From positions 29,466,464-29,530,463 of the forward strand of contig NC_083582.1 of the NCBI RefSeq assembly GCF_027579695.1: 64,000 nucleotides of DNA, written 5' to 3'. Every line of letters begins with the position of its first letter. The stretch's first letter is position 1. A program made the translations under genes and the position numbers. Positions 1 to 64,000 of this stretch are shown here, piece by piece. Source of the stretch: Neoarius graeffei (Eukaryota; Chordata; Actinopteri; Siluriformes; Ariidae). Under the pieces are notes generated by a model. That model was not told where the DNA came from. It made no database searches and saw nothing but the letters and a program-made list of their open reading frames with translations.

Positions 1-113
1 ATTTGTATGAAGTGCTGGACAGCAGAGTGAAACTTGGGAGAGGAAACCTGATCCTGTCTCGGTTACTGTCTGTGTACACTGAAGGATGGGAAGTGTTTAA
101 CATCACACAGATG
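1..113 (+). CDS. admp: admp, internal coding exon (propeptide), 5' end outside window
   Basis: Reading from base 3 gives an uninterrupted TGF-beta propeptide segment ending FNITQM, followed by a good donor (ATG|GTGAGT) after base 113, phase 0. The next exon in phase starts at 14971 (VTKWILNSS...), giving the usual BMP-type arginine-poor prodomain strand 'F-N-I-T..V..W'. ADMP is a secreted BMP-family ligand that helps pattern the dorsoventral axis in the fish and frog organizer. The assignment to admp rests on the mature domain in the last exon; this exon alone shows only a BMP/GDF prodomain. The upstream exon(s) and signal peptide are not in the window. Confidence 0.8.
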
Positions 114-244
114 GTGAGTTACATGCACTTACTCTCACACAGATTCACAAAGATATCAGTGATTGTTCTGTAACACCCCCTTTGGTGGACATGCTTGTAT
201 CACAGCTTGTAAACACTTTCAGAATTTCCTTAGCCTAATTCCAT

Positions 245-565
245 CCATCCATCACCTGTAGCTGCTTATCCTGTACAGTGTTGCAGGTAAGCTGCAGCCT
301 ATCCCAGCTGACTATGAGTGAGAGGTGGGGTACACCCTGGACAAGTCGCCAGATCTAACACATAGAGACAAACAATCATTCACACTCACACCTACCCACC
401 AGTTAGCCTAACCTGCATGTCTTTGGACTGTGGGGGAAACCCACACAGACACAGGGAGAACATGCAAACTCCACACAGAAAGGAGTCCCTCGTCGGCCGC
501 TGGGTTTGAACCCAGGACCTTCTTGCTGTAAGGCGACAGTGCTAACCACTACACCATCATGCTTT
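245..565 (-). mobile_element. tRNA-derived SINE, old full-length copy
   Basis: Read on the minus strand it has the family order seen across the window: the GGTGTAGTGGTTAGC box A, a GGTTC(G/A)A box B, the fish-SINE core TTTCTGTGTGGAGTTTGCATG, and a 3' part matching 'agctgggataggct'. It is the first repeat inside admp intron 1 and is clearly diverged from the younger copies. The 3' tail is ATGGATGG-like rather than GAGAT. Confidence 0.8.
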
Positions 566-606
566 CCTAGCCTAATTCCAAGGGATCAGGGGTGTCCAAA
601 CCTTTA

Positions 607-716
607 GACAGCATGGTGGTGTAGTGGTTAGCATTGTCGCCTCACAGCAAGGCTCCAGTGACTGACGGGGGCCTTTCTGTGTGGAGTTTGCATGTTCTCC
701 CTGTGTTTGTGTGGGC
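607..716 (+). mobile_element. SINE fragment (5' head and core only)
   Basis: It matches box A (GGTGTAGTGGTTAGC) through the core TTTCTGTGTGGAGTTTGC and then stops where the THAP-type transposon begins near 722. Box B is damaged. It was probably cut by that insertion or by deletion. Confidence 0.7.
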
Positions 717-1767
717 TAATAGCCCCCAAGCATAACTACGTCATCACTTGTTTATCACAATGCATTATGGGGGATAGCCAGGGTTGGTAGTTGTGCAATA
801 TAGCGGATGCTAGATTAATTTTATGTGAGAGTAGCAATTTTGCAGTGCTCTGTTGTGGAAGACAATGAAATTGGTGACTTAAAGAGATGGATAACATGTT
901 GAGGGTTTACAGCAGGAAAACCTGAATCCAAATCAAGCTTGGTGAGAAGGTAAGACATAAATGACAAGAATTTGTACAGCCTAGAGATTGACTGAGTCTA
1001 CCACACTGTACAACATCAAATCTCAGAATGTCGTATTAAGACATTTATAAATGAGTGATTAGTTAAATAAAACTTGATATCAGGAAACATTATTGAAAAA
1101 AAATCTTTGGAAACCCACTGATCTGCTGTGTCATGTTCAGTATAAATGCATTTACTTCAATAAATGCTGCTAGTGAGGTACACTGCGGTATAGTGGTTAG
1201 CATACATACCCGGAAGAGAACTCTTCATGGTTTGGGAGTTTTATCGGTCCAATAGGCTCTTAAGGCTGCCGAGTGCTTCGGTACATTAAAAGGCAAAGGC
1301 TGAAGAATGCTTCTTCATTTTAGAGGCTTTGGAATATCACTAGTTTCAGACAATGAACAGTGTTGATTGTTATAATCTTCTATAACCAAAGGCCATTCCG
1401 CAGACCATGGAAATACTGCTGGGTCACAGTTTAAAGTGCATATCACAAGTAAATTCAGGAGCAAGATCAATGTAATTCTCCTATTTTATATTAAACTTTG
1501 GTCAAATATCTGTCACATTTTGCATTTTGTGCAATTTTTTTTACCTTGCGCAATACCAGAAAAATTCAGTTGAAATCAAGCCATTTGAGGTGAATTCATC
1601 TGCCTCTGAAAAAACTTGGCATGTGGATTTCCCGGCAAACATTGATTTTCGTGACGTCACGTGCGGGACGCTTCCTTCTGAATCCTACATCAGCGCTGCT
1701 TTGTTTATGAGAAAACGACCTGGTGGTTTTCTGCAAATTTCTTCAACGTTATCACGTAATTATTAAA

Positions 1768-1881
1768 ATGGTTAACAGATATATCGTAGGAGGGTGTAGC
1801 AACACCAATCATGATGGGATTAGTACTCATCATTTTCCAAAAGACAGGACAATGAGAGAGAAATGGGAGCACTTCATGTGA
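1768..1881 (+). pseudogene. THAP zinc-finger N-terminus, prematurely stopped
   Basis: From the ATG the frame reads MVNRYIVGGCSNTN, then HFPKD..MREKWEHFM and a TGA. This matches the start of a C2CH THAP domain (G-C-S-x..., F-P-K-D, R-x-K-W). The second half (C/H ligands, AVPTIF-like end) is absent after the stop, so it is a remnant. A CG-rich stretch with TGACGTCACGTG lies about 110 bases upstream and may be the old promoter. Confidence 0.55.
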
Positions 1882-2242
1882 GGACCAAGCAGAGCCGAGA
1901 AAAAGACAAAGAAAATTGGCGATTCACAAGTTGACTGTTGCCAGGGTAAGAAATAAGAGAGACTATAGTCTAAATTAGGTGTTCCTGTGTTTGTGTGGTA
2001 CACGGATAATGTAATTTATTGACAAACACAAAAGTAAACAACACGAAAGCGCTGGGCAATAATACACTTACTTCACATGTATCACGGGATATGCGTGTCA
2101 GGGCTTGAGATCTTGGGACCTGTCAAACACATTAACTGTACATACAACCCTGTTTAGCCAATTCCATGTGTGTAGCTTATGAAATCTTTCTCCTACAGTA
2201 GCCAGTACTCTTCTAAATGAAGAAATATATAAATACATAATA

Positions 2243-3833
2243 CAGTGCTGTTTGAAGGTTTGTGAACCCTTTAGAATTTCCTATATTTCTGCATAAATAT
2301 GACCTAAAACATCATCAGATTTTCACACAAGTCCTAAAAGTAGATAAAGAGAACCCAGTTAAACAAATGAGACAAAATATTATACTTGGTCATTTATTTA
2401 TTGAGGAATATGATCCAATATTACATATCTGTGAGTGGCAAAAGTATGTGAACCTTTGCTTTCAGTATCTGGTGTGACCCCCTTGTGCAGCAATAACTGC
2501 AACTAAACATTTCCGGTAACTGTTGATCAGTCCTGCACACCGGCTTGGAGGAATTTTAGCCCATTCCTCCGTACAGAACAGCTTCAACTCTGGGATGTTG
2601 GTGGGTTTCCTCACATGAACTGCTCGCTTCAGGTCCTTCCACAACATTTTGATTGGATTAAGGTCAGGACTTTGACTTGGCCATTCCAAAATATTAATTT
2701 ATTCTTTTTTAACCATTCTTTGGTGGAATGACTTGTGTGCTTATGGTCGTTGTCTTGCTGCATGACCCACCTTCTCTTGAGATTCAGTTCATGGACAGAT
2801 GTCCTGACATTTTCCTTTAGAATTCGCTGGTATAATTCAGAATTCATTGTTCCATCAATGATAGCAAGCTGTCCTGGCCCAGATGCAGCAAAATAGGCCC
2901 AAACCATAATAATACCACCACCAAGTTTCACAGATGGGATAAGGTTCTTATGCTAGAATGCAACGTTTTCCTTTCTCCAAACATAACGCTTCTCATTTAA
3001 ACCAAAAAGTTCTATTTTGGTCTCATCCGTCCACACAACGTTTTTCCAATAGCCTTCTGGCTTGTCCACGTGACCTTTAGCAAACTGCAGATGAGCAGCG
3101 ATGTTCTTTTTGGAGAGCAGTGGCTTTCTCCTTGCAACTCTGCCATGCACACCATTGTTGTTCAGTGTTCTCCTGATGGTGGACTCATGAACATTAACAT
3201 TAGCCAATGTGAGAGAGGTCTTCAGTTGCTTAGAAGTTACCCTGGGGTCCTTTGTGACCTTGCCGACTATTACACACCTTATTACACACGACCACTCCTG
3301 GGGAGGGTAACAATGGTTTACCTTGAATTTCCTCCATTTGTACACAATCTGTCTGACTGTGGATTGGTGGAGTCCAAACTCTTTAGAGATGGTTTTGTAA
3401 CCTTTTCCAGCCTGATGAGCATCAACAACGCTTTTTCTGAGGTCCTCAGAAATCTCCTTTGTTCATGCCATGATGCACTTCCACAAACATGTGTTGTGAA
3501 GATCAGACTTTGATAGATCCCTGTTCTTTAAATAAAACAGGGTGCCCACTCACACCTGATTGTCATCCCATTGATTGAAAACACCTGACTCTAATTTCAC
3601 CTTCAAATTAACTGCTAGAGGTTCACATACTTTTGCCACTCACAGATATGTAATATTGGATCATTTTCCTCAATAAATAAATGACCAAGTATAATATTTT
3701 TGTCTCATTTGTTTAACTGGGTTCTCTTTTTTCTACTTTTAGGACTTGTGTGAAAACCTGATGATGTTTTAGGTCATATTTATGCAGAAATATAGAACAT
3801 TCTAAAGGGTTCACAAACTTTCAAGCACCCCTG
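2243..3833 (-). mobile_element. Tc1/mariner element, family 1, copy A (long TIR)
   Basis: It is bounded by TA dinucleotides and by terminal repeats of about 200 bases starting CAGTG(C/G)TG(C/T)TTGAAAG. The transposase lies on the minus strand. Its insertion splits the THAP transposon, so it is the younger of the two. This same family occurs five more times in the window (5902, 33513, 48630, 56118 and their nested parts). Confidence 0.9.
2462..3471 (-). pseudogene. Tc1 transposase, copy A, inactivated
   Basis: Compared with the 340-aa ORF at 12181..13203, this copy has a stop at codon 3 (CGA to TGA), a deletion replacing the SGRPTKITPR region, and a frameshift near 2935. The second catalytic residue (QQD) remains, but the third is changed: NPIKMLW instead of NPIEMLW. 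It cannot make active transposase. Confidence 0.85.
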
Positions 3834-4199
3834 TAGTAATTAGAAAAAATATGATTTATGTAACAATAGATAGATGTGCATTGATATATGAATCCATGGG
3901 TTTAGAAGCTCAGGCGATAATTCCATATTTCAATGCAAAATCGCTAGCTGCTAAACTTGGTCTACACAGACCATGCACTGAACCCATGCAAGCTCTCTCA
4001 GCCTGCTGGCGGATCCGCACGTGATGTCACGAATCTGGCTCCAGACTCCCTTGGGATTTTTCCAGACGCGTTTTGTTATTTTATTTTTTTCTGCTGTAGA
4101 CAGTTGGCCTTGTGCAAAATTACCCTTCTGGATGAGTGTGTAAAGGGACATACTTTCATATAAAAAAACTTGGTCCAGGATATGCACTTTAAGTACATC

Positions 4200-4390
4200 T
4201 TTTTCCCACCAGAGAAATGTAAGCTACAAACACTTGTCCATTTCGATTCAGTTCGAAGGTTTTCATTATGGATTAAACTTATCCATTTATTTCTACTCTT
4301 CTCCTCAACTGGCAGCTGATAAAAGCTCAAACTAGGTGTTCTCTTTGTTGTGGAGACACAGTAAGGCACATAGCAATTCACTTTAGGCAT
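4200..4390 (-). pseudogene. THAP zinc-finger domain (transposon-derived)
   Basis: The minus-strand frame begins MPKVNCYVPYC and continues ...LSFYQLPVEEKSRNKWI...VCSLHFSGGKK. This is an almost complete THAP module: Cys-x4-Cys, F-x-x-P, R-x-K-W, and the C-x2-H pair in VCSLHF. The ATG sits about 120 bases inside the right end of the 722..4512 element. The frame runs into non-matching sequence after 4200, so only the DNA-binding domain is left. Confidence 0.6.
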
Positions 4391-4517
4391 GGTTAAAACT
4401 GGTTAGACAGAATAATGCAGTTTTTAACAAAGGCAAAAGTAAACAATATAGCAGAGCTGACCCTGGATATCATCCATAATGCATTGCTGTAAACAAGCAA
4501 TAACATAGTCAGGGGTT

Positions 4518-4548
4518 AGGGTTACTGGTTCCTCTAAATTGCCCATAG

Positions 4549-4602
<54 letters not shown>

Positions 4603-4762
4603 CCCAAGCCCAGGAATGGGATGGTTGTCACAGGAAGGGCACCTGGCATAAAACTATGCTCCAATTAATATGACATATGGATCAATAAGGTCCACATGGA
4701 CCCCGACCTGGCAACAAGTGCTGAAGAAGAAGGGGTGTCCAAACTTTTGCATGCAACTGTTC
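4518..4762 (+). mobile_element. 3' half of a SINE with expanded (GT)n
   Basis: The pieces CTCTAAATTG, a long GT run, then 'aagggcacctggcataaaac' and a 'ccccgacctggcaac..gctgaagaag' tail resemble the 3' portion of DANA/mermaid-type fish SINEs. The head with boxes A and B is missing. The GT tract (4550..4601) is a microsatellite grown inside the repeat. Confidence 0.5.
4550..4601. repeat. (GT)n microsatellite
   Basis: About 26 uninterrupted GT units. Confidence 0.95.
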
Positions 4763-5116
4763 AAATTTAATTTTTGACCATCTTCAGCTGTCAAAACAAG
4801 CTCAAACCAACCAACCAGTATGATCTGTTAAATGCTTCATGTTATTTTTCTTTACCAGGCCCTCAGTCACTGATGATCAATTCATCCATTCACAAGCTCA
4901 CAATGAATCCTAGTAGGTTTTTTTTTTCTCTCTTTTCAGAATAATTCATTAATTCATAACATTTTATAGCAATGTAAATTTGACCGAATTATTTCCAGAG
5001 TTGTGAAATCTTAATGAATAGATGAATAAGTCTATTCTAGTTAAAATGTGGTTCTGATGATAATGTTTTCTTAGTTGACTCAGTTGATCCATTTTTTTTT
5101 TATTTGGTTGCAGTGG

Positions 5117-5480
5117 GGCGGCACGGTGGTGTAGTGGTTAGCGCTGTCGCCTCACAGCAAGAAGGTCCTGGGTTCGAGCCCCGGGGCTGGCGAGGGCCTT
5201 TCTGTGTGGAGTTTGCATGTTCTCCCTGTGTCCGCGTGGGTTTCCTCCGGGTGCTCCGGTTTCCCCCACAGTCCAAAGACATGCAGGTTAGGTTAACTGG
5301 TGACTCTAAATTGACCGTAGGTGTGAATGTGTCTGTGTCTATGTGTCAGCCCTGTGATGACCTGGCGACTTGTCCAGGGTGTACCCCGCCTTTCGCCCAT
5401 AGTCAGCTGGGATAGGCTCCAGCTTGCCTGCGACCCTGTAGAAGGATAAAGCGGCTAGAGATAATGAGATGAGATGAGAT
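5117..5480 (+). mobile_element. Full-length young SINE with target duplication
   Basis: It starts GGGCGGCACGG, has a tRNA-like head with box A GTGTAGTGGTTAGC and box B GGTTCGAGCCC, the fish-SINE core, and a GATGAGAT-type tail. Perfect flanking duplications GGTTGCAGTGG lie at 5106..5116 and 5481..5491. The head resembles tRNA-Val: the stretch TCGCCTCACA corresponds to its anticodon arm. Confidence 0.92.
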
Positions 5481-6051
5481 GGTTGCAGTGGTGGAAATCT
5501 CAACCCACCATTATCATCATTTTAATAATCAAGAAGTATATTAATCGTCACATTGTATTATTTATCAATTAATCAATCAAATTATTTATTTATTTATTTA
5601 TAGTTATTAGTTTGTCTGACTGCTGCTTTGGGTTTAACTGTGGTTGCTCTGTTAATTAGGCATATAAACAATGTCAACTTGAACCTAATTACAATTAAAT
5701 GAAATTTTATGAATATTGAATTATAGCTCGACAATGAGCCTAATATATCAATCATTATGCTGGTAAGATAAATCTATGGTGGGTTGAAAGAATCCCCCCC
5801 CCCCCCACACACACACACGCTGTTAACTTTTTAAGCATTTATTTCTCTGTCTGCAAAATGCTTGAAAATACTTAATTTGCAGAACATTTGAACATCACAT
5901 ACAGTGGTGCTTGAAAGTTTGTGAACCCTTTATATTTCTGCATAAATATGACCTAAAACATCATCAGATTTTCACACAAGTCCTAAAAGTAGATAAAGAG
6001 AACCCAGTTAAACAAAGGAGACAAAAATATTATACTTGGTCATTTATTTAT

Positions 6052-6405
6052 TGGGCGGCACGGTGGTGTAGAGGTTAGCGCTGTCACCTCACAGCAAGAA
6101 GGTCCGGGTTTGAGCCCCGTGGCCAACGAGGGCCTTTCTGTGCGTAGTTTGCATGTTGTCCGCGTGGGTTTCCTCCGGGTGCTCCAGTTTCCCCCACAGT
6201 CCAAAGGCATGCAGGTTAGGTTAACTGGTGACTCTAAATTGAACGTAGGTGTGAATGGTTGTCTGTGTCTATGTGTCAGCCCTGTGATGACCTGGCGACT
6301 TGTCCAGGGTGTACCCTGCCTTTCGCCCGTAGTCAGTTGGGATAGGCTCCAGCTTGCCTGTGACCCTGTAGAACAGGATAAAATGGCTAGAGATAATGAG
6401 ATGAG
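6052..6405 (+). mobile_element. SINE inserted inside the Tc1 left terminal repeat
   Basis: It has the same family features as the copy at 5117. Target duplication ATTTATTTAT occurs at 6042..6051 and 6406..6415, both from the Tc1 TIR sequence. The insertion postdates this Tc1 copy. Confidence 0.92.
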
Positions 6406-6603
6406 ATTTATTTATCAAGGAAAATGATCCAATAATACATATCTGTGAGTGGCAAAAGTATATGAACCTTTAGGATTAGCAGTTAATTTGAAGGTGAAAT
6501 TAGAGTCAGGTGTTTTCTATCAATGGGATGATATCAGGTGTGAGTGGGCATCCTGTTTTATTTAAAGAACAGGGATCTATCAAGGTCTGATCTCCACAAC
6601 ACG

Positions 6604-7009
6604 TGTAAAACTTCCTGATGTGGGTGGAGCACAGAAGCATGGCAGACGAGAGTTGATATTTGTACGAATATCTTTTTATTCAGCTTTTCAGCTTACTTGC
6701 TTCCATCCATCCATCCATCCATCCATCCATCCATCCATCCATCCATCCATCCATCCATCCATCACTCACTCACTCACTCACTCACTCACTCACTCACTCA
6801 CTCACTCACTCACATGCATTGTGGTTGGGGAGAGAGCTCTCTTTCTCTGCTCTCTCTCTCCTTTTATGCTCCGTCCCTGTCACAAACAGAGACACACACA
6901 CACACACACACACATTAATTGACAGCAGGTGGAATGACTTAGCCACTTACCTTCCCCAACCCCGCCCTCCATTCACAGACTGATGCTTGGCCACGCCCCC
7001 GCTGCCACA
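6604..7009 (-). repeat. 3' LTR (element orientation), expanded by simple repeats
   Basis: It starts TGTAAAACTTCC and ends GCTGCCACA on the + strand, so reversed it runs TGTGG...TTTTACA. It is 55 bases longer than the other LTR because of (CCAT)n and (CACT)n runs at about 6702-6811 and a longer (CA)n. A CT-rich/CA-rich tract with TTTTATGCTCC (about 6863) follows. The purine-rich stretch just inside (reverse complement of about 7010-7024, GGGTGGTGGGGGTA) is the likely polypurine tract. Confidence 0.9.
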
Positions 7010-7029
7010 TACCCCCACCACCCGACTCA

Positions 7030-8614
7030 GGCCGGGGAGCCGTCCGGCCTGAAGCTGACTTCCCCCCCCCGACGGGACAGGAAGTCCGTCACCACCATCT
7101 GCACCCCCGGCCTGTGGATCACCTCGAACTTAAATGGCTGGAGGGCGAGATACCAACGGGTGGTCCGCATATTGGCATCCTTCATGTGGTGGAGACACTA
7201 GAGGGGCGTGTGGTCCGAACAGAGAGTGAAAGGGCGCCCCGGCAGGTAGTATCGGAGGGCGAGGACCACCCACTTGATGGCAAGACACTCCTTCTCGATT
7301 GTGCTGTACCTACTTTCACGCATCAAGAGTTTCCAGCTGATGTACAGCACTGAACGTTCCTCGCCCTCCACCTCCTGGGACAAAACGGCCCCCAGCCCTC
7401 TGTCCGATACATCAGTCTGCAAAATAAATGGGAGAGAGAAGTCAGGGGAGTGTAAAAGTGGCCCCCCCACACAGTGCAGCTTTTACCTCAGAGAAGGCCT
7501 GTTGGCACTGCTCCATCCACTGGACCGGATCTGGAGCCCCCTTTTTAGTGAGATCGTTTAGCGGGCTGGTGACATCCAAATAATTAGGTAGAAACCTACA
7601 ATAATAACCAGCCAGCCCCAAGAACCGTTTCACCTCCTTTTTGGTCTTGGGCTTCGGGCAGGCTGCAATTGCTGTGGTCTTGTTAATTTGGGGACGCACC
7701 TGCCCATGGCCCAAGTGGAACCCTAGATACCATACTTCCACCCACCCAATCGCACACTTTTTTGGGTTAGCTGTGAGGACCGCTCGCCTCAGTGACTTTA
7801 GAATGGCCCTCAGGTGTTCCAAGTGCCGCGGCCAATCATTACTGTAGATTACGATGTCGTCTAGATAGGCGGCCGCGTAGGCAGCGTGAGGGCAGAGGAC
7901 CCTGTCCATAAGCCGCTGGAATGTAGCAGGTGCCCCAAACAACCCAAAAGGGAGCGTGACAAATTGGTGTAATCCAAACGGTGTGGAAAATGCCATTTTC
8001 TCTCAGGATAGAGAAGTCAAGGGGATCTGCCAATATCCCTTTGTTAGATCTCATGTTGAATAAAAGCGAGCAGTGCCTAACCGATCAAGCAACTCATCAA
8101 TGCAAGGCATTGGGTATGCGTCAAATTTAGACACTGCGTTGACCTTTCTATAGCCCACACAGAACCAGACCGACCCATCGGTCTTGGGAACCAGGACCAC
8201 TGGGCTGCTCCAGTCACTGTGGGACTCCTCAACTATGCCCATTTCGAGCATGGCCTTGAGTTCGTCCCGAACCACCTTTTTCTTGTGTTCGGGCAAGTGG
8301 TAAGGGCGGCTATGCACTACCACTCCTGGGGTCATTTCGATGTGATGTTCTATGAGGTGGGTACGACCAGGAAGGGGCGAGAACACGTCTGAAAATTCTT
8401 TCTGCAACTTGGCAACCTCCGTGAGTTGGGCTAGTGAGAGGTGGTCTCCACAAGGGACCGGAGTGGTCCGAGATGTTATCTTTTTTACCTCCGGCCCCAG
8501 CTCCACCTTCTCTGGGACTACCGATGCCAACGCCACGGGGACCCCCTCATTCCAGCGTTTTAAAAGGTTGAGGTGGTAGATTTGCAGTACCCCATCCCTA
8601 TCCATTTGCTTCAC
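7030..8614 (-). pseudogene. Reverse transcriptase - RNase H region of the LTR element
   Basis: In order on the minus strand: linker ending RTHLIEHHIEM..., RT block SDWSSPVVLVPKTDGS and CVGYRKVN, motif A DLTKGYWQIPL (8050-8010, preceded by an in-frame TGA), GLFGAPATFQRLMD, the catalytic AYLDDIVIYS, then RNase H with LQTDVSDRGLGAVLSQ and STIEKECLAIKW. The frame continues through PLQWLHHMKDAN..RWYLALQPF to about 7030. At least two stops (around motif A and before MAFSTPFG) and a frameshift near 7450-7470 disable it. Confidence 0.88.
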
Positions 8615-8635
8615 CTCATAGTCAACATCCCCAAC

Positions 8636-9652
8636 TCACTGTGTGACCTCAAAGGGCCCTTGCAACTTGGCGACTAATTTAGAACTCGATGTGGGCAATA
8701 ATACGAGCACTTTGTCTCCCGACGTGAACTCTCTAAGGTGCGTGCCCCTGTCATATAGCCAGCTTTGATGTTCTTGTGCCTGCCATAAATTCTCCTGGGT
8801 TAGGTGCATGAGGGTGTGGAGTTTTGCGTGCAGGTCAAGAACGTACTGGATTTCATTTTTACTCGGTGAATGTCCCTCCTCCCAATTTTCCCGTAGCACA
8901 TCCAGAATGCCACGCAGCTTACGCCCATATAATAATTAGAAGGGAGAAAACCCCGTGGAGGCTTGCGGGACCTCTCGTACTGCGAACAACAGGGGCTCGA
9001 GCCACTTATCCCAATTACATGCATCTTCACTTACGAATTTATGGATTATGTTTTTGAGTGTCTGGTTAAATCGCTCTACTAAGCCATTCGTTTGTGGGTG
9101 ATAAACACTGGTGCGGATAGACTTAATCCCCAGTAACCCATACAGCTCGCACAGTGTGCGTGACATAAACGAAGTGCCTTGGTCTGTCAGGATTTCTTTC
9201 AGAATCCTGACCCAGGAGATAAAGCAGAAGAGCGCTTCCACAATACTGCATGCTGAGATATTGTGGAGAGGCACTACTTCCAGATATCGCATTGCATAGT
9301 CCACTAGAACTAAAATAAAGCGATATCCCCGTGCTGACTGATCTAATGGCCTGACAAGATCCATCCCAATTCGCTCAAACGGGGTCTCAATTAGAGGAAG
9401 AGGGCGCAAACGCACTTTTGGAGTGGCCACGGGATTTACTAATTGGCATTCATGGCATGCTGCACACCACCGACGGACATCCCCGTGAATCCCTGGCCAA
9501 TAGAACTGGGACATTATTCGGGCTAGTGTTTTATCTTGCCCCAAGTGTCCAACCATGGGATTAAAGTGAGCCGCATGGAACACGAGTTCCCTACAGCTCT
9601 TTGGGATTAACAACTGGGTTATTTGTTCCTTGGTTTGAGTGTCCTGCATCAT
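8636..9652 (-). pseudogene. Integrase region of the LTR element (upstream of RT)
   Basis: An H2C2 zinc-binding block (H..H in FHAAHFNPMVGHLG, C-x2-C in CAACHEC) is followed by the DDE core: D in RIGMDLV, D in ILTDQGTSF, and E in NGLVERFNQTLK. A chromo-like/GPY-type C-terminal stretch (YDRGTHLREFTSGDKVLVLLP) reads at 8636..8899. The two frames are separated near 8935 by a stop (YYMG / TAATTA region). Its placement 5' of the RT block is direct evidence for the Gmr1-type order. Confidence 0.88.
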
Positions 9653-9769
9653 TCGGTACAGTTTATTTTTAATAATGGAAAAATAGGGGAAGGTTGTTGC
9701 TGTGCTTGGCTGAAGAGTTTGACCATTGATTACTCTTACTTGGTCAAACGCATGCTGCAGAGTCTCGTC

Positions 9770-10372
9770 TCATGACTGCTCTAGTGGGGAATCCCTGAGA
9801 GAGGGAGGAAGAGCGGGCTGCTCCTCACTCTGTTGCGGTGTTGATGTAGATGGCTCTGCGACAGCTTCTCCAGTCAATGCCACACCAGGACCTTCCCATG
9901 ACCTACTAGTGCAGGACCTACTGCATGTTAAATATCCCATTAGGTTTTTAAATCCTGGCCAGTCAGTACCCAAAATCAACGAGTGGGTGAGACGGGGACT
10001 AACCGCCACCTTTATTCTATGCATTTGGCCCTGGAATAGAATTTAGACAGACACTAGAGGGTAATGGTGAACATCCCCGTGCACACACAACACTTTCACT
10101 GCTTGTGCTCCCCCCAATGCCTCACCTTGAACCAGGCATTGGTGCATTGAGGTCTGATTACAACCAGAATCCACCAAAGTGTGATATGTAGCCCCTTGAA
10201 TACTCACTGGTATGCAATACGTTCCGGCCTGATCAGGGGCAGTTTCTGGCACATCAGGGATCCAGATTACAGCACCCACCTCCCTTGCGGAGCTCTGACC
10301 TTGGAGATGCTCCGATGCCGCGCCAACACACCAGCCCAGGCTTTCCCTCTGCACTGTTGTTATGGGTGTCAC
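9770..10372 (-). pseudogene. Aspartic protease region of the LTR element
   Basis: The frame contains the retropepsin active-site block YHTLVDSGCNQTSM (DSG in place of the usual DTG/DSG) and, after a stop near 10042, the typical protease end LILGTDWPGFKNL. Linker sequence rich in Ser, Pro and Glu follows. It is broken by a stop, so inactive in this copy. Confidence 0.75.
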
Positions 10373-11049
10373 TCACCTGAGGGGGAGACAACACAGACAC
10401 AGGAGAGGGAGAGGGGAGGACACCATAGGTGCAACGGGCTGGCTGGGGAGGGGCCAGCCGCCGCCTCCGTGGCAGGGGAATGGGGTGGGGAGGGGGGCGA
10501 GAGACAGGGGGAGAAAAGAGAGAGAGAGAAGAGAAGCGAGGGGAGATGCCTTGTCTGCCTACTGTCAGAGCCACCTCCAGATGGTCCTCCGCCAGCTCGA
10601 TGGCTCGCTCCAGCGACGCCAGGTGATGACACTGGACCCATTCCGCTGTTCCTTCCAGAAGTCAAAAGACAAACTGCTCCAGTGCCACCAGATAGATGAT
10701 CTCATCGCCGTCGCGGTTTTCCGCCCTCAGCCAGTGCTGGCAGGCGTCCCGGAGTTGCTGGCCTAATGCAAATGGCTAGCCGACTTCCTCCAAGGCCAGC
10801 ATCCGGAAGCGCTGGCGATGTTGCTCTGGGGAGTGGCCGAGCCACTGCATGATGGCTTTTGTTAGGTCAGTGTAGACCAGCCGTCTGTCAGCAGGGAGCT
10901 GCTGCACTGCGAGCTGTGCCTCACCAGTCAGGAGCGGGAGAAGACGCGCTGCGTGCTGCTCCTGCGGCCACCCCCATGCCTCGGCTGCTTGCTCGAAAAG
11001 AATGAGGAACACTTCTGGATCGTCCTGCGGTCCCCTCTTTTGCCCCTTT

Positions 11050-11566
11050 TCCACCAAAGCAGTTCCAGGGCTGGTTCGGGGCCAGTGCTTAGTTTGGAAC
11101 CGGGTTTTCTGTTTCCACTGACAAAGAACTGGCTCTGGGGCCAGAAAAAATGGTTCCAGGCTAGCACCAACTCTCTGCTGGGCCAGAGGAAAGAACCGCT
11201 TACATCAGCGGGGGGGGGGCGGAGTTGTTAAGACCGACAACAATAACAAGACCGCGAAAGATCGCCATTTTTAAGCGACGAGAAGCAGCAGCTGTACAAA
11301 CGTGATGTCATCCATTATTATTATTATTATTATTGTTGTTGTTGTTGCTGCTGCTTCTTCCGCGTTGTTTTTGCTTCAATATTCGCGCCAAGGTTTATGC
11401 AAACGTAGCGATGTAACTGATGTATACAGCGATGTAATGACGTATACAGCAACATAACTGACGTATACAGCGACGTAATGACGTGTCTTCTCTTAGCACC
11501 GCAAGCGATGGAAAAGCAAGCTGGTTCTCAGCTGGCTCGCAAGTTGAACGAGTTGTGAACCAGCAC
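11050..11566. mobile_element. Unclassified non-autonomous DNA element inside gag
   Basis: This stretch has no homology to Gag and interrupts its frame. It begins near CCACCAAAGCAGTTCC and ends near GTGAACCAGCAC. It includes repeated GGTTC/GAACC blocks near the ends, a (ATT)n(GTT)n run at 11315-11350, and four copies of a GACGTATACAGCGACGTAA-like unit (about 11405-11485). No convincing terminal repeats or target duplication could be fixed by eye, so class and limits are approximate. Confidence 0.5.
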
Positions 11567-11789
11567 TTTGTGAGGGTGGCGGCAGCGGTGGCTGATGCCC
11601 CTGCTGACGCGAGCCGGTGCCGGAATGCCTGGTGATCTTCCTGCTGGGCCAGCATCAAGGCTTCGAAGCGTTGCTCCTGCTCCTTTTGGAGGGCGATCAG
11701 CGCTTGATGCTGGTTCTGCTGGGTGGTAGCGAGAGCAAGGATGAGCTCTTCGAATGGGGAGGATTCCATGAGGTGGTTCTCTTCTGTGC

Positions 11790-11807
11790 TCCCGGGTTTC
11801 GGCACCA
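11790..11807 (-). promoter_or_regulatory. Primer-binding site, complementary to tRNA-Phe
   Basis: Reading the minus strand, one base after the 5' LTR comes TGGTGCCGAAACCCGGGA. Its complement TCCCGGGTTTCGGCACCA equals the 3' end of vertebrate tRNA-Phe(GAA) plus CCA over 18 positions. The gag ATG overlaps this site. Confidence 0.85.
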
Positions 11808-11808
11808 T

Positions 11809-12159
11809 TGTAAAACTTCCTGATGTGGGTGGAGCACAGAAGCACGGCAGGCGAGAGCTGATATTTGTATGAATATATTTTATTCGGCTTTTCAGCTTGC
11901 TTGCTTCCTTTCATCCATCCATCCATCACTCACTCACTCACTCACTCACTCACTCACTCACTCACTCACATACATGCATTGTGGTTGGGAAGAGAGCTCT
12001 CTTTCTCTGCTCTCTCTCTCCTTTTATGCTCCGTCCCTGTAACAAACAGAGACACGCACACACATTAATTGACAGCAGGTGGAATGACTTAGCCACTTAC
12101 CTTCCTCGATCCCACCCTCCATTCACAGACTGCTGCTTGGCCACGCCCCCGCTACCACA
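11809..12159 (-). repeat. 5' LTR (element orientation)
   Basis: It has the same ends as the LTR at 6604 (TGTAAAACTTCC ... GCTACCACA). The (CATC)/(CACT) and CA runs are shorter. Non-repeat sequence differs by only a few substitutions between the two LTRs, so the insertion is fairly young. Confidence 0.9.
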
Positions 12160-12180
12160 ACATGTTTGTGGAAGTGTGTC

Positions 12181-13203
12181 ATGGCACGAACAAAGGAGAT
12201 TTCTGAGGACAACAGAAAAAGCATTGTTGATGCTCATCAGGCTGGAAAAGGTTACAAAACCATCTCTAATGAGTTTGGACTCCACCAATCCACAGTCAGA
12301 CAGATTGTGTACAAATGGAGGAAATTCAAGACCATTGTTACCCTCCCCAGGAGTGGTCGACCAACAAAGATCACTCCAAGAAAAAGGCGTGTAATAGTCG
12401 GCAAGGTCACAAAGGACCCCAGGGTAACTTCTAAGCAACTGAAGGCCTCTCTCACACTGGCTAATGTTAATGTTCATGAGTCCACCATCAGGAGAACACT
12501 GAACAACAATGGCATGCATGGCAGGGTTGCAAGGAGAAAGCCACTGCTTTCCAAAAAGAACATTGCTGCTCGTCTGCAGTTTGCTAAAGATCATGCGGAC
12601 AAGCCAGAAGGCTACTGGAAAAATGTTTTTTGGACAGATGAGACCAATATAGAACTTTTTGGTTTAAATGAGAAGTGTTATGTTTGGAAAAAGGAAAACA
12701 CTGCATTCCAGCATAAGAACCTTATCCCATCTGTGAAACATGGTGGTGGTAGTATCATAGTTTGGGCTTGTTTTGCTGCATCTGGGCCAGGACGTCTTGC
12801 CATCATTGATGGAACAATGAATTCTGAATTATACCAGAGAATTCTAAAGGAAAATGTCAGGACATCTGTCCATGAACTGAATCTCAAGAGAAGGTGGGTC
12901 ATGCAGCAAGGCAACGACCCTAAGCACACAATTCGTTCTACCAAAGAATGGTTAAAGAAGAATAAAGTTAATGTTTTGGAATGGCCAAGTCAAAGTCCTG
13001 ACCTTAATCCAATCGAAATGTTGTGGAAGGACCTGAAGCGAGCAGTTCATGTGAGGAAACCCACCAACATCCCAGAGTTGAAGCTGTTCTGTACGAAGGA
13101 ATGGGCTAAAATTCCTCCAAGCCAGTGTGCAGGACTGATCAACAGTTACCAGAATCATTTAGTTGCAGTTACTGCTGCACAAGGGGGTCACACCAGATAC
13201 TGA
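12181..13203 (+). CDS. Tc1 transposase, full-length ORF with a lost catalytic aspartate
   Basis: The 340-aa frame starts MARTKEISEDNRKSI and ends GGHTRY. It has the paired helix-turn-helix DNA-binding domain (residues about 1-110, with the GRPTKIT-type AT-hook between) and the DDE domain: D153 in WTDETNIELFG and E279 in NPIEMLW. Position 244, normally the second Asp (QQDN), is Gly here (QQGN; codon GGC at 12910..12912). The protein could still bind TIRs but should not catalyse cutting. The LTR element sits only 21 bases upstream of the ATG. A longer in-frame start at 12166 is not the family start. Confidence 0.9.
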   Translation: MARTKEISEDNRKSIVDAHQAGKGYKTISNEFGLHQSTVRQIVYKWRKFKTIVTLPRSGRPTKITPRKRRVIVGKVTKDPRVTSKQLKASLTLANVNVHESTIRRTLNNNGMHGRVARRKPLLSKKNIAARLQFAKDHADKPEGYWKNVFWTDETNIELFGLNEKCYVWKKENTAFQHKNLIPSVKHGGGSIIVWACFAASGPGRLAIIDGTMNSELYQRILKENVRTSVHELNLKRRWVMQQGNDPKHTIRSTKEWLKKNKVNVLEWPSQSPDLNPIEMLWKDLKRAVHVRKPTNIPELKLFCTKEWAKIPPSQCAGLINSYQNHLVAVTAAQGGHTRY

Positions 13204-13708
13204 AAGCAAAGGTTCATATACTTTTGCCACTCACAGATATGTAATATTGGATCCTTTTCCTCAATAAATAAATGACCAAGTATACTGTTTTTGTCTCATT
13301 TGTTTAACTGAGTTCTCTTTATCTACTTTTAGAACTTGTGTGAAAATCTGATGATGTTTTATGTCATATTTATGCAGAAATATAGAAAATTCTAAAGGGT
13401 TCACAAACTTTCAAGCACCACTGTAGGTGTATCATATTTAATTATCACATTTAAATAATGAAAACTTCATTATTTTATGTTCAATAAGATTTTATCTCTG
13501 ATTAGAGTTCATCCTAATATAAACATCCCAAGTCTCCAAGCATGTGCATTTGAATAACAATGATATACAGTCCAGTGCCGTAGACCAAAAATGGCTTAAA
13601 AAATAATGAAATGAAATATTTCAACATTTAAAAAAAAATACCATAAGCAGTAAGCCATAATAAATTAAACAAAGTCAATATTTGGTGTGAGATGACCCTT
13701 TGCTTTAA

Positions 13709-14079
13709 AGGAACAGTCCTTTTCGACAATTGAAATGCGCTGTCGAAGCGCGCAGAAGGTGTTAGTACGCCTGTCATCATAGTGCGGACTTTCCATAGCA
13801 TAGAAAATCGCCACGTTTCAATTTGTGTAACTGAACTTTGTTTCATGTCACTGGTCATATAAACCTATGTAAACAGGAAAAATGTGGAAGAGTTTGGTCG
13901 CATCTAACTACAGCCCCAAAAAATACCATTGGCCATGCTGAGCCTAGCGACATTGCTAACAGGAGTAACAGCGCGTCTGACTGACTGGGAGGTCGCACAA
14001 AGCTCGGAGAGGTACGGATCAGCTCGTCTCAATTCAGAGAAGAACATATTTCATTATGGAAGTACGGTGGACTGTTCCT
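13709..14079. mobile_element. TTAA-type MITE (piggyBac-like), 371 bp
   Basis: Perfect terminal inverted repeats AGGAACAGTCC / GGACTGTTCCT are flanked by TTAA on both sides (13705..13708, 14080..14083). It has no coding capacity. TTAA duplication is typical of piggyBac (and Kolobok) elements. It lies in admp intron 1, about 0.9 kb before the middle exon. Confidence 0.75.
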
Positions 14080-14083
14080 TTAA

Positions 14084-14970
14084 ACAGATATATATAGTAG
14101 TCTCGGGTACAATGAGTGCAGTTTTATAAGGAAATGAGCTGTAGGTTTTACTGAGCATTTTGCAGAACCAGCCACAGTTCTTCTGGACAGTTTGACTGTC
14201 ACACTTGCTTCTTAATTTTGCACCAGAACCCAATCACCTTCATTGTGTTTTCTTTTTTTAATCTGAAAAGTGGTCTCATGTCATATGCTGCTCAGATACA
14301 AACTTTTTTTTTCTTTCCAATAGCATTTCATTTTGTGCTGGAAAAAGAACATTTGGGACTCTAAACTATTTTTGTCCTGACTCGATAATGTAGAAGTCAA
14401 AACAGACATCTATAACAAAGTTTGTATGAAAAAAATAGGGTGGCTATGACTTTTGCACAGTACTGTAATTATTGTCAAGTGGAGTAACAAAATTGTGAGG
14501 TCATTGTTTATTTACTTGTATACTCCTGTAAAATCCAGATCTGAGTTTTTTAGTCAATTTGTCTCCTTACCGAGACAGGTCACTGCAAATCAAACTATAG
14601 TTTTTACTTAACAAACATTAAAGTTGCATGTACTTGGTTAACATATTGTTAACTGAGCAACTTAATGCACCTGTGGTTGTAGTTACACAGTCCTGACAGT
14701 AGGTTGTACTGCAAGACCCTCGGTACACCACACCCCTGTTTTGAAATGTAATACTGTTTGAGAGGCTGTGAGACAAGCAAGCCATACAGCATGCAGTAGC
14801 CTATAAAAAGAGTGTAGGGGTGAAAATCCTCAAACCTTGCATAGTTTTGTTTTTCTAAGGCACTCTTGGTAGTAGTTCCCACAATTTATAAAGCCACAGT
14901 AACACTCCAGGACACTAACAATGCAAAAGAGCTGAAAAACTGTGTGTTTGTTGGCTTAAATTTATAAAAG
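14084..14970. other. Remainder of admp intron 1, unique
   Basis: I see AT-rich sequence without recognisable repeats, ORFs of note or RNA genes. Confidence 0.5.
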
Positions 14971-15130
14971 GTCACCAAGTGGATTCTCAACAGCAGTACA
15001 AATAACGGCATCTTAGTTGTTTCAACTTTGACATCGGGACATTGGCTGGAGACAACCGTGAGAGAAACAGGCTATAAGGAAAATGATGCCTATTTGGTCA
15101 TCTACTCTGATGATGGTCGAAGAGGCTCTG
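14971..15130 (+). CDS. admp: admp, middle coding exon (propeptide)
   Basis: The acceptor AAAAG|GTCACC at 14970/14971 leaves codon phase 0, matching the donor after base 113. The reading frame runs VTKWILNSSTNNGILVVSTL, then SGHWLETTVRETGY, and ends in ...DDGRRGS plus one base before GTAAAG at 15131 (phase 1). 'NGILVV..L.SG' followed by a long hydrophilic stretch is typical of BMP/GDF propeptides. An in-frame TAA at 14965 limits the exon on the left. The acceptor has a weak pyrimidine tract, so the start is inferred mainly from phase and protein continuity. Confidence 0.8.
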
Positions 15131-15371
15131 GTAAAGATGACCTTGGTAATTTGCCTTTTTCTAACACCTTTTTGTCAGTGAACTTTTTGTATTATATTTT
15201 TAAAATCTTATGAAAAGCCCTGTAGGCTATCCTCTTATGTGTGTTTGTGTGTGTGTGTGTTTTATTCCAAGTGCACTAATCATTTCACACAAGTGGATTT
15301 TTTTGTTGTAAATGCTGGACTTTCACTTTTATTAGAGTAACACTTCTGAACTCATTTTTATGATTCCACAG

Positions 15372-15835
15372 GTCAAGGAGTTTCCACAACAACAACAACA
15401 ACATCAGGTCAGAACACTGACTCACCCTTAGAGTTCCTCGAGTACAAAAGCTCCCTCCAGGCTGCTGTGCGAAGACGCAGGAGTACACATAAAAAGGCAG
15501 CTGAAAACAAGCATGTGATAAATTGTCAAAGAACACCTCTCTATGTGGACTTTGTAAAACTTGGTTGGTCCGGATGGATAATATCACCAAGTGGCTACAA
15601 TGCATACCACTGCACCGGGTCCTGTTCATTTCCACTCAGCGGAAGCTTCCATGCAACTAACCATGCCATTGTGCAATCCATAGTAAACACGTTAAAACTG
15701 TCCAACAAAGTAGAAAGGCCATGCTGTGTACCAGACAACCTTCAACCAATAAGTCTGTTGTACTTTGATGATGAGGAAAATGTTGTTCTCAAACAATATG
15801 ACGACATGGTGGCAGGCAGCTGTGGCTGCCACTAA
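15372..15835 (+). CDS. admp: admp, terminal exon with mature TGF-beta/BMP ligand domain
   Basis: The acceptor CACAG|GT at 15371/15372 completes the split GGT codon from the previous exon. The exon holds a furin-type RRRR site (15470..15481) followed by a mature domain of about 117 residues ending in CGCH and stop TAA (15833..15835). All seven cystine-knot cysteines are present (NC, HC, SC, CC, SC, GC). Motifs such as LYVDF..LGWSGWI, GYNAYHC and NVVLKQYDDMVAGSCGCH fit anti-dorsalizing morphogenetic protein better than BMP2/4/7 or GDF10. The ligand would be secreted, dimerise and signal through type I/II receptors. Nothing looks damaged. Other BMP/GDF paralogues are the main alternative. Confidence 0.9.
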
Positions 15836-15896
15836 ATGCACTACTGTACATCATCTGTTGAATTTTTAATATAATCCTTAGAGAATAATATAGCCA

Positions 15897-15902
15897 AATA
15901 AA
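15897..15902 (+). other. admp: Probable polyadenylation signal of admp
   Basis: An AATAAA hexamer lies 62 bases after the admp stop codon, in AT-rich 3' sequence and with no nearer alternative. A short 3' UTR is therefore likely; no cleavage-site data are available. Confidence 0.55.
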
Positions 15903-16936
15903 GGGCAGTGTGTTGCAACAGAAAAAAATGTATATGATGTTTGTGTGAAAATCAAAAGAATCTGTGAAAGCATTATCTAACCTTTTAAGCCTGTGCATGG
16001 AAAAGATAATCTGAATGGGAAGGTAAAAACTCAGATTCACACTCTATTTATTATCTCTGCTTCACATAATGCAAAAATGGTTGAAACATATTACAATTTT
16101 AACTTGTAGATGTAAACAGGTTAATATATAAATCCAAAGTGGATCCAGTGGTGATAGGAGCATTAGGGGTTGTGACCCCCAAACTGGGAGAGTGGCTCCA
16201 GCAGGTTCCAGGTACAACATCTGAAGTCTCTGTCCAGAAGAGTGCAGTCTTAGGAACAGATAAGACACTGTATAGAACCCTCAAACTCCTAGATCTCTGG
16301 GAGAGGACCCAAGTTTGAGGAAGACCACCACCACCACTCCAAGCAGTGTTTATTTTGACGTGGGCAACAACCTTGACATTTGATAAATCACACATTAGTC
16401 TTGGATCATTACAGACATTAGGCAATTATAGCCCTACACTAAAGTCTATCAGATGCAGATCTAGAGCTTAGACACATTTAAACCGTGGGATATTTCCAAT
16501 ATATGGATCTCTTTACAAACCAGTAATATAAAGGGAAATTTAAACATTGCCTAGATCTTGTAAATAAGTTATTAAAAACAATATATAATCACTATACAGA
16601 AAGCTTTGCCTGGCTAATCTTTCACAGGCTATATACATGGAAATGCAAAAGACCACTCTTTATTGAACTTCATTTGAGAATGCACACACTTTCTTTCTGT
16701 TGGTGTACTTGTAATTGGTCCATCATAATCTGATATGATTACACAAATGACTGATCATGCACAAGAGATATAATTTATATTCAGTAGAGATCAATAATTA
16801 TAAAGATTACCTTACATATGTACATGCATGCAATGACAGAAGCTGTCCTATGTCTCTAGGTTTGTAAACTCACAGGCCCTGTCAAAGCGATCAGAAAATC
16901 TCAGCATGTGAAATGGCAAAAAGCAGTTTCGGACGT

Positions 16937-16996
16937 GCCTTGCTCAAGGGCACTTCAGCCATTCCCGTTGACCCAGGAAATCAAACCAGTGACTTT
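16937..16996 (-). mobile_element. Small SINE fragment (second SINE family)
   Basis: GCCTTGCTCAAGGGCACTTC followed by a degenerate box-B region (AATCAAACCAGTGAC) matches the better-preserved copy at 32047..32212. Confidence 0.5.
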
Positions 16997-17219
16997 TTGG
17001 TCCCAAAGATGCCCCCCAACACACACACAAACTTGTTTAATATTCTGTTAATCAGTTCAAAGACACTTATCAGCAAGTTTAAGCTTAGATAAATCCTGAC
17101 AGATCACTGACATTACTCTTTTTATTTTTCTAGTGTAGGGTTTTTCATGTCTTGGCAGGTCAGCTGGTTTGGATATCATTTTGCTTGTCACCCTGCCAGA
17201 TGTGGGTCACTTGGATGGT

Positions 17220-17243
17220 CTCTCTCTCTCTCTCTCTCTCTCT
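17220..17243. repeat. (TC)n microsatellite
   Basis: Twelve TC units, followed by imperfect TC. Confidence 0.9.
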
Positions 17244-18135
17244 GTTCTTCTCTCTCAACCAAGGAAAAATCATCCACAGGTGCAGACTCATCCTTACCAC
17301 TCACTCTCCTGGCTCCATTCACAAACCAGTGCTCAATCACATCACTGTCTCCACATGCTGATAGCTTTCTTTTTTCAGGATGAGAATCACTCAAAGGACT
17401 CATGCTGTTGTCCATTGAAAATTAGAATCCATCAAGGCCCTGGTACTGCTGTCTGTGCTCATTCTACTGTACATATGTGTAATGAAGTAACATTCAGCTT
17501 GTAAATTCTGAAGGTAGATGGTGAACTCCATGCCACCATTTTGTAAAAGTCTGAAAGTGACGCTGCTCAGACCACAGAGGAGGTAGCCATAGGATGTGCA
17601 GAAGGTATCTTTTTACCTGCATTTCTTTATCTCCTTTACCTGATGGGATAACCTTACTAGACACCCTTAATGGTGCTCTCCAAAACCATGGTAGTCACTT
17701 TCATATAGCTGTTAAGAGCCCTCACTGGATACAGGGCTGGCTTGGGGACTTTATTATCTGTTGATAGGCTTATTAATGTACTGAGATGCGAATACCATTG
17801 GAATGCTTGGTTCAGCCACATAGTGAGATGTATGAACTCCAGTCTCGAGCGCTTAAGATGCATGCTGACTAGTAACACATGCAATCACTAACTTGTCTAG
17901 ATATAGTGAAGGCCTGCAAAACAGCATTGTATATTTGCATTTTCCATTGGTACCAACTGCTTAGTACCAGGTCTAGAACCCACTGCAAGACTATAATTTC
18001 GTGTGGGGGTTGGAAACCTTCCTAGTGTGCAGATAATGTCACCACATTCACCATTGTAGAAGACCTAGAAAGAGATGATTCTAGCTGAGGGCCCTTATGG
18101 TTGAAACTGGTATATCAGTTTCAATCCAGCATATC

Positions 18136-18300
18136 AGGGCAGCACAGTGGTGTAGTGGTTAACACTGTCACCTCACAACAAGAAGGCTCTGGGTTCAAGC
18201 CCAGTGGCTGACAGAGACCTTTCTGTGTGGAGTTTGCATGTTTTCTGGGTGGTGCTCTGGTTTTCCCCCACAGTTCAAAGACTTATGGTTAGGTTAACAT
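18136..18300 (+). mobile_element. Diverged SINE head and core
   Basis: Box A (GGTGTAGTGGTTAAC), box B (GGGTTCAAGCCC) and the TTTCTGTGTGGAGTTTGCATG core are present, with several indels. It runs directly into a different SINE 3' part at 18301. Confidence 0.75.
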
Positions 18301-18498
18301 GGGGCAGCCATAGTCTGAAGGTTGGACTGAAGTGCCCTTGAGCCTTGAACCCCTAACTGCTCCCTGGACACTGTAGCATAGCTGCCCACTGCTCACTTGT
18401 GTGTGTTCACTGCTTTAGATGGGTTAAATGCAGAGGAGGAATTTCACTGTGTGCTTAAGTCTGTGTATGTGTGACAAATAAAGGCTTCTTCTTAATTG
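18301..18498 (+). mobile_element. 3' part of a second SINE family with CTTCTT tail
   Basis: GGGGCAGCCATAG, CTGAAGTGCCCTTGAGCC, then a 'cactgctttagatgggttaaatgcagagg' region and a GACAAATAAAGGCTTCTTCTT end. This is the tail of the same family as 16937 and 32047 in opposite orientation. Confidence 0.6.
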
Positions 18499-18860
18499 TC
18501 AGCCTGTAGTATCTCCCTTGTTTGTTTGTTTGTTTGTTTGTTTGTTTTACCTGGTCCCACAAAGGATAAAGGAAAAAAAAATAGGGGGTCTTTGTGGTCA
18601 AAATTGGTATGTTATGCTTATTGTTAACCAAAATGGTAAAATTGTTGTGAGAAATTATTCTCCATCTGTTTTTGTTGCCTACATAACAATAATAACACCA
18701 ACGACCTGATTTGGCAACATACTAGTCATCTCCCCCCCTCCATTTAGGGCTTATGTGGCAGTATGCAGTGATTTGTCCTAGTGACGTTCAGCTGGGTTCC
18801 GATCCCAGCCAATCGCTGCATGAGAATGCTGCATAAAGGTGAGCAGAGAGCACCTGTCTG

Positions 18861-19675
18861 TTTGTTTGTTTTAATTTTAACTTAAGATTAGACAATACAA
18901 CAACAAAGCAGTAAGAACAAGTAAAAAACAAAGTGACAGACATTTCAAGACATGAGAAAGGCATAAATCAAACAATAAGTAACATAGAAAAAAATAGGGG
19001 TGATAAGATAAATAAGTGAATAAATAAAATAATAAATAGAAATAAGTTTAAAGAAAGAAAAGGAGATATAAAACAGGGCAAATTGAAATGACAGACAATT
19101 TCACTTAATGTAATTTGAATAAAATTGAATAGCTGATAAGCACTTTTTGTTGGATTTGATATGTGACAGAGACTCAAAATATATTTTTAATTCAATTAAA
19201 AATAATGGGAATGAGGGGGTTGCCTTGGACATTTTGACTTTATGTATATGGAATTTACCTAGTAATATAAGGAGATTAATTATGTTAAATTTATTATTGT
19301 ACGAGAAAGTGCCAAAAATAATGATTTTCTCATCAAAGTGATACTTGACTGTAGTTTTAGCGAAAATTTCCCAAATCTTTCCAAAAGGTCAAAATGGTCA
19401 TCTATAAAATAAATGGATGAACCTTTATCTTTTTTTTTTTACAAAAGGTACAGCTGTCATCGATATCGGAAAATCTGGAGATGTATGCATTAGTAGGATA
19501 GATGTTATGTAATAGTTTAAGATGTAATTCTCTGATTTTGTTAGAAATTAAAAATTTAAATGGACAAGCCAAGCTCTACTCCAGTTTATATCTTTGAAGA
19601 GAGAGTTCCAATAAGTCTTTCCATGAGGAGTTATTTTTCTTTTGCTATAAAGGCATCTTCTAATATGTTTATTAA
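18861..19675 (-). pseudogene. L1-like LINE, 3' end of ORF2
   Basis: Minus-strand reading around 19640-19440 gives GKTYWN..FKDINWSRAWL, NKIRELHLKLLHNIYPTN and DDSCTFCK. This is the conserved C-terminal segment with the Cys motif of fish L1 ORF2. It continues with decay and frameshifts to about 18870. The edge at 18861 has a TTTG-repeat, that is a (CAAA)n tail on the minus strand. Confidence 0.75.
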
Positions 19676-20845
19676 GAGAGCATTTATAAATGACATCTCA
19701 AATGCCTCCAATATCCTTAAGCTTCACCTCTTTGCTGACGATACTAACATTTTATATGCTAATAAATCTATTAAAGTACTTGAAAGTGTGGTAAATAAAG
19801 AGCTAACAAAACTTCATGAATGGTTTACTGTTCTTAATCTAAAAAAATCGAATTTTGTAATTTTTTTCTCACTATCGTAAAAAAGTATCTTCAATTAATA
19901 TTACAAGTCATCGCAGGGCTGACACATAGACAACCATTCACACCTACAGTCAATTTAGAGTCACCAGTTAACCTAACCTGCATGTCTTTGGACTGTGGGG
20001 GAAACCGGAGCACCCGGAGGAAACCCACGGGGAGAACATGCAAACTCCACACAGAAAGGCCCTCGCCGGCCATGGGACTCGAACCCGGACCTTCTTGCTG
20101 TGAGGCGACAGCGCTAACCACTACACCACCGTGCCGCCTATTTAATAACTCTCAAAACAAATTTGTTTCACTTGAACGTAAAAAGTATGTCAAATATTTG
20201 GGTTTAATAATCGATGACAGTCTTTCTTGGAAGCCTCATATTGATTTTATTTGCAACAAAATAAGCAAGGTTGTCGGCCTTTTGGCCAAGCTTAGACATT
20301 TTATTCCACTACATACCCTTATGACATTATATCGCTCTCTGATTCAACCTTATTTAATATATGGTCTTAGTTCTTGGGGACAGGCTTGTAAAACTCATTT
20401 ACATAAAGTATTAATCCTACAAAAACGAGCTTTAAGAGTCATCCAATTTGTTGATAATAGAGAAAGTGCCCTTCCATTGTTTTCCAAAACCAATATTTTA
20501 CCAGTGAATCTTCTTTTCTATGAATGTATTTCTAAATTAATGTATGATGTTGTTAATCAAAGTGCACCCTCAAACAATTGTAAATTATTTTCTTCTATTT
20601 CTAGTATCCATTCTTATAGCACTAGGTCATCTTACTCCAAGAACTTATATACTCAGTATTCTCGTACAAATCGACAAAATAACTCATTTTCCCATGTTGG
20701 TGTTAGGGTATGGAACCAAATTCCAACTTCTATAAGATCTTCATCTAAATTGTCATTCAAGAAAAAAGTCAGACACCACCTTTCTTCTGATTTAAGTAGA
20801 TATGGATATGATGTTGACATCTCCAAACTCTTTCTTTATACATAA
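19676..20845 (+). pseudogene. Non-LTR reverse transcriptase C-terminal part (CR1/L2-like group)
   Basis: The frame reads FINDISNASNILKLHLFADD, with the catalytic FADD, and ...LHEWFTVLNLKKSNF, then is split by a SINE. After it come KYVKYLGLIIDDSLSWKPHI, TLYRSLIQPYLIYGLSSWG and LQKRALRVIQ, and the frame ends at the TAA near 20845. RT motifs before FADD and the endonuclease are missing (5' truncation). The clade is assigned only roughly. Confidence 0.8.
19907..20138 (-). mobile_element. SINE inserted in the LINE RT, lacking its 3' tail
   Basis: On the minus strand it begins GGCGGCACGG at 20138 and runs through boxes A and B and the core, then stops at the CAGCCCTGCGATGAC segment. About 130 bases of 3' end and the GAGAT tail are absent. 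SINEs usually lose the 5' end, so a later deletion is likely. Confidence 0.8.
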
Positions 20846-21596
20846 CTTTATTTCTATATATAATTAAGAGCTATATATATTTATTTATCTTAGTTTTAAC
20901 TTTAAATATTATTTAATACCATGCATTAATTATTATTATCAGTATGATAAGTATACCTCTCTCTCTGTATATTTTTTTCAGTGTTATTGAATGATATATT
21001 ACTGTACCTTTATATCGAATAACAAGTATTGTCTCCACTTTTTCTTTTTGTTACCAAATAGTTGTTAATTTGTCAAGTATGTTTTATTATCTTTTTCATA
21101 CATATTTAAGTATTATATTAATTCATATAAAATATTTTTTTCTTTGTAAACATGAGTCTGCCTTGATTAGCAGTGCACTATTTGCAGACTCATGTAGACT
21201 ATTATATGTTTATGTAATTGAAATAAAGGATTGAGATTGACACCTGTCTGCCTCTCGCTTGCCAGAGGCTGGGTTATGTCACGTCCTGGTGGCTTCTACT
21301 TCCGCTTTCATGTGGCGACAGGTAGGCTGTTGGCAGCAGCTGCCTTCTCTCTCCCGTTGTCTATTCAGTGCTTGTTTTAGTCATTTTTGTGTCATAGAAG
21401 CTCGCTTGGGTGTTGCTGCATGCCTCTCCCTGTTCGCTGCTGGTAGGTGCGCTATTTTCATGTGTCCTCTGTTGTGGTGTTGCATGTGCAGCAACCTGTG
21501 TGTACACGTGTGAGAGAACAGCGTGGTGAAATAGTTATTCTGTTCTTTTGTTTGTTTATTGGTACATTCCTTATTTTTATGCCTCCGCCACCTTAA

Positions 21597-22358
21597 AGGA
21601 AAACTCCAGAGTGAAATGCTTTTTAGGTCTATTTTCACATTATTGGGAGTGCATACGTCGAGTTGCTACCACAATCACGTCAATCGGATATGTTTTGAGA
21701 ATTAGTTTTTTGTGATTTCAACCAGAAAGCGCTAACACACCAGTGCCTGGGGCATGTTTTTTTGCTGATACAAAACGCTAGTTTTAAAACCATTGCAAAG
21801 CTCAAAACAACATGACAGTTCTGTGGAAGTGAGTAGAGGGTTCCTACGAACAAAATGAGGTGTCTTTAGCTCTCCCCCAGACGCCATCTTCAGTGGACAG
21901 TCCGTAAAAGTCGAGTGCCGAGTGCAGAGCCCATTGTGCATTTCCAGCAGGATGGGCTCTGCACTCGGCACTCGACTTTTACGGACTGTTCACTGAAGAT
22001 GGCGTCTGAGGAAGCCCAACTTCAGGTAAGGTCACTGGCTTTGTATTTACTCTTCTACACACTCTATCCGTGCACTTGCAGAGCGAGAGACACCTCGTTT
22101 TGTTTGTAGGAACCCTCTACTCACTTCCACTGAACTGTCATGTTGTTTTGAGCTTTGCAATGGTTTTAAAACTAGCGTTTTGTATCGGCAAAAAGATATG
22201 CCCTGGCCACTGCCATGTTAGCGCTTTCCGGTTGAAATCACAAAAAACTAATTTACTCAAAACACAGCTGATTGACATGATTGTGGTAGCAACTCAACGT
22301 ATGCACTCCCAATAATGCGAGAATAGACCTAAAAAGCATTTCACTCCGGAGTATTCCT
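21597..22358. mobile_element. Fold-back TTAA MITE, 762 bp, near-perfect palindrome
   Basis: The ends AGGAAAACTCCAGAG and CTCCGGAGTATTCCT are flanked by TTAA (21593..21596, 22359..22362). The two arms of about 370 bases are inverted copies of each other. They meet in the pair TGCCGAGTGCAGAGCCCAT / ATGGGCTCTGCACTCGGCA around 21916-21970 with a short loop. Confidence 0.8.
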
Positions 22359-22395
22359 TTAAGGTGTAGGAGGCATTATGTTTTTGGGTTGTCCG

Positions 22396-22860
22396 TCCTG
22401 AAACCTTGTGAACGCGATATCTCAAAGGCTAATGAAAGGAATTTCACCAAACTTTCACCATTTGTGCGCTTTGGGACAAACATGAACTGATTTAGATTTT
22501 GAGGTTAAAAGGTCACAGGTCAAGATTACTGTGAGGTCAAATGTCCATCCCCAAACTTTGTGAACACCATATCTCAAAGACTAATGAAAGGAATTTCACC
22601 AAACTTTCACCATTTGTGCACTTTGGGGCAAAGATGAAATGATTAGATTTTGAGATCAAAAGGTCTAAGGTCAAGGTCACTGTGAGGTCAAATGTCTGTC
22701 CGAAAACCTTGTGAACACAATATCTCCAAGGCAAATGAAAGGAATTTCACCAAACTTTCACCATTTGTGCGCTTTGGGATAAACATGAACTGATTAGATT
22801 TTGAGGTTAAAAGGTCACAGGTCAAGATTACTGTGAGATCAAATGTCCATCCCCAAATTA
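22396..22860 (+). repeat. Three tandem units of about 151 bp
   Basis: The phrases GTGAACGCGATATCTC (22408), GTGAACACCATATCTC (22560) and GTGAACACAATATCTC (22711) start equivalent units. Each is followed by AATGAAAGGAATTTCACC, a TTAGATTTTGAGGT stretch and AAGGTCA blocks. Confidence 0.85.
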
Positions 22861-22905
22861 CAACTTAATAAGGCGTGTAGTCTACCAGGCGGAGGCATCC
22901 CCATC

Positions 22906-24277
22906 GACGCCGTTGGTGTCGAGTACTATCTAGTTTTTGTTATTAAATAGTTTTCATTTCTAACCCATTGCTCTCTGGTCTCCCCCCTTCAGGTGCTGAG
23001 TCTACTGTGGTGGATTGGTGTCCCCCTTGTGGTGTTTTGCACGTTGGGTGGTTTTTGCTTCCTATTTAGTTTCATGTGTGGTGTTCCTGGGATTCCCCTT
23101 TTTATTTGCATCGTGAGTCTCAGCTCTGATAGGTTTTCTCTTGATTGTCCCAGAGCAAGTGATTTTTTTTAAATAACTTGTTAATAATAAAATTTGTATT
23201 TTTTAACTGCTGTCTCTCTCACTTGCTAACGAACCTAAGTGCCCTTTTTGTGTTTCTTTTGGGGGGTTATCATATCCAAAATATTTCCCTGGGTGAAATT
23301 CCCAGGGTGGCGTAGTCTAGTGGCAATAAATTAAATCCTTTACAGTGTCCTAATCCATACTTTACGCCTCATGCCACCACACTTGCATATAATTTAAGTT
23401 AAAGCTCAGAGGTAGATACCAGTACCTTAGATTCATCTCCCTGGGAAATCTCAGGAGTCAATAACATGCTAACTGATGTGGTTGAAGAGAAAATGCATAA
23501 CACAATTCCCATCAAAGCATGGAGAGTGATTGATCTAAACTGGAGTTTATTTAGACCGGTCACTGAGAGCTGACCATTCCTACTTGATATGAAATATTAG
23601 ACATTTGTTGAGAGTTTTTATTGGAATGGTTTGCATTTTATGAAGCCAACAACACAGCCTCATGAGATAAATCATTTCAAAATACACAAATTATTGCATA
23701 AATACACAATGTGTAGTTAATGTTCAAATTAACCTTTAAATATGCCATTTAAGACATACAGCCACTACTTTCACTTATCTCTAGTCAGTACATCATGTCA
23801 TCTGCAAATGTAAATATGACAAAGAATGTGAACATTATTATTCTTTAAATACACTTGTACTAACACTGGGAAAAGCACTATTTTAGACATTCTTGTACAT
23901 AATACCCCAGTCAAAGATCAGAAAATACATAATCATTAGAAAAATCCCAAAAGCAAGAAGGAAACTAGAGCATTTTTGAGCTAGAAGCAAAACATTTATA
24001 TTCATCTAGGACAAAAATATTAATGCCTGAATTCAGACTCGCTCAATTCCAAGACCTTTTATTGGTCTATAAGATAATTATCTTCATCTCTTTTAAGCAA
24101 TCAAATTCTGATTATGTTCAATCAGAAGTGCTCTTTTAATACACACATGGCTCATGTGTCAGGCTGACTCTCTCTTTTGTGCTTTTCTTTAAAGTTGTCA
24201 TGCTCTAGCTCACTGGTTTGAAATAAGTCCAAGCAAGCAGGAGCAACCATGGAGCCTGCTTTAACAGTGGATTTCAG
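22906..24277. other. Intergenic DNA downstream of cefip
   Basis: No coding sequence is supported. The right part (to about 24058) is probably the cefip 3' UTR on the minus strand. Confidence 0.45.
24058..24063 (-). other. cefip: Possible cefip polyadenylation signal
   Basis: TTTATT on the + strand is AATAAA on the cefip strand, about 215 bases past the stop codon. Further candidates exist beyond (for example near 23618), so the site used is not settled. Confidence 0.4.
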
Positions 24278-27200
24278 TTAAGGTAAGGATGAGACAGGCA
24301 CTGGAACAAAGCCATGATATAGCATAAGTGGAGGTGCATTCACAACTTCTACAGATTGCGCCCGTGGTACAGACCCATCAAGTGACTGAACTGGCAGTTG
24401 GACATAACTTCCTGTCTCTGGATCAAAGAAGGTTTTTGTCTTCACCTGCACTGGCATGTCCACCACAAAGTACTGTCCAGAATCAAGATCCTGCAGAAGC
24501 TTCCTTTGGGTTATTGGGAAAGATTGTGGTACAATGTTGTTTGCTGGAGAGCCATAAGTTTGCTCAATGCTGTTTTGTCGCAGTGGTGCTATCTGTGCAA
24601 TGTCCAGTTTGTTTAATGTCTCAGTGGTAGTTTTAGAGACAGGCTCTTCAGAGCTAAGTAACTGATGCCTTTGTTTGCCACTTGAAAATCTGTCCAAACT
24701 GTGAGCCCTGCGATACAGCTTATGTGGTAGGTATTTTTCACTAGTACGTCCCAATCTCTCATGGTCAACATTTATATTATGGGTATCACACTGATCTTTG
24801 TGTTGTGATCGATTTTCTTTTTGCTTTTCAGCCACTGAGCTCTTTGCATCATCATCCGTATTGATTAGACTGCTATGACGTTCATGTTGTAGTTTCCTTA
24901 CAATATCTTTCTCTTTCCTACGGCTGTTTGGTTTATTATGTTGTGTAGCATGTGTTTCACTTGTGTGACTCTTTAGCAGAGACGTCTCACTGCTGTTTGC
25001 CCCCGTGCTTTGATTACTGCTACCTCTGTCAATGCTATGCTCTCGTTGGTATGATCTGTCAGTGAGAACTTTGTCACAACTGTGGTGCCTCCTCTCACGT
25101 TTCTGACAAGAACCCTTCGAACCCTTCTCACTGCTTCGGCCACGCTCTGATTTATTTTTAGCTTCCACTTTCTGGATCCTCTTTGTTGTCAGCTTCATGG
25201 CACGACGCAAGGCTTTCTCAGTTTTTGGAGGGACAGCAGGTGGCTTGCCCTGAACCTGGTTTTCAATGCCACTGCAGGCTGATTCAGATCTCTCACTTGG
25301 TGCTTTCGATCCCACTATGCTATCTGTACATGCAGTGTTGAAGGCAAGCTCCCCCACTGTGTCTCCTGCACTCATTTCACAGCTTTCTATTCCCTCTGAA
25401 ACTGAGTATGTTGCCAGTTGCCACTCATCATCTTTTGGCACTGTGGAACTATCCATCAGTCTTGTTTTCTCCTGGTCTGTGGTGGCTTGAGGGGATGGAG
25501 GGGGTGCAACCTGTGTTGATGACTGGTTGATTCGGATAGGTGTGGAGAGCAAAGTTGGACTTTGCACATCCACAAAGTCCTTGAAAAGGTCTGGATCTTC
25601 TTCACCCCTTTCAGACCCACTTAGGCTTTCTTTTGGAGACCAGGGTTGTGTAACTCCTGCAACAGTTTTATGGAGTATGGGTTTTACTGTTTTGGTAACA
25701 GGGGATGCACTAAATGTGTTGTCTTTCACTTTAAATAAAGCAAGTTTCCCCAGTGTGGGAGAAGAGGCATTGGACTGGCATGTTGGTGTTAAATTGTGAG
25801 CTGAGTCTATCAAGCACTGCACCCACCCTCGTTTTTCCACATCTTTTGGAGGAGGAACTGCTATGTCTAAGTTATGCAGTTTACTTTCAGGGTTGCTATT
25901 GGAACAGGAATCCATTTGGTCTAAATTCTCACATTTTCTTTCTTCAGCTTTGCTCAGAGATGATGACTCTTCTGTTTTGTGTGAAAAGGATGAGTCCTCT
26001 GATAGTCTGGAAAGTAGATTGTCTTGTTCTACTTGTTTAATATCTACCAATGATGAAGGATCAGCTTGATTAAGAATGTCATAGAGGATTATCTTATTCA
26101 CTGGAGCATTACCAGGGTTTATCAAATTCAAGGTTGGTGTCTTTTCAGATTCATCATCAGGTTCATCAGATTTCCCCAAATGGTCAGTTAAATACTTTTT
26201 GACAGAGCTTTCACCATGACATTTGGATTTGCTCTGGTTGTCTGTTTTTCTCAAAACACCAGATGCACTTTCATTCTCTGTTTTAGTCACATCTTTTTTG
26301 TCCTCTTCATTTTCTGTGACATATTTGTTAACAGTCTGGATGTCCTGTTTATCACCAATTTCTCCACCTAAATTTGTTTCATTTCCCATGGCTAGTTTTG
26401 AATCATTGTCAGGTAATTCCTTATTGTCTGAATCTGTCTCTCTTGCTTTATGATTATGTTTTGTTAAAATTTCTTCAACTTCAGAAAAATCCATTGTATT
26501 CTTTGGTGAAATTGTTTTTTGCTTTAATAAATCATATCCAGGGTTGACCATGAGCCCGTCTCCCTGACTCAAACATTCTTGGATATTTGAACTTGGCAAT
26601 ACTTGTTCTCTGTTAAATTTTTCCGCAAGTGATGATACATGACCCTTTACTGGTCCTTTATTCTTTGATAGATTAGATTTCTTGACTTCTGTGCTTAAAC
26701 AATCTTCATAATTCACTGATCTCTCAATACTCCCTACAGCTTCTTTTATTTGTCTTTCACTCATTGTGCTGTCTTCTCTTTGGGAATTTACTCTTTCTCT
26801 CCTTGGAGGAGCCTCTGGTTTATAAGAGCCCTTCTTTTTCTGAATAGATGGCTCATTTTCATCAACTCCAGTGAGTTTGTTGTCAAAATAGTCCTGGACT
26901 ACTGAGACTTCTTGACTGAGGTTTAGGTTTTTAGGCACACACACTGTTTCTTTAAATTCAGTTATATTAGCCATTGACTGGATATTGCTTGTGTCACCTT
27001 GTTGACCATGTCTGTCAGATCTGTCCCTATGTACAAGTCTACTTGGGCTGTGCTTTGCAGTACCTTCCTGCTTATAAGGTTCAGCTAATTTTACCTCAGG
27101 CACATGACATTCGTCATGATTGGTGTCGTGATTCTGACCTCGCCTGTCTGGTATAACACTTCCTGATGTTTCCTTCTGACCCAATGTTAGCATACTTTCT

Positions 27201-29902
27201 TTATTGTGGTCTCCTTTCATGGGTAAATCCTGTCCACTTTGCCTATCACTTTGCTTTTTTCTCTGTTCTCTCTCAGCAATCCTTTTCTCCAAAGCCACTG
27301 TGGCTAACTCATATTTATCCTTTACTATGTTATTTTTCTTTGAGCCTAATACTCTATTTGAGGGCTGTTCCTTTAAAGTGAACAGTGCAACTTTTGCTGA
27401 CGTGTTTCCTTTCATAGAAAAAGCATCATTTTTGGCCACTCCTTGTTCAGTGCATATACCCAGATCATTCACCAAGGGTATGTTATAATTATTTTTTGTA
27501 AAGGCATCATTTGTAACACTTTCTTTGATAAATGGTTCATCCACATTTTCCTGTACTTTTCCTTTATCTTTATGCACATCTACATTCAATATCTTCTTTC
27601 TTGGCTCATCCCTTCCAACAGAAATTACATTCTCTTGCCAATATGCACATTCATCATCATTATCATCATTCTCATGAACTACATCCACGTATCTTAGATT
27701 TTTTATGTAATTGTTTTGTCTTGCAGAAAATAAATGATTAGGTTTGGGTTCTTTTCTGTGATATTCAGTATATTTGATAGGTCTTTCCTCTACCTTAAAT
27801 ATTTCTTCCATATTCAATTTGTCTTGATTCCTACTACCTGAAAGTGTTGGGGCATCCTGTTGTGCACTGTGCTTCAATGAAACTGTAGGAACATATTTTT
27901 CCTTCAGAGCTACTGCATCCGTTTTGTCAGTCAGTACTTTGTCTGCAGTCTCAACATGGTTCAGATGGATATATTCATGGTTTGCATTGTTTATTTCTGG
28001 TTTAGTCAAATGACTTTTTCTTTGCAGTTCCTTCCTATTCTTCTCGGGCAAATGTCGTTTGCTCAACTTCTCTTCTGTACTCTTATTTATTGTAGAATGA
28101 GAACCAGGAGCATCCATTGGCATGGTTTTAGTATTGGTATTAGAATTGGTATTCAGTTCTACTGGACTAGATTTCCGGTACAAATTTAAAGATGGATATG
28201 TAGCTTTGGCCAAAGGATTCTTTTTTGATTTCAAAGATTTAATAGGTGAGCCTCTATTTCCAGCTTGCAGTAGACTAAGTCCCAAAAAGTCATCTGGCAG
28301 TGCGCTATTTATATGACCACTGAGTCGAGAGGTTTGTATGTCTGCAGTCTCAGGACTCATTGGATACATACTAGTTTTTTGAACAGTCGATGTGGTTTTA
28401 GAATCTGTAATTTCTGGACTTTCCAGAACATTTTTGGTAACATTCTGTTCAATTAGAGGAGACAGTTTATTTTGGTCTGCTACATCTAAACCTTTAAACT
28501 TTGGTGGGCTGTATGTTGCCTTGACCCGTTTTCGGTTGTCCTTGAGATTAAACAATAAACTTGATGCCTTGGATTTGTATCTTTCTCTTTTGATGTCAGG
28601 TGATGGACGAATATCTGTCTCATGGAGTGCTGGGATATCAAGAGCTGCTGGTGAATGGACAGATTGCAGTATCTCTGAGGTTCCTGTACCCTGTCTGGAG
28701 GGTATGACTGGAGTCAACAGCTGTGAAATACTGAATGGAGTTGAATTTAAGCCAGGTGCTTCTTCCACTGTCTTAACCTCCTTTTTAGTTTGTATTGCAC
28801 CCTCCTCACCAGTGTTTGACTTTTCACAAGCAGGCGAGCTGATAAGTGGTCGATCAGCACCTTTTGCCCTGCTTCGACTTTTCCTCCAGGGAGCATAAAG
28901 ATCCCCTTCAGACTGACACCTCTGAAATGATCCAGAGGACGTCAGCTGCATTTGTGGCTGAAGAGTCTCAATTTGAATGTCAGGCAGTTTCTGGAAATTT
29001 AGCTCAGATGGTTTTTCTGGTACTGGAGGTGCAGTTTTCAAAGTCTGTGCTGAGCATTGTGATAAATCAGGTTTAGATTTATGTTGAGGTTCCATAGGTG
29101 AGGTGCTTTGGCTTGTCTCTCTTTTATTTGACTCTGGTACAAGTAATCTGTTTGAATTGTTTAGCTCTCTGGAAAGTGGGGAATCATACAATCCAGCCAG
29201 ACTATTGCATGGAAACATATCCATGTTCTCCAGTCCAAACCTATTTAAGTCTCCCCAGGACTGGAATGGGCTGAATTCACTGTGAAGGAAAAAGTTTTGG
29301 GGATTCAGTTTTCTCAGCTTCGTGGATTTGCTATGTTGATTTTTAAACAATTTTCCTGATGAATTATCTCTATTCTGGCTTGCCTTATTAAGAGTCTCTT
29401 TCTTAGAAGGCTTACAATGACTCTTGACCTGATAAAGTTGTTCATCCCTGAGGTGGTTTTGATAATCTGAAGAAAAGTCTGATAGCTCTGTTTGGATGCT
29501 AAGCAGTCCTGATTTGTCCCATAAGTCCCCATTTGTCATTTTTGTGTCATTGTTCTTAGCTGCAAATGCGGCAAAAAGTGATGACACCTTTGTGTTTTTT
29601 TTCATTTGCCATGGTGTGTTGTACACACCGTTGGGCCGGTGAGCTCCGTGCTTCTTAACATCCAAGGCAGTGTTCTCTCGAGGCTTTTTTGGTATCTCTT
29701 CAGCTAGAGGCTTGTGACAGTCTACTGGAGATGATAAAAGCTCTGAGTCATTGTAGATTGCCTCATCACCGATGCACAGACTCTTAAATGCTCGGTCTGT
29801 AAGGCTCATAACCTCTCGGTCCGTCTCATCCATAAAGCTATCCAGGTTGGAAGGGTGCTTCATGCTTGCTTTATGACTCACATGTTTCTCCAGGCAGCTC
29901 AT
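24278..29902 (-). CDS. cefip: cefip (C10orf71 homologue), cardiac-enriched FHL2-interacting protein, large single exon
   Basis: A 1874-aa frame begins at the first ATG (29902..29900, MSCLEKHVSHKASM) and ends in ...LYHGFVPVPVSSLP-stop. A GTG 18 bases further up and in frame is not a plausible start, and an in-frame TAG lies at 29950..29948. Conserved landmarks of the C10orf71 family are the N-terminal DETDREVMSLTDRAFKSLCI (about residues 25-46), the basic block VPPKTEKALRRAMKL (about 1555), and the C-terminal GQYFVVDMPVQVKTKTFFDP (about 1809). Most of the chain is low-complexity, Ser/Lys/Glu-rich and probably disordered. The mammalian protein sits at Z-discs, binds FHL2 and affects calcineurin-NFAT signalling. 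The related C4orf54 shares the C-terminal type and is the main alternative. Synteny with tmem273 supports cefip. Confidence 0.82.
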   Translation of the reverse strand: MSCLEKHVSHKASMKHPSNLDSFMDETDREVMSLTDRAFKSLCIGDEAIYNDSELLSSPVDCHKPLAEEIPKKPRENTALDVKKHGAHRPNGVYNTPWQMKKNTKVSSLFAAFAAKNNDTKMTNGDLWDKSGLLSIQTELSDFSSDYQNHLRDEQLYQVKSHCKPSKKETLNKASQNRDNSSGKLFKNQHSKSTKLRKLNPQNFFLHSEFSPFQSWGDLNRFGLENMDMFPCNSLAGLYDSPLSRELNNSNRLLVPESNKRETSQSTSPMEPQHKSKPDLSQCSAQTLKTAPPVPEKPSELNFQKLPDIQIETLQPQMQLTSSGSFQRCQSEGDLYAPWRKSRSRAKGADRPLISSPACEKSNTGEEGAIQTKKEVKTVEEAPGLNSTPFSISQLLTPVIPSRQGTGTSEILQSVHSPAALDIPALHETDIRPSPDIKRERYKSKASSLLFNLKDNRKRVKATYSPPKFKGLDVADQNKLSPLIEQNVTKNVLESPEITDSKTTSTVQKTSMYPMSPETADIQTSRLSGHINSALPDDFLGLSLLQAGNRGSPIKSLKSKKNPLAKATYPSLNLYRKSSPVELNTNSNTNTKTMPMDAPGSHSTINKSTEEKLSKRHLPEKNRKELQRKSHLTKPEINNANHEYIHLNHVETADKVLTDKTDAVALKEKYVPTVSLKHSAQQDAPTLSGSRNQDKLNMEEIFKVEERPIKYTEYHRKEPKPNHLFSARQNNYIKNLRYVDVVHENDDNDDECAYWQENVISVGRDEPRKKILNVDVHKDKGKVQENVDEPFIKESVTNDAFTKNNYNIPLVNDLGICTEQGVAKNDAFSMKGNTSAKVALFTLKEQPSNRVLGSKKNNIVKDKYELATVALEKRIAEREQRKKQSDRQSGQDLPMKGDHNKESMLTLGQKETSGSVIPDRRGQNHDTNHDECHVPEVKLAEPYKQEGTAKHSPSRLVHRDRSDRHGQQGDTSNIQSMANITEFKETVCVPKNLNLSQEVSVVQDYFDNKLTGVDENEPSIQKKKGSYKPEAPPRRERVNSQREDSTMSERQIKEAVGSIERSVNYEDCLSTEVKKSNLSKNKGPVKGHVSSLAEKFNREQVLPSSNIQECLSQGDGLMVNPGYDLLKQKTISPKNTMDFSEVEEILTKHNHKARETDSDNKELPDNDSKLAMGNETNLGGEIGDKQDIQTVNKYVTENEEDKKDVTKTENESASGVLRKTDNQSKSKCHGESSVKKYLTDHLGKSDEPDDESEKTPTLNLINPGNAPVNKIILYDILNQADPSSLVDIKQVEQDNLLSRLSEDSSFSHKTEESSSLSKAEERKCENLDQMDSCSNSNPESKLHNLDIAVPPPKDVEKRGWVQCLIDSAHNLTPTCQSNASSPTLGKLALFKVKDNTFSASPVTKTVKPILHKTVAGVTQPWSPKESLSGSERGEEDPDLFKDFVDVQSPTLLSTPIRINQSSTQVAPPPSPQATTDQEKTRLMDSSTVPKDDEWQLATYSVSEGIESCEMSAGDTVGELAFNTACTDSIVGSKAPSERSESACSGIENQVQGKPPAVPPKTEKALRRAMKLTTKRIQKVEAKNKSERGRSSEKGSKGSCQKRERRHHSCDKVLTDRSYQREHSIDRGSSNQSTGANSSETSLLKSHTSETHATQHNKPNSRRKEKDIVRKLQHERHSSLINTDDDAKSSVAEKQKENRSQHKDQCDTHNINVDHERLGRTSEKYLPHKLYRRAHSLDRFSSGKQRHQLLSSEEPVSKTTTETLNKLDIAQIAPLRQNSIEQTYGSPANNIVPQSFPITQRKLLQDLDSGQYFVVDMPVQVKTKTFFDPETGSYVQLPVQSLDGSVPRAQSVEVVNAPPLMLYHGFVPVPVSSLP

Positions 29903-29950
29903 GGTGAATGTATAATCCACGTATTTCAGACTGATGTCCGTAACATTCTA

Positions 29951-32900
29951 CGTGGCCATCACCAGTATTTCACCACTACCTCATGATTTTCCTATTAAAA
30001 AAAAAAACAGACATTAGGTTATATAAAATTACTCCCCTTTCTTTAAAAGGTTTTCCCTTCTCATGTGTTAAACCAGAAGGTTAAAGTGCACAAGTACATT
30101 TGAGAGAAATGCCCCAAGCCACACATAAACTATTTTTAGGAGAGCCTGGATACCTATCTGCAACACATAAGCCATGTGTAGCAGCATGACTACAAGCATG
30201 AAGATAAGCAATTCCCATCCATGGGCTTAACAAAAATAGCTCAGCATTCACATGATGCACAAGACCTGTCTGTTGTTAATGTATTGTTGCAGGGCAGTAC
30301 TTTGGTTCACACTTTGTTACCTCCTCTGCAATTCCATAAACCACAAACATAAACTTCAGACATAAAACACACATAAACTCAAGAACTCTATCAATCTCTA
30401 TGATTGCTGAGGTCTTCTGACAGCAAATATTCATGCTGTCATCATGTTTGCATTATTTTTTTTTCTTCAAGTATAATAGATTGCATACAGAACTCAATCA
30501 TGCCAGTACAATTCCAGGCAAAATACAAATATATTTTAATAGCAGAGCAAAGATCTTTAAAGATATAACTGTAATTTTGAATGTTAAAAAACTTGACAGC
30601 ACTGCAGTGACGACTAAGAATTAAACAGTAGAAAATGAATTATGAAAGCAGCCAAGGGAATTTGGATGCCACAACCATTTTCCAGTGCTCATAATTTCAT
30701 ATCAACTTGCTGTCTGGATGATTTCCCTGCATCTGTTATTTACATGTAACTAAAAACTATGCTACCAAAACAAGACCTTGTTAACCTTCAGGAAAAATCT
30801 TTGAAAGTGATTTTCTTTTGAATCAAATCAAACTTGAACTGTAAACTCTAAATCATGAATAGCACTTTGAATACAGAATATACACTCAATGGTTTCACAT
30901 ATAACCAATAAATGAAATAGAATAAAAAAAAACAATTCAACTTTGTAGTAGTATCTACTTACATGCCTAAGTAGTACCTATAGTGTAAGTCATTATCGCC
31001 TAACCCATTTGAAAAAAAAGCTATTTTCGAAAAATTATTTTCTAGCATTATGTACTTGTACAGAGAAAATTACTATGTTTGTTTAGTACTGTATATCAGT
31101 TAATGATAAAACTGTCTTATTTCTTACCTTTTTACTGGGTTTCCATTCTCTATGAATCAACAAATACATGAGCTAAGGTTTCTAGAGATGATCATTCAGA
31201 AATCCATCCAGAGCCACCTGTTTAACAAAACACAACAGCTGTCTTCATAAGGATGTGTTGTGAAGGGGAAGGTAGAAATCCATGGGTGAACAAAACGAAT
31301 GAAAGCAAGCATACAAAGCAGAGCCTACTAAAATAACTGCAGTAGTTGTGCGAGATTGAATACAGTAGGAGCATGGGAAGTAGCTGGTGAGCACTCATCT
31401 GCTATTTTGGTATTGGGGGCATAAGTGTCATTGCTGTTCTGTTATTATTACCTCTTGGCCCCCGAAAGCTATTCAGGAAGATCCAGAGCTGCCTTATTTT
31501 CACATGTGCTCTTGGGGTATAGGTGGCTGCACTGAGTCTGGGTGTGTGACTCATTTTGTTTGCTGCAAACAGCCGAGTCAAATATAGCCACTTGCATCAA
31601 CTAAGCAAGTGTCACACAATTTAAGTGTGGAATATGAGGCAAATGGAATCGGATTACCTTGGTTACCACTCACACTAGTCATGCTTATTAGAAACACACT
31701 CTGTCCAGAATCTGACTAGTCATACCGTACTTGTTGGTTATGACCAGAGAAACAATTTTTGCTTTTCATGCTTCTATGTATCGCAGTCAGAGACTTGTAG
31801 CTAAATCTTCTCACATTTCACTACTGCACCATGTCATGCTAGTTATGCTGTCATGCTCATCTATTTAAAAAGACTCTGTATTTTGTACGCGAAAGGCCTG
31901 AACCTCCTTCCATCATATCCTCCATAACTCAGCCAATCATTCAGTCAACAAAGCTCAGGTAAGCAGAAGACAGCAAGAATTGTGGCCTTGCTGATCTGGC
32001 AAATTTAAACATGTAAATTGAAAGAGCACCTTCAATATCTGGTAATATAAAATTACATTACAGGCATTTGGCAGACACTCTTATCCAGAGCAACCTGGGG
32101 TTAGGTGCCTTGCTCAAGGGCACTTCAGCTATTCCTGCTGGTCCAGGTAATTGAACCAGTGATCTTTTGGCTCCAAAGCTGCTTCTCTAACCATTAGGCC
32201 ATGGCTTCCCTACATAAATACAAAAATAAATAAGGTCATTAATAAATAATTTATTGACCCAAATAAATAAGGTCAATAAATATACAATAAATCCTTCAAA
32301 TGTTTACATTACAAACAATGATATTAAGAAATATAGATTGTATGCACATTTGTGCTATTCCTGCCTTCAGTTTCATGTCTCACACCAGGGAAAGTCCATA
32401 TATAATATTTTAAACACAGCACCCCTCTTGGGCTGTGTCAGCAGCTAGAATATCGAATAAATCTGGTGCTCTTTTACTATCCACTAGCGCCCGTGTCACA
32501 GACAGATCAGATGGAGCAAGGCAGATGGCTCTCTACCCTCAGCAACCGAGTCAACCAAATGGCTCCTATGTCAAGTCTTATTCCAAGCAAGAAGGCAGGG
32601 CTATAATAGGACAACTGGAGCACTGTTGCATTCCCTCCAAGGAGGTTTGGTGGGCAAAGACAAGCCCAGTGTGTTTGAAGTGATGGACATCCACACATGG
32701 GCCAAGAGCAGAGCAGCAGGAGAGTGAGCAAAAAAGCAAAACAAACAAACAAACAAACAAAAAAACACCATTTACAGTCACAAATTATTCATAAACAGTT
32801 TCATAAAATAACTGAATACACCCATATTACGAAGATTAAAAAAATAAAATATATGAATCTAATTAGAAATATAAGGTTTTATATCCTTTTCACCTGTAGC

Positions 32901-33512
32901 ATATAATTACACATTGAAATTTCAACACTCTGAAAGTCGCTCATCATATATTGTGCATGAGACTGATGTTGGCCCAGAGTAATATCCAACTGTTTACTGA
33001 GAAAATGTTTCTGGCTTCAAGATGAATAGCTGTCCTATGCACTTTTATCCATGTTTGTACTGTAGCTAGTAGAGGACCAAAGTTTCAGAAACCACACAAG
33101 CAATCACATCAGGGTGTTTCAACAGAGCAAATATGACACACTTGTTTATTTGACTACAAAGTCATTGCAGTATGAAACGAGTTGTGTGATGTTTTAGGAA
33201 TGGAGATTTCACAATGATAAGTTGGAAGTTGCAAGCTGCTTTCACCTGTTAGCCATGTTAGACTCGTAGCTTCAATCCAAAGTTAAAGAAATAACCATTG
33301 AATGGAAACCTTTTGTCTGATGAAGGGATAAAGGGCAAGGGGAAATTTATGTATTAAAGAAAGCATTTAATATATATCAAAAATGTGTGTGCTTGGGTAT
33401 TTTTTGTGAGTGTTGGTAATTAAAGGAAGATGTGTCTTAGGCGTACTTTGAAGAATAAAACATGTCCCTGGACTGGCAGCACATAAAGTTAGTTCTTGGA
33501 ACGCCACAAGTA
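29951..33512. other. cefip upstream region, mostly unique
   Basis: It probably holds the 5' UTR intron(s) and promoter of cefip. No coding exon is supported. A SINE lies at 32047..32212. The rest is AT-rich unique sequence. Confidence 0.45.
32047..32212 (-). mobile_element. tRNA-related SINE, second family
   Basis: Reversed, it starts GGGAAGCCATGGCCTAATGG (box A TAATGGTTAGAGAAGC). It has box B ACTGGTTCAATTACC, then CTGAAGTGCCCTTGAGCAAG and GGATAAGAGTGTCTGCC. Fragments of the same family occur at 16937 and 18301. Confidence 0.7.
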
Positions 33513-33799
33513 CAGTGGTGCTTGAAAGTTTGTGAACCCTTTAGAATTTTCTATATTTCTGCATAAATATGACCTAAAACATCATCAGATTTTCACACAA
33601 GTCCTAAAACTAGATAAAGAGAAGCCAGTTAAACAAATGAGACAAAAATATTATACTTGGTCATTTATTTATTGAGGAAAATGATCCAATATTACATATC
33701 TGTGAGTGCAGGACTGATCAACAGTTACCGGGAACGTTTAGTTGCAGTTATTGCTGCACAAGGGGGTCACACCAGATACTGAAAGCAAAGGTTCATATA

Positions 33800-35403
33800 C
33801 AACCCCAATTCCAAAAATGCTGGGACAAAGTACAAATTGTAAATAAAAATGGAATGCAATGAGGTGGAAGTTTCAAAATTCCATATTTTATTCAGAATAG
33901 AACATAGATGACATATCAAATGTTTAAACTGAGAAAATGTATCATTTGAAGAGAAAAATTAGGTGATTTTAAATTTCATGATAACAACACATCTCAAAAA
34001 AGTTGGGACAAGGCCATGTTTACCACTGTGAGACATCCCCTTTTCTCTTTACAACAGTCTGTAAACGTCTGGGGACTGAGGAGACAAGTTGCTCAAGTTT
34101 AGGGATAGGAATGTTAACCCATTCTTGTCTGATGTAGGATTCTAGTTGCTCAACTGTCTTAGGTCTTTTTTTTGTCGTATCTTCCGTTTTATGATGCGCC
34201 AAATGTTTTCTATGGGTGAAAGATCTGGACTGCAGGCTGGCCAGTTCAGTACCCGGACCTTTCTTCTACGCAGCCATGATGCTGTAATTGATGCAGTATG
34301 TGGTTTGGCATTGTCATGTTGGAAAATGCAAGGTCTTCCCTGAAAGAGACGTTGTCTGGATGGGAGCATATGTTGCTCTAGAACCTGGATATACCTTTCA
34401 GCATTGGTGTCTTTCCAGATGTGTAAGCTGCCCATGCCACACGCACTAATGCAACCCCATACCATCAGAGATGCAGGCTTCTGAACTGAGCACTGATAAC
34501 AACTTGGGTCGTCCTTCTCCTCTTTAGTCCGAATGACATGGCGTCCCTGATTCCCATAAGGAACTTCAAATTTTGATTCGTCTGACCACAGAACAGTTTT
34601 CCACTTTGCCACAGTCCATTTTAAATGAGCCTTGGCCCAGAGAAGACGTCTGCACTTCTGGATCATGCTTAGATACGGCTTCTTCTTTGAACTATAGAGT
34701 TTTAGCTGGCAACGGCGGATGGCACGGTGAATTGTGTTCACAGATAATGTTCTCTGGAAATATTCCTGAGCCCATTTTGTGATTTCCAATACAGAAGCAT
34801 GCCTGTATGTGATGCAGTGCCATCTTAGGGCCCGAAGATCACGGGCACCCAGTATGGTTTTCCGGCCTTGACCCTTACGCACAGAGATTCTTCCAGATTC
34901 TCTGAATCTTTTGATGATATTATGCACTGTAGATGATGATATGTTCAAACTCTTTGCAATTTTACACTGTTGAACTCCTTTCTGATATTGCTCCACTATT
35001 TGTCGGCGCAGAATTAGGGGGATTGGTGATTCTCTTCCCATCTTTACTTCTGAGAGCTGCTGCCACTCCAAGATGCTCTTTTTATACCCAGTCATGTTAA
35101 TGACCTATTGCCAATTGACCTAATGAGTTGCAATTTGATCCTCCAGCTGTTCCTTTTTTGTACCTTTAACTTTTCCAGCCTCTTATTGCCCCTGTCCCAA
35201 CTTTTTTGAGATGTGTTGCTGTCATGAAATTTCAAATGAGCCAATATTTGGCATGAAATTTCAAAATGTCTCACTTTCGACATTTGATATGTTGTCTATG
35301 TTCTATTGTGAATACAATATCAGTTTTTGAGATTTGTAAATTATTGCATTCCATTTTTATTTACAATTTGTACTTTGTCCCAACTTTTTTGGAATCGGGG
35401 TTG
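33800..35403 (-). mobile_element. Tc1 family 2, copy 1 (nested)
   Basis: Ends CAACCCCAATTCC / GGAATCGGGGTTG with TA duplication. Removing it restores the family-1 sequence CATATACTTTTGCC-like. It has TIRs of about 210 bases with inner copies of AAGTTGGGACA. Confidence 0.92.
34020..35095 (-). pseudogene. Family-2 Tc1 transposase with a single late frameshift
   Basis: It starts [14 protein letters not shown], has the helix-turn-helix pair ([20 protein letters not shown]), and all three catalytic residues: D in WSDESKFEV, D in [11 protein letters not shown] in SPIENIW. The frame shifts at a run of eight T (about 34167-34174, + strand). The normal C-terminus (QEWVNIPIPKLEQLVSSV... VSQW) continues in another frame to 34020. 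A sequencing error in the run is possible, in which case it would be intact. Confidence 0.85.
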
Positions 35404-35743
35404 TACTTGTGCCACTCACGGATATGTAATATTGGATCATTTTCCTCAATAAATAAATGACCAAGTATAATATTTTTGTCTCATTTGTTTAACTGGCTTC
35501 TCTTTATCTACTTTTAGGACTTGTGTGAAAATCTGATGATGCTTTAGGTCATATTTATGCAGAAATATAGAAAATTCTAAAGGGTTCACAAACTTTCAAG
35601 CACCACTGTACACTTCATAATATAATTTTAAATAACACATGAGTATTGTGTAAAAACAGAAAGGAAGACAGAGAGAGACAGCCAGATACATACCTTTAAA
35701 TTTTATGCATTGTGATGTTTACAAGGGATTGGCTGATTACCTA

Positions 35744-37371
35744 GAGTGCTCAGCATAAATGAGTGCACCCCCTTTGAAAAATAACATTTTAAACAATATC
35801 TCAATGAACATAAACAATTTCCAAAACGTTGACAAGACAAAGTTTAATATAACATCTGTTTAACTTATAACGGGAAAAAGTAAGGTTAATAATATAACTT
35901 AGATTACACATTTTTCAGTTTTACTCAAATTAGGGTGGTGCAAAAATGAGTACACCCCACAACAAAAACTACTACATGTAGTACTTTGTATGGCCTCCAT
36001 GATTTTTAATGACAGCACCAAGTCTTCTAGGCATGGAATGAACAAGTTAGTGACATTTTGCAACATCAATCTTTTTCCATTATTCAACAATGACCTCTTT
36101 TAGTGACTGGAAGCTGGATGGAAAGTTATGCTCAACTTGTCTCTTCAGAATTCCCCAAAGAAAATAATTTCTTTCCACCACAAAGGTGAAGGCTACAAGA
36201 AGATCAGCAAAGCTTTACTTATCAGTCAGAATACTTTAGCAAAAGTGGTACAAAAATTTAAGAAAGATGGAACTGCAACCATCTCACAGAGACGTCCAGG
36301 TCGTCCACGGAAGTTAACACCTCGACAGGAGCGTCTTCTGATGAGAAGGGTTGAAGAAAATCGGCATGCGAGTTCACTGCAGTTATCTAAAGAAGTAGAA
36401 AGCCAAACTGGGGTGACTATTTCCTGTGACACAATACGGTGTACACTGCAGAGGAATGGCATGCATGGATGCCGTCCATGAAAGAAGCCTCTCCTAAAGC
36501 CCAGGCACAAAAAAAGCCAGCCTAGAGTTTGCCAGGGCCCATGCTGACAAAGATGAAGACTACTGGAACTCTATACTCTGGAGTGATGAGACCAAGATAA
36601 ATGTTTTTTGAACTGATGGCTTCAAAACTGTATGGCGTCGCAAAGGTGAGGAATACAAAGAAAAATGCATGGTGCCTACAGTGAAACATGGTGGTGGCAG
36701 TGTCCTTATGTGGGGCTGCATGAGTGCTGCTGGTGTCGGGGAGCTGCATTTCATTGATGGCATCATGAATTCACAGATGTATTGCTCTATACTGAAAGAG
36801 AAGATGCTACCATCACTCCGTGCCCTTGGTCATCATGCACTTTTCCAACATGACTAAACACACATCTAAGGCCACTGTTGGATTTCTGAAGAAGAACAGG
36901 GTGAAAGTGATTCAGTGGCCAAGTATGTCTCCTGATCTGAACCTAATCGAACACCTATGGGGAATTCTGAAGAGACAAGTTGAGCATCACTCTCCATCCA
37001 GCATCCAGTCACTAAAAGAGGTCATTGTTGAAGAATGGAAAAAGATTGATGTTGCAAAATGTCACTAACTTGTTTATTCCATGCCTAGAAGACTTGATGC
37101 TGTCATTAAAAATCATGGAGGCCATACAAAGTACTACATGTAGTAGTTTTTGTTGTGGGGTGTACTCATTTTTGCACCACCCTAATTTGAGTAAAACTGA
37201 AAAATGTGTAATCTAAGTTATATTATTAACCTTACTTTTTCCCGTTATAAGTTAAACAGATGTTATATTAAACTTTGTCTTGTCAACATTTTGGAAATTG
37301 TTTGTGTGCATTGAGATATTGTTTAAAATGTTACTTTTCAAAGGGGGTGCACTCATTTACGCTGAGCACTG
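35744..37371 (+). mobile_element. Tc1 family 3 with 420-bp inverted ends
   Basis: It is flanked by TA, with ends (G/C)AGTGCTCAGC. The terminal inverted repeats run 35744..36164 and 36950..37371. They are so long that the right one includes the last part of the transposase gene and the left one carries its reverse complement where the N-terminal codons should be. Confidence 0.85.
36153..37072 (+). pseudogene. Family-3 Tc1 transposase, N-terminus replaced and body frameshifted
   Basis: Recognisable parts are FHHKGEGYKKISKALL, RRPGRPRKLTPRQERLLMRR, VPTVKHGGGSVLMWGCMSAA, and VIQWPSMSPDLNLIEHLWG. Stops occur after GMHGCRP, around 36550-36610 and after ALFQHD. The first helix-turn-helix is cut off by the left inverted repeat. 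Confidence 0.8.
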
Positions 37372-37481
37372 TAACTGCATCAAACAGCAGGTGGCTGGGT
37401 GTTCCTAAAAAAGTGGCCGGTGAGTGTACATACCTATGATAGTTTCATTTATAAACTAAACACTCTGTCTATCTATATACG

Positions 37482-37485
<4 letters not shown>

Positions 37486-37517
<32 letters not shown>
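37486..37517. repeat. (CA)n microsatellite
   Basis: Sixteen CA units. Confidence 0.9.
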
Positions 37518-37518
<1 letters not shown>

Positions 37519-37753
37519 TTTCATTCCCACTTGGTCTTCCATAGCAGAAAATTAATGGATATTGTGTTTTTCCACCTGACTGTATTTAATGGAATGCTAT
37601 GGAGTGTGAACCATCCATGAATGGATTGTACTCTATCTATCTATCATGATCCATTCAATCATTAGTGGAAACATCAGAATCCCATTCCTGTTATGAGAGA
37701 GAGAGAACGCACATTCACATAACTTTTATTATAGTATATTGTTATAACATTTT

Positions 37754-38132
37754 CTCATCTCATCTCATTATCTGTAGCCGCTTTATCCTGTTCTACAGGG
37801 TCGCAGGCAAGCTGGAGCCTATCCCAGCTGACTACGGGCGAAAGGCAGGGTACACCCTGGACAAGTCGCCAGGTCATCACAGGGCTGACACAGAGACACA
37901 GACAACCATTCACACTCACATTCACACCTACGTTCAATTTAGAGTCACCAGTTAACCTAACCTGCATGTCTTTGGACTGTGGGGGAAACCGGAGCACCCG
38001 GAGGAAACCCACGCGGACACAGGGAGAACATGCAAACTCCGCACAGAAAGGCCCTCGCCGGCCACGGGGCTCGAACCCGGACCTTCTTGCTGTGAGGCGA
38101 CAGTGTTAACCACTACACCACCGTGCCGCCCC
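37754..38132 (-). mobile_element. Full-length SINE with 13-bp target duplication
   Basis: The family signature is complete on the minus strand. GTTATAACATTTT occurs at 37741..37753 and 38133..38145. Confidence 0.92.
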
Positions 38133-38220
38133 GTTATAACATTTTAATTTTATTATTATTTACTGTTATTGAAGTCATATTGTGTTTAATTTATAAATTA
38201 AACTTTATCATAGGCATGTA

Positions 38221-39158
38221 CATTCACTGGCCACTTTATTAGGAACACCCAGCCACCTGTTGTTTGAGGCAGTTATGTAATCAGCCAATCCCTTGACAAC
38301 AGCACAATGCATAAAATCGTGTAGCTACAAATAAAGAGCTTCAGTTAATATTCACTTCAAACATCAGAATGGAGGGCGGCACGGTGGTGTAGTGGTTAGC
38401 GCTGTCGCCTCACAGCAAGAAGGTCCTGGGTTCGAGCCCCAGGGCCGGCGAGGGCCTTTCTGTGTGGAGTTTGCATGTTCTCCCCGTGTCCGCGTGGGTT
38501 TCCTCCGGGTGCTCCGGTTTCCCCCACAGTCCAAAGACATGCAGGTTAGGTTAACTGGTGACTCTAAATTGACCATAGGTGTGAATGTGAGTGTGAATGG
38601 TTGTCTGTGTCTATGTGTCAGCCCTGTGATGACCTGGCGACTTGTCCAGGGTGTACCCCGCCTTTCGCCCGTAGTCAGCTGGGATAGGCTCCAGCTTGCC
38701 TGCGACCCTGTAGAAGGATAAAGCGGCTAGAGATAATGAGATGAGATGAGACATCAGAATGGGAAAAAATGTGATCTATGTGATTTTCACTGTAGCATGG
38801 GTGTTGGTTTGAGCCAGATGGACTGGTTTGAGTATTTCAGAAACTGCTGCTCTCCTGGGGTTTTCACACACAACAGTCTCTGGAGTTTAAACAGAATGGT
38901 GTGAAAAAAAATTGAGTGAGCGACAGTTCTGTGGGTGGAAACAAATGCCTTGTTGACAAGAGAGGTCAGAGTAAAATGGCCAGATTGGCTCGAGCTGCCA
39001 GGAAGGATACAGTAACTCATATAATCACACTTTACAACCGTGGTGAGCAGAAAAGCATCTCAGCATGCAACAGCAGAACACATTGGATTCCACCCCTGCA
39101 GCCAAGAACAGGAATCTTAGAATCAATAACAAGTTCCTATTAAAGTGGCCGGTGACTG
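38221..39158 (+). mobile_element. Tc1 family 4, internally deleted copy with SINE
   Basis: TIRs CATTCACTGGCCACTTTATT / AAAGTGGCCGGTGACTG have TA flanks. It keeps the start of the transposase gene (GGTTTGAGTATTTCAGAAAC, then CAAATGCCTTGTTGAC, GGTCAGAGTAAAATGGCC) and then jumps at about 39085 to the 3' end, so the DDE domain is gone. A SINE is inserted at 38373..38750. Confidence 0.85.
38373..38750 (+). mobile_element. Full-length SINE inside Tc1 family 4
   Basis: Target duplication ACATCAGAATGG at 38361..38372 and 38751..38762; complete head, core and GAGAT tail. Confidence 0.93.
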
Positions 39159-39288
39159 TATGTACACAGAAAACAAGCTTCATATACTGTAGGTTCGCTC
39201 CTATCTGCGGTTTCAGCTACTGAGGTTTTTCACCCACGTGACCAAGTCATGTGATGCTGCCATTTTGGACATAACGGCTTGAATCAGT

Positions 39289-39687
39289 TTGAATGCGAGG
39301 AAGGCGACAAACGAAAAACATAAAAGAAAAAGGAGCGAGATGCAGAAAACACCTTCACTATCCAGCGACGTAGGGCATTTACAGGGCGAGCAGAGGGAGA
39401 GGTATTTGCAAAAATTGAGGTTAGCAGGCTTAGAGAACGACGTTTACCTGCTTCCACCAGGATTGTTCACTGATGTACGGAAGTACACGAAGCCCTCGTC
39501 TTTACCTGACTTCGGCCCACATGATCTGTATACCTATGTCGTTAAAAACCCATCGCCATACACAGGTATTGATCTGAAAGCGTACAAGAGTTTGGATGCA
39601 TACAAATATTTTGTGTCAGGCTGGGTAACATGCCTACATCAGCGGGTCGTCCCTGGAGCCGGTGGTCGCCATCTTATTACAGCTAAG
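39289..39687 (+). pseudogene. Captured first exon of a transposon-associated protein
   Basis: The frame has a basic start (KHKRKRSEMQK), then GHLQGEQRERYLQKLRLAGL, DVYLLPPGLF and YKSLDAYKYFVSGWV, ending at a possible donor AAG|GTTTGT. 'SL.AY.YF.SGWV' is, from memory, the start of fish proteins with a SWIM zinc finger and YqaJ nuclease. No further exons follow in the element, so it cannot make the full protein. Confidence 0.5.
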
Positions 39688-39868
39688 GTTTGTTCACATT
39701 TTCATTTACTTTCGGTCCTCAGGATAAACAAAATGTTATTAAATGTCATTGAAATAACTTCTTAGTCTGTTGAGATATGGCCCGTTATAAATTTGCTGTT
39801 ACCAGGCAATGACCAAGAACTGTATTATTAGGGTCGGTGTCTGTGTTGTAGCAGTGTACTAGCAGCTA

Positions 39869-40345
39869 GCTGTTAGCACTAGCTAATGTCAACAACAGTA
39901 GCTAGTATGTTACTGTAGCAATGTTTACGTTCAGTCATTTGGATGACTGTTAAAACCTTTCAGTCTCAAGTTTTTCCTTTACTGTATTTACTAGTTTACT
40001 GTAATTATGATCTGGCAGCTATTTACACCGGATCCAGTGTAAATAGCTGCCGGAGCCGACGTCCGAGCTTGCCGGAGCTAGCGCGCTCGGGCAGGCTGGA
40101 AGCTAGCGCGCTCGGGCAGGCTGGGAGCTAGCGTGCTCGGGCAGGCTGGGACGTCGGCTCCGGCAGCTATTTACACTGGATCCAGTGTAAATAGCTGCCG
40201 GATCATAATTACAGTAAACTAGTAAATACAGTAAAGGAAAAACTTGAGACTGAAAGGTTTTAACAGTCATCCAAATGACTGAACATAAACATTGCTACAG
40301 TAACATACTAGCTACTGTTGTTGACATTAGCTAGCTTGACCTTCA
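39869..40345. repeat. Large palindrome (arms about 180 bp)
   Basis: The left arm (about 39869-40050, ...CAGTCATTTGGATGACTG..., TTTACTGTAATTATGATC) is matched by its reverse complement at about 40160-40345. The centre holds two copies of a smaller palindrome (TTACAC.GGATCCAGTGTAA) around a GC-rich minisatellite. Confidence 0.88.
40076..40150 (+). repeat. 25-bp minisatellite, three units
   Basis: Units AGCTAGCGCGCTCGGGCAGG + CTGGA, with one or two changes each. It is flanked by ACGTCGG / CCGACGT inverted sequence. Confidence 0.9.
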
Positions 40346-40400
40346 AAATGGCGGACACCGGGGCGTCACGTGACCCTGTGACGTCAGGTGAAAAACCTCA

Positions 40401-41499
40401 ATTGGTGTTGAAATCTATCGGTGTTAGGTCTTGAAATGTATCCTATGTGGCTACAGTGGTCACACTGTATCTGCCAATGTTTTCTTAGCTTGTTGTTTTG
40501 AGTTTGCCACCAGTTGTTCTATATAGGGACACTATGCCACTGCCAGCAACTTTATGACCCTTCACAAGACATAAATGTGATGGAGACTTGGCAAAATATT
40601 TCCGTCAGTGTTGTTATGTTGACAGGGGATAGATTAATGTTTCAACTTTTCTGTTTTTCTTCCATTTCCACATGACACCATTAGAGCAAAAGAGCAGAAA
40701 ATATAGTTTTCTCTGTGAGAGGGAATGGAGTGATGGATGGATGGATGGATGGATGGATGGATGGATGGATAGAGAGAGAGAGTATAATCCATTCATGATA
40801 CTGCTACATTTGTATCATGGCTTCCAAATCAATAACTATTGCTTTTGACAAACAAAACACCCTGTAGCTTGACAGTTGTAATCTGTGATAAGTCAATAAA
40901 AATATCCTGATTATGTGTTAATGCTTTCTCACTTTGCTTTCTTTTATTATGCCTCCCTTCAGCAACCGCTCTATTTTAGGTCCTGCACTGGTGACATGAC
41001 TGGAGATGGGTTTTGTGTTACTTCCAAAATATGTCAAGCATCTCGGTCACAGAGTTTTAGCCCTGTACAAGCATTAGCCTTTACTATAAATAAGGAACAT
41101 TTAATGGTTCACTTATTCACATTTGTTGTAGATTTGTTGCAACATGGGTCATGTGGGGTGAAATGCCATTTCTCAATGAGTAAGGTTCAGACAATCTGAT
41201 GCTCTAATATCCAGTTTTATTTAATCAGTAATATTTTATGCACATTTCCTTTTGTTAAATCCTCACAGTTGCCTAAATTGTTCCAGCAAAAATCCCAGAA
41301 GTAGAAAATCCAAAGTTTTCCAAACAACAGTGCAGAACAAATGAATGAGTAAATGACATATTCCAGCCCAGCAACATTTATTACTTATTACTATGAGTAC
41401 AAACTCTGTTTGCTGCCATCATATTTATTCATCTCTATCTTTATTAAACATTTGCTTTCTTGCTGCATTTTCAGTTTTTTACAGTGAAGCATTTCTGGC
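40401..41499. other. No gene seen; (GGAT)n at 40733-40770
   Basis: AT-rich unique DNA with one tetranucleotide microsatellite. ORFs here have no recognisable protein features. Confidence 0.45.
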
Positions 41500-41864
41500 G
41501 GCGGCACGGTGGTGTAGTGGTTAGCGCTGTCGCCTCACAGCAAGAAGGTCCTGGGTTCGAGCCCCGGGGCCGGCGAGGGCCTTTCTGTGTGGAGTTTGCA
41601 TGTTCTCCCCGTGTCCGCGTGGGTTTCCTCCAGGTGCTCCGGTTTCCCCCACAGTCCAAAGACATGCAGGTTAGGTTAACTGGTGACTCTAAATTGACCG
41701 TGAGTGTGAATGGTTGTCTGTGTCTATGTGTCAGCCCTGTGATGACCTGGCGACTTGTCCAGGGTGTACCCCGTCTTTCGCCCGTAGTCAGCTGGGATAG
41801 GCTCCAGCTTGCCTGCGACCCTGTAGAAGGATAAAGCGGCTAGAGATAATGAGATGAGATGAGA
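41500..41864 (+). mobile_element. Full-length SINE with target duplication
   Basis: CATTTCTGGC at 41490..41499 and 41865..41874; complete head, core and GAGAT tail, very similar to the copy at 38373. Confidence 0.93.
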
Positions 41865-42008
41865 CATTTCTGGCATATTTTGGTGCTGGAATTTCTTGGG
41901 ATGTGCATGGCTTTGGTGCATCCAGGTGAAATAATTCACTGCAGCAGGAAGACAAATTGATGAATTATAGCTGAAATCAAGGGAAGCAGTACAACAGGGT
42001 AGTATGTA

Positions 42009-42567
42009 CAGTGTCTTGCAAACGTATACATTCCCCTTGGTGTTTGTCCTGTTTTGTTGCATTACAAGATGGAATTAAAATTTATTCTTGGGCAGTTAAC
42101 ACCATTTGATTTACACAACATGCCTACCACTTTAAAGGTGCAAATTGTTTTGTTGTGATACAAACAATAATTAAGATGAAAAAAATGAAACCTGGAGAGT
42201 GCATAAGTATTCACCCCCTTTCATATCTCATCTCATCTCATTATCTCTAGCCGCTTTATCCTGTTCTACAGGGTCGCAGGCAAGCTGGAGCCTATCCCAG
42301 CTGACTACGGGCAAAAGGCGGGGTACACCCTAGACAAGTCGCCAGGTCATCACAGGGCCCCCCTTTCATATGAAACCCCTAAATAAGAGCTGGTCCAACC
42401 AATTCACTTCAAAAGTCACATCATTAGTTGATTAAGATCCACTTGTGTGCAATCAAAGTGTCACATGATCTGTTACATGATGTCTGTATAAATCAACCTG
42501 TTCTGGAAGGTTGGAAGACTCTGCAACACTACTAAGCAAGCAACATGAGAACCAAGGAGGTAGCTTC
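42009..42567 (+). mobile_element. Tc1 family 5, 5' end fragment with SINE
   Basis: TIR-like start CAGTGTCTTGCAAACGTAT after TA, then leader sequence ending ...AAGCAACATGAGAACCAAGG. That is the start of a Tc1-type transposase (ATG at about 42545). The rest is missing. A truncated SINE sits at 42227..42358. Confidence 0.65.
42227..42358 (-). mobile_element. 5'-truncated SINE with target duplication
   Basis: Only the last about 130 bases of the SINE are present (minus strand), flanked by CCCCCTTTCATAT at 42214..42226 and 42359..42371. This is the expected product of incomplete reverse transcription. Confidence 0.88.
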
Positions 42568-42577
42568 AGACTGTGGA

Positions 42578-42990
42578 AGTCAAGTCAAGTTAAGTTTGTT
42601 TGTATAGCGCTTTTAACAATAGATATTGTCCCAAAGCAGTTTTACAGAATCTGAATGACCCAAGACATGAGCCAATTTTATCCCTAATCTATCCTCAATA
42701 AGCAAGCCCGTGGCGAAGGTGGCAAGGAAAAACTCTCCCAGACGACACGAGGAAGAAACCTCGAGAGGAAGTGTGACTATATTTTCCATATTTAATCCAA
42801 AAATTAGTATTAGATCAAGTGTGACCACAATTTTGAGTGGGTCCTGTGATGCTCAGATTAACCCCCTACTGAATCTACTTTGCAGAAGGAGAGAGAGGGA
42901 GAGTGTGTTCAGGTCAACAAATGTGATATTTGTATGTTTATACTGTGAATACTTTCTGAGAACATGGACTAACTTAATTTGCCAGACAAG
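42578..42990. repeat. Dispersed fish repeat (TATAGCGCTTTTAACAATAG type)
   Basis: GTCAAGTCAAGTTAAG, TATAGCGCTTTTAACAATAG, CCAAAGCAGTTTTACAGAAT and GGCAAGGAAAAACTC are phrases I recall as common in fish genomes. The class is not known to me. A related tail (TTCTTCCTCATGTCATCTTA) appears near 48600. Confidence 0.5.
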
Positions 42991-43377
42991 AATCCCTTGC
43001 ATGCATGTGATGACTGTTGTCACCTTTGTTCTGAAATACAAGCTTGTTTGAGAGACACTTGATCCGGCTCTCTGTCATTGCATGCCCCATCAGTGTGTGA
43101 TGTATGTTGCATTAGCTGCCTACACAATCCTACTATTTAACACTGACTTCCACATGGCATCAGTTATGGGTCTGTGACCTGTAGTAACATTCTGGGCAAA
43201 ATGAGTTGAGGAATTGAATAAATAAATACAATTGAATAACTAACCCTAACTCTAGAATTGAATAACTGATACACAATGATATGAATTTGCTATGTTTTTC
43301 AGTATTTTTCTACAAGACATGATAATTAGTGCCCCAACCTTGACCTATGTTTATTTACTGTATCCATTTTGTTCATC

Positions 43378-43637
43378 TTCAGTAGCCACTTTATCCTGGC
43401 CAGAGTCACAGACCCTATCGCAGGGTTGCTGGGTGTAAGGTGGGAATGCACCCTGGATTGGAGTCAATGACAGGATATCATGCTCATATCCATTCACACC
43501 AAGGAACAATTTAGCATTGCCAACCTACCAAATAGCATGTTTTGGGAGTATGAGGAAATCCATAGAAAGAGCATGCAAAACTACACACAAAAATTAACCT
43601 ACGCTCAGGATCAAACCAGGAATACTGGAGCTATGTC
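43378..43637 (-). mobile_element. Ancient SINE relic
   Basis: Heavily diverged but ordered matches to the SINE on the minus strand: GCCACTTTATCCTGG, CACCCTGGATTGGAGTC, GCATGCAAAACTACACAC and a box-B trace (GATCAAACCAGGAAT). Confidence 0.55.
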
Positions 43638-44107
43638 AATTGTTTCATTATCTAATTGTCTAATTAGCTGCTGTAGCTCAGTAGATTGCCTTTACTTTTA
43701 TTTTAAAATCTCATGCAACTTTTGGAAAAAAGTAATAAAAAAAAAAGGCCTTATCTGACTGACTGCTATCTGTTTACAGATGTAATTGGTGACTTCCACT
43801 GCACACAACTTTATGTAACAGCTAAACAACACAGAATTTCATCAAGTCAAACTAAAGAGAAATGCTTTTACTTGGGCCAAAGGCTGCTAGAAGGTAGATA
43901 CATCATTGTGTATTATGTCTCAGTGGCTTACAGTGGTGAAAAGCTTTGGTGCATCTATTTTGTCTCCTTTGAAGATCATGCAGATAATACAATTAGGACA
44001 GCCTACTTCTGTTTAAGACACAGCAACAATAAGAAATATACATGCACTAACCATGTTAACAGGAACATCTGTACATCTGTTTATTCATGCAATTCTGCCT
44101 AACATGT

Positions 44108-44292
44108 AACACAATGCATAAAATCATGCATATTCAGGTCAAGGGCTTTAGATAATGTTCACATTAAACAACAGAAACCTTACTTCCACTGACTTTGACC
44201 TTGGCATGGTTGTTGTTGCTTCGAGTATTTCAGAAATGGATTATCTCCTGGATGGGATTATCATACACAACAGTCTATGGAGTATTTATTGT
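44108..44292 (+). mobile_element. Tc1 family 4, old fragment
   Basis: ACAATGCATAAAATCATG, GACCTTGGCATGGTTGTTG, GAGTATTTCAGAAATGG and CACAACAGTCTATGGAGT follow the order of the family-4 5' region at 38221. Confidence 0.7.
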
Positions 44293-44559
44293 CCTTCCAA
44301 AGGAAAAAAAATAGCTCATGCCTTTAGACTACTCTAGTTTAGTGTAGGTTAGACTGCCAGAACATCTTGATGCTCCAGCCTAGTCTGAAGCTACCTCAGA
44401 TCATTATCTCATCTCATTTAAAATTTCTTAGCAAGAATATGTGCCTCTTTCCAAGTTATTGCATCAAATGTACAGTACATTCATGTCAACTATTGCACAG
44501 AGATGTATCAATGGTCTCCCAGATTTATCAACTTTGACTGGATCACTGTCAGCTCCCAC

Positions 44560-45215
44560 AGAACTTGATCAGGCTGCTTAGAGTCAACATTTTGCGATAC
44601 CCTAGATAATGTTGCTCCACTTAAAAACCTTGCACCCTGGTACAATGATCACACATGCACCTTAAAACAGACTACTTGAAAATTAGAATGTAAATGGCAT
44701 CAAACAAAATCAGTAGTATTCCAGTTAGCATGGGAGAAGAGCCTGCTGAACTATAGAAAACCTCTTTGTGCTGCTAGATGAATGTATCTCTTTACCTTAT
44801 TGGAAGTAAACAAAAATAATAATAGAGTCTTACTTAATACTGTAGCAAAATTAACTAGGAATAACACCACAGAAACATACACACCTTCAATATGTAGTGG
44901 CAATGACTTAATAATTTTTTTTATGGCAAAACCGAAAATATCAGGCAAAAATTTTCAGACTATTAATTTACAATTTGATATCTAACTGTCGATAGCAATA
45001 TAACTGTATCATATCAGTGATTAGAATGTTTTACTCCCCTTTGAGATACCAAACTAACTTCACTAATTTCTTCATCAAAATCTTCAACTTGTGTACTAGA
45101 TACCTTATGTATACAATTCTTCAAACATATACTAACAGAAGCAATCAAACTTCTCCTAAAAATAATCAATTCTTCCCTTAGCACTGGCTATGTACCTAAA
45201 TATTTTAAACTAGCA
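44560..45215 (+). pseudogene. L2/Rex-like LINE fragment before the RT core
   Basis: Frames around 44600-44700 give LDNVAPLKNLAPWYNDH, and the right part shows SSLSTGYVPKYFKLAVI (with frame changes). This is the linker between endonuclease and RT in L2-type LINEs. It ends where the LTR-element fragment starts at 45222. Confidence 0.65.
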
Positions 45216-45221
45216 GTTATC

Positions 45222-45722
45222 AGGCTGCTCCAGTCACTGTAGGACTCCTCGATTATGCTCATTTCGAGCATGGCCTTGAGGTTGTTTTGAACCACCTTTT
45301 TTTGTATTCAGGCAAGCAGTCTGGGCGGCTACACACCACCACCCCTGGGGTCATCTCAATGTGGTGTTGTATGAGGTGGGTGGAGCTGGGAAGGGGCAAG
45401 AACATGTTGGAAAATTCCTTTTGCAACCTGGCAACTTCCATGAGTTGGGCCAGTGAAAGATGGTCTGCACAGGGGACCGGAGTGGTTTGAGTAATTATTT
45501 TTGTTTTTACCTCAGGCCCCAGCTCTGCCTTCTCCAGAACTACCAACATCAACACCACGGGTACCCCCTTGTTCCAATGTTTTAACAGGTTGAGGTGGTA
45601 TATTTGTAGTTCTCCACCCCTTGGATGGTCCCTATCCATTCGCGTCACCTCATAGTCGACGTCCCCGATTCACCGTGTGACCTCGAAGGGCCCTTGCCAC
45701 TTGGCAACTAATTGAAAAAGGA
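45222..45722 (-). mobile_element. Fragment of the Gmr1-like LTR element
   Basis: Minus-strand frame ELQIYHLNLLKHWNKGVPVV ... LQKEFSNMFLPLPS ... HHIEMTPGVVV matches the integrase-RT linker of the element at 8051..8640. No LTR is present. A family-2 Tc1 follows directly. Confidence 0.85.
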
Positions 45723-45732
45723 CTTCAAAGTA

Positions 45733-47334
45733 CAACCCCGATTCCAAAAAAGTTGGGATAAAGTACAAATTGTAAATAAAAACGGAATGCAATAATTTAC
45801 AAATCTCAAAAACTGATATTGTATTCACAATAGAACATAGACAACATATCAAATGTCGAAAGTGAGACATTTTGAAATTTCATGCCAAATATTGGCTCAT
45901 TTGAAATTTCATGACAGCAACACATCTCAAAAAAGTTGGGACAGGGGCAATAAGAGGCTGGAAAAGTTAAAGGTACAAAAAAGGAACAGCTGGATGACCA
46001 AATTGCAACTCATTAGGTCAATTGGCAATAGGTCATTAACATGACTGGGTATAAAAAGAGCATCTTGGAGTGGCAGCAGCTCTCAGAAGTAAAGATGGAA
46101 AGAGGATCACCAATCCCCCTAATTCTGCGCCGACAAATAGTGGAGCAATATCAGAAAGGAGTTCAACAGTGTAAAATTGCAAAGAGTTTGAACATATCAT
46201 CATCTACAGTGCATAATATCATCAAAAGATTCAGAGAATCTGGAAGAATCTCTGTGCGTATGGGTCAAGGCCGGAAAACCATACTGGGTGCCCGTGATCT
46301 TCAGCCCCTTAGACGGCACTGCATCACATACAGGCATGCTTCTGTATTGGAAATCACAAAATGGGCTCAGAAATATTTCCAGAGAACATTATCTGTGAAC
46401 ACAATTCACCGTGCCATCCGCCGTTGCCAGCTAAAACTCTATAGTTCAAAGAAGAAGCTGTATCTAAACATGATCCAGAAGCGCAGACATCTTCTCTGGG
46501 CCAAGGCTCATTTAAAATGGACTGTGGCAAAGTGGAAAACCATTCTGTGGTCAGACAAATCAAAATTTGAAGTTCTTTATGGAAATCAGGGACGCCGTGT
46601 CATTCGGACTAAAGAGGAGGACGACCCAAGTTGTTATCAGCGCTCAGTTCAGAAGCCTGCATCTCTGATGGTATGGGGTTGCATTAGTGTGTGTGGCATG
46701 GGCAGCTTACACATCTGGAAAGACACCATCAATGCTGAAAGGTATATCCAGGTTCTAGAGCAACATATGCTCCCATCCAGACGACGTCTCTTTCAGGGAA
46801 GAACTTGCATTTTCCAACATGACAATGCCAAACCACATACTGCATCAATTACAGCATCATGGCTGCATAGAAGAAGGGTCCGGGTACTGAACTGGCCAGC
46901 ATGCAGTCCAGGTCTTTCACCCATAGAAAACATTTGGTGCATCATAAAACGGGAGATATGACAAAAGAGACCTAAGACAGTTGAGCAACTAGAATCCTAC
47001 ATTAGACAAGAATGGGTTAACATTCCTATCCCTAAACTTGAGCAACTTGTCTCCTCAGTCCCCAGACATTTACAGACTGTTGTAAAGAGAAAAGGGGATG
47101 TCTCACAGTGGTAAACATGGCCTTGTCCCAACTTTTTTGAGATGTGGTGTTGTCATGAAATTTAAAATCACCTAATTTTTCTCTTCAAATGATACATTTT
47201 CTCAGTTTAAACATTTGATATGTCATCTATGTTCTATTCTGAATAAAATATGGAATTTTGAAACTTCCACATCATTGCATTCCATTTTTATTTACAATTT
47301 GTACTTTGTCCCAACATTTTTGGAATCAGGGTTG
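45733..47334 (+). mobile_element. Tc1 family 2, copy 2
   Basis: TA-flanked (45731-45732, 47335-47336), ends CAACCCCGATTCC and GGAATCAGGGTTG, same structure as the copy at 33800 in opposite orientation. Confidence 0.92.
46041..47114 (+). pseudogene. Family-2 Tc1 transposase with one premature stop
   Basis: From [14 protein letters not shown] the frame is open to a TGA at 46959..46961 (KREI-stop), then continues in the same frame QKRPKTVEQLESYIRQEW to VSQW-TAA at 47114. The triad D/D/E is present ([23 protein letters not shown]), though WSDES became WSDKS and PDLSP became PGLSP. The truncated protein lacks about 50 C-terminal residues. Confidence 0.85.
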
Positions 47335-47394
47335 TATGAAAGTCACTAGCCTGGGCAGCTTGTAACAACCTTGAAAAAGTCTGGCATTCGAACC

Positions 47395-47632
47395 TGCAAA
47401 ATGATTCTAAAATCCATTTGTTCTAGCACCTAGTAGAGCCAATTCTACTCTGTAGCTCAGAAACCTGGACCCTAAAACAGAAAGATCAGAAACGATTAAT
47501 TGGAACATACGTGATATCTCCTTTGCAGAGTGCAGAACATTCACTGGTCTGAGCATGTAACACAGGAGAGAATATACGGAAACCTACCACTGATTTCAGA
47601 GAAGCTCTGGAGCAGACGCCTTCAGTTTTGTT
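47395..47632 (+). pseudogene. LINE fragment (pol C-terminal block)
   Basis: Frames give SSETWTLKQKDQKRLIGTY and, further on, RIYGNLPLISEKLWSRRLQ. These are the 'ETWTL...' and 'YG.LP..S..I..RRLQ' phrases found at the end of many non-LTR pol proteins. It is 5' truncated and frameshifted. Confidence 0.55.
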
Positions 47633-48305
47633 TTGTTTTTATCGATACTTGACTACGGTGACATACATGCATGCAAATCTCTCCTCTCTGAAAATGCTGG
47701 ATTCAGTGTATCATGCAGCATTAAGGTTTGTTACTGATTTGGGTTTTTGTACTCATCACTGCAGCCTATGTGAGAGTGTTGGTTGGCCTTCTCTGCACAA
47801 TCGTAGATGGGAACACTGGTACAGTTTTCTTTATAAGGCCATCCTGTGTGACTTGCCTCCTTATTTATGTTCTCTTTTGACTCTTAAAATCACCACCAAA
47901 AGCTGTAGTCTCTGGCTCGATAGATTGATAATGTACGCCATTCCTCGTATGCGGACTGTCTTTGGTGAAAGTGCCTTTAAAGCATTCGCACCCTCGTCCT
48001 GGTATAAATTACAGAGTCATCTTAAATTGGATTACCTCCCAAGTATGGAAGATTTTAAAGCTAGGATCAAGGACTATTTGACTACTGAATGCACATGTCC
48101 TCTTACTGAATGCAGCTGGTGATTATTATGTAATGATCTGATTTGCCAATTTGTTTTAATTGTTTTTATGTTTGTTTTGTTGGGGTTTTTTTTTCAATTG
48201 GGTACTTTATGTGGACCTACTGTGCTGCTCTCTTGGCCAGGATCCCCTTGCAAAAGAGATTCTGAATCTCAATAGGATTATTCCTGGTTAAATAAAGGTA
48301 AAGAA
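47633..48305 (+). pseudogene. L2-like LINE, ORF2 C-terminus and 3' UTR
   Basis: LDSVYHAALRFVTDLGF, CTHHCSLCESVGWPSL, HWYSFLYKAILCDLPPYL and WYKLQSHLKL are the usual end of L2/Maui-type RT proteins; stop near 48122. The 3' end TTAAATAAAGGTAAAG resembles the short-repeat tails of this group. Confidence 0.75.
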
Positions 48306-48629
48306 AAGAAAGAAGTTCGCTCCACTGCTTGAGGGCAGAGAACAAGATCATATCATCACTACTGTTCTAGACCCAAAACATTCCCATTTGCTCTTAGAAG
48401 ATAACATTCCCTCAGTTGATCTCAGTGGACACAGAGAATGAAATAGAGGATTTTAAGCTAGTCTTGCAGGACTGCGCTCTGTAGCGATCTACTGTGCAAA
48501 ACCACCCCAGCCGTGATGCCAAAGGATGATGATGATGATGATAATGCTATCACCCAAATGAGTATGGGTTCCCTTTTGAGTCTGGTTCCTCTTAAGGTTT
48601 CTTCCTCATGTCATCTTAAGGAGTTTTTA
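48306..48629. repeat. Mixed repeat remnants
   Basis: A short (GAT)n at 48528-48543 and a common fish repeat phrase (GAGTCTGGTTCCTCTTAAGG, TTCTTCCTCATGTCATC) precede the next Tc1. No gene is seen. Confidence 0.45.
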
Positions 48630-48839
48630 CAGTGGTGCTTAAAAGTTTGTGAAACCCTTTAGAATTTTCTATATTTCTGCATAAATATGACCTAAAACAT
48701 CATCAGATTTTCACACACGTTCTAAAAGTAGATAAAGAGAACCCAGTTAAACAAATATTATACTTGGTCATTTATTTATTGAGGAAAATGATCCAATATT
48801 ACATATCTGTGAGTGGCAAAAGTATGTGAACCTTTGCTT

Positions 48840-49858
48840 TCAGTATCTGTTGTGACTCCCTTGTGCAGCAATAAGAGCAACTAAACGTTTGTGGTAACTG
48901 TTGATCAGTCTTGCACACTGGCTTGGAGGAATTTTAGCCCATTCCTCTGTACAAAACAGCTTCAACTCTGGGATGTTGGTGGGTTTCCTCACATGAATTG
49001 CTCGCTTTAGGTCCTTCCACAACATTTTGATTGGATTAAGGTCAGGACTTTGACTTGGCCATTCCAAAATATTCACTTTATTCTTCTTTAACCATTCTTT
49101 GGTAGAACAACTTGTGTGCTTAGGGTTGTTGTCTTGCTGCATGATCCACCTTCTCTTGAGCTTTAGTTCATGGACAGATGTCCTGACATTTTCTGTTAGA
49201 ATTTGCTGGTATAATTCAGAATTCATTGTTCCATCAATGATGGCAAGCTATCCTGCCCCAGATGCAGCAAAACAGGCCCAAACCATGATACTACAACCAC
49301 CATGTTTCACAGATAGGATATGGTTCTTATGCTGGAATGCAGTGTTTTCCTTTCTGCAAACATAACACTTCTCATTTAAACCAAAAAGTTCTATATTGGT
49401 CTCATCCATCCACAAAACATTTTTCCAATAGCCTTCTGGCTTGTCCATGTGATCTTTAACAAACTGCAGATAAGCAGCAATGTTCTTTTTGGAGAGCAGT
49501 GGCTTTCTCCTTGCAACCCTGCCATGCACACCATTGTTGTTCAGTGTTCTCCTGATGGTGGACTCATGAACATTAATATTAGCCAATGTGAGAGAGGCCT
49601 TCAGTTGCTTAGAAGTTACCCTGGAGTCCTTTGTGACCTTGCCAACTATTACACACCTTGCTCTTGGAGTGATCTTTGTTGGTCGACCACTCCTGGGGAG
49701 GGTCACAATGTTCTTGAATTTCCTCCATTTGTACACAATCTGTCTGACTGTGGATTGGTGGAGTCCAAACTCTTTAGAGATGGTTTTGTAACCTTTTCCA
49801 GCCTGATGAGCACAACACTTTTTCTGATGTCCTCAGAAATCTCCTTTGTTCGTGCCAT
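48840..49858 (-). pseudogene. Tc1 transposase, copy E, inactivated
   Basis: The start MARTKEISEDIRKSV is intact, then a frameshift removes DAHQAG. Downstream blocks are clear (ITPRARCVIVGKVTKD, LWMDETNIELFG, MQQDNNPKHT). The third catalytic residue is Lys (NPIKMLW), and a break lies near 49247. Confidence 0.85.
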
Positions 49859-50120
49859 GATACACTTCCACAAACATGTGTTGTGAAGATCAGACTTTGA
49901 TAGATCCCTGTTCTTTAAATAAAACAGGGTGCCCACTCACACCTGATTGTCATCCCATTGATTGAAAACACCTGACTCTAATTTCTCCTTGAAATTAACT
50001 GCTAATCCTACAGGTTCACATACTTTTGCCACTCACAGATATGTAATAATTGATTATTTTCCTCAATAAATAAATGACCAAGTATAATATTTTTGTCTCA
50101 TTTGTTTAACTGGATTCTCT

Positions 50121-50352
50121 TTAGATTAGATTAGATTAGATTAGATTAGATTAGATTAGATTAGATTAGATTAGATTAGATTAGATAAAACTTTATTGAT
50201 CCCTTTGGGCGGGTTCCCTCAGGAAAATTAAGATTCCAGCAGTATCATTACAGATAAACAGAGAAAATAAATAGAGAAAACTTCTAGATAAATTAAAATA
50301 AATTATTTACATATACAAATATAAAAAGAATAAGATATGGGGAAGGGACTTT
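50121..50352 (-). mobile_element. LINE-type 3' end with (TTAGA)n, inserted in a Tc1 TIR
   Basis: A TTAGA pentamer run (50123-50185) is followed by AACTTTATTGATCCCTTTGG and CCCTCAGGAAAATTAAG, a 3' tail common in fish repeats. The matching TIR sequence continues on both sides. Confidence 0.6.
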
Positions 50353-50447
50353 TAGGACTTTTGTGAAAATCTGATGATGTTTTAGATCATATTTATGCAG
50401 AAATATAGAAAATTCTAAAGGGTTCACAAACTTTCAAGCACCAGTGT

Positions 50448-53400
50448 GTGTATATACAGATATATATATACACCGTGTGGCCCAATTGGCCCAATGGAGC
50501 TGCAAAGAAAGAATGGGAGATGTTTGATCGTGACACAGACCAGGTTCTGGAAGCAGCGATCGCAGGAGATGTGGGGAAGAAGTTCAAGGCCATGGCCTCG
50601 ATCATCTGGAGTATGGGTGCTGATCGCTTCGGAAAGAAAGAACAGAAAGACAGAGTTAACATCCAGCCCAAGGAAAACAGACGGCTGAAGGAGATAGCAG
50701 CCCTTAGAGGCGATCTGAGGAGGCTTAAGAAGGCCTTTCGCAAAGCAATAGCAGATGAGAAATCAGCTCTCTCGGAAATTCGAGCCAGCCTGAGAGAGCG
50801 CATTAAAATCTTGCGCAGAGCTGAGTGTCACCGTAGGGACAGGAAGTGGCGGATGAAGGAAAGGGTAAACTTCACGAAGAACCCTTTCAAATACCTGTCC
50901 AAACTCTTGGGCGACAAAAGATCAGGGGAGTTGAAAGCAACAAAGGAAGAGGTGGAGGAGCACCTTCGTCAGGTCCACAGTGATCCCAGGAGGGAGGTTG
51001 GCTTGGGTGAGATGGAAAGGCTCATTAAACCTGCCGCACCAACTATTCCCTTCGAGACAAAAGAACCGAGCTGGCAGGAAGTCAACAGCTTTCTCAAGAA
51101 GACCAGAGGAAAATCAGCCCCAGGTCCAAACGGCATCCCGTACAATGTCTACAAGCATTGCGAGAGGCTTAGGAAACGACTCTGGAAGCTACTGAAGGTG
51201 GCATGGCGGAAGAACTTCCTTGCTGACGAATGGTTGCTTGCCGAGGGGTGCTTCATCCCTAAGGAAGAAAATTCCGTAGGGATCAAGCAATTTCGTACCA
51301 TCTCACTGCTTAATGTGGAAGCTAAGATCTTTCTAGGGATCCTGGCGAAGAGGTTGACCACCTTTTTGTTGGACAATGGGTATATTGACACTTCAGTTCA
51401 AAAAGGTGGCATGCCAGGGGTATCTGGCTGTCTCGAACACACCAGCGTAATCTCCAAGATCATTGAGGACGCAAAGAGGAACAACGGCAATCTGGCAGTC
51501 CTGTGGCTTGATTTAACTAATGCCTATGGGACGATACCCCATAAGCTAGTGGAGTTGACTCTGAAGACCTATCATATCCCAGAGCGATTCCAGAAGCTCT
51601 TGCAGAACTACTTCGACAGATTTAACATGCGTTTCACCTGCGGAGAATTCACCACGAGTTGGCAGAGGCTAGAGGTGGGCATCGTCACTGGCTGCACAAT
51701 TTCAGTGATTCTGTTTTCTGCAGCGATGAACCTTCTCGTCAAGTCAGCAGAGAAGTTGCGTCGAGGTGCAGTCCTGGCAAGCGGCATGCAGATGCTGCCT
51801 ATAAGAGCGTTTATGGACGACCTCACCATCACAGCAAGATCAGTGCCAGAAGGAAGATGGATTTTGGAGGACTTGATTGAGCTCATAAATTGGGCAAGAA
51901 TGGAGTTCAAACCGGCAAAATCCAGAAGCCTAGTTCTGAAAAAGGGGCGTGTCCAGGAACGATTTCACTTCAAGATTGGAGAGGACATTATTCCATCTGT
52001 CCAAGAAAAACCTGTGAAGTGCTTGGGGAAGTGGTTTAGGTCAGACCTCAATGACAGACAGAGCGTGAAAGAGATGCTTAACCAAGCAGAAACCTGGATG
52101 ACATCTCTGGAGAAGAGTGGTCTGCCGGGTAATTATAAGGCCTGGGGCTACCAACATGGGGTTCTCCCCAGACTGCTCTGGCCACTCCTGGTTTATGAGG
52201 TACCTGTTTCCACAGTGGAGAGGCTGGAGAGGAAGCTGAACACTTACTTGAGGAGATGGTTGGGTGTCCCAAGAAGCTTCTGCTCCATTGGCCTGTACAG
52301 CTCAGGCAGCAAGCTACAGCTGCCAATAACATCGGTGGTGGAGGAGTATAAGGTCGCAAAGATACGGCAGGCCATGATGCTACGAGATAGTAGAGATGAG
52401 AGAGTGCGGCAGGCGGGCATTGTTGTCAGAACAGGCCGGAAATGGTCAGCCAGTACAGCACTGAAGGAGGTGGAAGATCGACTGCATCATGCTGACATCA
52501 TTGGGTCAGTAGCCCAGGGAAAACTTGGGCTGGGTTGCTTCACCAGAACAAGCTGGAACAAAGCCGATCCAAAGGAACGTCGAGGCTTGGTGCAAAGGGA
52601 GCTGCGGAAGGCAGAGGAGGAAAGCCGGCATGTCAAGGCCGTGGCCATGAGCAAACAAGGCAGCTGGACTAAATGGGAGGGAGCGAGGGAGAGAGCTTTA
52701 TCTTGGCGGGACATCTGGAGCATGGAAGGCCACCGGATTAAGTTCCTGTTGCGTTCCACATATGACGTCCTGCCGACTCCATCAAACCTCTACACCTGGG
52801 GAATGGTAGAGAGCCCGAGCTGCAAGCTCTGTGGAAGGACAGCTAACCTAGAGCATGTCCTCTCCTCGTGTCACTCAAGCCTTGCAGACAGGAAGTTCCG
52901 ATGGCGACATGACCAGATCCTCGCACAGTTGGTCGATGGTGTTGAGCAGGCGAGGAAAAAGGCAAGACAGCTTTCCAGGGGGCCTCGCTTCATCCATTTT
53001 GTCAGAGCGGGAGAAAGCTCTGTAGCAGGAGGGAGGAGCAAAGGGGTCCTTGCCACAGCAAGCGACTGGGAGATGCGGGCTGACCTGAAAAAGCAGCTCA
53101 AATTCCCAGAGGAGATAGCCCACACTAGCCTGAGACCAGACATTGTACTGTGGTCTAAAGGTACCAAACAGGTGGTGCTCATAGAACTGACGGTTCCCTG
53201 GGAAGAGAGGATAGAGGAGGCATATGAGCGTAAGCTTAAAAAATATCAAGCCCTCATCCTCGAGATCCAGCATAATGGATGGAAGGCCTGGAACTTGCCG
53301 GTGGAGGTGGGCTGCAGGGGTTTTGCTGGGCGGTCGCTCTGGAGAGCCCTTGGACTGTTGGGAATTGAAGGGTCAGCTAGGAAGCAGCTGGTGGCCAACA

Positions 53401-53462
53401 CCACCAAGCGGGCAGAAGAAGCGTCACGCTGGATTTGGATCCAAAGGGAGGTGCGGTGGTAG
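50448..53462 (+). CDS. R2/Hero-type LINE polyprotein: reverse transcriptase and restriction-like endonuclease
   Basis: About 1000 codons are open from the flanking microsatellite (first about 10 codons are TA-repeat) to TAG at 53462. N-terminal basic helical region; RT with GKSAPGPNGIPYNVYKH, motif A WLDLTNAYGTIPH and catalytic AFMDDLTITA (about residues 455-465). A CCHC-type zinc knuckle follows: CKLCGRTANLEHVLSSCH (about residue 793). The PD-(D/E)XK endonuclease has RPDIVLW ... VVLIELTVPWEE and a downstream K..KY. This arrangement defines the R2/R4/Hero group, which nicks a chosen target and primes on it. The N-terminal zinc fingers expected in a complete protein are missing, so it is 5' truncated. 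The clade (Hero versus R4/Rex6) is not certain. Confidence 0.88.
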   Translation: MYIQIYIYTVWPNWPNGAAKKEWEMFDRDTDQVLEAAIAGDVGKKFKAMASIIWSMGADRFGKKEQKDRVNIQPKENRRLKEIAALRGDLRRLKKAFRKAIADEKSALSEIRASLRERIKILRRAECHRRDRKWRMKERVNFTKNPFKYLSKLLGDKRSGELKATKEEVEEHLRQVHSDPRREVGLGEMERLIKPAAPTIPFETKEPSWQEVNSFLKKTRGKSAPGPNGIPYNVYKHCERLRKRLWKLLKVAWRKNFLADEWLLAEGCFIPKEENSVGIKQFRTISLLNVEAKIFLGILAKRLTTFLLDNGYIDTSVQKGGMPGVSGCLEHTSVISKIIEDAKRNNGNLAVLWLDLTNAYGTIPHKLVELTLKTYHIPERFQKLLQNYFDRFNMRFTCGEFTTSWQRLEVGIVTGCTISVILFSAAMNLLVKSAEKLRRGAVLASGMQMLPIRAFMDDLTITARSVPEGRWILEDLIELINWARMEFKPAKSRSLVLKKGRVQERFHFKIGEDIIPSVQEKPVKCLGKWFRSDLNDRQSVKEMLNQAETWMTSLEKSGLPGNYKAWGYQHGVLPRLLWPLLVYEVPVSTVERLERKLNTYLRRWLGVPRSFCSIGLYSSGSKLQLPITSVVEEYKVAKIRQAMMLRDSRDERVRQAGIVVRTGRKWSASTALKEVEDRLHHADIIGSVAQGKLGLGCFTRTSWNKADPKERRGLVQRELRKAEEESRHVKAVAMSKQGSWTKWEGARERALSWRDIWSMEGHRIKFLLRSTYDVLPTPSNLYTWGMVESPSCKLCGRTANLEHVLSSCHSSLADRKFRWRHDQILAQLVDGVEQARKKARQLSRGPRFIHFVRAGESSVAGGRSKGVLATASDWEMRADLKKQLKFPEEIAHTSLRPDIVLWSKGTKQVVLIELTVPWEERIEEAYERKLKKYQALILEIQHNGWKAWNLPVEVGCRGFAGRSLWRALGLLGIEGSARKQLVANTTKRAEEASRWIWIQREVRW

Positions 53463-53815
53463 AGCCGGCCTACTGAAGAACTGAAGGCATAGAGTTGGGT
53501 GGCGTTCAAGCGGGGGTAGAGCCAGGATGCTGGTTCTGCCGTCGAGCCCCTCCGAGGTGTCATGGGCTTAAATCGATGAAACACCAGTGAAGGGGGGTGC
53601 CCATTTGACAACCTGCTGAAGCCAGCCAACTCTTGTCTAGTTGTGGCATGCAGTCAAGCTTCGTCTTGGCTTAGGGAGGAGGGCGCCCTGCCACGCAGAG
53701 CCCCGCTGGTGCCTTGAGGGAAGGAGAAAGAGAGAGAGCGATGCCACTGGCTCACAGATGGTGCAGGGCCGAGTACCTGTAGAGGTGAGCCAGGTGCGAT
53801 ACCCCTATCGTATTT

Positions 53816-53819
<4 letters not shown>
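53463..53819 (+). other. 3' UTR of the R2/Hero-type LINE
   Basis: G-rich sequence without ORF of note follows the stop and ends at CGTATTTTGCATATATA, where the TA microsatellite starts. There is no poly(A), in line with R2-type elements. Confidence 0.6.

Positions 53820-53851
<32 letters not shown>
53820..53851. repeat. (TA)n, left part
   Basis: About 15 TA units between the LINE 3' end and a SINE. Confidence 0.95.
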
Positions 53852-53853
<2 letters not shown>

Positions 53854-54198
53854 CGGCACGGTGATGTAGTGGTTAGCGCTGTCGCTTCACAGCAAGAAGG
53901 TCCGGGTTCGAGCCCCGTGGCTGGCGAGGGCCTTTCTGTGCGGAGTTTGCATGTTCTCCCCGTGTCCGCATGGGTTTCCTCCGGGTGCTCCGGTTTCCCC
54001 CACAGTCCAAAGACATGCAGGTTAGGTTAACTGGTGACTCTAAATTGACTGTAGGTGTGAATGGTTGTCTGTGTCTATGTGTCAGCCCTGCGATGACCTG
54101 GCGACTTGTCCAGGGTGTACCCCGCCTTTCGCCCGTAGTCAGCTGGGATAGGCTCCAGCTTGCCTGCGACCCTGTAGAACAGGATAAAGTGGCTAGAG

Positions 54199-54200
<2 letters not shown>
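53852..54200 (+). mobile_element. SINE inserted in a TA microsatellite
   Basis: Full head and core; the GAGAT tail is short (GCTAGAGATTTATATA). TA repeats on both sides hide the target duplication. Confidence 0.9.

Positions 54201-54254
<54 letters not shown>
54201..54254. repeat. (TA)n, right part
   Basis: About 26 TA units. Confidence 0.95.
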
Positions 54255-54262
<8 letters not shown>

Positions 54263-54613
54263 TTTTTTTGCGACAATGTCTACTATTAAAAGCACTATAC
54301 AAATAAAATTGTGCACTTATAAAAATCTGTATACTGCATACAGGAAAACCTGATTCATGACCACAAAACTGATTGAGCTTCTCAAAAGCATTTTGCAAAA
54401 GTGCTGTAGCCAGGCACACTAGGCTGTACTATGTTGTCACACATTCATCAACTCTTTCATTTGCTTACTGTGTTCAGATAACTGGGTCAAAACATGAAGC
54501 CGCAGCCCCAGTGAGAATTTATATCTCTTCCTTTTATCTGAAAACTACTGTAGTGCATCAACAGGAAACAGCTTTATTTCTCAAGAAAAGACGCTTGGAA
54601 AGGCTTTTATAAA

Positions 54614-54677
54614 ATGTGTTCAAATATACTTGACCCTCAAAGACATTACTTTATCATTACATTTGTTTTCATTGTTG
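54614..54677 (+). CDS. tmem273: tmem273, exon 1 (signal peptide)
   Basis: ATG opens MCSNILDPQRHYFIITFVFI-V, a short N-region followed by a hydrophobic core, then one base before a consensus donor (G|GTAAGT), phase 1. The next fitting exon is at 59193. TMEM273 is a small type I membrane protein of unknown role. This exon alone is weak evidence; its support is that phases match and the five exons total 276 bases, exactly 92 codons. The promoter is not identified. Confidence 0.6.
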
Positions 54678-55869
54678 GTAAGTACTGTAATATTCTTCTG
54701 CTTGTTATGTGTCTGGTTTGTTTCACAATGAACAGCTGAGCAGTTACATTATTAAGCAGCGTCATGTAGTTTGCATTTAGACATTTAAGCTCTATAATCT
54801 AGCTTTAGCCTATGTTTTTGTATGAATGATGTATTGTGTATAAAAGGATAACAGATTTAATAAGCACATAATCCAGTGCAAATGATTCATGAGGACTTCA
54901 AAATTTGATTGACTCCATCTGAGGTGCATTGAGGTGCAAATTTTAAGGTGCATCTTTCTTTGAGCCCTAACAGACACATAGCTTATCAAAGAATGACTAA
55001 AAAACACAAACTGGCAGCTATATTTTGAGTGTATTTCCAGACCTATTGAAAAAAAATATTAGGAATGAGCCCTTTACCGGTATGTACATTGTACTCTCAT
55101 GTTCGGCGTAAACATTGCCTCTCAAGGTAATTCATGATGTGAAATTATAATATATGTATAAAAGTGTTGCTGTAACATATGGACCCAAAGAAATTGTATG
55201 GGCAGTAATAATATGATAATTATGTGTTTTCACATAGGAAAGACAAGACTAAATGTTTAATGCCCCAAAAACAAGCTGAGAATAAAAAAGACTGCACAAT
55301 AGACGGCGAATTATAGACTTTGCAGACCAGATAATCACTGAAAGAAATTTGAAATCAAATATTCCAATTTTATTATTCGGTGCAATGGCAGTTTAGTGAT
55401 CAAGTGTCACAGGATTCCAGGATGTCCCGAAAGCCACTGGTTCCTTGATCAAAGCTCTAAACAATTAGCTGTTCAGTAATCTGACTCAGGTCCACTTCTA
55501 ATTTGTTATGGACACAAGTGTCTGATATACAGTGTACTGAATAGTTGCATATGCTTCTTTTAAATTAAATACATGAAAGTTATCCAGGGTGTGATTGTGG
55601 GTCTCTGCCACAAAACAGGACACCAAATTATCACTAGGTGTGAATGAGTGTCACTGTCAATATTTATTTTATTTTATTTATAAATTTTGCTGTTAAAAAT
55701 GGCAGGGAATCCTCAACAGAGCAATAAGCTCCAATATCTGAGGTCCCGCAAAATTACAAAATTAAGTCGTACAATAAATAGATCAACAATAAATAATACA
55801 ATATACAAGTTGGACAAAAAGGTATCAACAGCCTGGGAATATATACAAACTAGTAACAGCACAAGCTGG
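54678..55869. other. tmem273 intron 1, first part, unique
   Basis: AT-rich DNA; I see no exon with matching phase and no recognisable repeat until about 55870. Confidence 0.45.
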
Positions 55870-56117
55870 TGCCAAGGGTGGAGATTGGCTGACATGTATG
55901 ACATTTCACACACACAGATTTAAAAGTCTGTGGTCTGTCGATGTCAAAATAAAGCCTAGTTAAATTACTATAATATGAAAAAAGATCCTACTTAAACTGT
56001 GAAAGTGATTGATTCCTGTTCCTTAAGTGCGGGGGTAAAATGTTCCAAATTCTAGGGCCCCGAATATAAAAACTGGTCTGAAAAGTTAAATTATTAGCCT
56101 TGGGTACATTTAACATA

Positions 56118-57689
56118 TAGTGGTGCTTGAAAGTTTGTGAACCCTTTAGAATTTTCTATATTTCTGCATAAATATGATATAAAACATCATCAGATTTTCA
56201 CACAAGTTCTAAAAGTAGATAAAGAGAACTCAGTTAAACAAACGAAACAAAAATAGTATACTTGGTCATTAATTTATTGAGGAAAATGATCCAATATTAC
56301 ATATCTGTGAGTGGCAAAAGTATATGAACCTTTGCTTTCAGTATCTGTTGTGACCCCCTTGCGCAGCAATAAGAGCAACTAAACGTTTGTGGTAACTGTT
56401 GTTCAGTCCTGCACACTGGCTTGGAGGAATTTTAGCCCATTCCTCCGTACAGAACAGCTTCAACTCTGGGATGTTGATGGGTTTCCTCACATGAACTGCT
56501 CGCTTCAGGTCCTTCCACAACATTTTGATTGGATTAAACATTAACTTTATTCTTCTTTAACCATTCTTTGGTAGAGCAAATTGTGTGCTTAGGGTCGTTG
56601 TCTTGCTGCATGACCCACCTTCTCTTGAGATTCAGTTCATGGACAGATGTCCTGACATTTTCCTTTAGAATTCACTAGTATAATTCAGAATTCATTGTTC
56701 CATCAATGATAGCAAGCCATCCTGGCCCAGATGCAGCAAAACAAGCCCAAATCATGATACTACCACCACCATGTTTCACAGATGGGATAAGGTTCTTATG
56801 CTGGGATGCAGTGTTTTCCTCTCTCCAAGCATAACGCTTCTCATTTAAACCAAAAAGTTCTATTTTGGTCTCATCTGTCAACAAAACATTTTTCCAATAG
56901 CCTTCTGGCTTGTCTGCATGATCTTTAGCAAACTGCAGATGAACAGCAATGTTGTTTTTGGAAAGCAGTCGCTTTCTCCTTGCAACCCTGCCATGCACAC
57001 CATTGTTGTTCAGTGTTCTCCTGATGGTGGACTCATGAACATTAACATTAGCCAGTGTGAGTTTCAGTTGCTAAGAACTTACCCTGGGGTCCTTTGTGAC
57101 CTTGCCGACTATTACACGCCTTGTTCTTGGAGTGATCTTTGTTGGTCGACCACTCCTGGGGAGGGTCACAATGGTCTTGAATTTCCTCCATTTGTACACA
57201 ATCTGTCTGACTGTGGATTGGTGGAGTCCAAACTCTTTAGAGATGGTTTTGTAACCTTTTCCAGCCTGATGAGCATCAACAACGCTTTTTCTGAGGTCCT
57301 CAGAAATCTCCTTGTTCATGCCATGATACACTTTCACAAGCATGTGTTGTGAAGATCAGACTTTGATAGATCCCTGTTCTTTAAATAAAACAGGGTGCCC
57401 ACTCACACCTGATTATCATCCCATTGATTGAAAACACCTGACTCTAATTTCACCTTCAAATTAACTGCTAATCCTAGAGGTTCACATACTTTTGCCACTC
57501 ACAGATATGTATTATTCAATCATTTTCCTAAATAAATAAATGACCAAGTATAATGATTTTGTCTCATTATTAACTGGGTTCTCTTTATCTACTTTTAGGA
57601 CTTGTGTGAAAATCTGATGATGTTTTAGGTCATATTTATGCAGAAATATAGAAAATTCTAAAGGGTTTACAAACTTTCAAGCACAACTG
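56118..57689 (-). mobile_element. Tc1 family 1, copy F
   Basis: TIRs TAGTGGTGCTTGAAAG and CTTTCAAGCACAACTG with TA flanks (56116-56117, 57690-57691). Confidence 0.9.
56338..57324 (-). pseudogene. Tc1 transposase, copy F, inactivated
   Basis: It has the same stop at codon 3 as copy A (CGA to TGA), a small frameshift/deletion near 57065, a deletion of about 30 bases removing the EWPSQSPDL region near 56540, and Lys for the third catalytic residue (NPIKMLW). D153 (LTDETKIELFG) and D244 (QQDND) remain. Confidence 0.85.
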
Positions 57690-57859
57690 TAGTTGCCCTG
57701 GACTGATCTAATCGCCTAGTAAACCTTCTAGGTACACTGATAGAAATATTAAGGTCTGTTGACATTGACTTGAAAAGATAAACAAGGTCCAGGTACTCAT
57801 GCCAGTAACACATGGGAAGGAGTCCTAGCTTTAACAGTCTATCCTTGTAGTTAACATCT

Positions 57860-57940
57860 GATCTGAACGTCTCTCTCTCATGTGTCTTGCTTGTTTCTCT
57901 CTCTCTCTCATGTGTCTGTCTCTCTCTCTCTCTCTCTCTT
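57860..57940. repeat. (TC)n-rich microsatellite
   Basis: Imperfect TCTCTC runs interspersed with CATGTGTC units. Confidence 0.8.
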
Positions 57941-58400
57941 TGGCTCATTTCTCTCGTGTGTCTCTTTGGATTACAAAGTTGTCCACTAGATGTGAGGATA
58001 CCTGTAATGGACTAGTCAAGGTGTATTTTTTGCCTCACATCCACTGTTCCTGGGATCCCCAGCCACCCTGACAAGGAAAAAAAAAATGCTTACTAAAATG
58101 AATAAATGACCAAAAGTTATCCAGATTAATTAAGTAATTCATCATTAATACAGTTTGTGGAAAAATGTTGCCCTGGTAGTATTGGGTTAAATACACCAGA
58201 CAGAAGAGGCAATGTATTACCAAGAGTACCGAAAAATAAAATACTAAAATCAAAACCATCAAAGTGTGTTAAGTAGCAGAACATATCAGTGACCTTATCT
58301 CAGTTCTCAGTTCCACTTTGGATTTAAAAAAAACAACCTTCCTGTTCTTGTCAAAGTGTCTGTAGAGCAACTTAACTTAAAAAGTGATAAACTGCAAGTA

Positions 58401-59079
58401 TCACTGTAAAAAAAAAAAAGTTATGCCAACTTAAAAATTCAAGGCAACTTACTGCACAGGATTTTTGAGTTTATGTGACAACTAAGATTTTTAAGTTTTG
58501 AAGAAAGTTGTGCTAACTTATACTTTTGGTCTTCATATTCACACAAACTTATTTTTCTCAGTTTTACATGATAAGAATTCAACTTTAAGGCCACTAATCT
58601 TTCATCCAAGTAAAAACTTCAAAATTTGAGTTCAATTTTCTTTTTATCCCACAATAAAACAAATAACAATCCAGTTCAAATAGCATGTTGATTTTAACAT
58701 GATGGTAGCAAAACTGCTATAAAACTGTAGTGGCAGTGCTTTTTTGTTAAGTCACACATTCACTTATTTTAAGCCTGAAGCTAATTTGACAAACGAAATG
58801 TGCAAACAATTCAGTATACTGAATTGTTTGCACATTTCGTTTGTCAAATTAGTTTTTACTTGGATAAAAGATTAGTGGCCTTAAAGTTGAATTCTTATTA
58901 TGTAAAACTGAAAAAAATAAGTTTGTGTGAATATGAAGGCTAAGTTATCTGAGACCAAAAGTATAAGTTGGCACAACTTTCTTCAAAACTTAAAAATCTT
59001 AGTTGTCACATAAACTCAAAAATCCTGTGCAGTAAGTTGCCTTGAATTTTTAAGTTGGCATAACTTTTTTTTTACAGTG
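58401..59079. mobile_element. Fold-back element with asymmetric arms
   Basis: Ends CACTGTAAAAAA and TTTTTTACAGTG. The outer arms (58402-58620 and 58850-59079) are inverted copies, and the inner arms meet at CAGTATACTG (about 58812-58821). The left side holds about 170 extra bases (58621-58785) with no partner on the right. It ends about 110 bases before tmem273 exon 2. Confidence 0.85.
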
Positions 59080-59192
59080 TACACACACACACACAGAGCA
59101 CCGAATGCAACTTATGATTCATGATCTTATTTTTTTTAATGTGCCTTAAATGACAATAATGTAATGTAATTTGGAAAATATCTGTGTTTTAG

Positions 59193-59240
59193 GCACACTT
59201 ATCATCCATATAAGAGGAGATGACCAGTCCCAGGAACCAG
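59193..59240 (+). CDS. tmem273: tmem273, exon 2 (short extracellular segment)
   Basis: Acceptor TGTGTTTTAG|GC and donor CCAG|GTAAGT enclose 48 bases, phase 1 on both sides, coding TLIIHIRGDDQSQEP. The human protein likewise has only a short acidic ectodomain before the membrane span. Confidence 0.7.
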
Positions 59241-59422
59241 GTAAGTGAAACAGCTATAGATTGCTGATATTCATTCCACTGATATACAAAACCATGCATT
59301 TTATCAGTCATTCTCATACTGTAGGTTGCATCATATATAATTACAGAAGGCTACAATGCATCCAATTATATCCTTATTTTTTACACTATTACTTATCTCT
59401 CTTAATTTCCTTTGAGCCTCAG

Positions 59423-59533
59423 AACTGAAATATGCAGCAATTGGAATAGGGGTTGGTTTATTTCTCTCCATCTGCTTCCTTGCAATAAAGATATGCATGA
59501 TTAAAAGACATATTCTGGACAATGGACAGTCAG
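59423..59533 (+). CDS. tmem273: tmem273, exon 3 (transmembrane segment)
   Basis: Acceptor TTTGAGCCTCAG|AA, donor TCAG|GTAAGC, phase 1 to phase 1. It codes (E)LKYAAIGIGVGLFLSICF followed by LAIKICMIKRHILDNGQS. The span and the juxtamembrane block KICMIKRH closely resemble human TMEM273 (recalled as FKYALIGTAVG ... LALKICMIRRHLFDD). This is the exon that identifies the gene. Confidence 0.82.
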
Positions 59534-59634
59534 GTAAGCTCCACACCATACACACCATAAAGGGCATATTTTCCCTCTAACAATTTTCTGTCTACTATTC
59601 TCCAAGCTCATCTTAAAATGTCTTGTTTTTTTAG

Positions 59635-59659
59635 AGGATTCAGCAAGAGTATTTACAAG
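59635..59659 (+). CDS. tmem273: tmem273, exon 4 (cytoplasmic)
   Basis: Acceptor GTTTTTTTAG|AG, donor ACAAG|GTAAGC; 25 bases, phase 1 in, phase 2 out, coding EDSARVFT. A strong pyrimidine tract supports the acceptor. Confidence 0.7.
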
Positions 59660-59770
59660 GTAAGCAGTTATTTATTTATTCAACTGTTTATCTACATAAT
59701 TATAGATTATATTTATAATTACACTTTCATACATTATTACACTTTCATAAGTATATTTCTTTCCTTGTAG

Positions 59771-59798
59771 AAGTATTGATGCTGAAAGCAGGACCTGA
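59771..59798 (+). CDS. tmem273: tmem273, terminal exon
   Basis: Acceptor TTTCCTTGTAG|A completes the split AGA codon, then SIDAESRT and TGA. The predicted fish protein (91 aa) is a little shorter than the human one (about 105 aa). No AATAAA is obvious in the next 150 bases. Confidence 0.7.
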
Positions 59799-59926
59799 GC
59801 AACAAAGCAAAACCCAGTCACAAGAAAGGATAAGCAACGTCTCAGCACAGTTTTGTTATTATGTAATGTTTGCAATGTCTGTAATGCCTGTAATGTTGTT
59901 CTGTTATCCCTATTAAGGAAGTTATG

Positions 59927-59936
<10 letters not shown>

Positions 59937-59980
<44 letters not shown>

Positions 59981-59988
59981 ATTTCCTT
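59937..59988. repeat. (TTA)n microsatellite
   Basis: About 17 TTA units. Confidence 0.95.
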
Positions 59989-60039
59989 AGGCTTGCTAGT
60001 TACAATCTGCTGCTGAGTCTTATTCCCATGACCTAGGGC

Positions 60040-60900
60040 AACAGAAAGTTGAAGTTGTTAAATTTTTCTGTGACATTGAAAGAACTTTTCTTAATGTGTG
60101 TGCAGTTCCTCAACATGATCTTTTGGATGTCAATAAGGTTTGGATTGCCTGGTATTTTTTTGAAGATTTTGTTGTTGTTGTTGTAACGTTTTTTACTTGG
60201 CCAAGTGATCCAGTGATGACTGGTACAACAGCAGTTTTCAACAGCCATATTTTTTCAATTTCTATTTGGAGGTCTTTGTATTTACAATTTTTTCAAACTC
60301 TTTTCCACTAACATCGGCACTGCCATGTCAATAAGTGTACAGGTTCTATTGAAGTTCTTAATGATAATATCAGGTTTGTTGGTTTTGATACCTGTATTTC
60401 TATCTGTGTGAACAGGAAAGCCCCATACGATAGGTGCATCAGCAATTTGGGTGACTGATTGCTGTTAATGTTTATGCCACTCCTGTTCATATGGAGCCCC
60501 AAAATGTTGGCAGATTTTCAAGTGCAAATATTGTCCAATTTTATCATGCTTTATTTTATATTCCGTTGGTGTTAGAATTGGACATCCAGAAATGTTGTAG
60601 TCAATAGTTGATCACATACATGGTATTTTGGGTCAGCTCCATTTTTTAGGACTTTGACTTGATATATACACATAAGCAGACTTTGGTGTTGTGTTGAAAG
60701 AATAAATCCTTCCATTTCAGATTTGAACCCTGTACCTCTTAGCCACTGATGGGTTTTGTTGAGACCAACATCAGCTTGTTGGCATCAAAGTACATACTGG
60801 CCATGTAAGGGTTTCTATTGCCAAGTCTCATTCATCTTGTTGAGAGATTCTTGTTTTGCTTGCAATTTTCTCTTCTTTGGCATGATGGCAGGACTGTGAT
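60040..60900 (-). pseudogene. LINE remnant with restriction-like endonuclease
   Basis: Minus-strand frames give PIVWGFPVHTDRN, NKPDIIIKN, CTLIDMAVPM, then KYKDLQIEIEKIWLLKTAVV and VITGSLGQVKN. 'KPDI....LID.A.P' followed by 'KY.DL..EI' is the PD-(D/E)XK endonuclease end of some deuterostome LINEs. It is a different family from the element at 50448. Frameshifts and stops abound. Confidence 0.65.
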
Positions 60901-61087
60901 AGTCTCTGTTAAGGTTATCACTGATGAGTTCAATTTCTCTCAACCGTTTGGTTCTCTTTTACTATTGAATACAATTTCTCCTTTTCTTTGTGTGATTTCA
61001 CAAGTTTTAGGAGCCAGTTTCACTGACTTCTAGGTATCTGTGTAAACCTATGGTAGTGGTTTAATGCACCATTTTCAGTTGCATCAG

Positions 61088-61088
<1 letters not shown>

Positions 61089-61123
<35 letters not shown>
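61089..61123. repeat. (ATT)n microsatellite
   Basis: About 11 ATT units immediately before the Tc1 end. Confidence 0.9.
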
Positions 61124-61125
<2 letters not shown>

Positions 61126-61297
61126 ACCCCAATGCCAAAAAATGATGGGATGCTGTGTAAACTGTAAATAAAAACAGAATGTGATAATTTGCAAATCATG
61201 GAAACCCTATATTTCATTGAAAATAGTACAAAAACAATATATCAAATGTTGAAACTGAGAAATTTTATTGTTTTTTGAAAAATATATGCTCATTTTA

Positions 61298-61678
61298 GGG
61301 GCGGCACGGTGGTGTAGTGGTTAGCGCTGTCGCCTCACAGCAAGAAGGTCCTGGGTTCGAGCCCCGGGTCCGGCGAGGGCCTTTCTGTGTGGAGTTTGCA
61401 TGTTCTCCCCGTGTCCGCGTGGGTTTCCTCCGGGTGCTCCGGTTTCCCCCACAGTCCAAAGACATGCAGGTTAGGTTAACTGGTGACTCTAAAATTGACC
61501 GTAGGTGTGAATGTGAGTGTGAATGGTTGTCTGTGTCTATGTGTCAGCCCTGTGATGACCTGGCGACTTGTCCAGGGTGTACCCCGCCTTTCGCCCGTAG
61601 TCAGCTGGGATAGGCTCCAGCTTGCCTGCGACCCTGTAGAACAGGATAAAGCGGCTAGAGATAATGAGATGAGATGAG
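61298..61678 (+). mobile_element. Full-length SINE with 12-bp target duplication
   Basis: ATGCTCATTTTA at 61286..61297 and 61679..61690; complete head, core and GAGAT tail. It is inserted in the Tc1 left TIR. Confidence 0.93.
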
Positions 61679-62055
61679 ATGCTCATTTTAAATTTGATGT
61701 CAGCAACACATTTCAAAAAAATTTGGGACGGGGCATGTTTACCACTGTGTTGCATCACCTCTACTTTTAACAACACTGTAAACATTTGGGAACTGAGGAG
61801 ACCAATTGCTGTAGTTTTGAAAGACAAATGTTGTTCCATTTTTGCCTGATATACAATTTCAGTTGCTCAACAGTTTGGCTCAACACCCTCATACCATGAG
61901 TTCAAAACCCTAATATGATCACAGATGCTGGCTTTTGAACTGTGCACTGCACGGGCGATTGCTCTAAGACAACGAGGGAGGCTCAGCCTCCTCTAAAAAT
62001 GCCCTTATAACTTTAATGTGTGCGTGAGTTTCTCCCCCTCGTGACAGCGCGATGC

Positions 62056-62276
62056 AGCGCAGCCTCAGTGGGCTTCCATGGCATTGGGAGCTCTGCGCTT
62101 TCAATCTCAAAATGCAAGACGATTATTGGACAAATACTGCGAAAATGCCCGCCTACGGACTCCCAGCCTCAGTGGGCTTCAATGGCATTTGGGAGCTATG
62201 CGCTTTTCAATCTCAAAATGCAAGACGATTATTGGACAAATACTGCGAAAACGCCCGCCCACGGACTCCGAGCCTC
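62056..62276 (+). repeat. Tandem duplication, two units of about 108 bp
   Basis: CAGCCTCAGTGGGCTTC and GCAAGACGATTATTGGACAA each occur twice at the same spacing, with a few substitutions and single-base indels. Confidence 0.9.
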
Positions 62277-62730
62277 ACATGGGAGGGACATGGCAGTTTC
62301 CGCGAGAAGACTGGTGATTGGTGAAAGCGGCCGGATATTTTCTTTGATTGACAGCTCGTTTCAACTATAGACAGGCAGCGGTACAGTGTTGCCAGATTGG
62401 GGGTTTCCCGCTCAATTGAGCGGTTTTAAGTGCATATTGGCGGGTTTTGAACATATTTTGGGCTGGATAACGTCAGCAGTATCTGGCAACATCAGTTCAG
62501 TCCCATGCGGATTTGCAAGTGCTGTATTGTAAGAGATCAGCTTACATTTCGATTTCATTCATTACATACGGTTTCTACCAGCTTTTTTAGTTTGTATATA
62601 TTTTCATTGTAAATAAAGTGTAAATATAGTGTTGTCAAGTTTGCCATCTTAGTTCCAGAAATTTCGTTTATTTGAGTGACTGAACTTGAACTTGAGGGGG
62701 CTAGTCAGCTAGCAAGAAAGCTGCACATGG

Positions 62731-62934
62731 ATGCCAAGCATTGCTGATTTAATTTTGGCGAAGCCATTTGCCAGTCTTCCTTTCGAGGAAAAAATTAAAA
62801 TTAAAGAGCAGGGTAGACCAATACCTCAAATTGACTTGGTGAAAAAGGTAGGGAATAATACTCGTTCCTTTCAGCTCTCCTGGTACGAGAAAGTGAATTG
62901 GCTAACAGCAAGTGACCCACATCAACAACAGTAA
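62731..62934 (+). pseudogene. hAT transposase N-terminal segment (TTF/ZMYM type)
   Basis: The frame SIADLILAKPFASLPFEEK ... RSFQLSWYEKVNWLTASD matches the 'F..L.FEEK..IKE.GRP.P......WY....WL..S' stretch before the TTF-type zinc finger in hAT transposases. The zinc finger and catalytic domain do not follow, so it is a remnant exon or truncated gene. Confidence 0.6.
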
Positions 62935-64000
62935 ATAGGCTACTTTAGTAATATGTCATGGATGGACCAAAAATATAGAATCTATTTAAAATGTTTATGC
63001 TGAGTATATTATATTGGAATATATATTTTTCTGGATATGAATTAAACACAGCTACAATTTGGAAAACATTTTTAAACAAAAACACAGCCGAGAACATTTC
63101 ACACTACAGACCTGGATTAAAAGTGAAGGGTTATCAAAATTGTCAATAAAACATTTCTCAGTCAAAATAAGTAAAATATAGGGAAAGTGTCATTGAATGA
63201 AATGTGTGGCACCCAGCTCTACTGCTGAGGTTCCTGACAAAGAGCTGCTTTCAATAATGATCAATTTTTAAACAACATGCCACAATTTTAAAATATAAAA
63301 TGTTAAAATATACCCCCCTCCCCCCAACACCACCATCATGTATATTGGACAGTAGGCTAATGGGCCAAAAGAACCTGTTATTTCACAGTTTGTGACGCTG
63401 CCAACAATCAGCCAGATCAGAGGCAAGAGTATGGGCAAAATTGATGTGTTTTTTCTTTTAAAATCTGGAAATATCGTAACCGACCAGCCTCCCCTGTTTG
63501 AAAGACTACCAGCCGCCACTGGTGCACTGATAACAAGCCAGATGGTCCCTCTCCTCTTTAGCTTGGAGGATATTTTGTCGATTTCTAAAAAAAAAAAAAA
63601 ATTCTACTTTTGATTCGTCAGACCTGAGGACAATTTTCCACTTTGCCTCAGTCCATTGTAAAAAAGTTCAGGCCCAGAGAAGGTGGCAGTGTTTCTAGAT
63701 ATTGTTTATATCTGGTTTTAACTTGCATTTGTGGATGCAGTAATGAACTGTTTTCACAGACGATGGTTTTCTGAAGTGTTCCTGAGGTCATACAGTGATT
63801 TCCACGACAGACACGGGTCTGCTTTTAATGCAGTGTCGCCTGAGGGCCTGAAGATCACAGGCATCCAATGTCAGTTTTCAGCCTTGTCGCTTGCATACAG
63901 AGATTTCTCCAGATTCTCTGAATCTTTTAATGATATTATGTACCATAGATGATGTGATCCCCAAATCCTTTGCAATTTTACATTGAGGAACATTATTCTT

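Follow-up and report, generated by a model that had tools for sequence, protein, structure and literature searches.

The DNA analysed here is a stretch of 64,000 nucleotides from Neoarius graeffei (C14:29,466,464-29,530,463; below, the window), taken from a genome of 2.34 Gb in 38 contigs. A sequence-only reading of it had proposed a tmem273 gene of five exons on the forward strand. Exon 1 (54614..54677) carries the start codon and a hydrophobic leader, and contributes 21 codons plus one base from its ATG to the donor TTG/GTAAGT. It is separated by the repeat-rich intron 1 (54678..59192, 4515 bases) from exon 2 (59193..59240, 48 nt), which raises the score against the Pfam profile PF14986 when joined to exon 3. 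Exon 3 (59423..59533) encodes the membrane helix and the KICMIKRH block and matches PF14986 by itself, while the profile match stops at the first, split codon of exon 4 (59635..59659, 25 nt; donor AAG/GTAAGC). Exon 5 (59771..59798) follows the acceptor TTTCTTTCCTTGTAG and holds the stop codon in frame. Joined, the five exons amount to 276 nt, giving 91 amino acids (MCSNILDPQRHYFIITFVFIVGTLIIHIRGDDQSQEPELKYAAIGIGVGLFLSICFLAIKICMIKRHILDNGQSEDSARVFTRSIDAESRT) and a stop, with no premature stop or frameshift in the 91 codons. Recomputation returned the claimed exon lengths of 64, 48, 111, 25 and 28 bases, and joining the exons bore out the GT/AG borders of all the introns, the phases of 1,1,1,2 in the spliced frame and the total of 92 codons including the stop. 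The coordinates, structure and name of the call are correct, the spliced model being a prediction from sequence.

Splice signals, alternative exons and intron 1

All four donors (TTG/GTAAGT, CAG/GTAAGT, CAG/GTAAGC and AAG/GTAAGC, in order) start with GTAAG. Splice sites across the window were scored with a weight matrix of textbook frequencies. Among 3747 GT sites, donors 2-4 fell within the best 0.3% and donor 1 within the best 1%; among 3984 AG sites, the four acceptors came out, in order, in the top 36%, 4%, 19% and 5%. Two of the four (top 36% and top 19%) are thus unremarkable, and the acceptors as a set are less striking than the donors.

Candidate first exons were sought in the 10 kb upstream of exon 2, and two sequences, the reported exon 1 included, passed a filter that called for an ATG, an open frame, phase 1, a length of 25-250 nt and a donor score of at least 4.3. 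The other candidate codes for nine residues and sits within a retrotransposon reading frame; exon 1 is the sole strongly hydrophobic one of the two. Translated alone, exon 1 gave no match to PF14986. Its predicted position is set by the start codon, the donor and hydrophobicity, with homology to a provisional human sequence reaching its last residues only, and that of the putative exon 5 by a good acceptor and an in-frame stop only, homology playing no part. A loose filter, in which acceptors were left unscored, yielded eight exon-4 candidates within 1500 bases downstream of exon 3, again counting the reported one. Six of these share one donor, and two of the alternatives have the donor and frame of the reported exon and start further upstream.

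These results bear on the possibility that tmem273 is real and that its exact model differs, with a different exon at either end or with alternatively spliced forms. Exons 1 and 5 are short and lie outside the PF14986 profile, and the seven further exon-4 candidates leave room for such variants. Set against this are the single strongly hydrophobic first-exon candidate in 10 kb, the near-consensus donors and a gap-free alignment to the provisional human protein over residues 15-75, and we consider a different model unlikely, though possible.

Intron 1 had been described as 4.5 kb long and as carrying a LINE, a Tc1 transposon and a fold-back element. Its length, the Tc1 copy and the fold-back element all held up. 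The Tc1-type copy (56116..57691, forward strand) has terminal inverted repeats of about 216 nt and is 90.4-92.5% identical over three long matches in the window. The fold-back, or palindromic, element (58402..59079) has arms of 122 nt, 93 nt and 39 nt that are 99%, 95% and 97% complementary, respectively, and its outer arms match at 89% over 243 columns in a gapped alignment. The LINE is a reading of the translation only: on the reverse strand, the stretches on either side of the Tc1 insertion (55650..56115, the far part of the tail, and 57692..57900) look like a LINE tail, and the piece compared with Pfam (57691-57897) matched no family at E <= 0.01.

Family membership and the search for other copies

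The 91-residue prediction was to be compared with the TMEM273 family by profile, and it matched PF14986 (DUF4514) at 48.4 bits, above the curated cut-off of 27. We take PF14986 to be the TMEM273 family by way of the provisional human TMEM273 sequence, which reaches 135.3 bits across the full length of the model. Exon 3 translated alone scores 46.7 bits (E 3.7e-12), and exons 2 and 3 with split codon 75 score 49.3 bits. Six other Pfam families matched the protein at E <= 10 (DUF3923, TMEM164 and others), all under their own cut-offs, and two matches among solved structures (E 0.76 and 1.4) were taken as noise. The term DUF4514 was not found in the literature searched.

A six-frame search of the 2.34 Gb genome with PF14986 gave four matches at E <= 10, and exon 3, at 45.4 bits (E 2.1e-8), was alone in exceeding the cut-off. 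The same profile run over 14 control genomes gave one match, in E. coli, under the cut-off, and exon 3 compared as DNA with the genome gave a single match. Because exon 3 scores 46.7 bits alone and is the single genome match over the cut-off, it is not a chance pick. An orthologue elsewhere in the genome, which had been named beforehand as the result that would speak against the call, was looked for with PF14986, and none scored over the cut-off.

The three remaining matches were considered one by one as further copies. The highest, C9:46197225-46197368, has 22.8 bits (E 0.26 genome-wide), holds a stop and runs on without an intron where tmem273 has one. Scanned alone it reaches 23.8 bits (E 5.3e-5), still below the cut-off of 27. 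In 50 kb around it, searched in five stretches, cefip, vstm4 and lrrc18 found no match better than E 0.6, and the best ungapped score of exon 3 against the surrounding 10 kb was 16, elsewhere in the interval. We take this match to be chance; a very old, decayed tmem273 copy is possible. On C13, the first match (20.0 bits, E 1.75) contains a stop and has no visible likeness to the family. The second (18.4 bits, E 5.71) is open, reads EIDDYLKVKLIGSALGVLVEMGFMAL and resembles the start of the family, then meets an immediate stop and lacks the KICMI block. It too is taken as chance, with a tmem273 remnant possible.

The same data speak to whether the gene in the window is itself decayed, a pseudogene surrounded by repeats whose reading frame happens to have stayed intact. 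Mobile elements have inserted in its intron 1, and 48.4 bits is far weaker than the score of the provisional human protein. However, 91 codons run over five exons free of stops and frameshifts, every one of the four donors keeps its GTAAG, and no other copy in the genome exceeds the cut-off. We regard decay as very improbable.

Neighbouring genes and a related block on C7

Within the window, cefip (C10orf71-like; 24278..29920, reverse strand) consists of a large coding exon of 1880 amino acids and is divergent from tmem273. This one very large exon carries a DUF4585 domain (PF15232, 89.8 bits) at residues 1801-1872 of the 1880, and the domain was recovered in the genome search as well. DUF4585 occurs at six places genome-wide, all over cut-off, and is therefore not enough to identify cefip. 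On the other side, 11.7 kb beyond the tmem273 stop, lies the V-set exon of vstm4 (L006:7527-7982, forward strand; V-set 45.9 bits), and the leucine-rich-repeat gene lrrc18 is at C14:29589312-29590076 on the forward strand (LRR_8 54.4 bits). The names vstm4 and lrrc18 are our assignments, made from the sequences; V-set and LRR domains alone do not name genes. The survey of neighbours covered open frames of at least 70 amino acids without nearby copies, among those listed, and left FAM170B aside.

From low to high coordinates the order on C14 is cefip on the reverse strand, then tmem273, vstm4 and lrrc18 on the forward strand. Human TMEM273 and C10orf71 presumably also lie on divergent strands, in agreement with the fish, and we take C10orf128 and TMEM273 to be one gene. 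Consistent with this last point, an entry in PMC9925380 gives C10orf128 and C10orf71-AS1 as genes around one variant, with TMEM273 in the next column. The relevant portion of a list of genes in a human 10q11 deletion runs ...WDFY4, LRRC18, MIR4294, VSTM4, LOC100506733, FAM170B, C10orf128, C10orf71, DRGX, ERCC6... (PMC7217839). Matched against that portion, the claimed agreement between the cefip (C10orf71) adjacency and human gene order stands, and vstm4 and lrrc18 fit too, so that, for the four genes compared, the order cefip-tmem273-vstm4-lrrc18 is the human one. The gene lies between vstm4 and cefip, as expected of an orthologue of TMEM273. Someone who knows the target can choose short exons freely, yet that the model is no more than unrelated open stretches joined by chance is scarcely credible when exon 3 reaches 46.7 bits unaided, ranks top genome-wide at E 2.1e-8 and sits where the human order in the listed part of PMC7217839 predicts.

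A second set of these genes was found on C7. One of the six DUF4585 places is there, in a second cefip that is 31% identical over 725 residues and 57% over a C-terminal stretch of 105 residues. The block also holds a second vstm4 exon (C7:52463988-52464371, reverse strand; 50% over 129 residues) and a second lrrc18 (C7:52426572-52427303, reverse strand; 52%, second best of 44 matches). Like the C14 block, it keeps the order of lrrc18, vstm4 and cefip and their orientation to one another; unlike it, it shows no trace of tmem273 in the vstm4-cefip gap and has, beyond cefip, an OAR-domain gene (C7:52495362, reverse strand), by its place probably drgx. When the 11,828 bases between the C7 vstm4 and cefip were searched for a remnant of tmem273, the best ungapped score was 12, under all 10 mononucleotide shuffles (14-22), whereas the real exon scores 183 in the same scoring. 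No OAR match fell on C14 among 17 genome matches at E <= 0.001; a C14 copy could sit just under that threshold, because the C7 match itself has an E value of 9.4e-4.

With tmem273 absent from the C7 vstm4-cefip gap, the gene seems to have come through a duplication in one copy. The simplest reading of the two blocks is a whole-genome duplication followed by the loss of different genes on C7 and C14, with stronger evidence for the loss of tmem273 from C7 than for the loss on the C14 side. In its full form, this reading has a whole-genome duplication leave tmem273 on C14 alone and drgx on C7 alone, with cefip, vstm4 and lrrc18 kept in two strongly diverged copies, and this we put forward tentatively, as a history that is possible and still somewhat doubtful.

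Nature of the protein and comparison with human TMEM273

Taken together, the gene is very probably the ray-finned fish orthologue of TMEM273 (C10orf128). The result is an ordinary one: the vertebrate gene is already known, and its fish orthologue lies where it would be expected. The fish gene may be absent from existing annotation, a possible gap because all of its exons are short.

Hydropathy of the predicted protein peaks at 2.47 at residues 46-64, directly before KICMIKRH, as for one membrane helix with a basic border. The product would be a small single-pass membrane protein, made up of a hydrophobic leader, a very short outer part, one helix (approximately residues 41-66), the KICMIKRH border and a short cytoplasmic tail. 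This topology is suggested by the positive-inside rule and hydropathy; the leader is probably a signal peptide, and if it were left uncut, two helices would be possible. Transcription, splicing and a role in the cell are likewise suppositions from the predicted model. If a guess is to be made, we favour a small accessory protein of type I membrane topology, which might belong to blood or fat cells. In the portions of the literature that mention it, TMEM273 is tabulated among the genes differentially expressed in mouse lung immune cells (PMC7358008) and appears in a lung-cancer risk score (PMC8980838), and its expression falls on PDK4 overexpression in sheep adipocytes (PMC12742214); those portions of the three papers give no mechanism for it. 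Among titles and the beginnings of abstracts retrieved for TMEM273 with zebrafish or fish, no study of fish TMEM273 was found.

The finding provides a fish orthologue, with conserved neighbours, for a little-studied human gene, and by itself it changes no open question. It does indicate that a short profile and gene order suffice to find a gene of 25-111-base exons.

The claimed resemblance of the membrane segment and KICMIKRH to human TMEM273 was borne out by alignment with the provisional human sequence. Residues 15-75 of the fish protein align with it gap-free, 26 of the 61 positions being identical (43%), and the alignment crosses the exon joints at residues 22 and 38, reaching split codon 75. 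It takes in the end of exon 1 and exons 2 and 3 in full, and the first two exon joints are therefore supported; because the human sequence is provisional, the alignment serves as a lead only. The gene-order evidence, for its part, is independent of that human sequence. The human motif, taken as KICMI(K/R)RH, aligns with that of the fish protein. Between the fish and the provisional human protein the membrane helix and its KICMIKRH border are kept and both ends are free. The two thus share the PF14986 profile, a single membrane helix with KICMI(K/R)RH after it and a location between VSTM4 and C10orf71; they differ in length, at 105 amino acids in the provisional human protein and 91 in the fish, and in the N-terminus and tail, which fall outside the alignment.

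Duplicated block on a second contig

A second lrrc18 - vstm4 - cefip block, together with a gene encoding an OAR domain, was found in the N. graeffei genome (G000) on contig C7 (52426572-52495415; stretches L019 and L030-L033), where it lies in mirror orientation relative to the block on C14, the contig that carries tmem273. No trace of tmem273 was found between vstm4 and cefip in the C7 block, and C14 was without an OAR match among the matches listed at E <= 0.001. Taken together, these observations suggest that the C7 and C14 blocks perhaps experienced different gene losses following duplication.

Weak DUF4514 likeness elsewhere in the genome

A stretch on contig C9 (46197225-46197368; L003:1501-1644) that is interrupted by an internal stop weakly resembled DUF4514, the Pfam profile matched by tmem273, with 22.8 bits in the genome-wide search and 23.8 bits when scanned alone. 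This likeness is probably due to chance. Chance is also the probable source of the weak match of an open stretch on the reverse strand of contig C13 (35593610-35593711; L005:1501-1602; 18.4 bits, E 5.7), which is like the family start, but a stop precedes the KICMI block, the basic border following the membrane helix.

Transposable-element and other open frames in the window

Located ∼1.2 kb upstream of tmem273 exon 1 is a long open retrotransposon frame (50448-53462, forward strand, 1004 aa). It encodes a reverse transcriptase domain, scored at 70.7 bits by RVT_1, and also matches zf-RVT, though at a score under the cut-off of that profile. The Tc1 copy in tmem273 intron 1 is related to a 345-aa open transposase frame of the Tc1/Sleeping Beauty type (12166-13203, forward strand) containing HTH_SB, HTH_Tnp_Tc3_2 and DDE_3 domains. 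Another Tc1-type transposase has an open frame at 34142-35095 (reverse strand) and, based on sequence similarity, an open near twin at 46041-46961 (forward strand). The pair is identical at 158 of the first 170 residues. DDE_3 and HTH domains were identified in the 34142-35095 copy, the one that was scanned against Pfam. Finally, a 158-aa open frame (39289-39765, forward strand) yielded no match in a Pfam search at E <= 10; stretches resembling it presumably occur in fish repeats.
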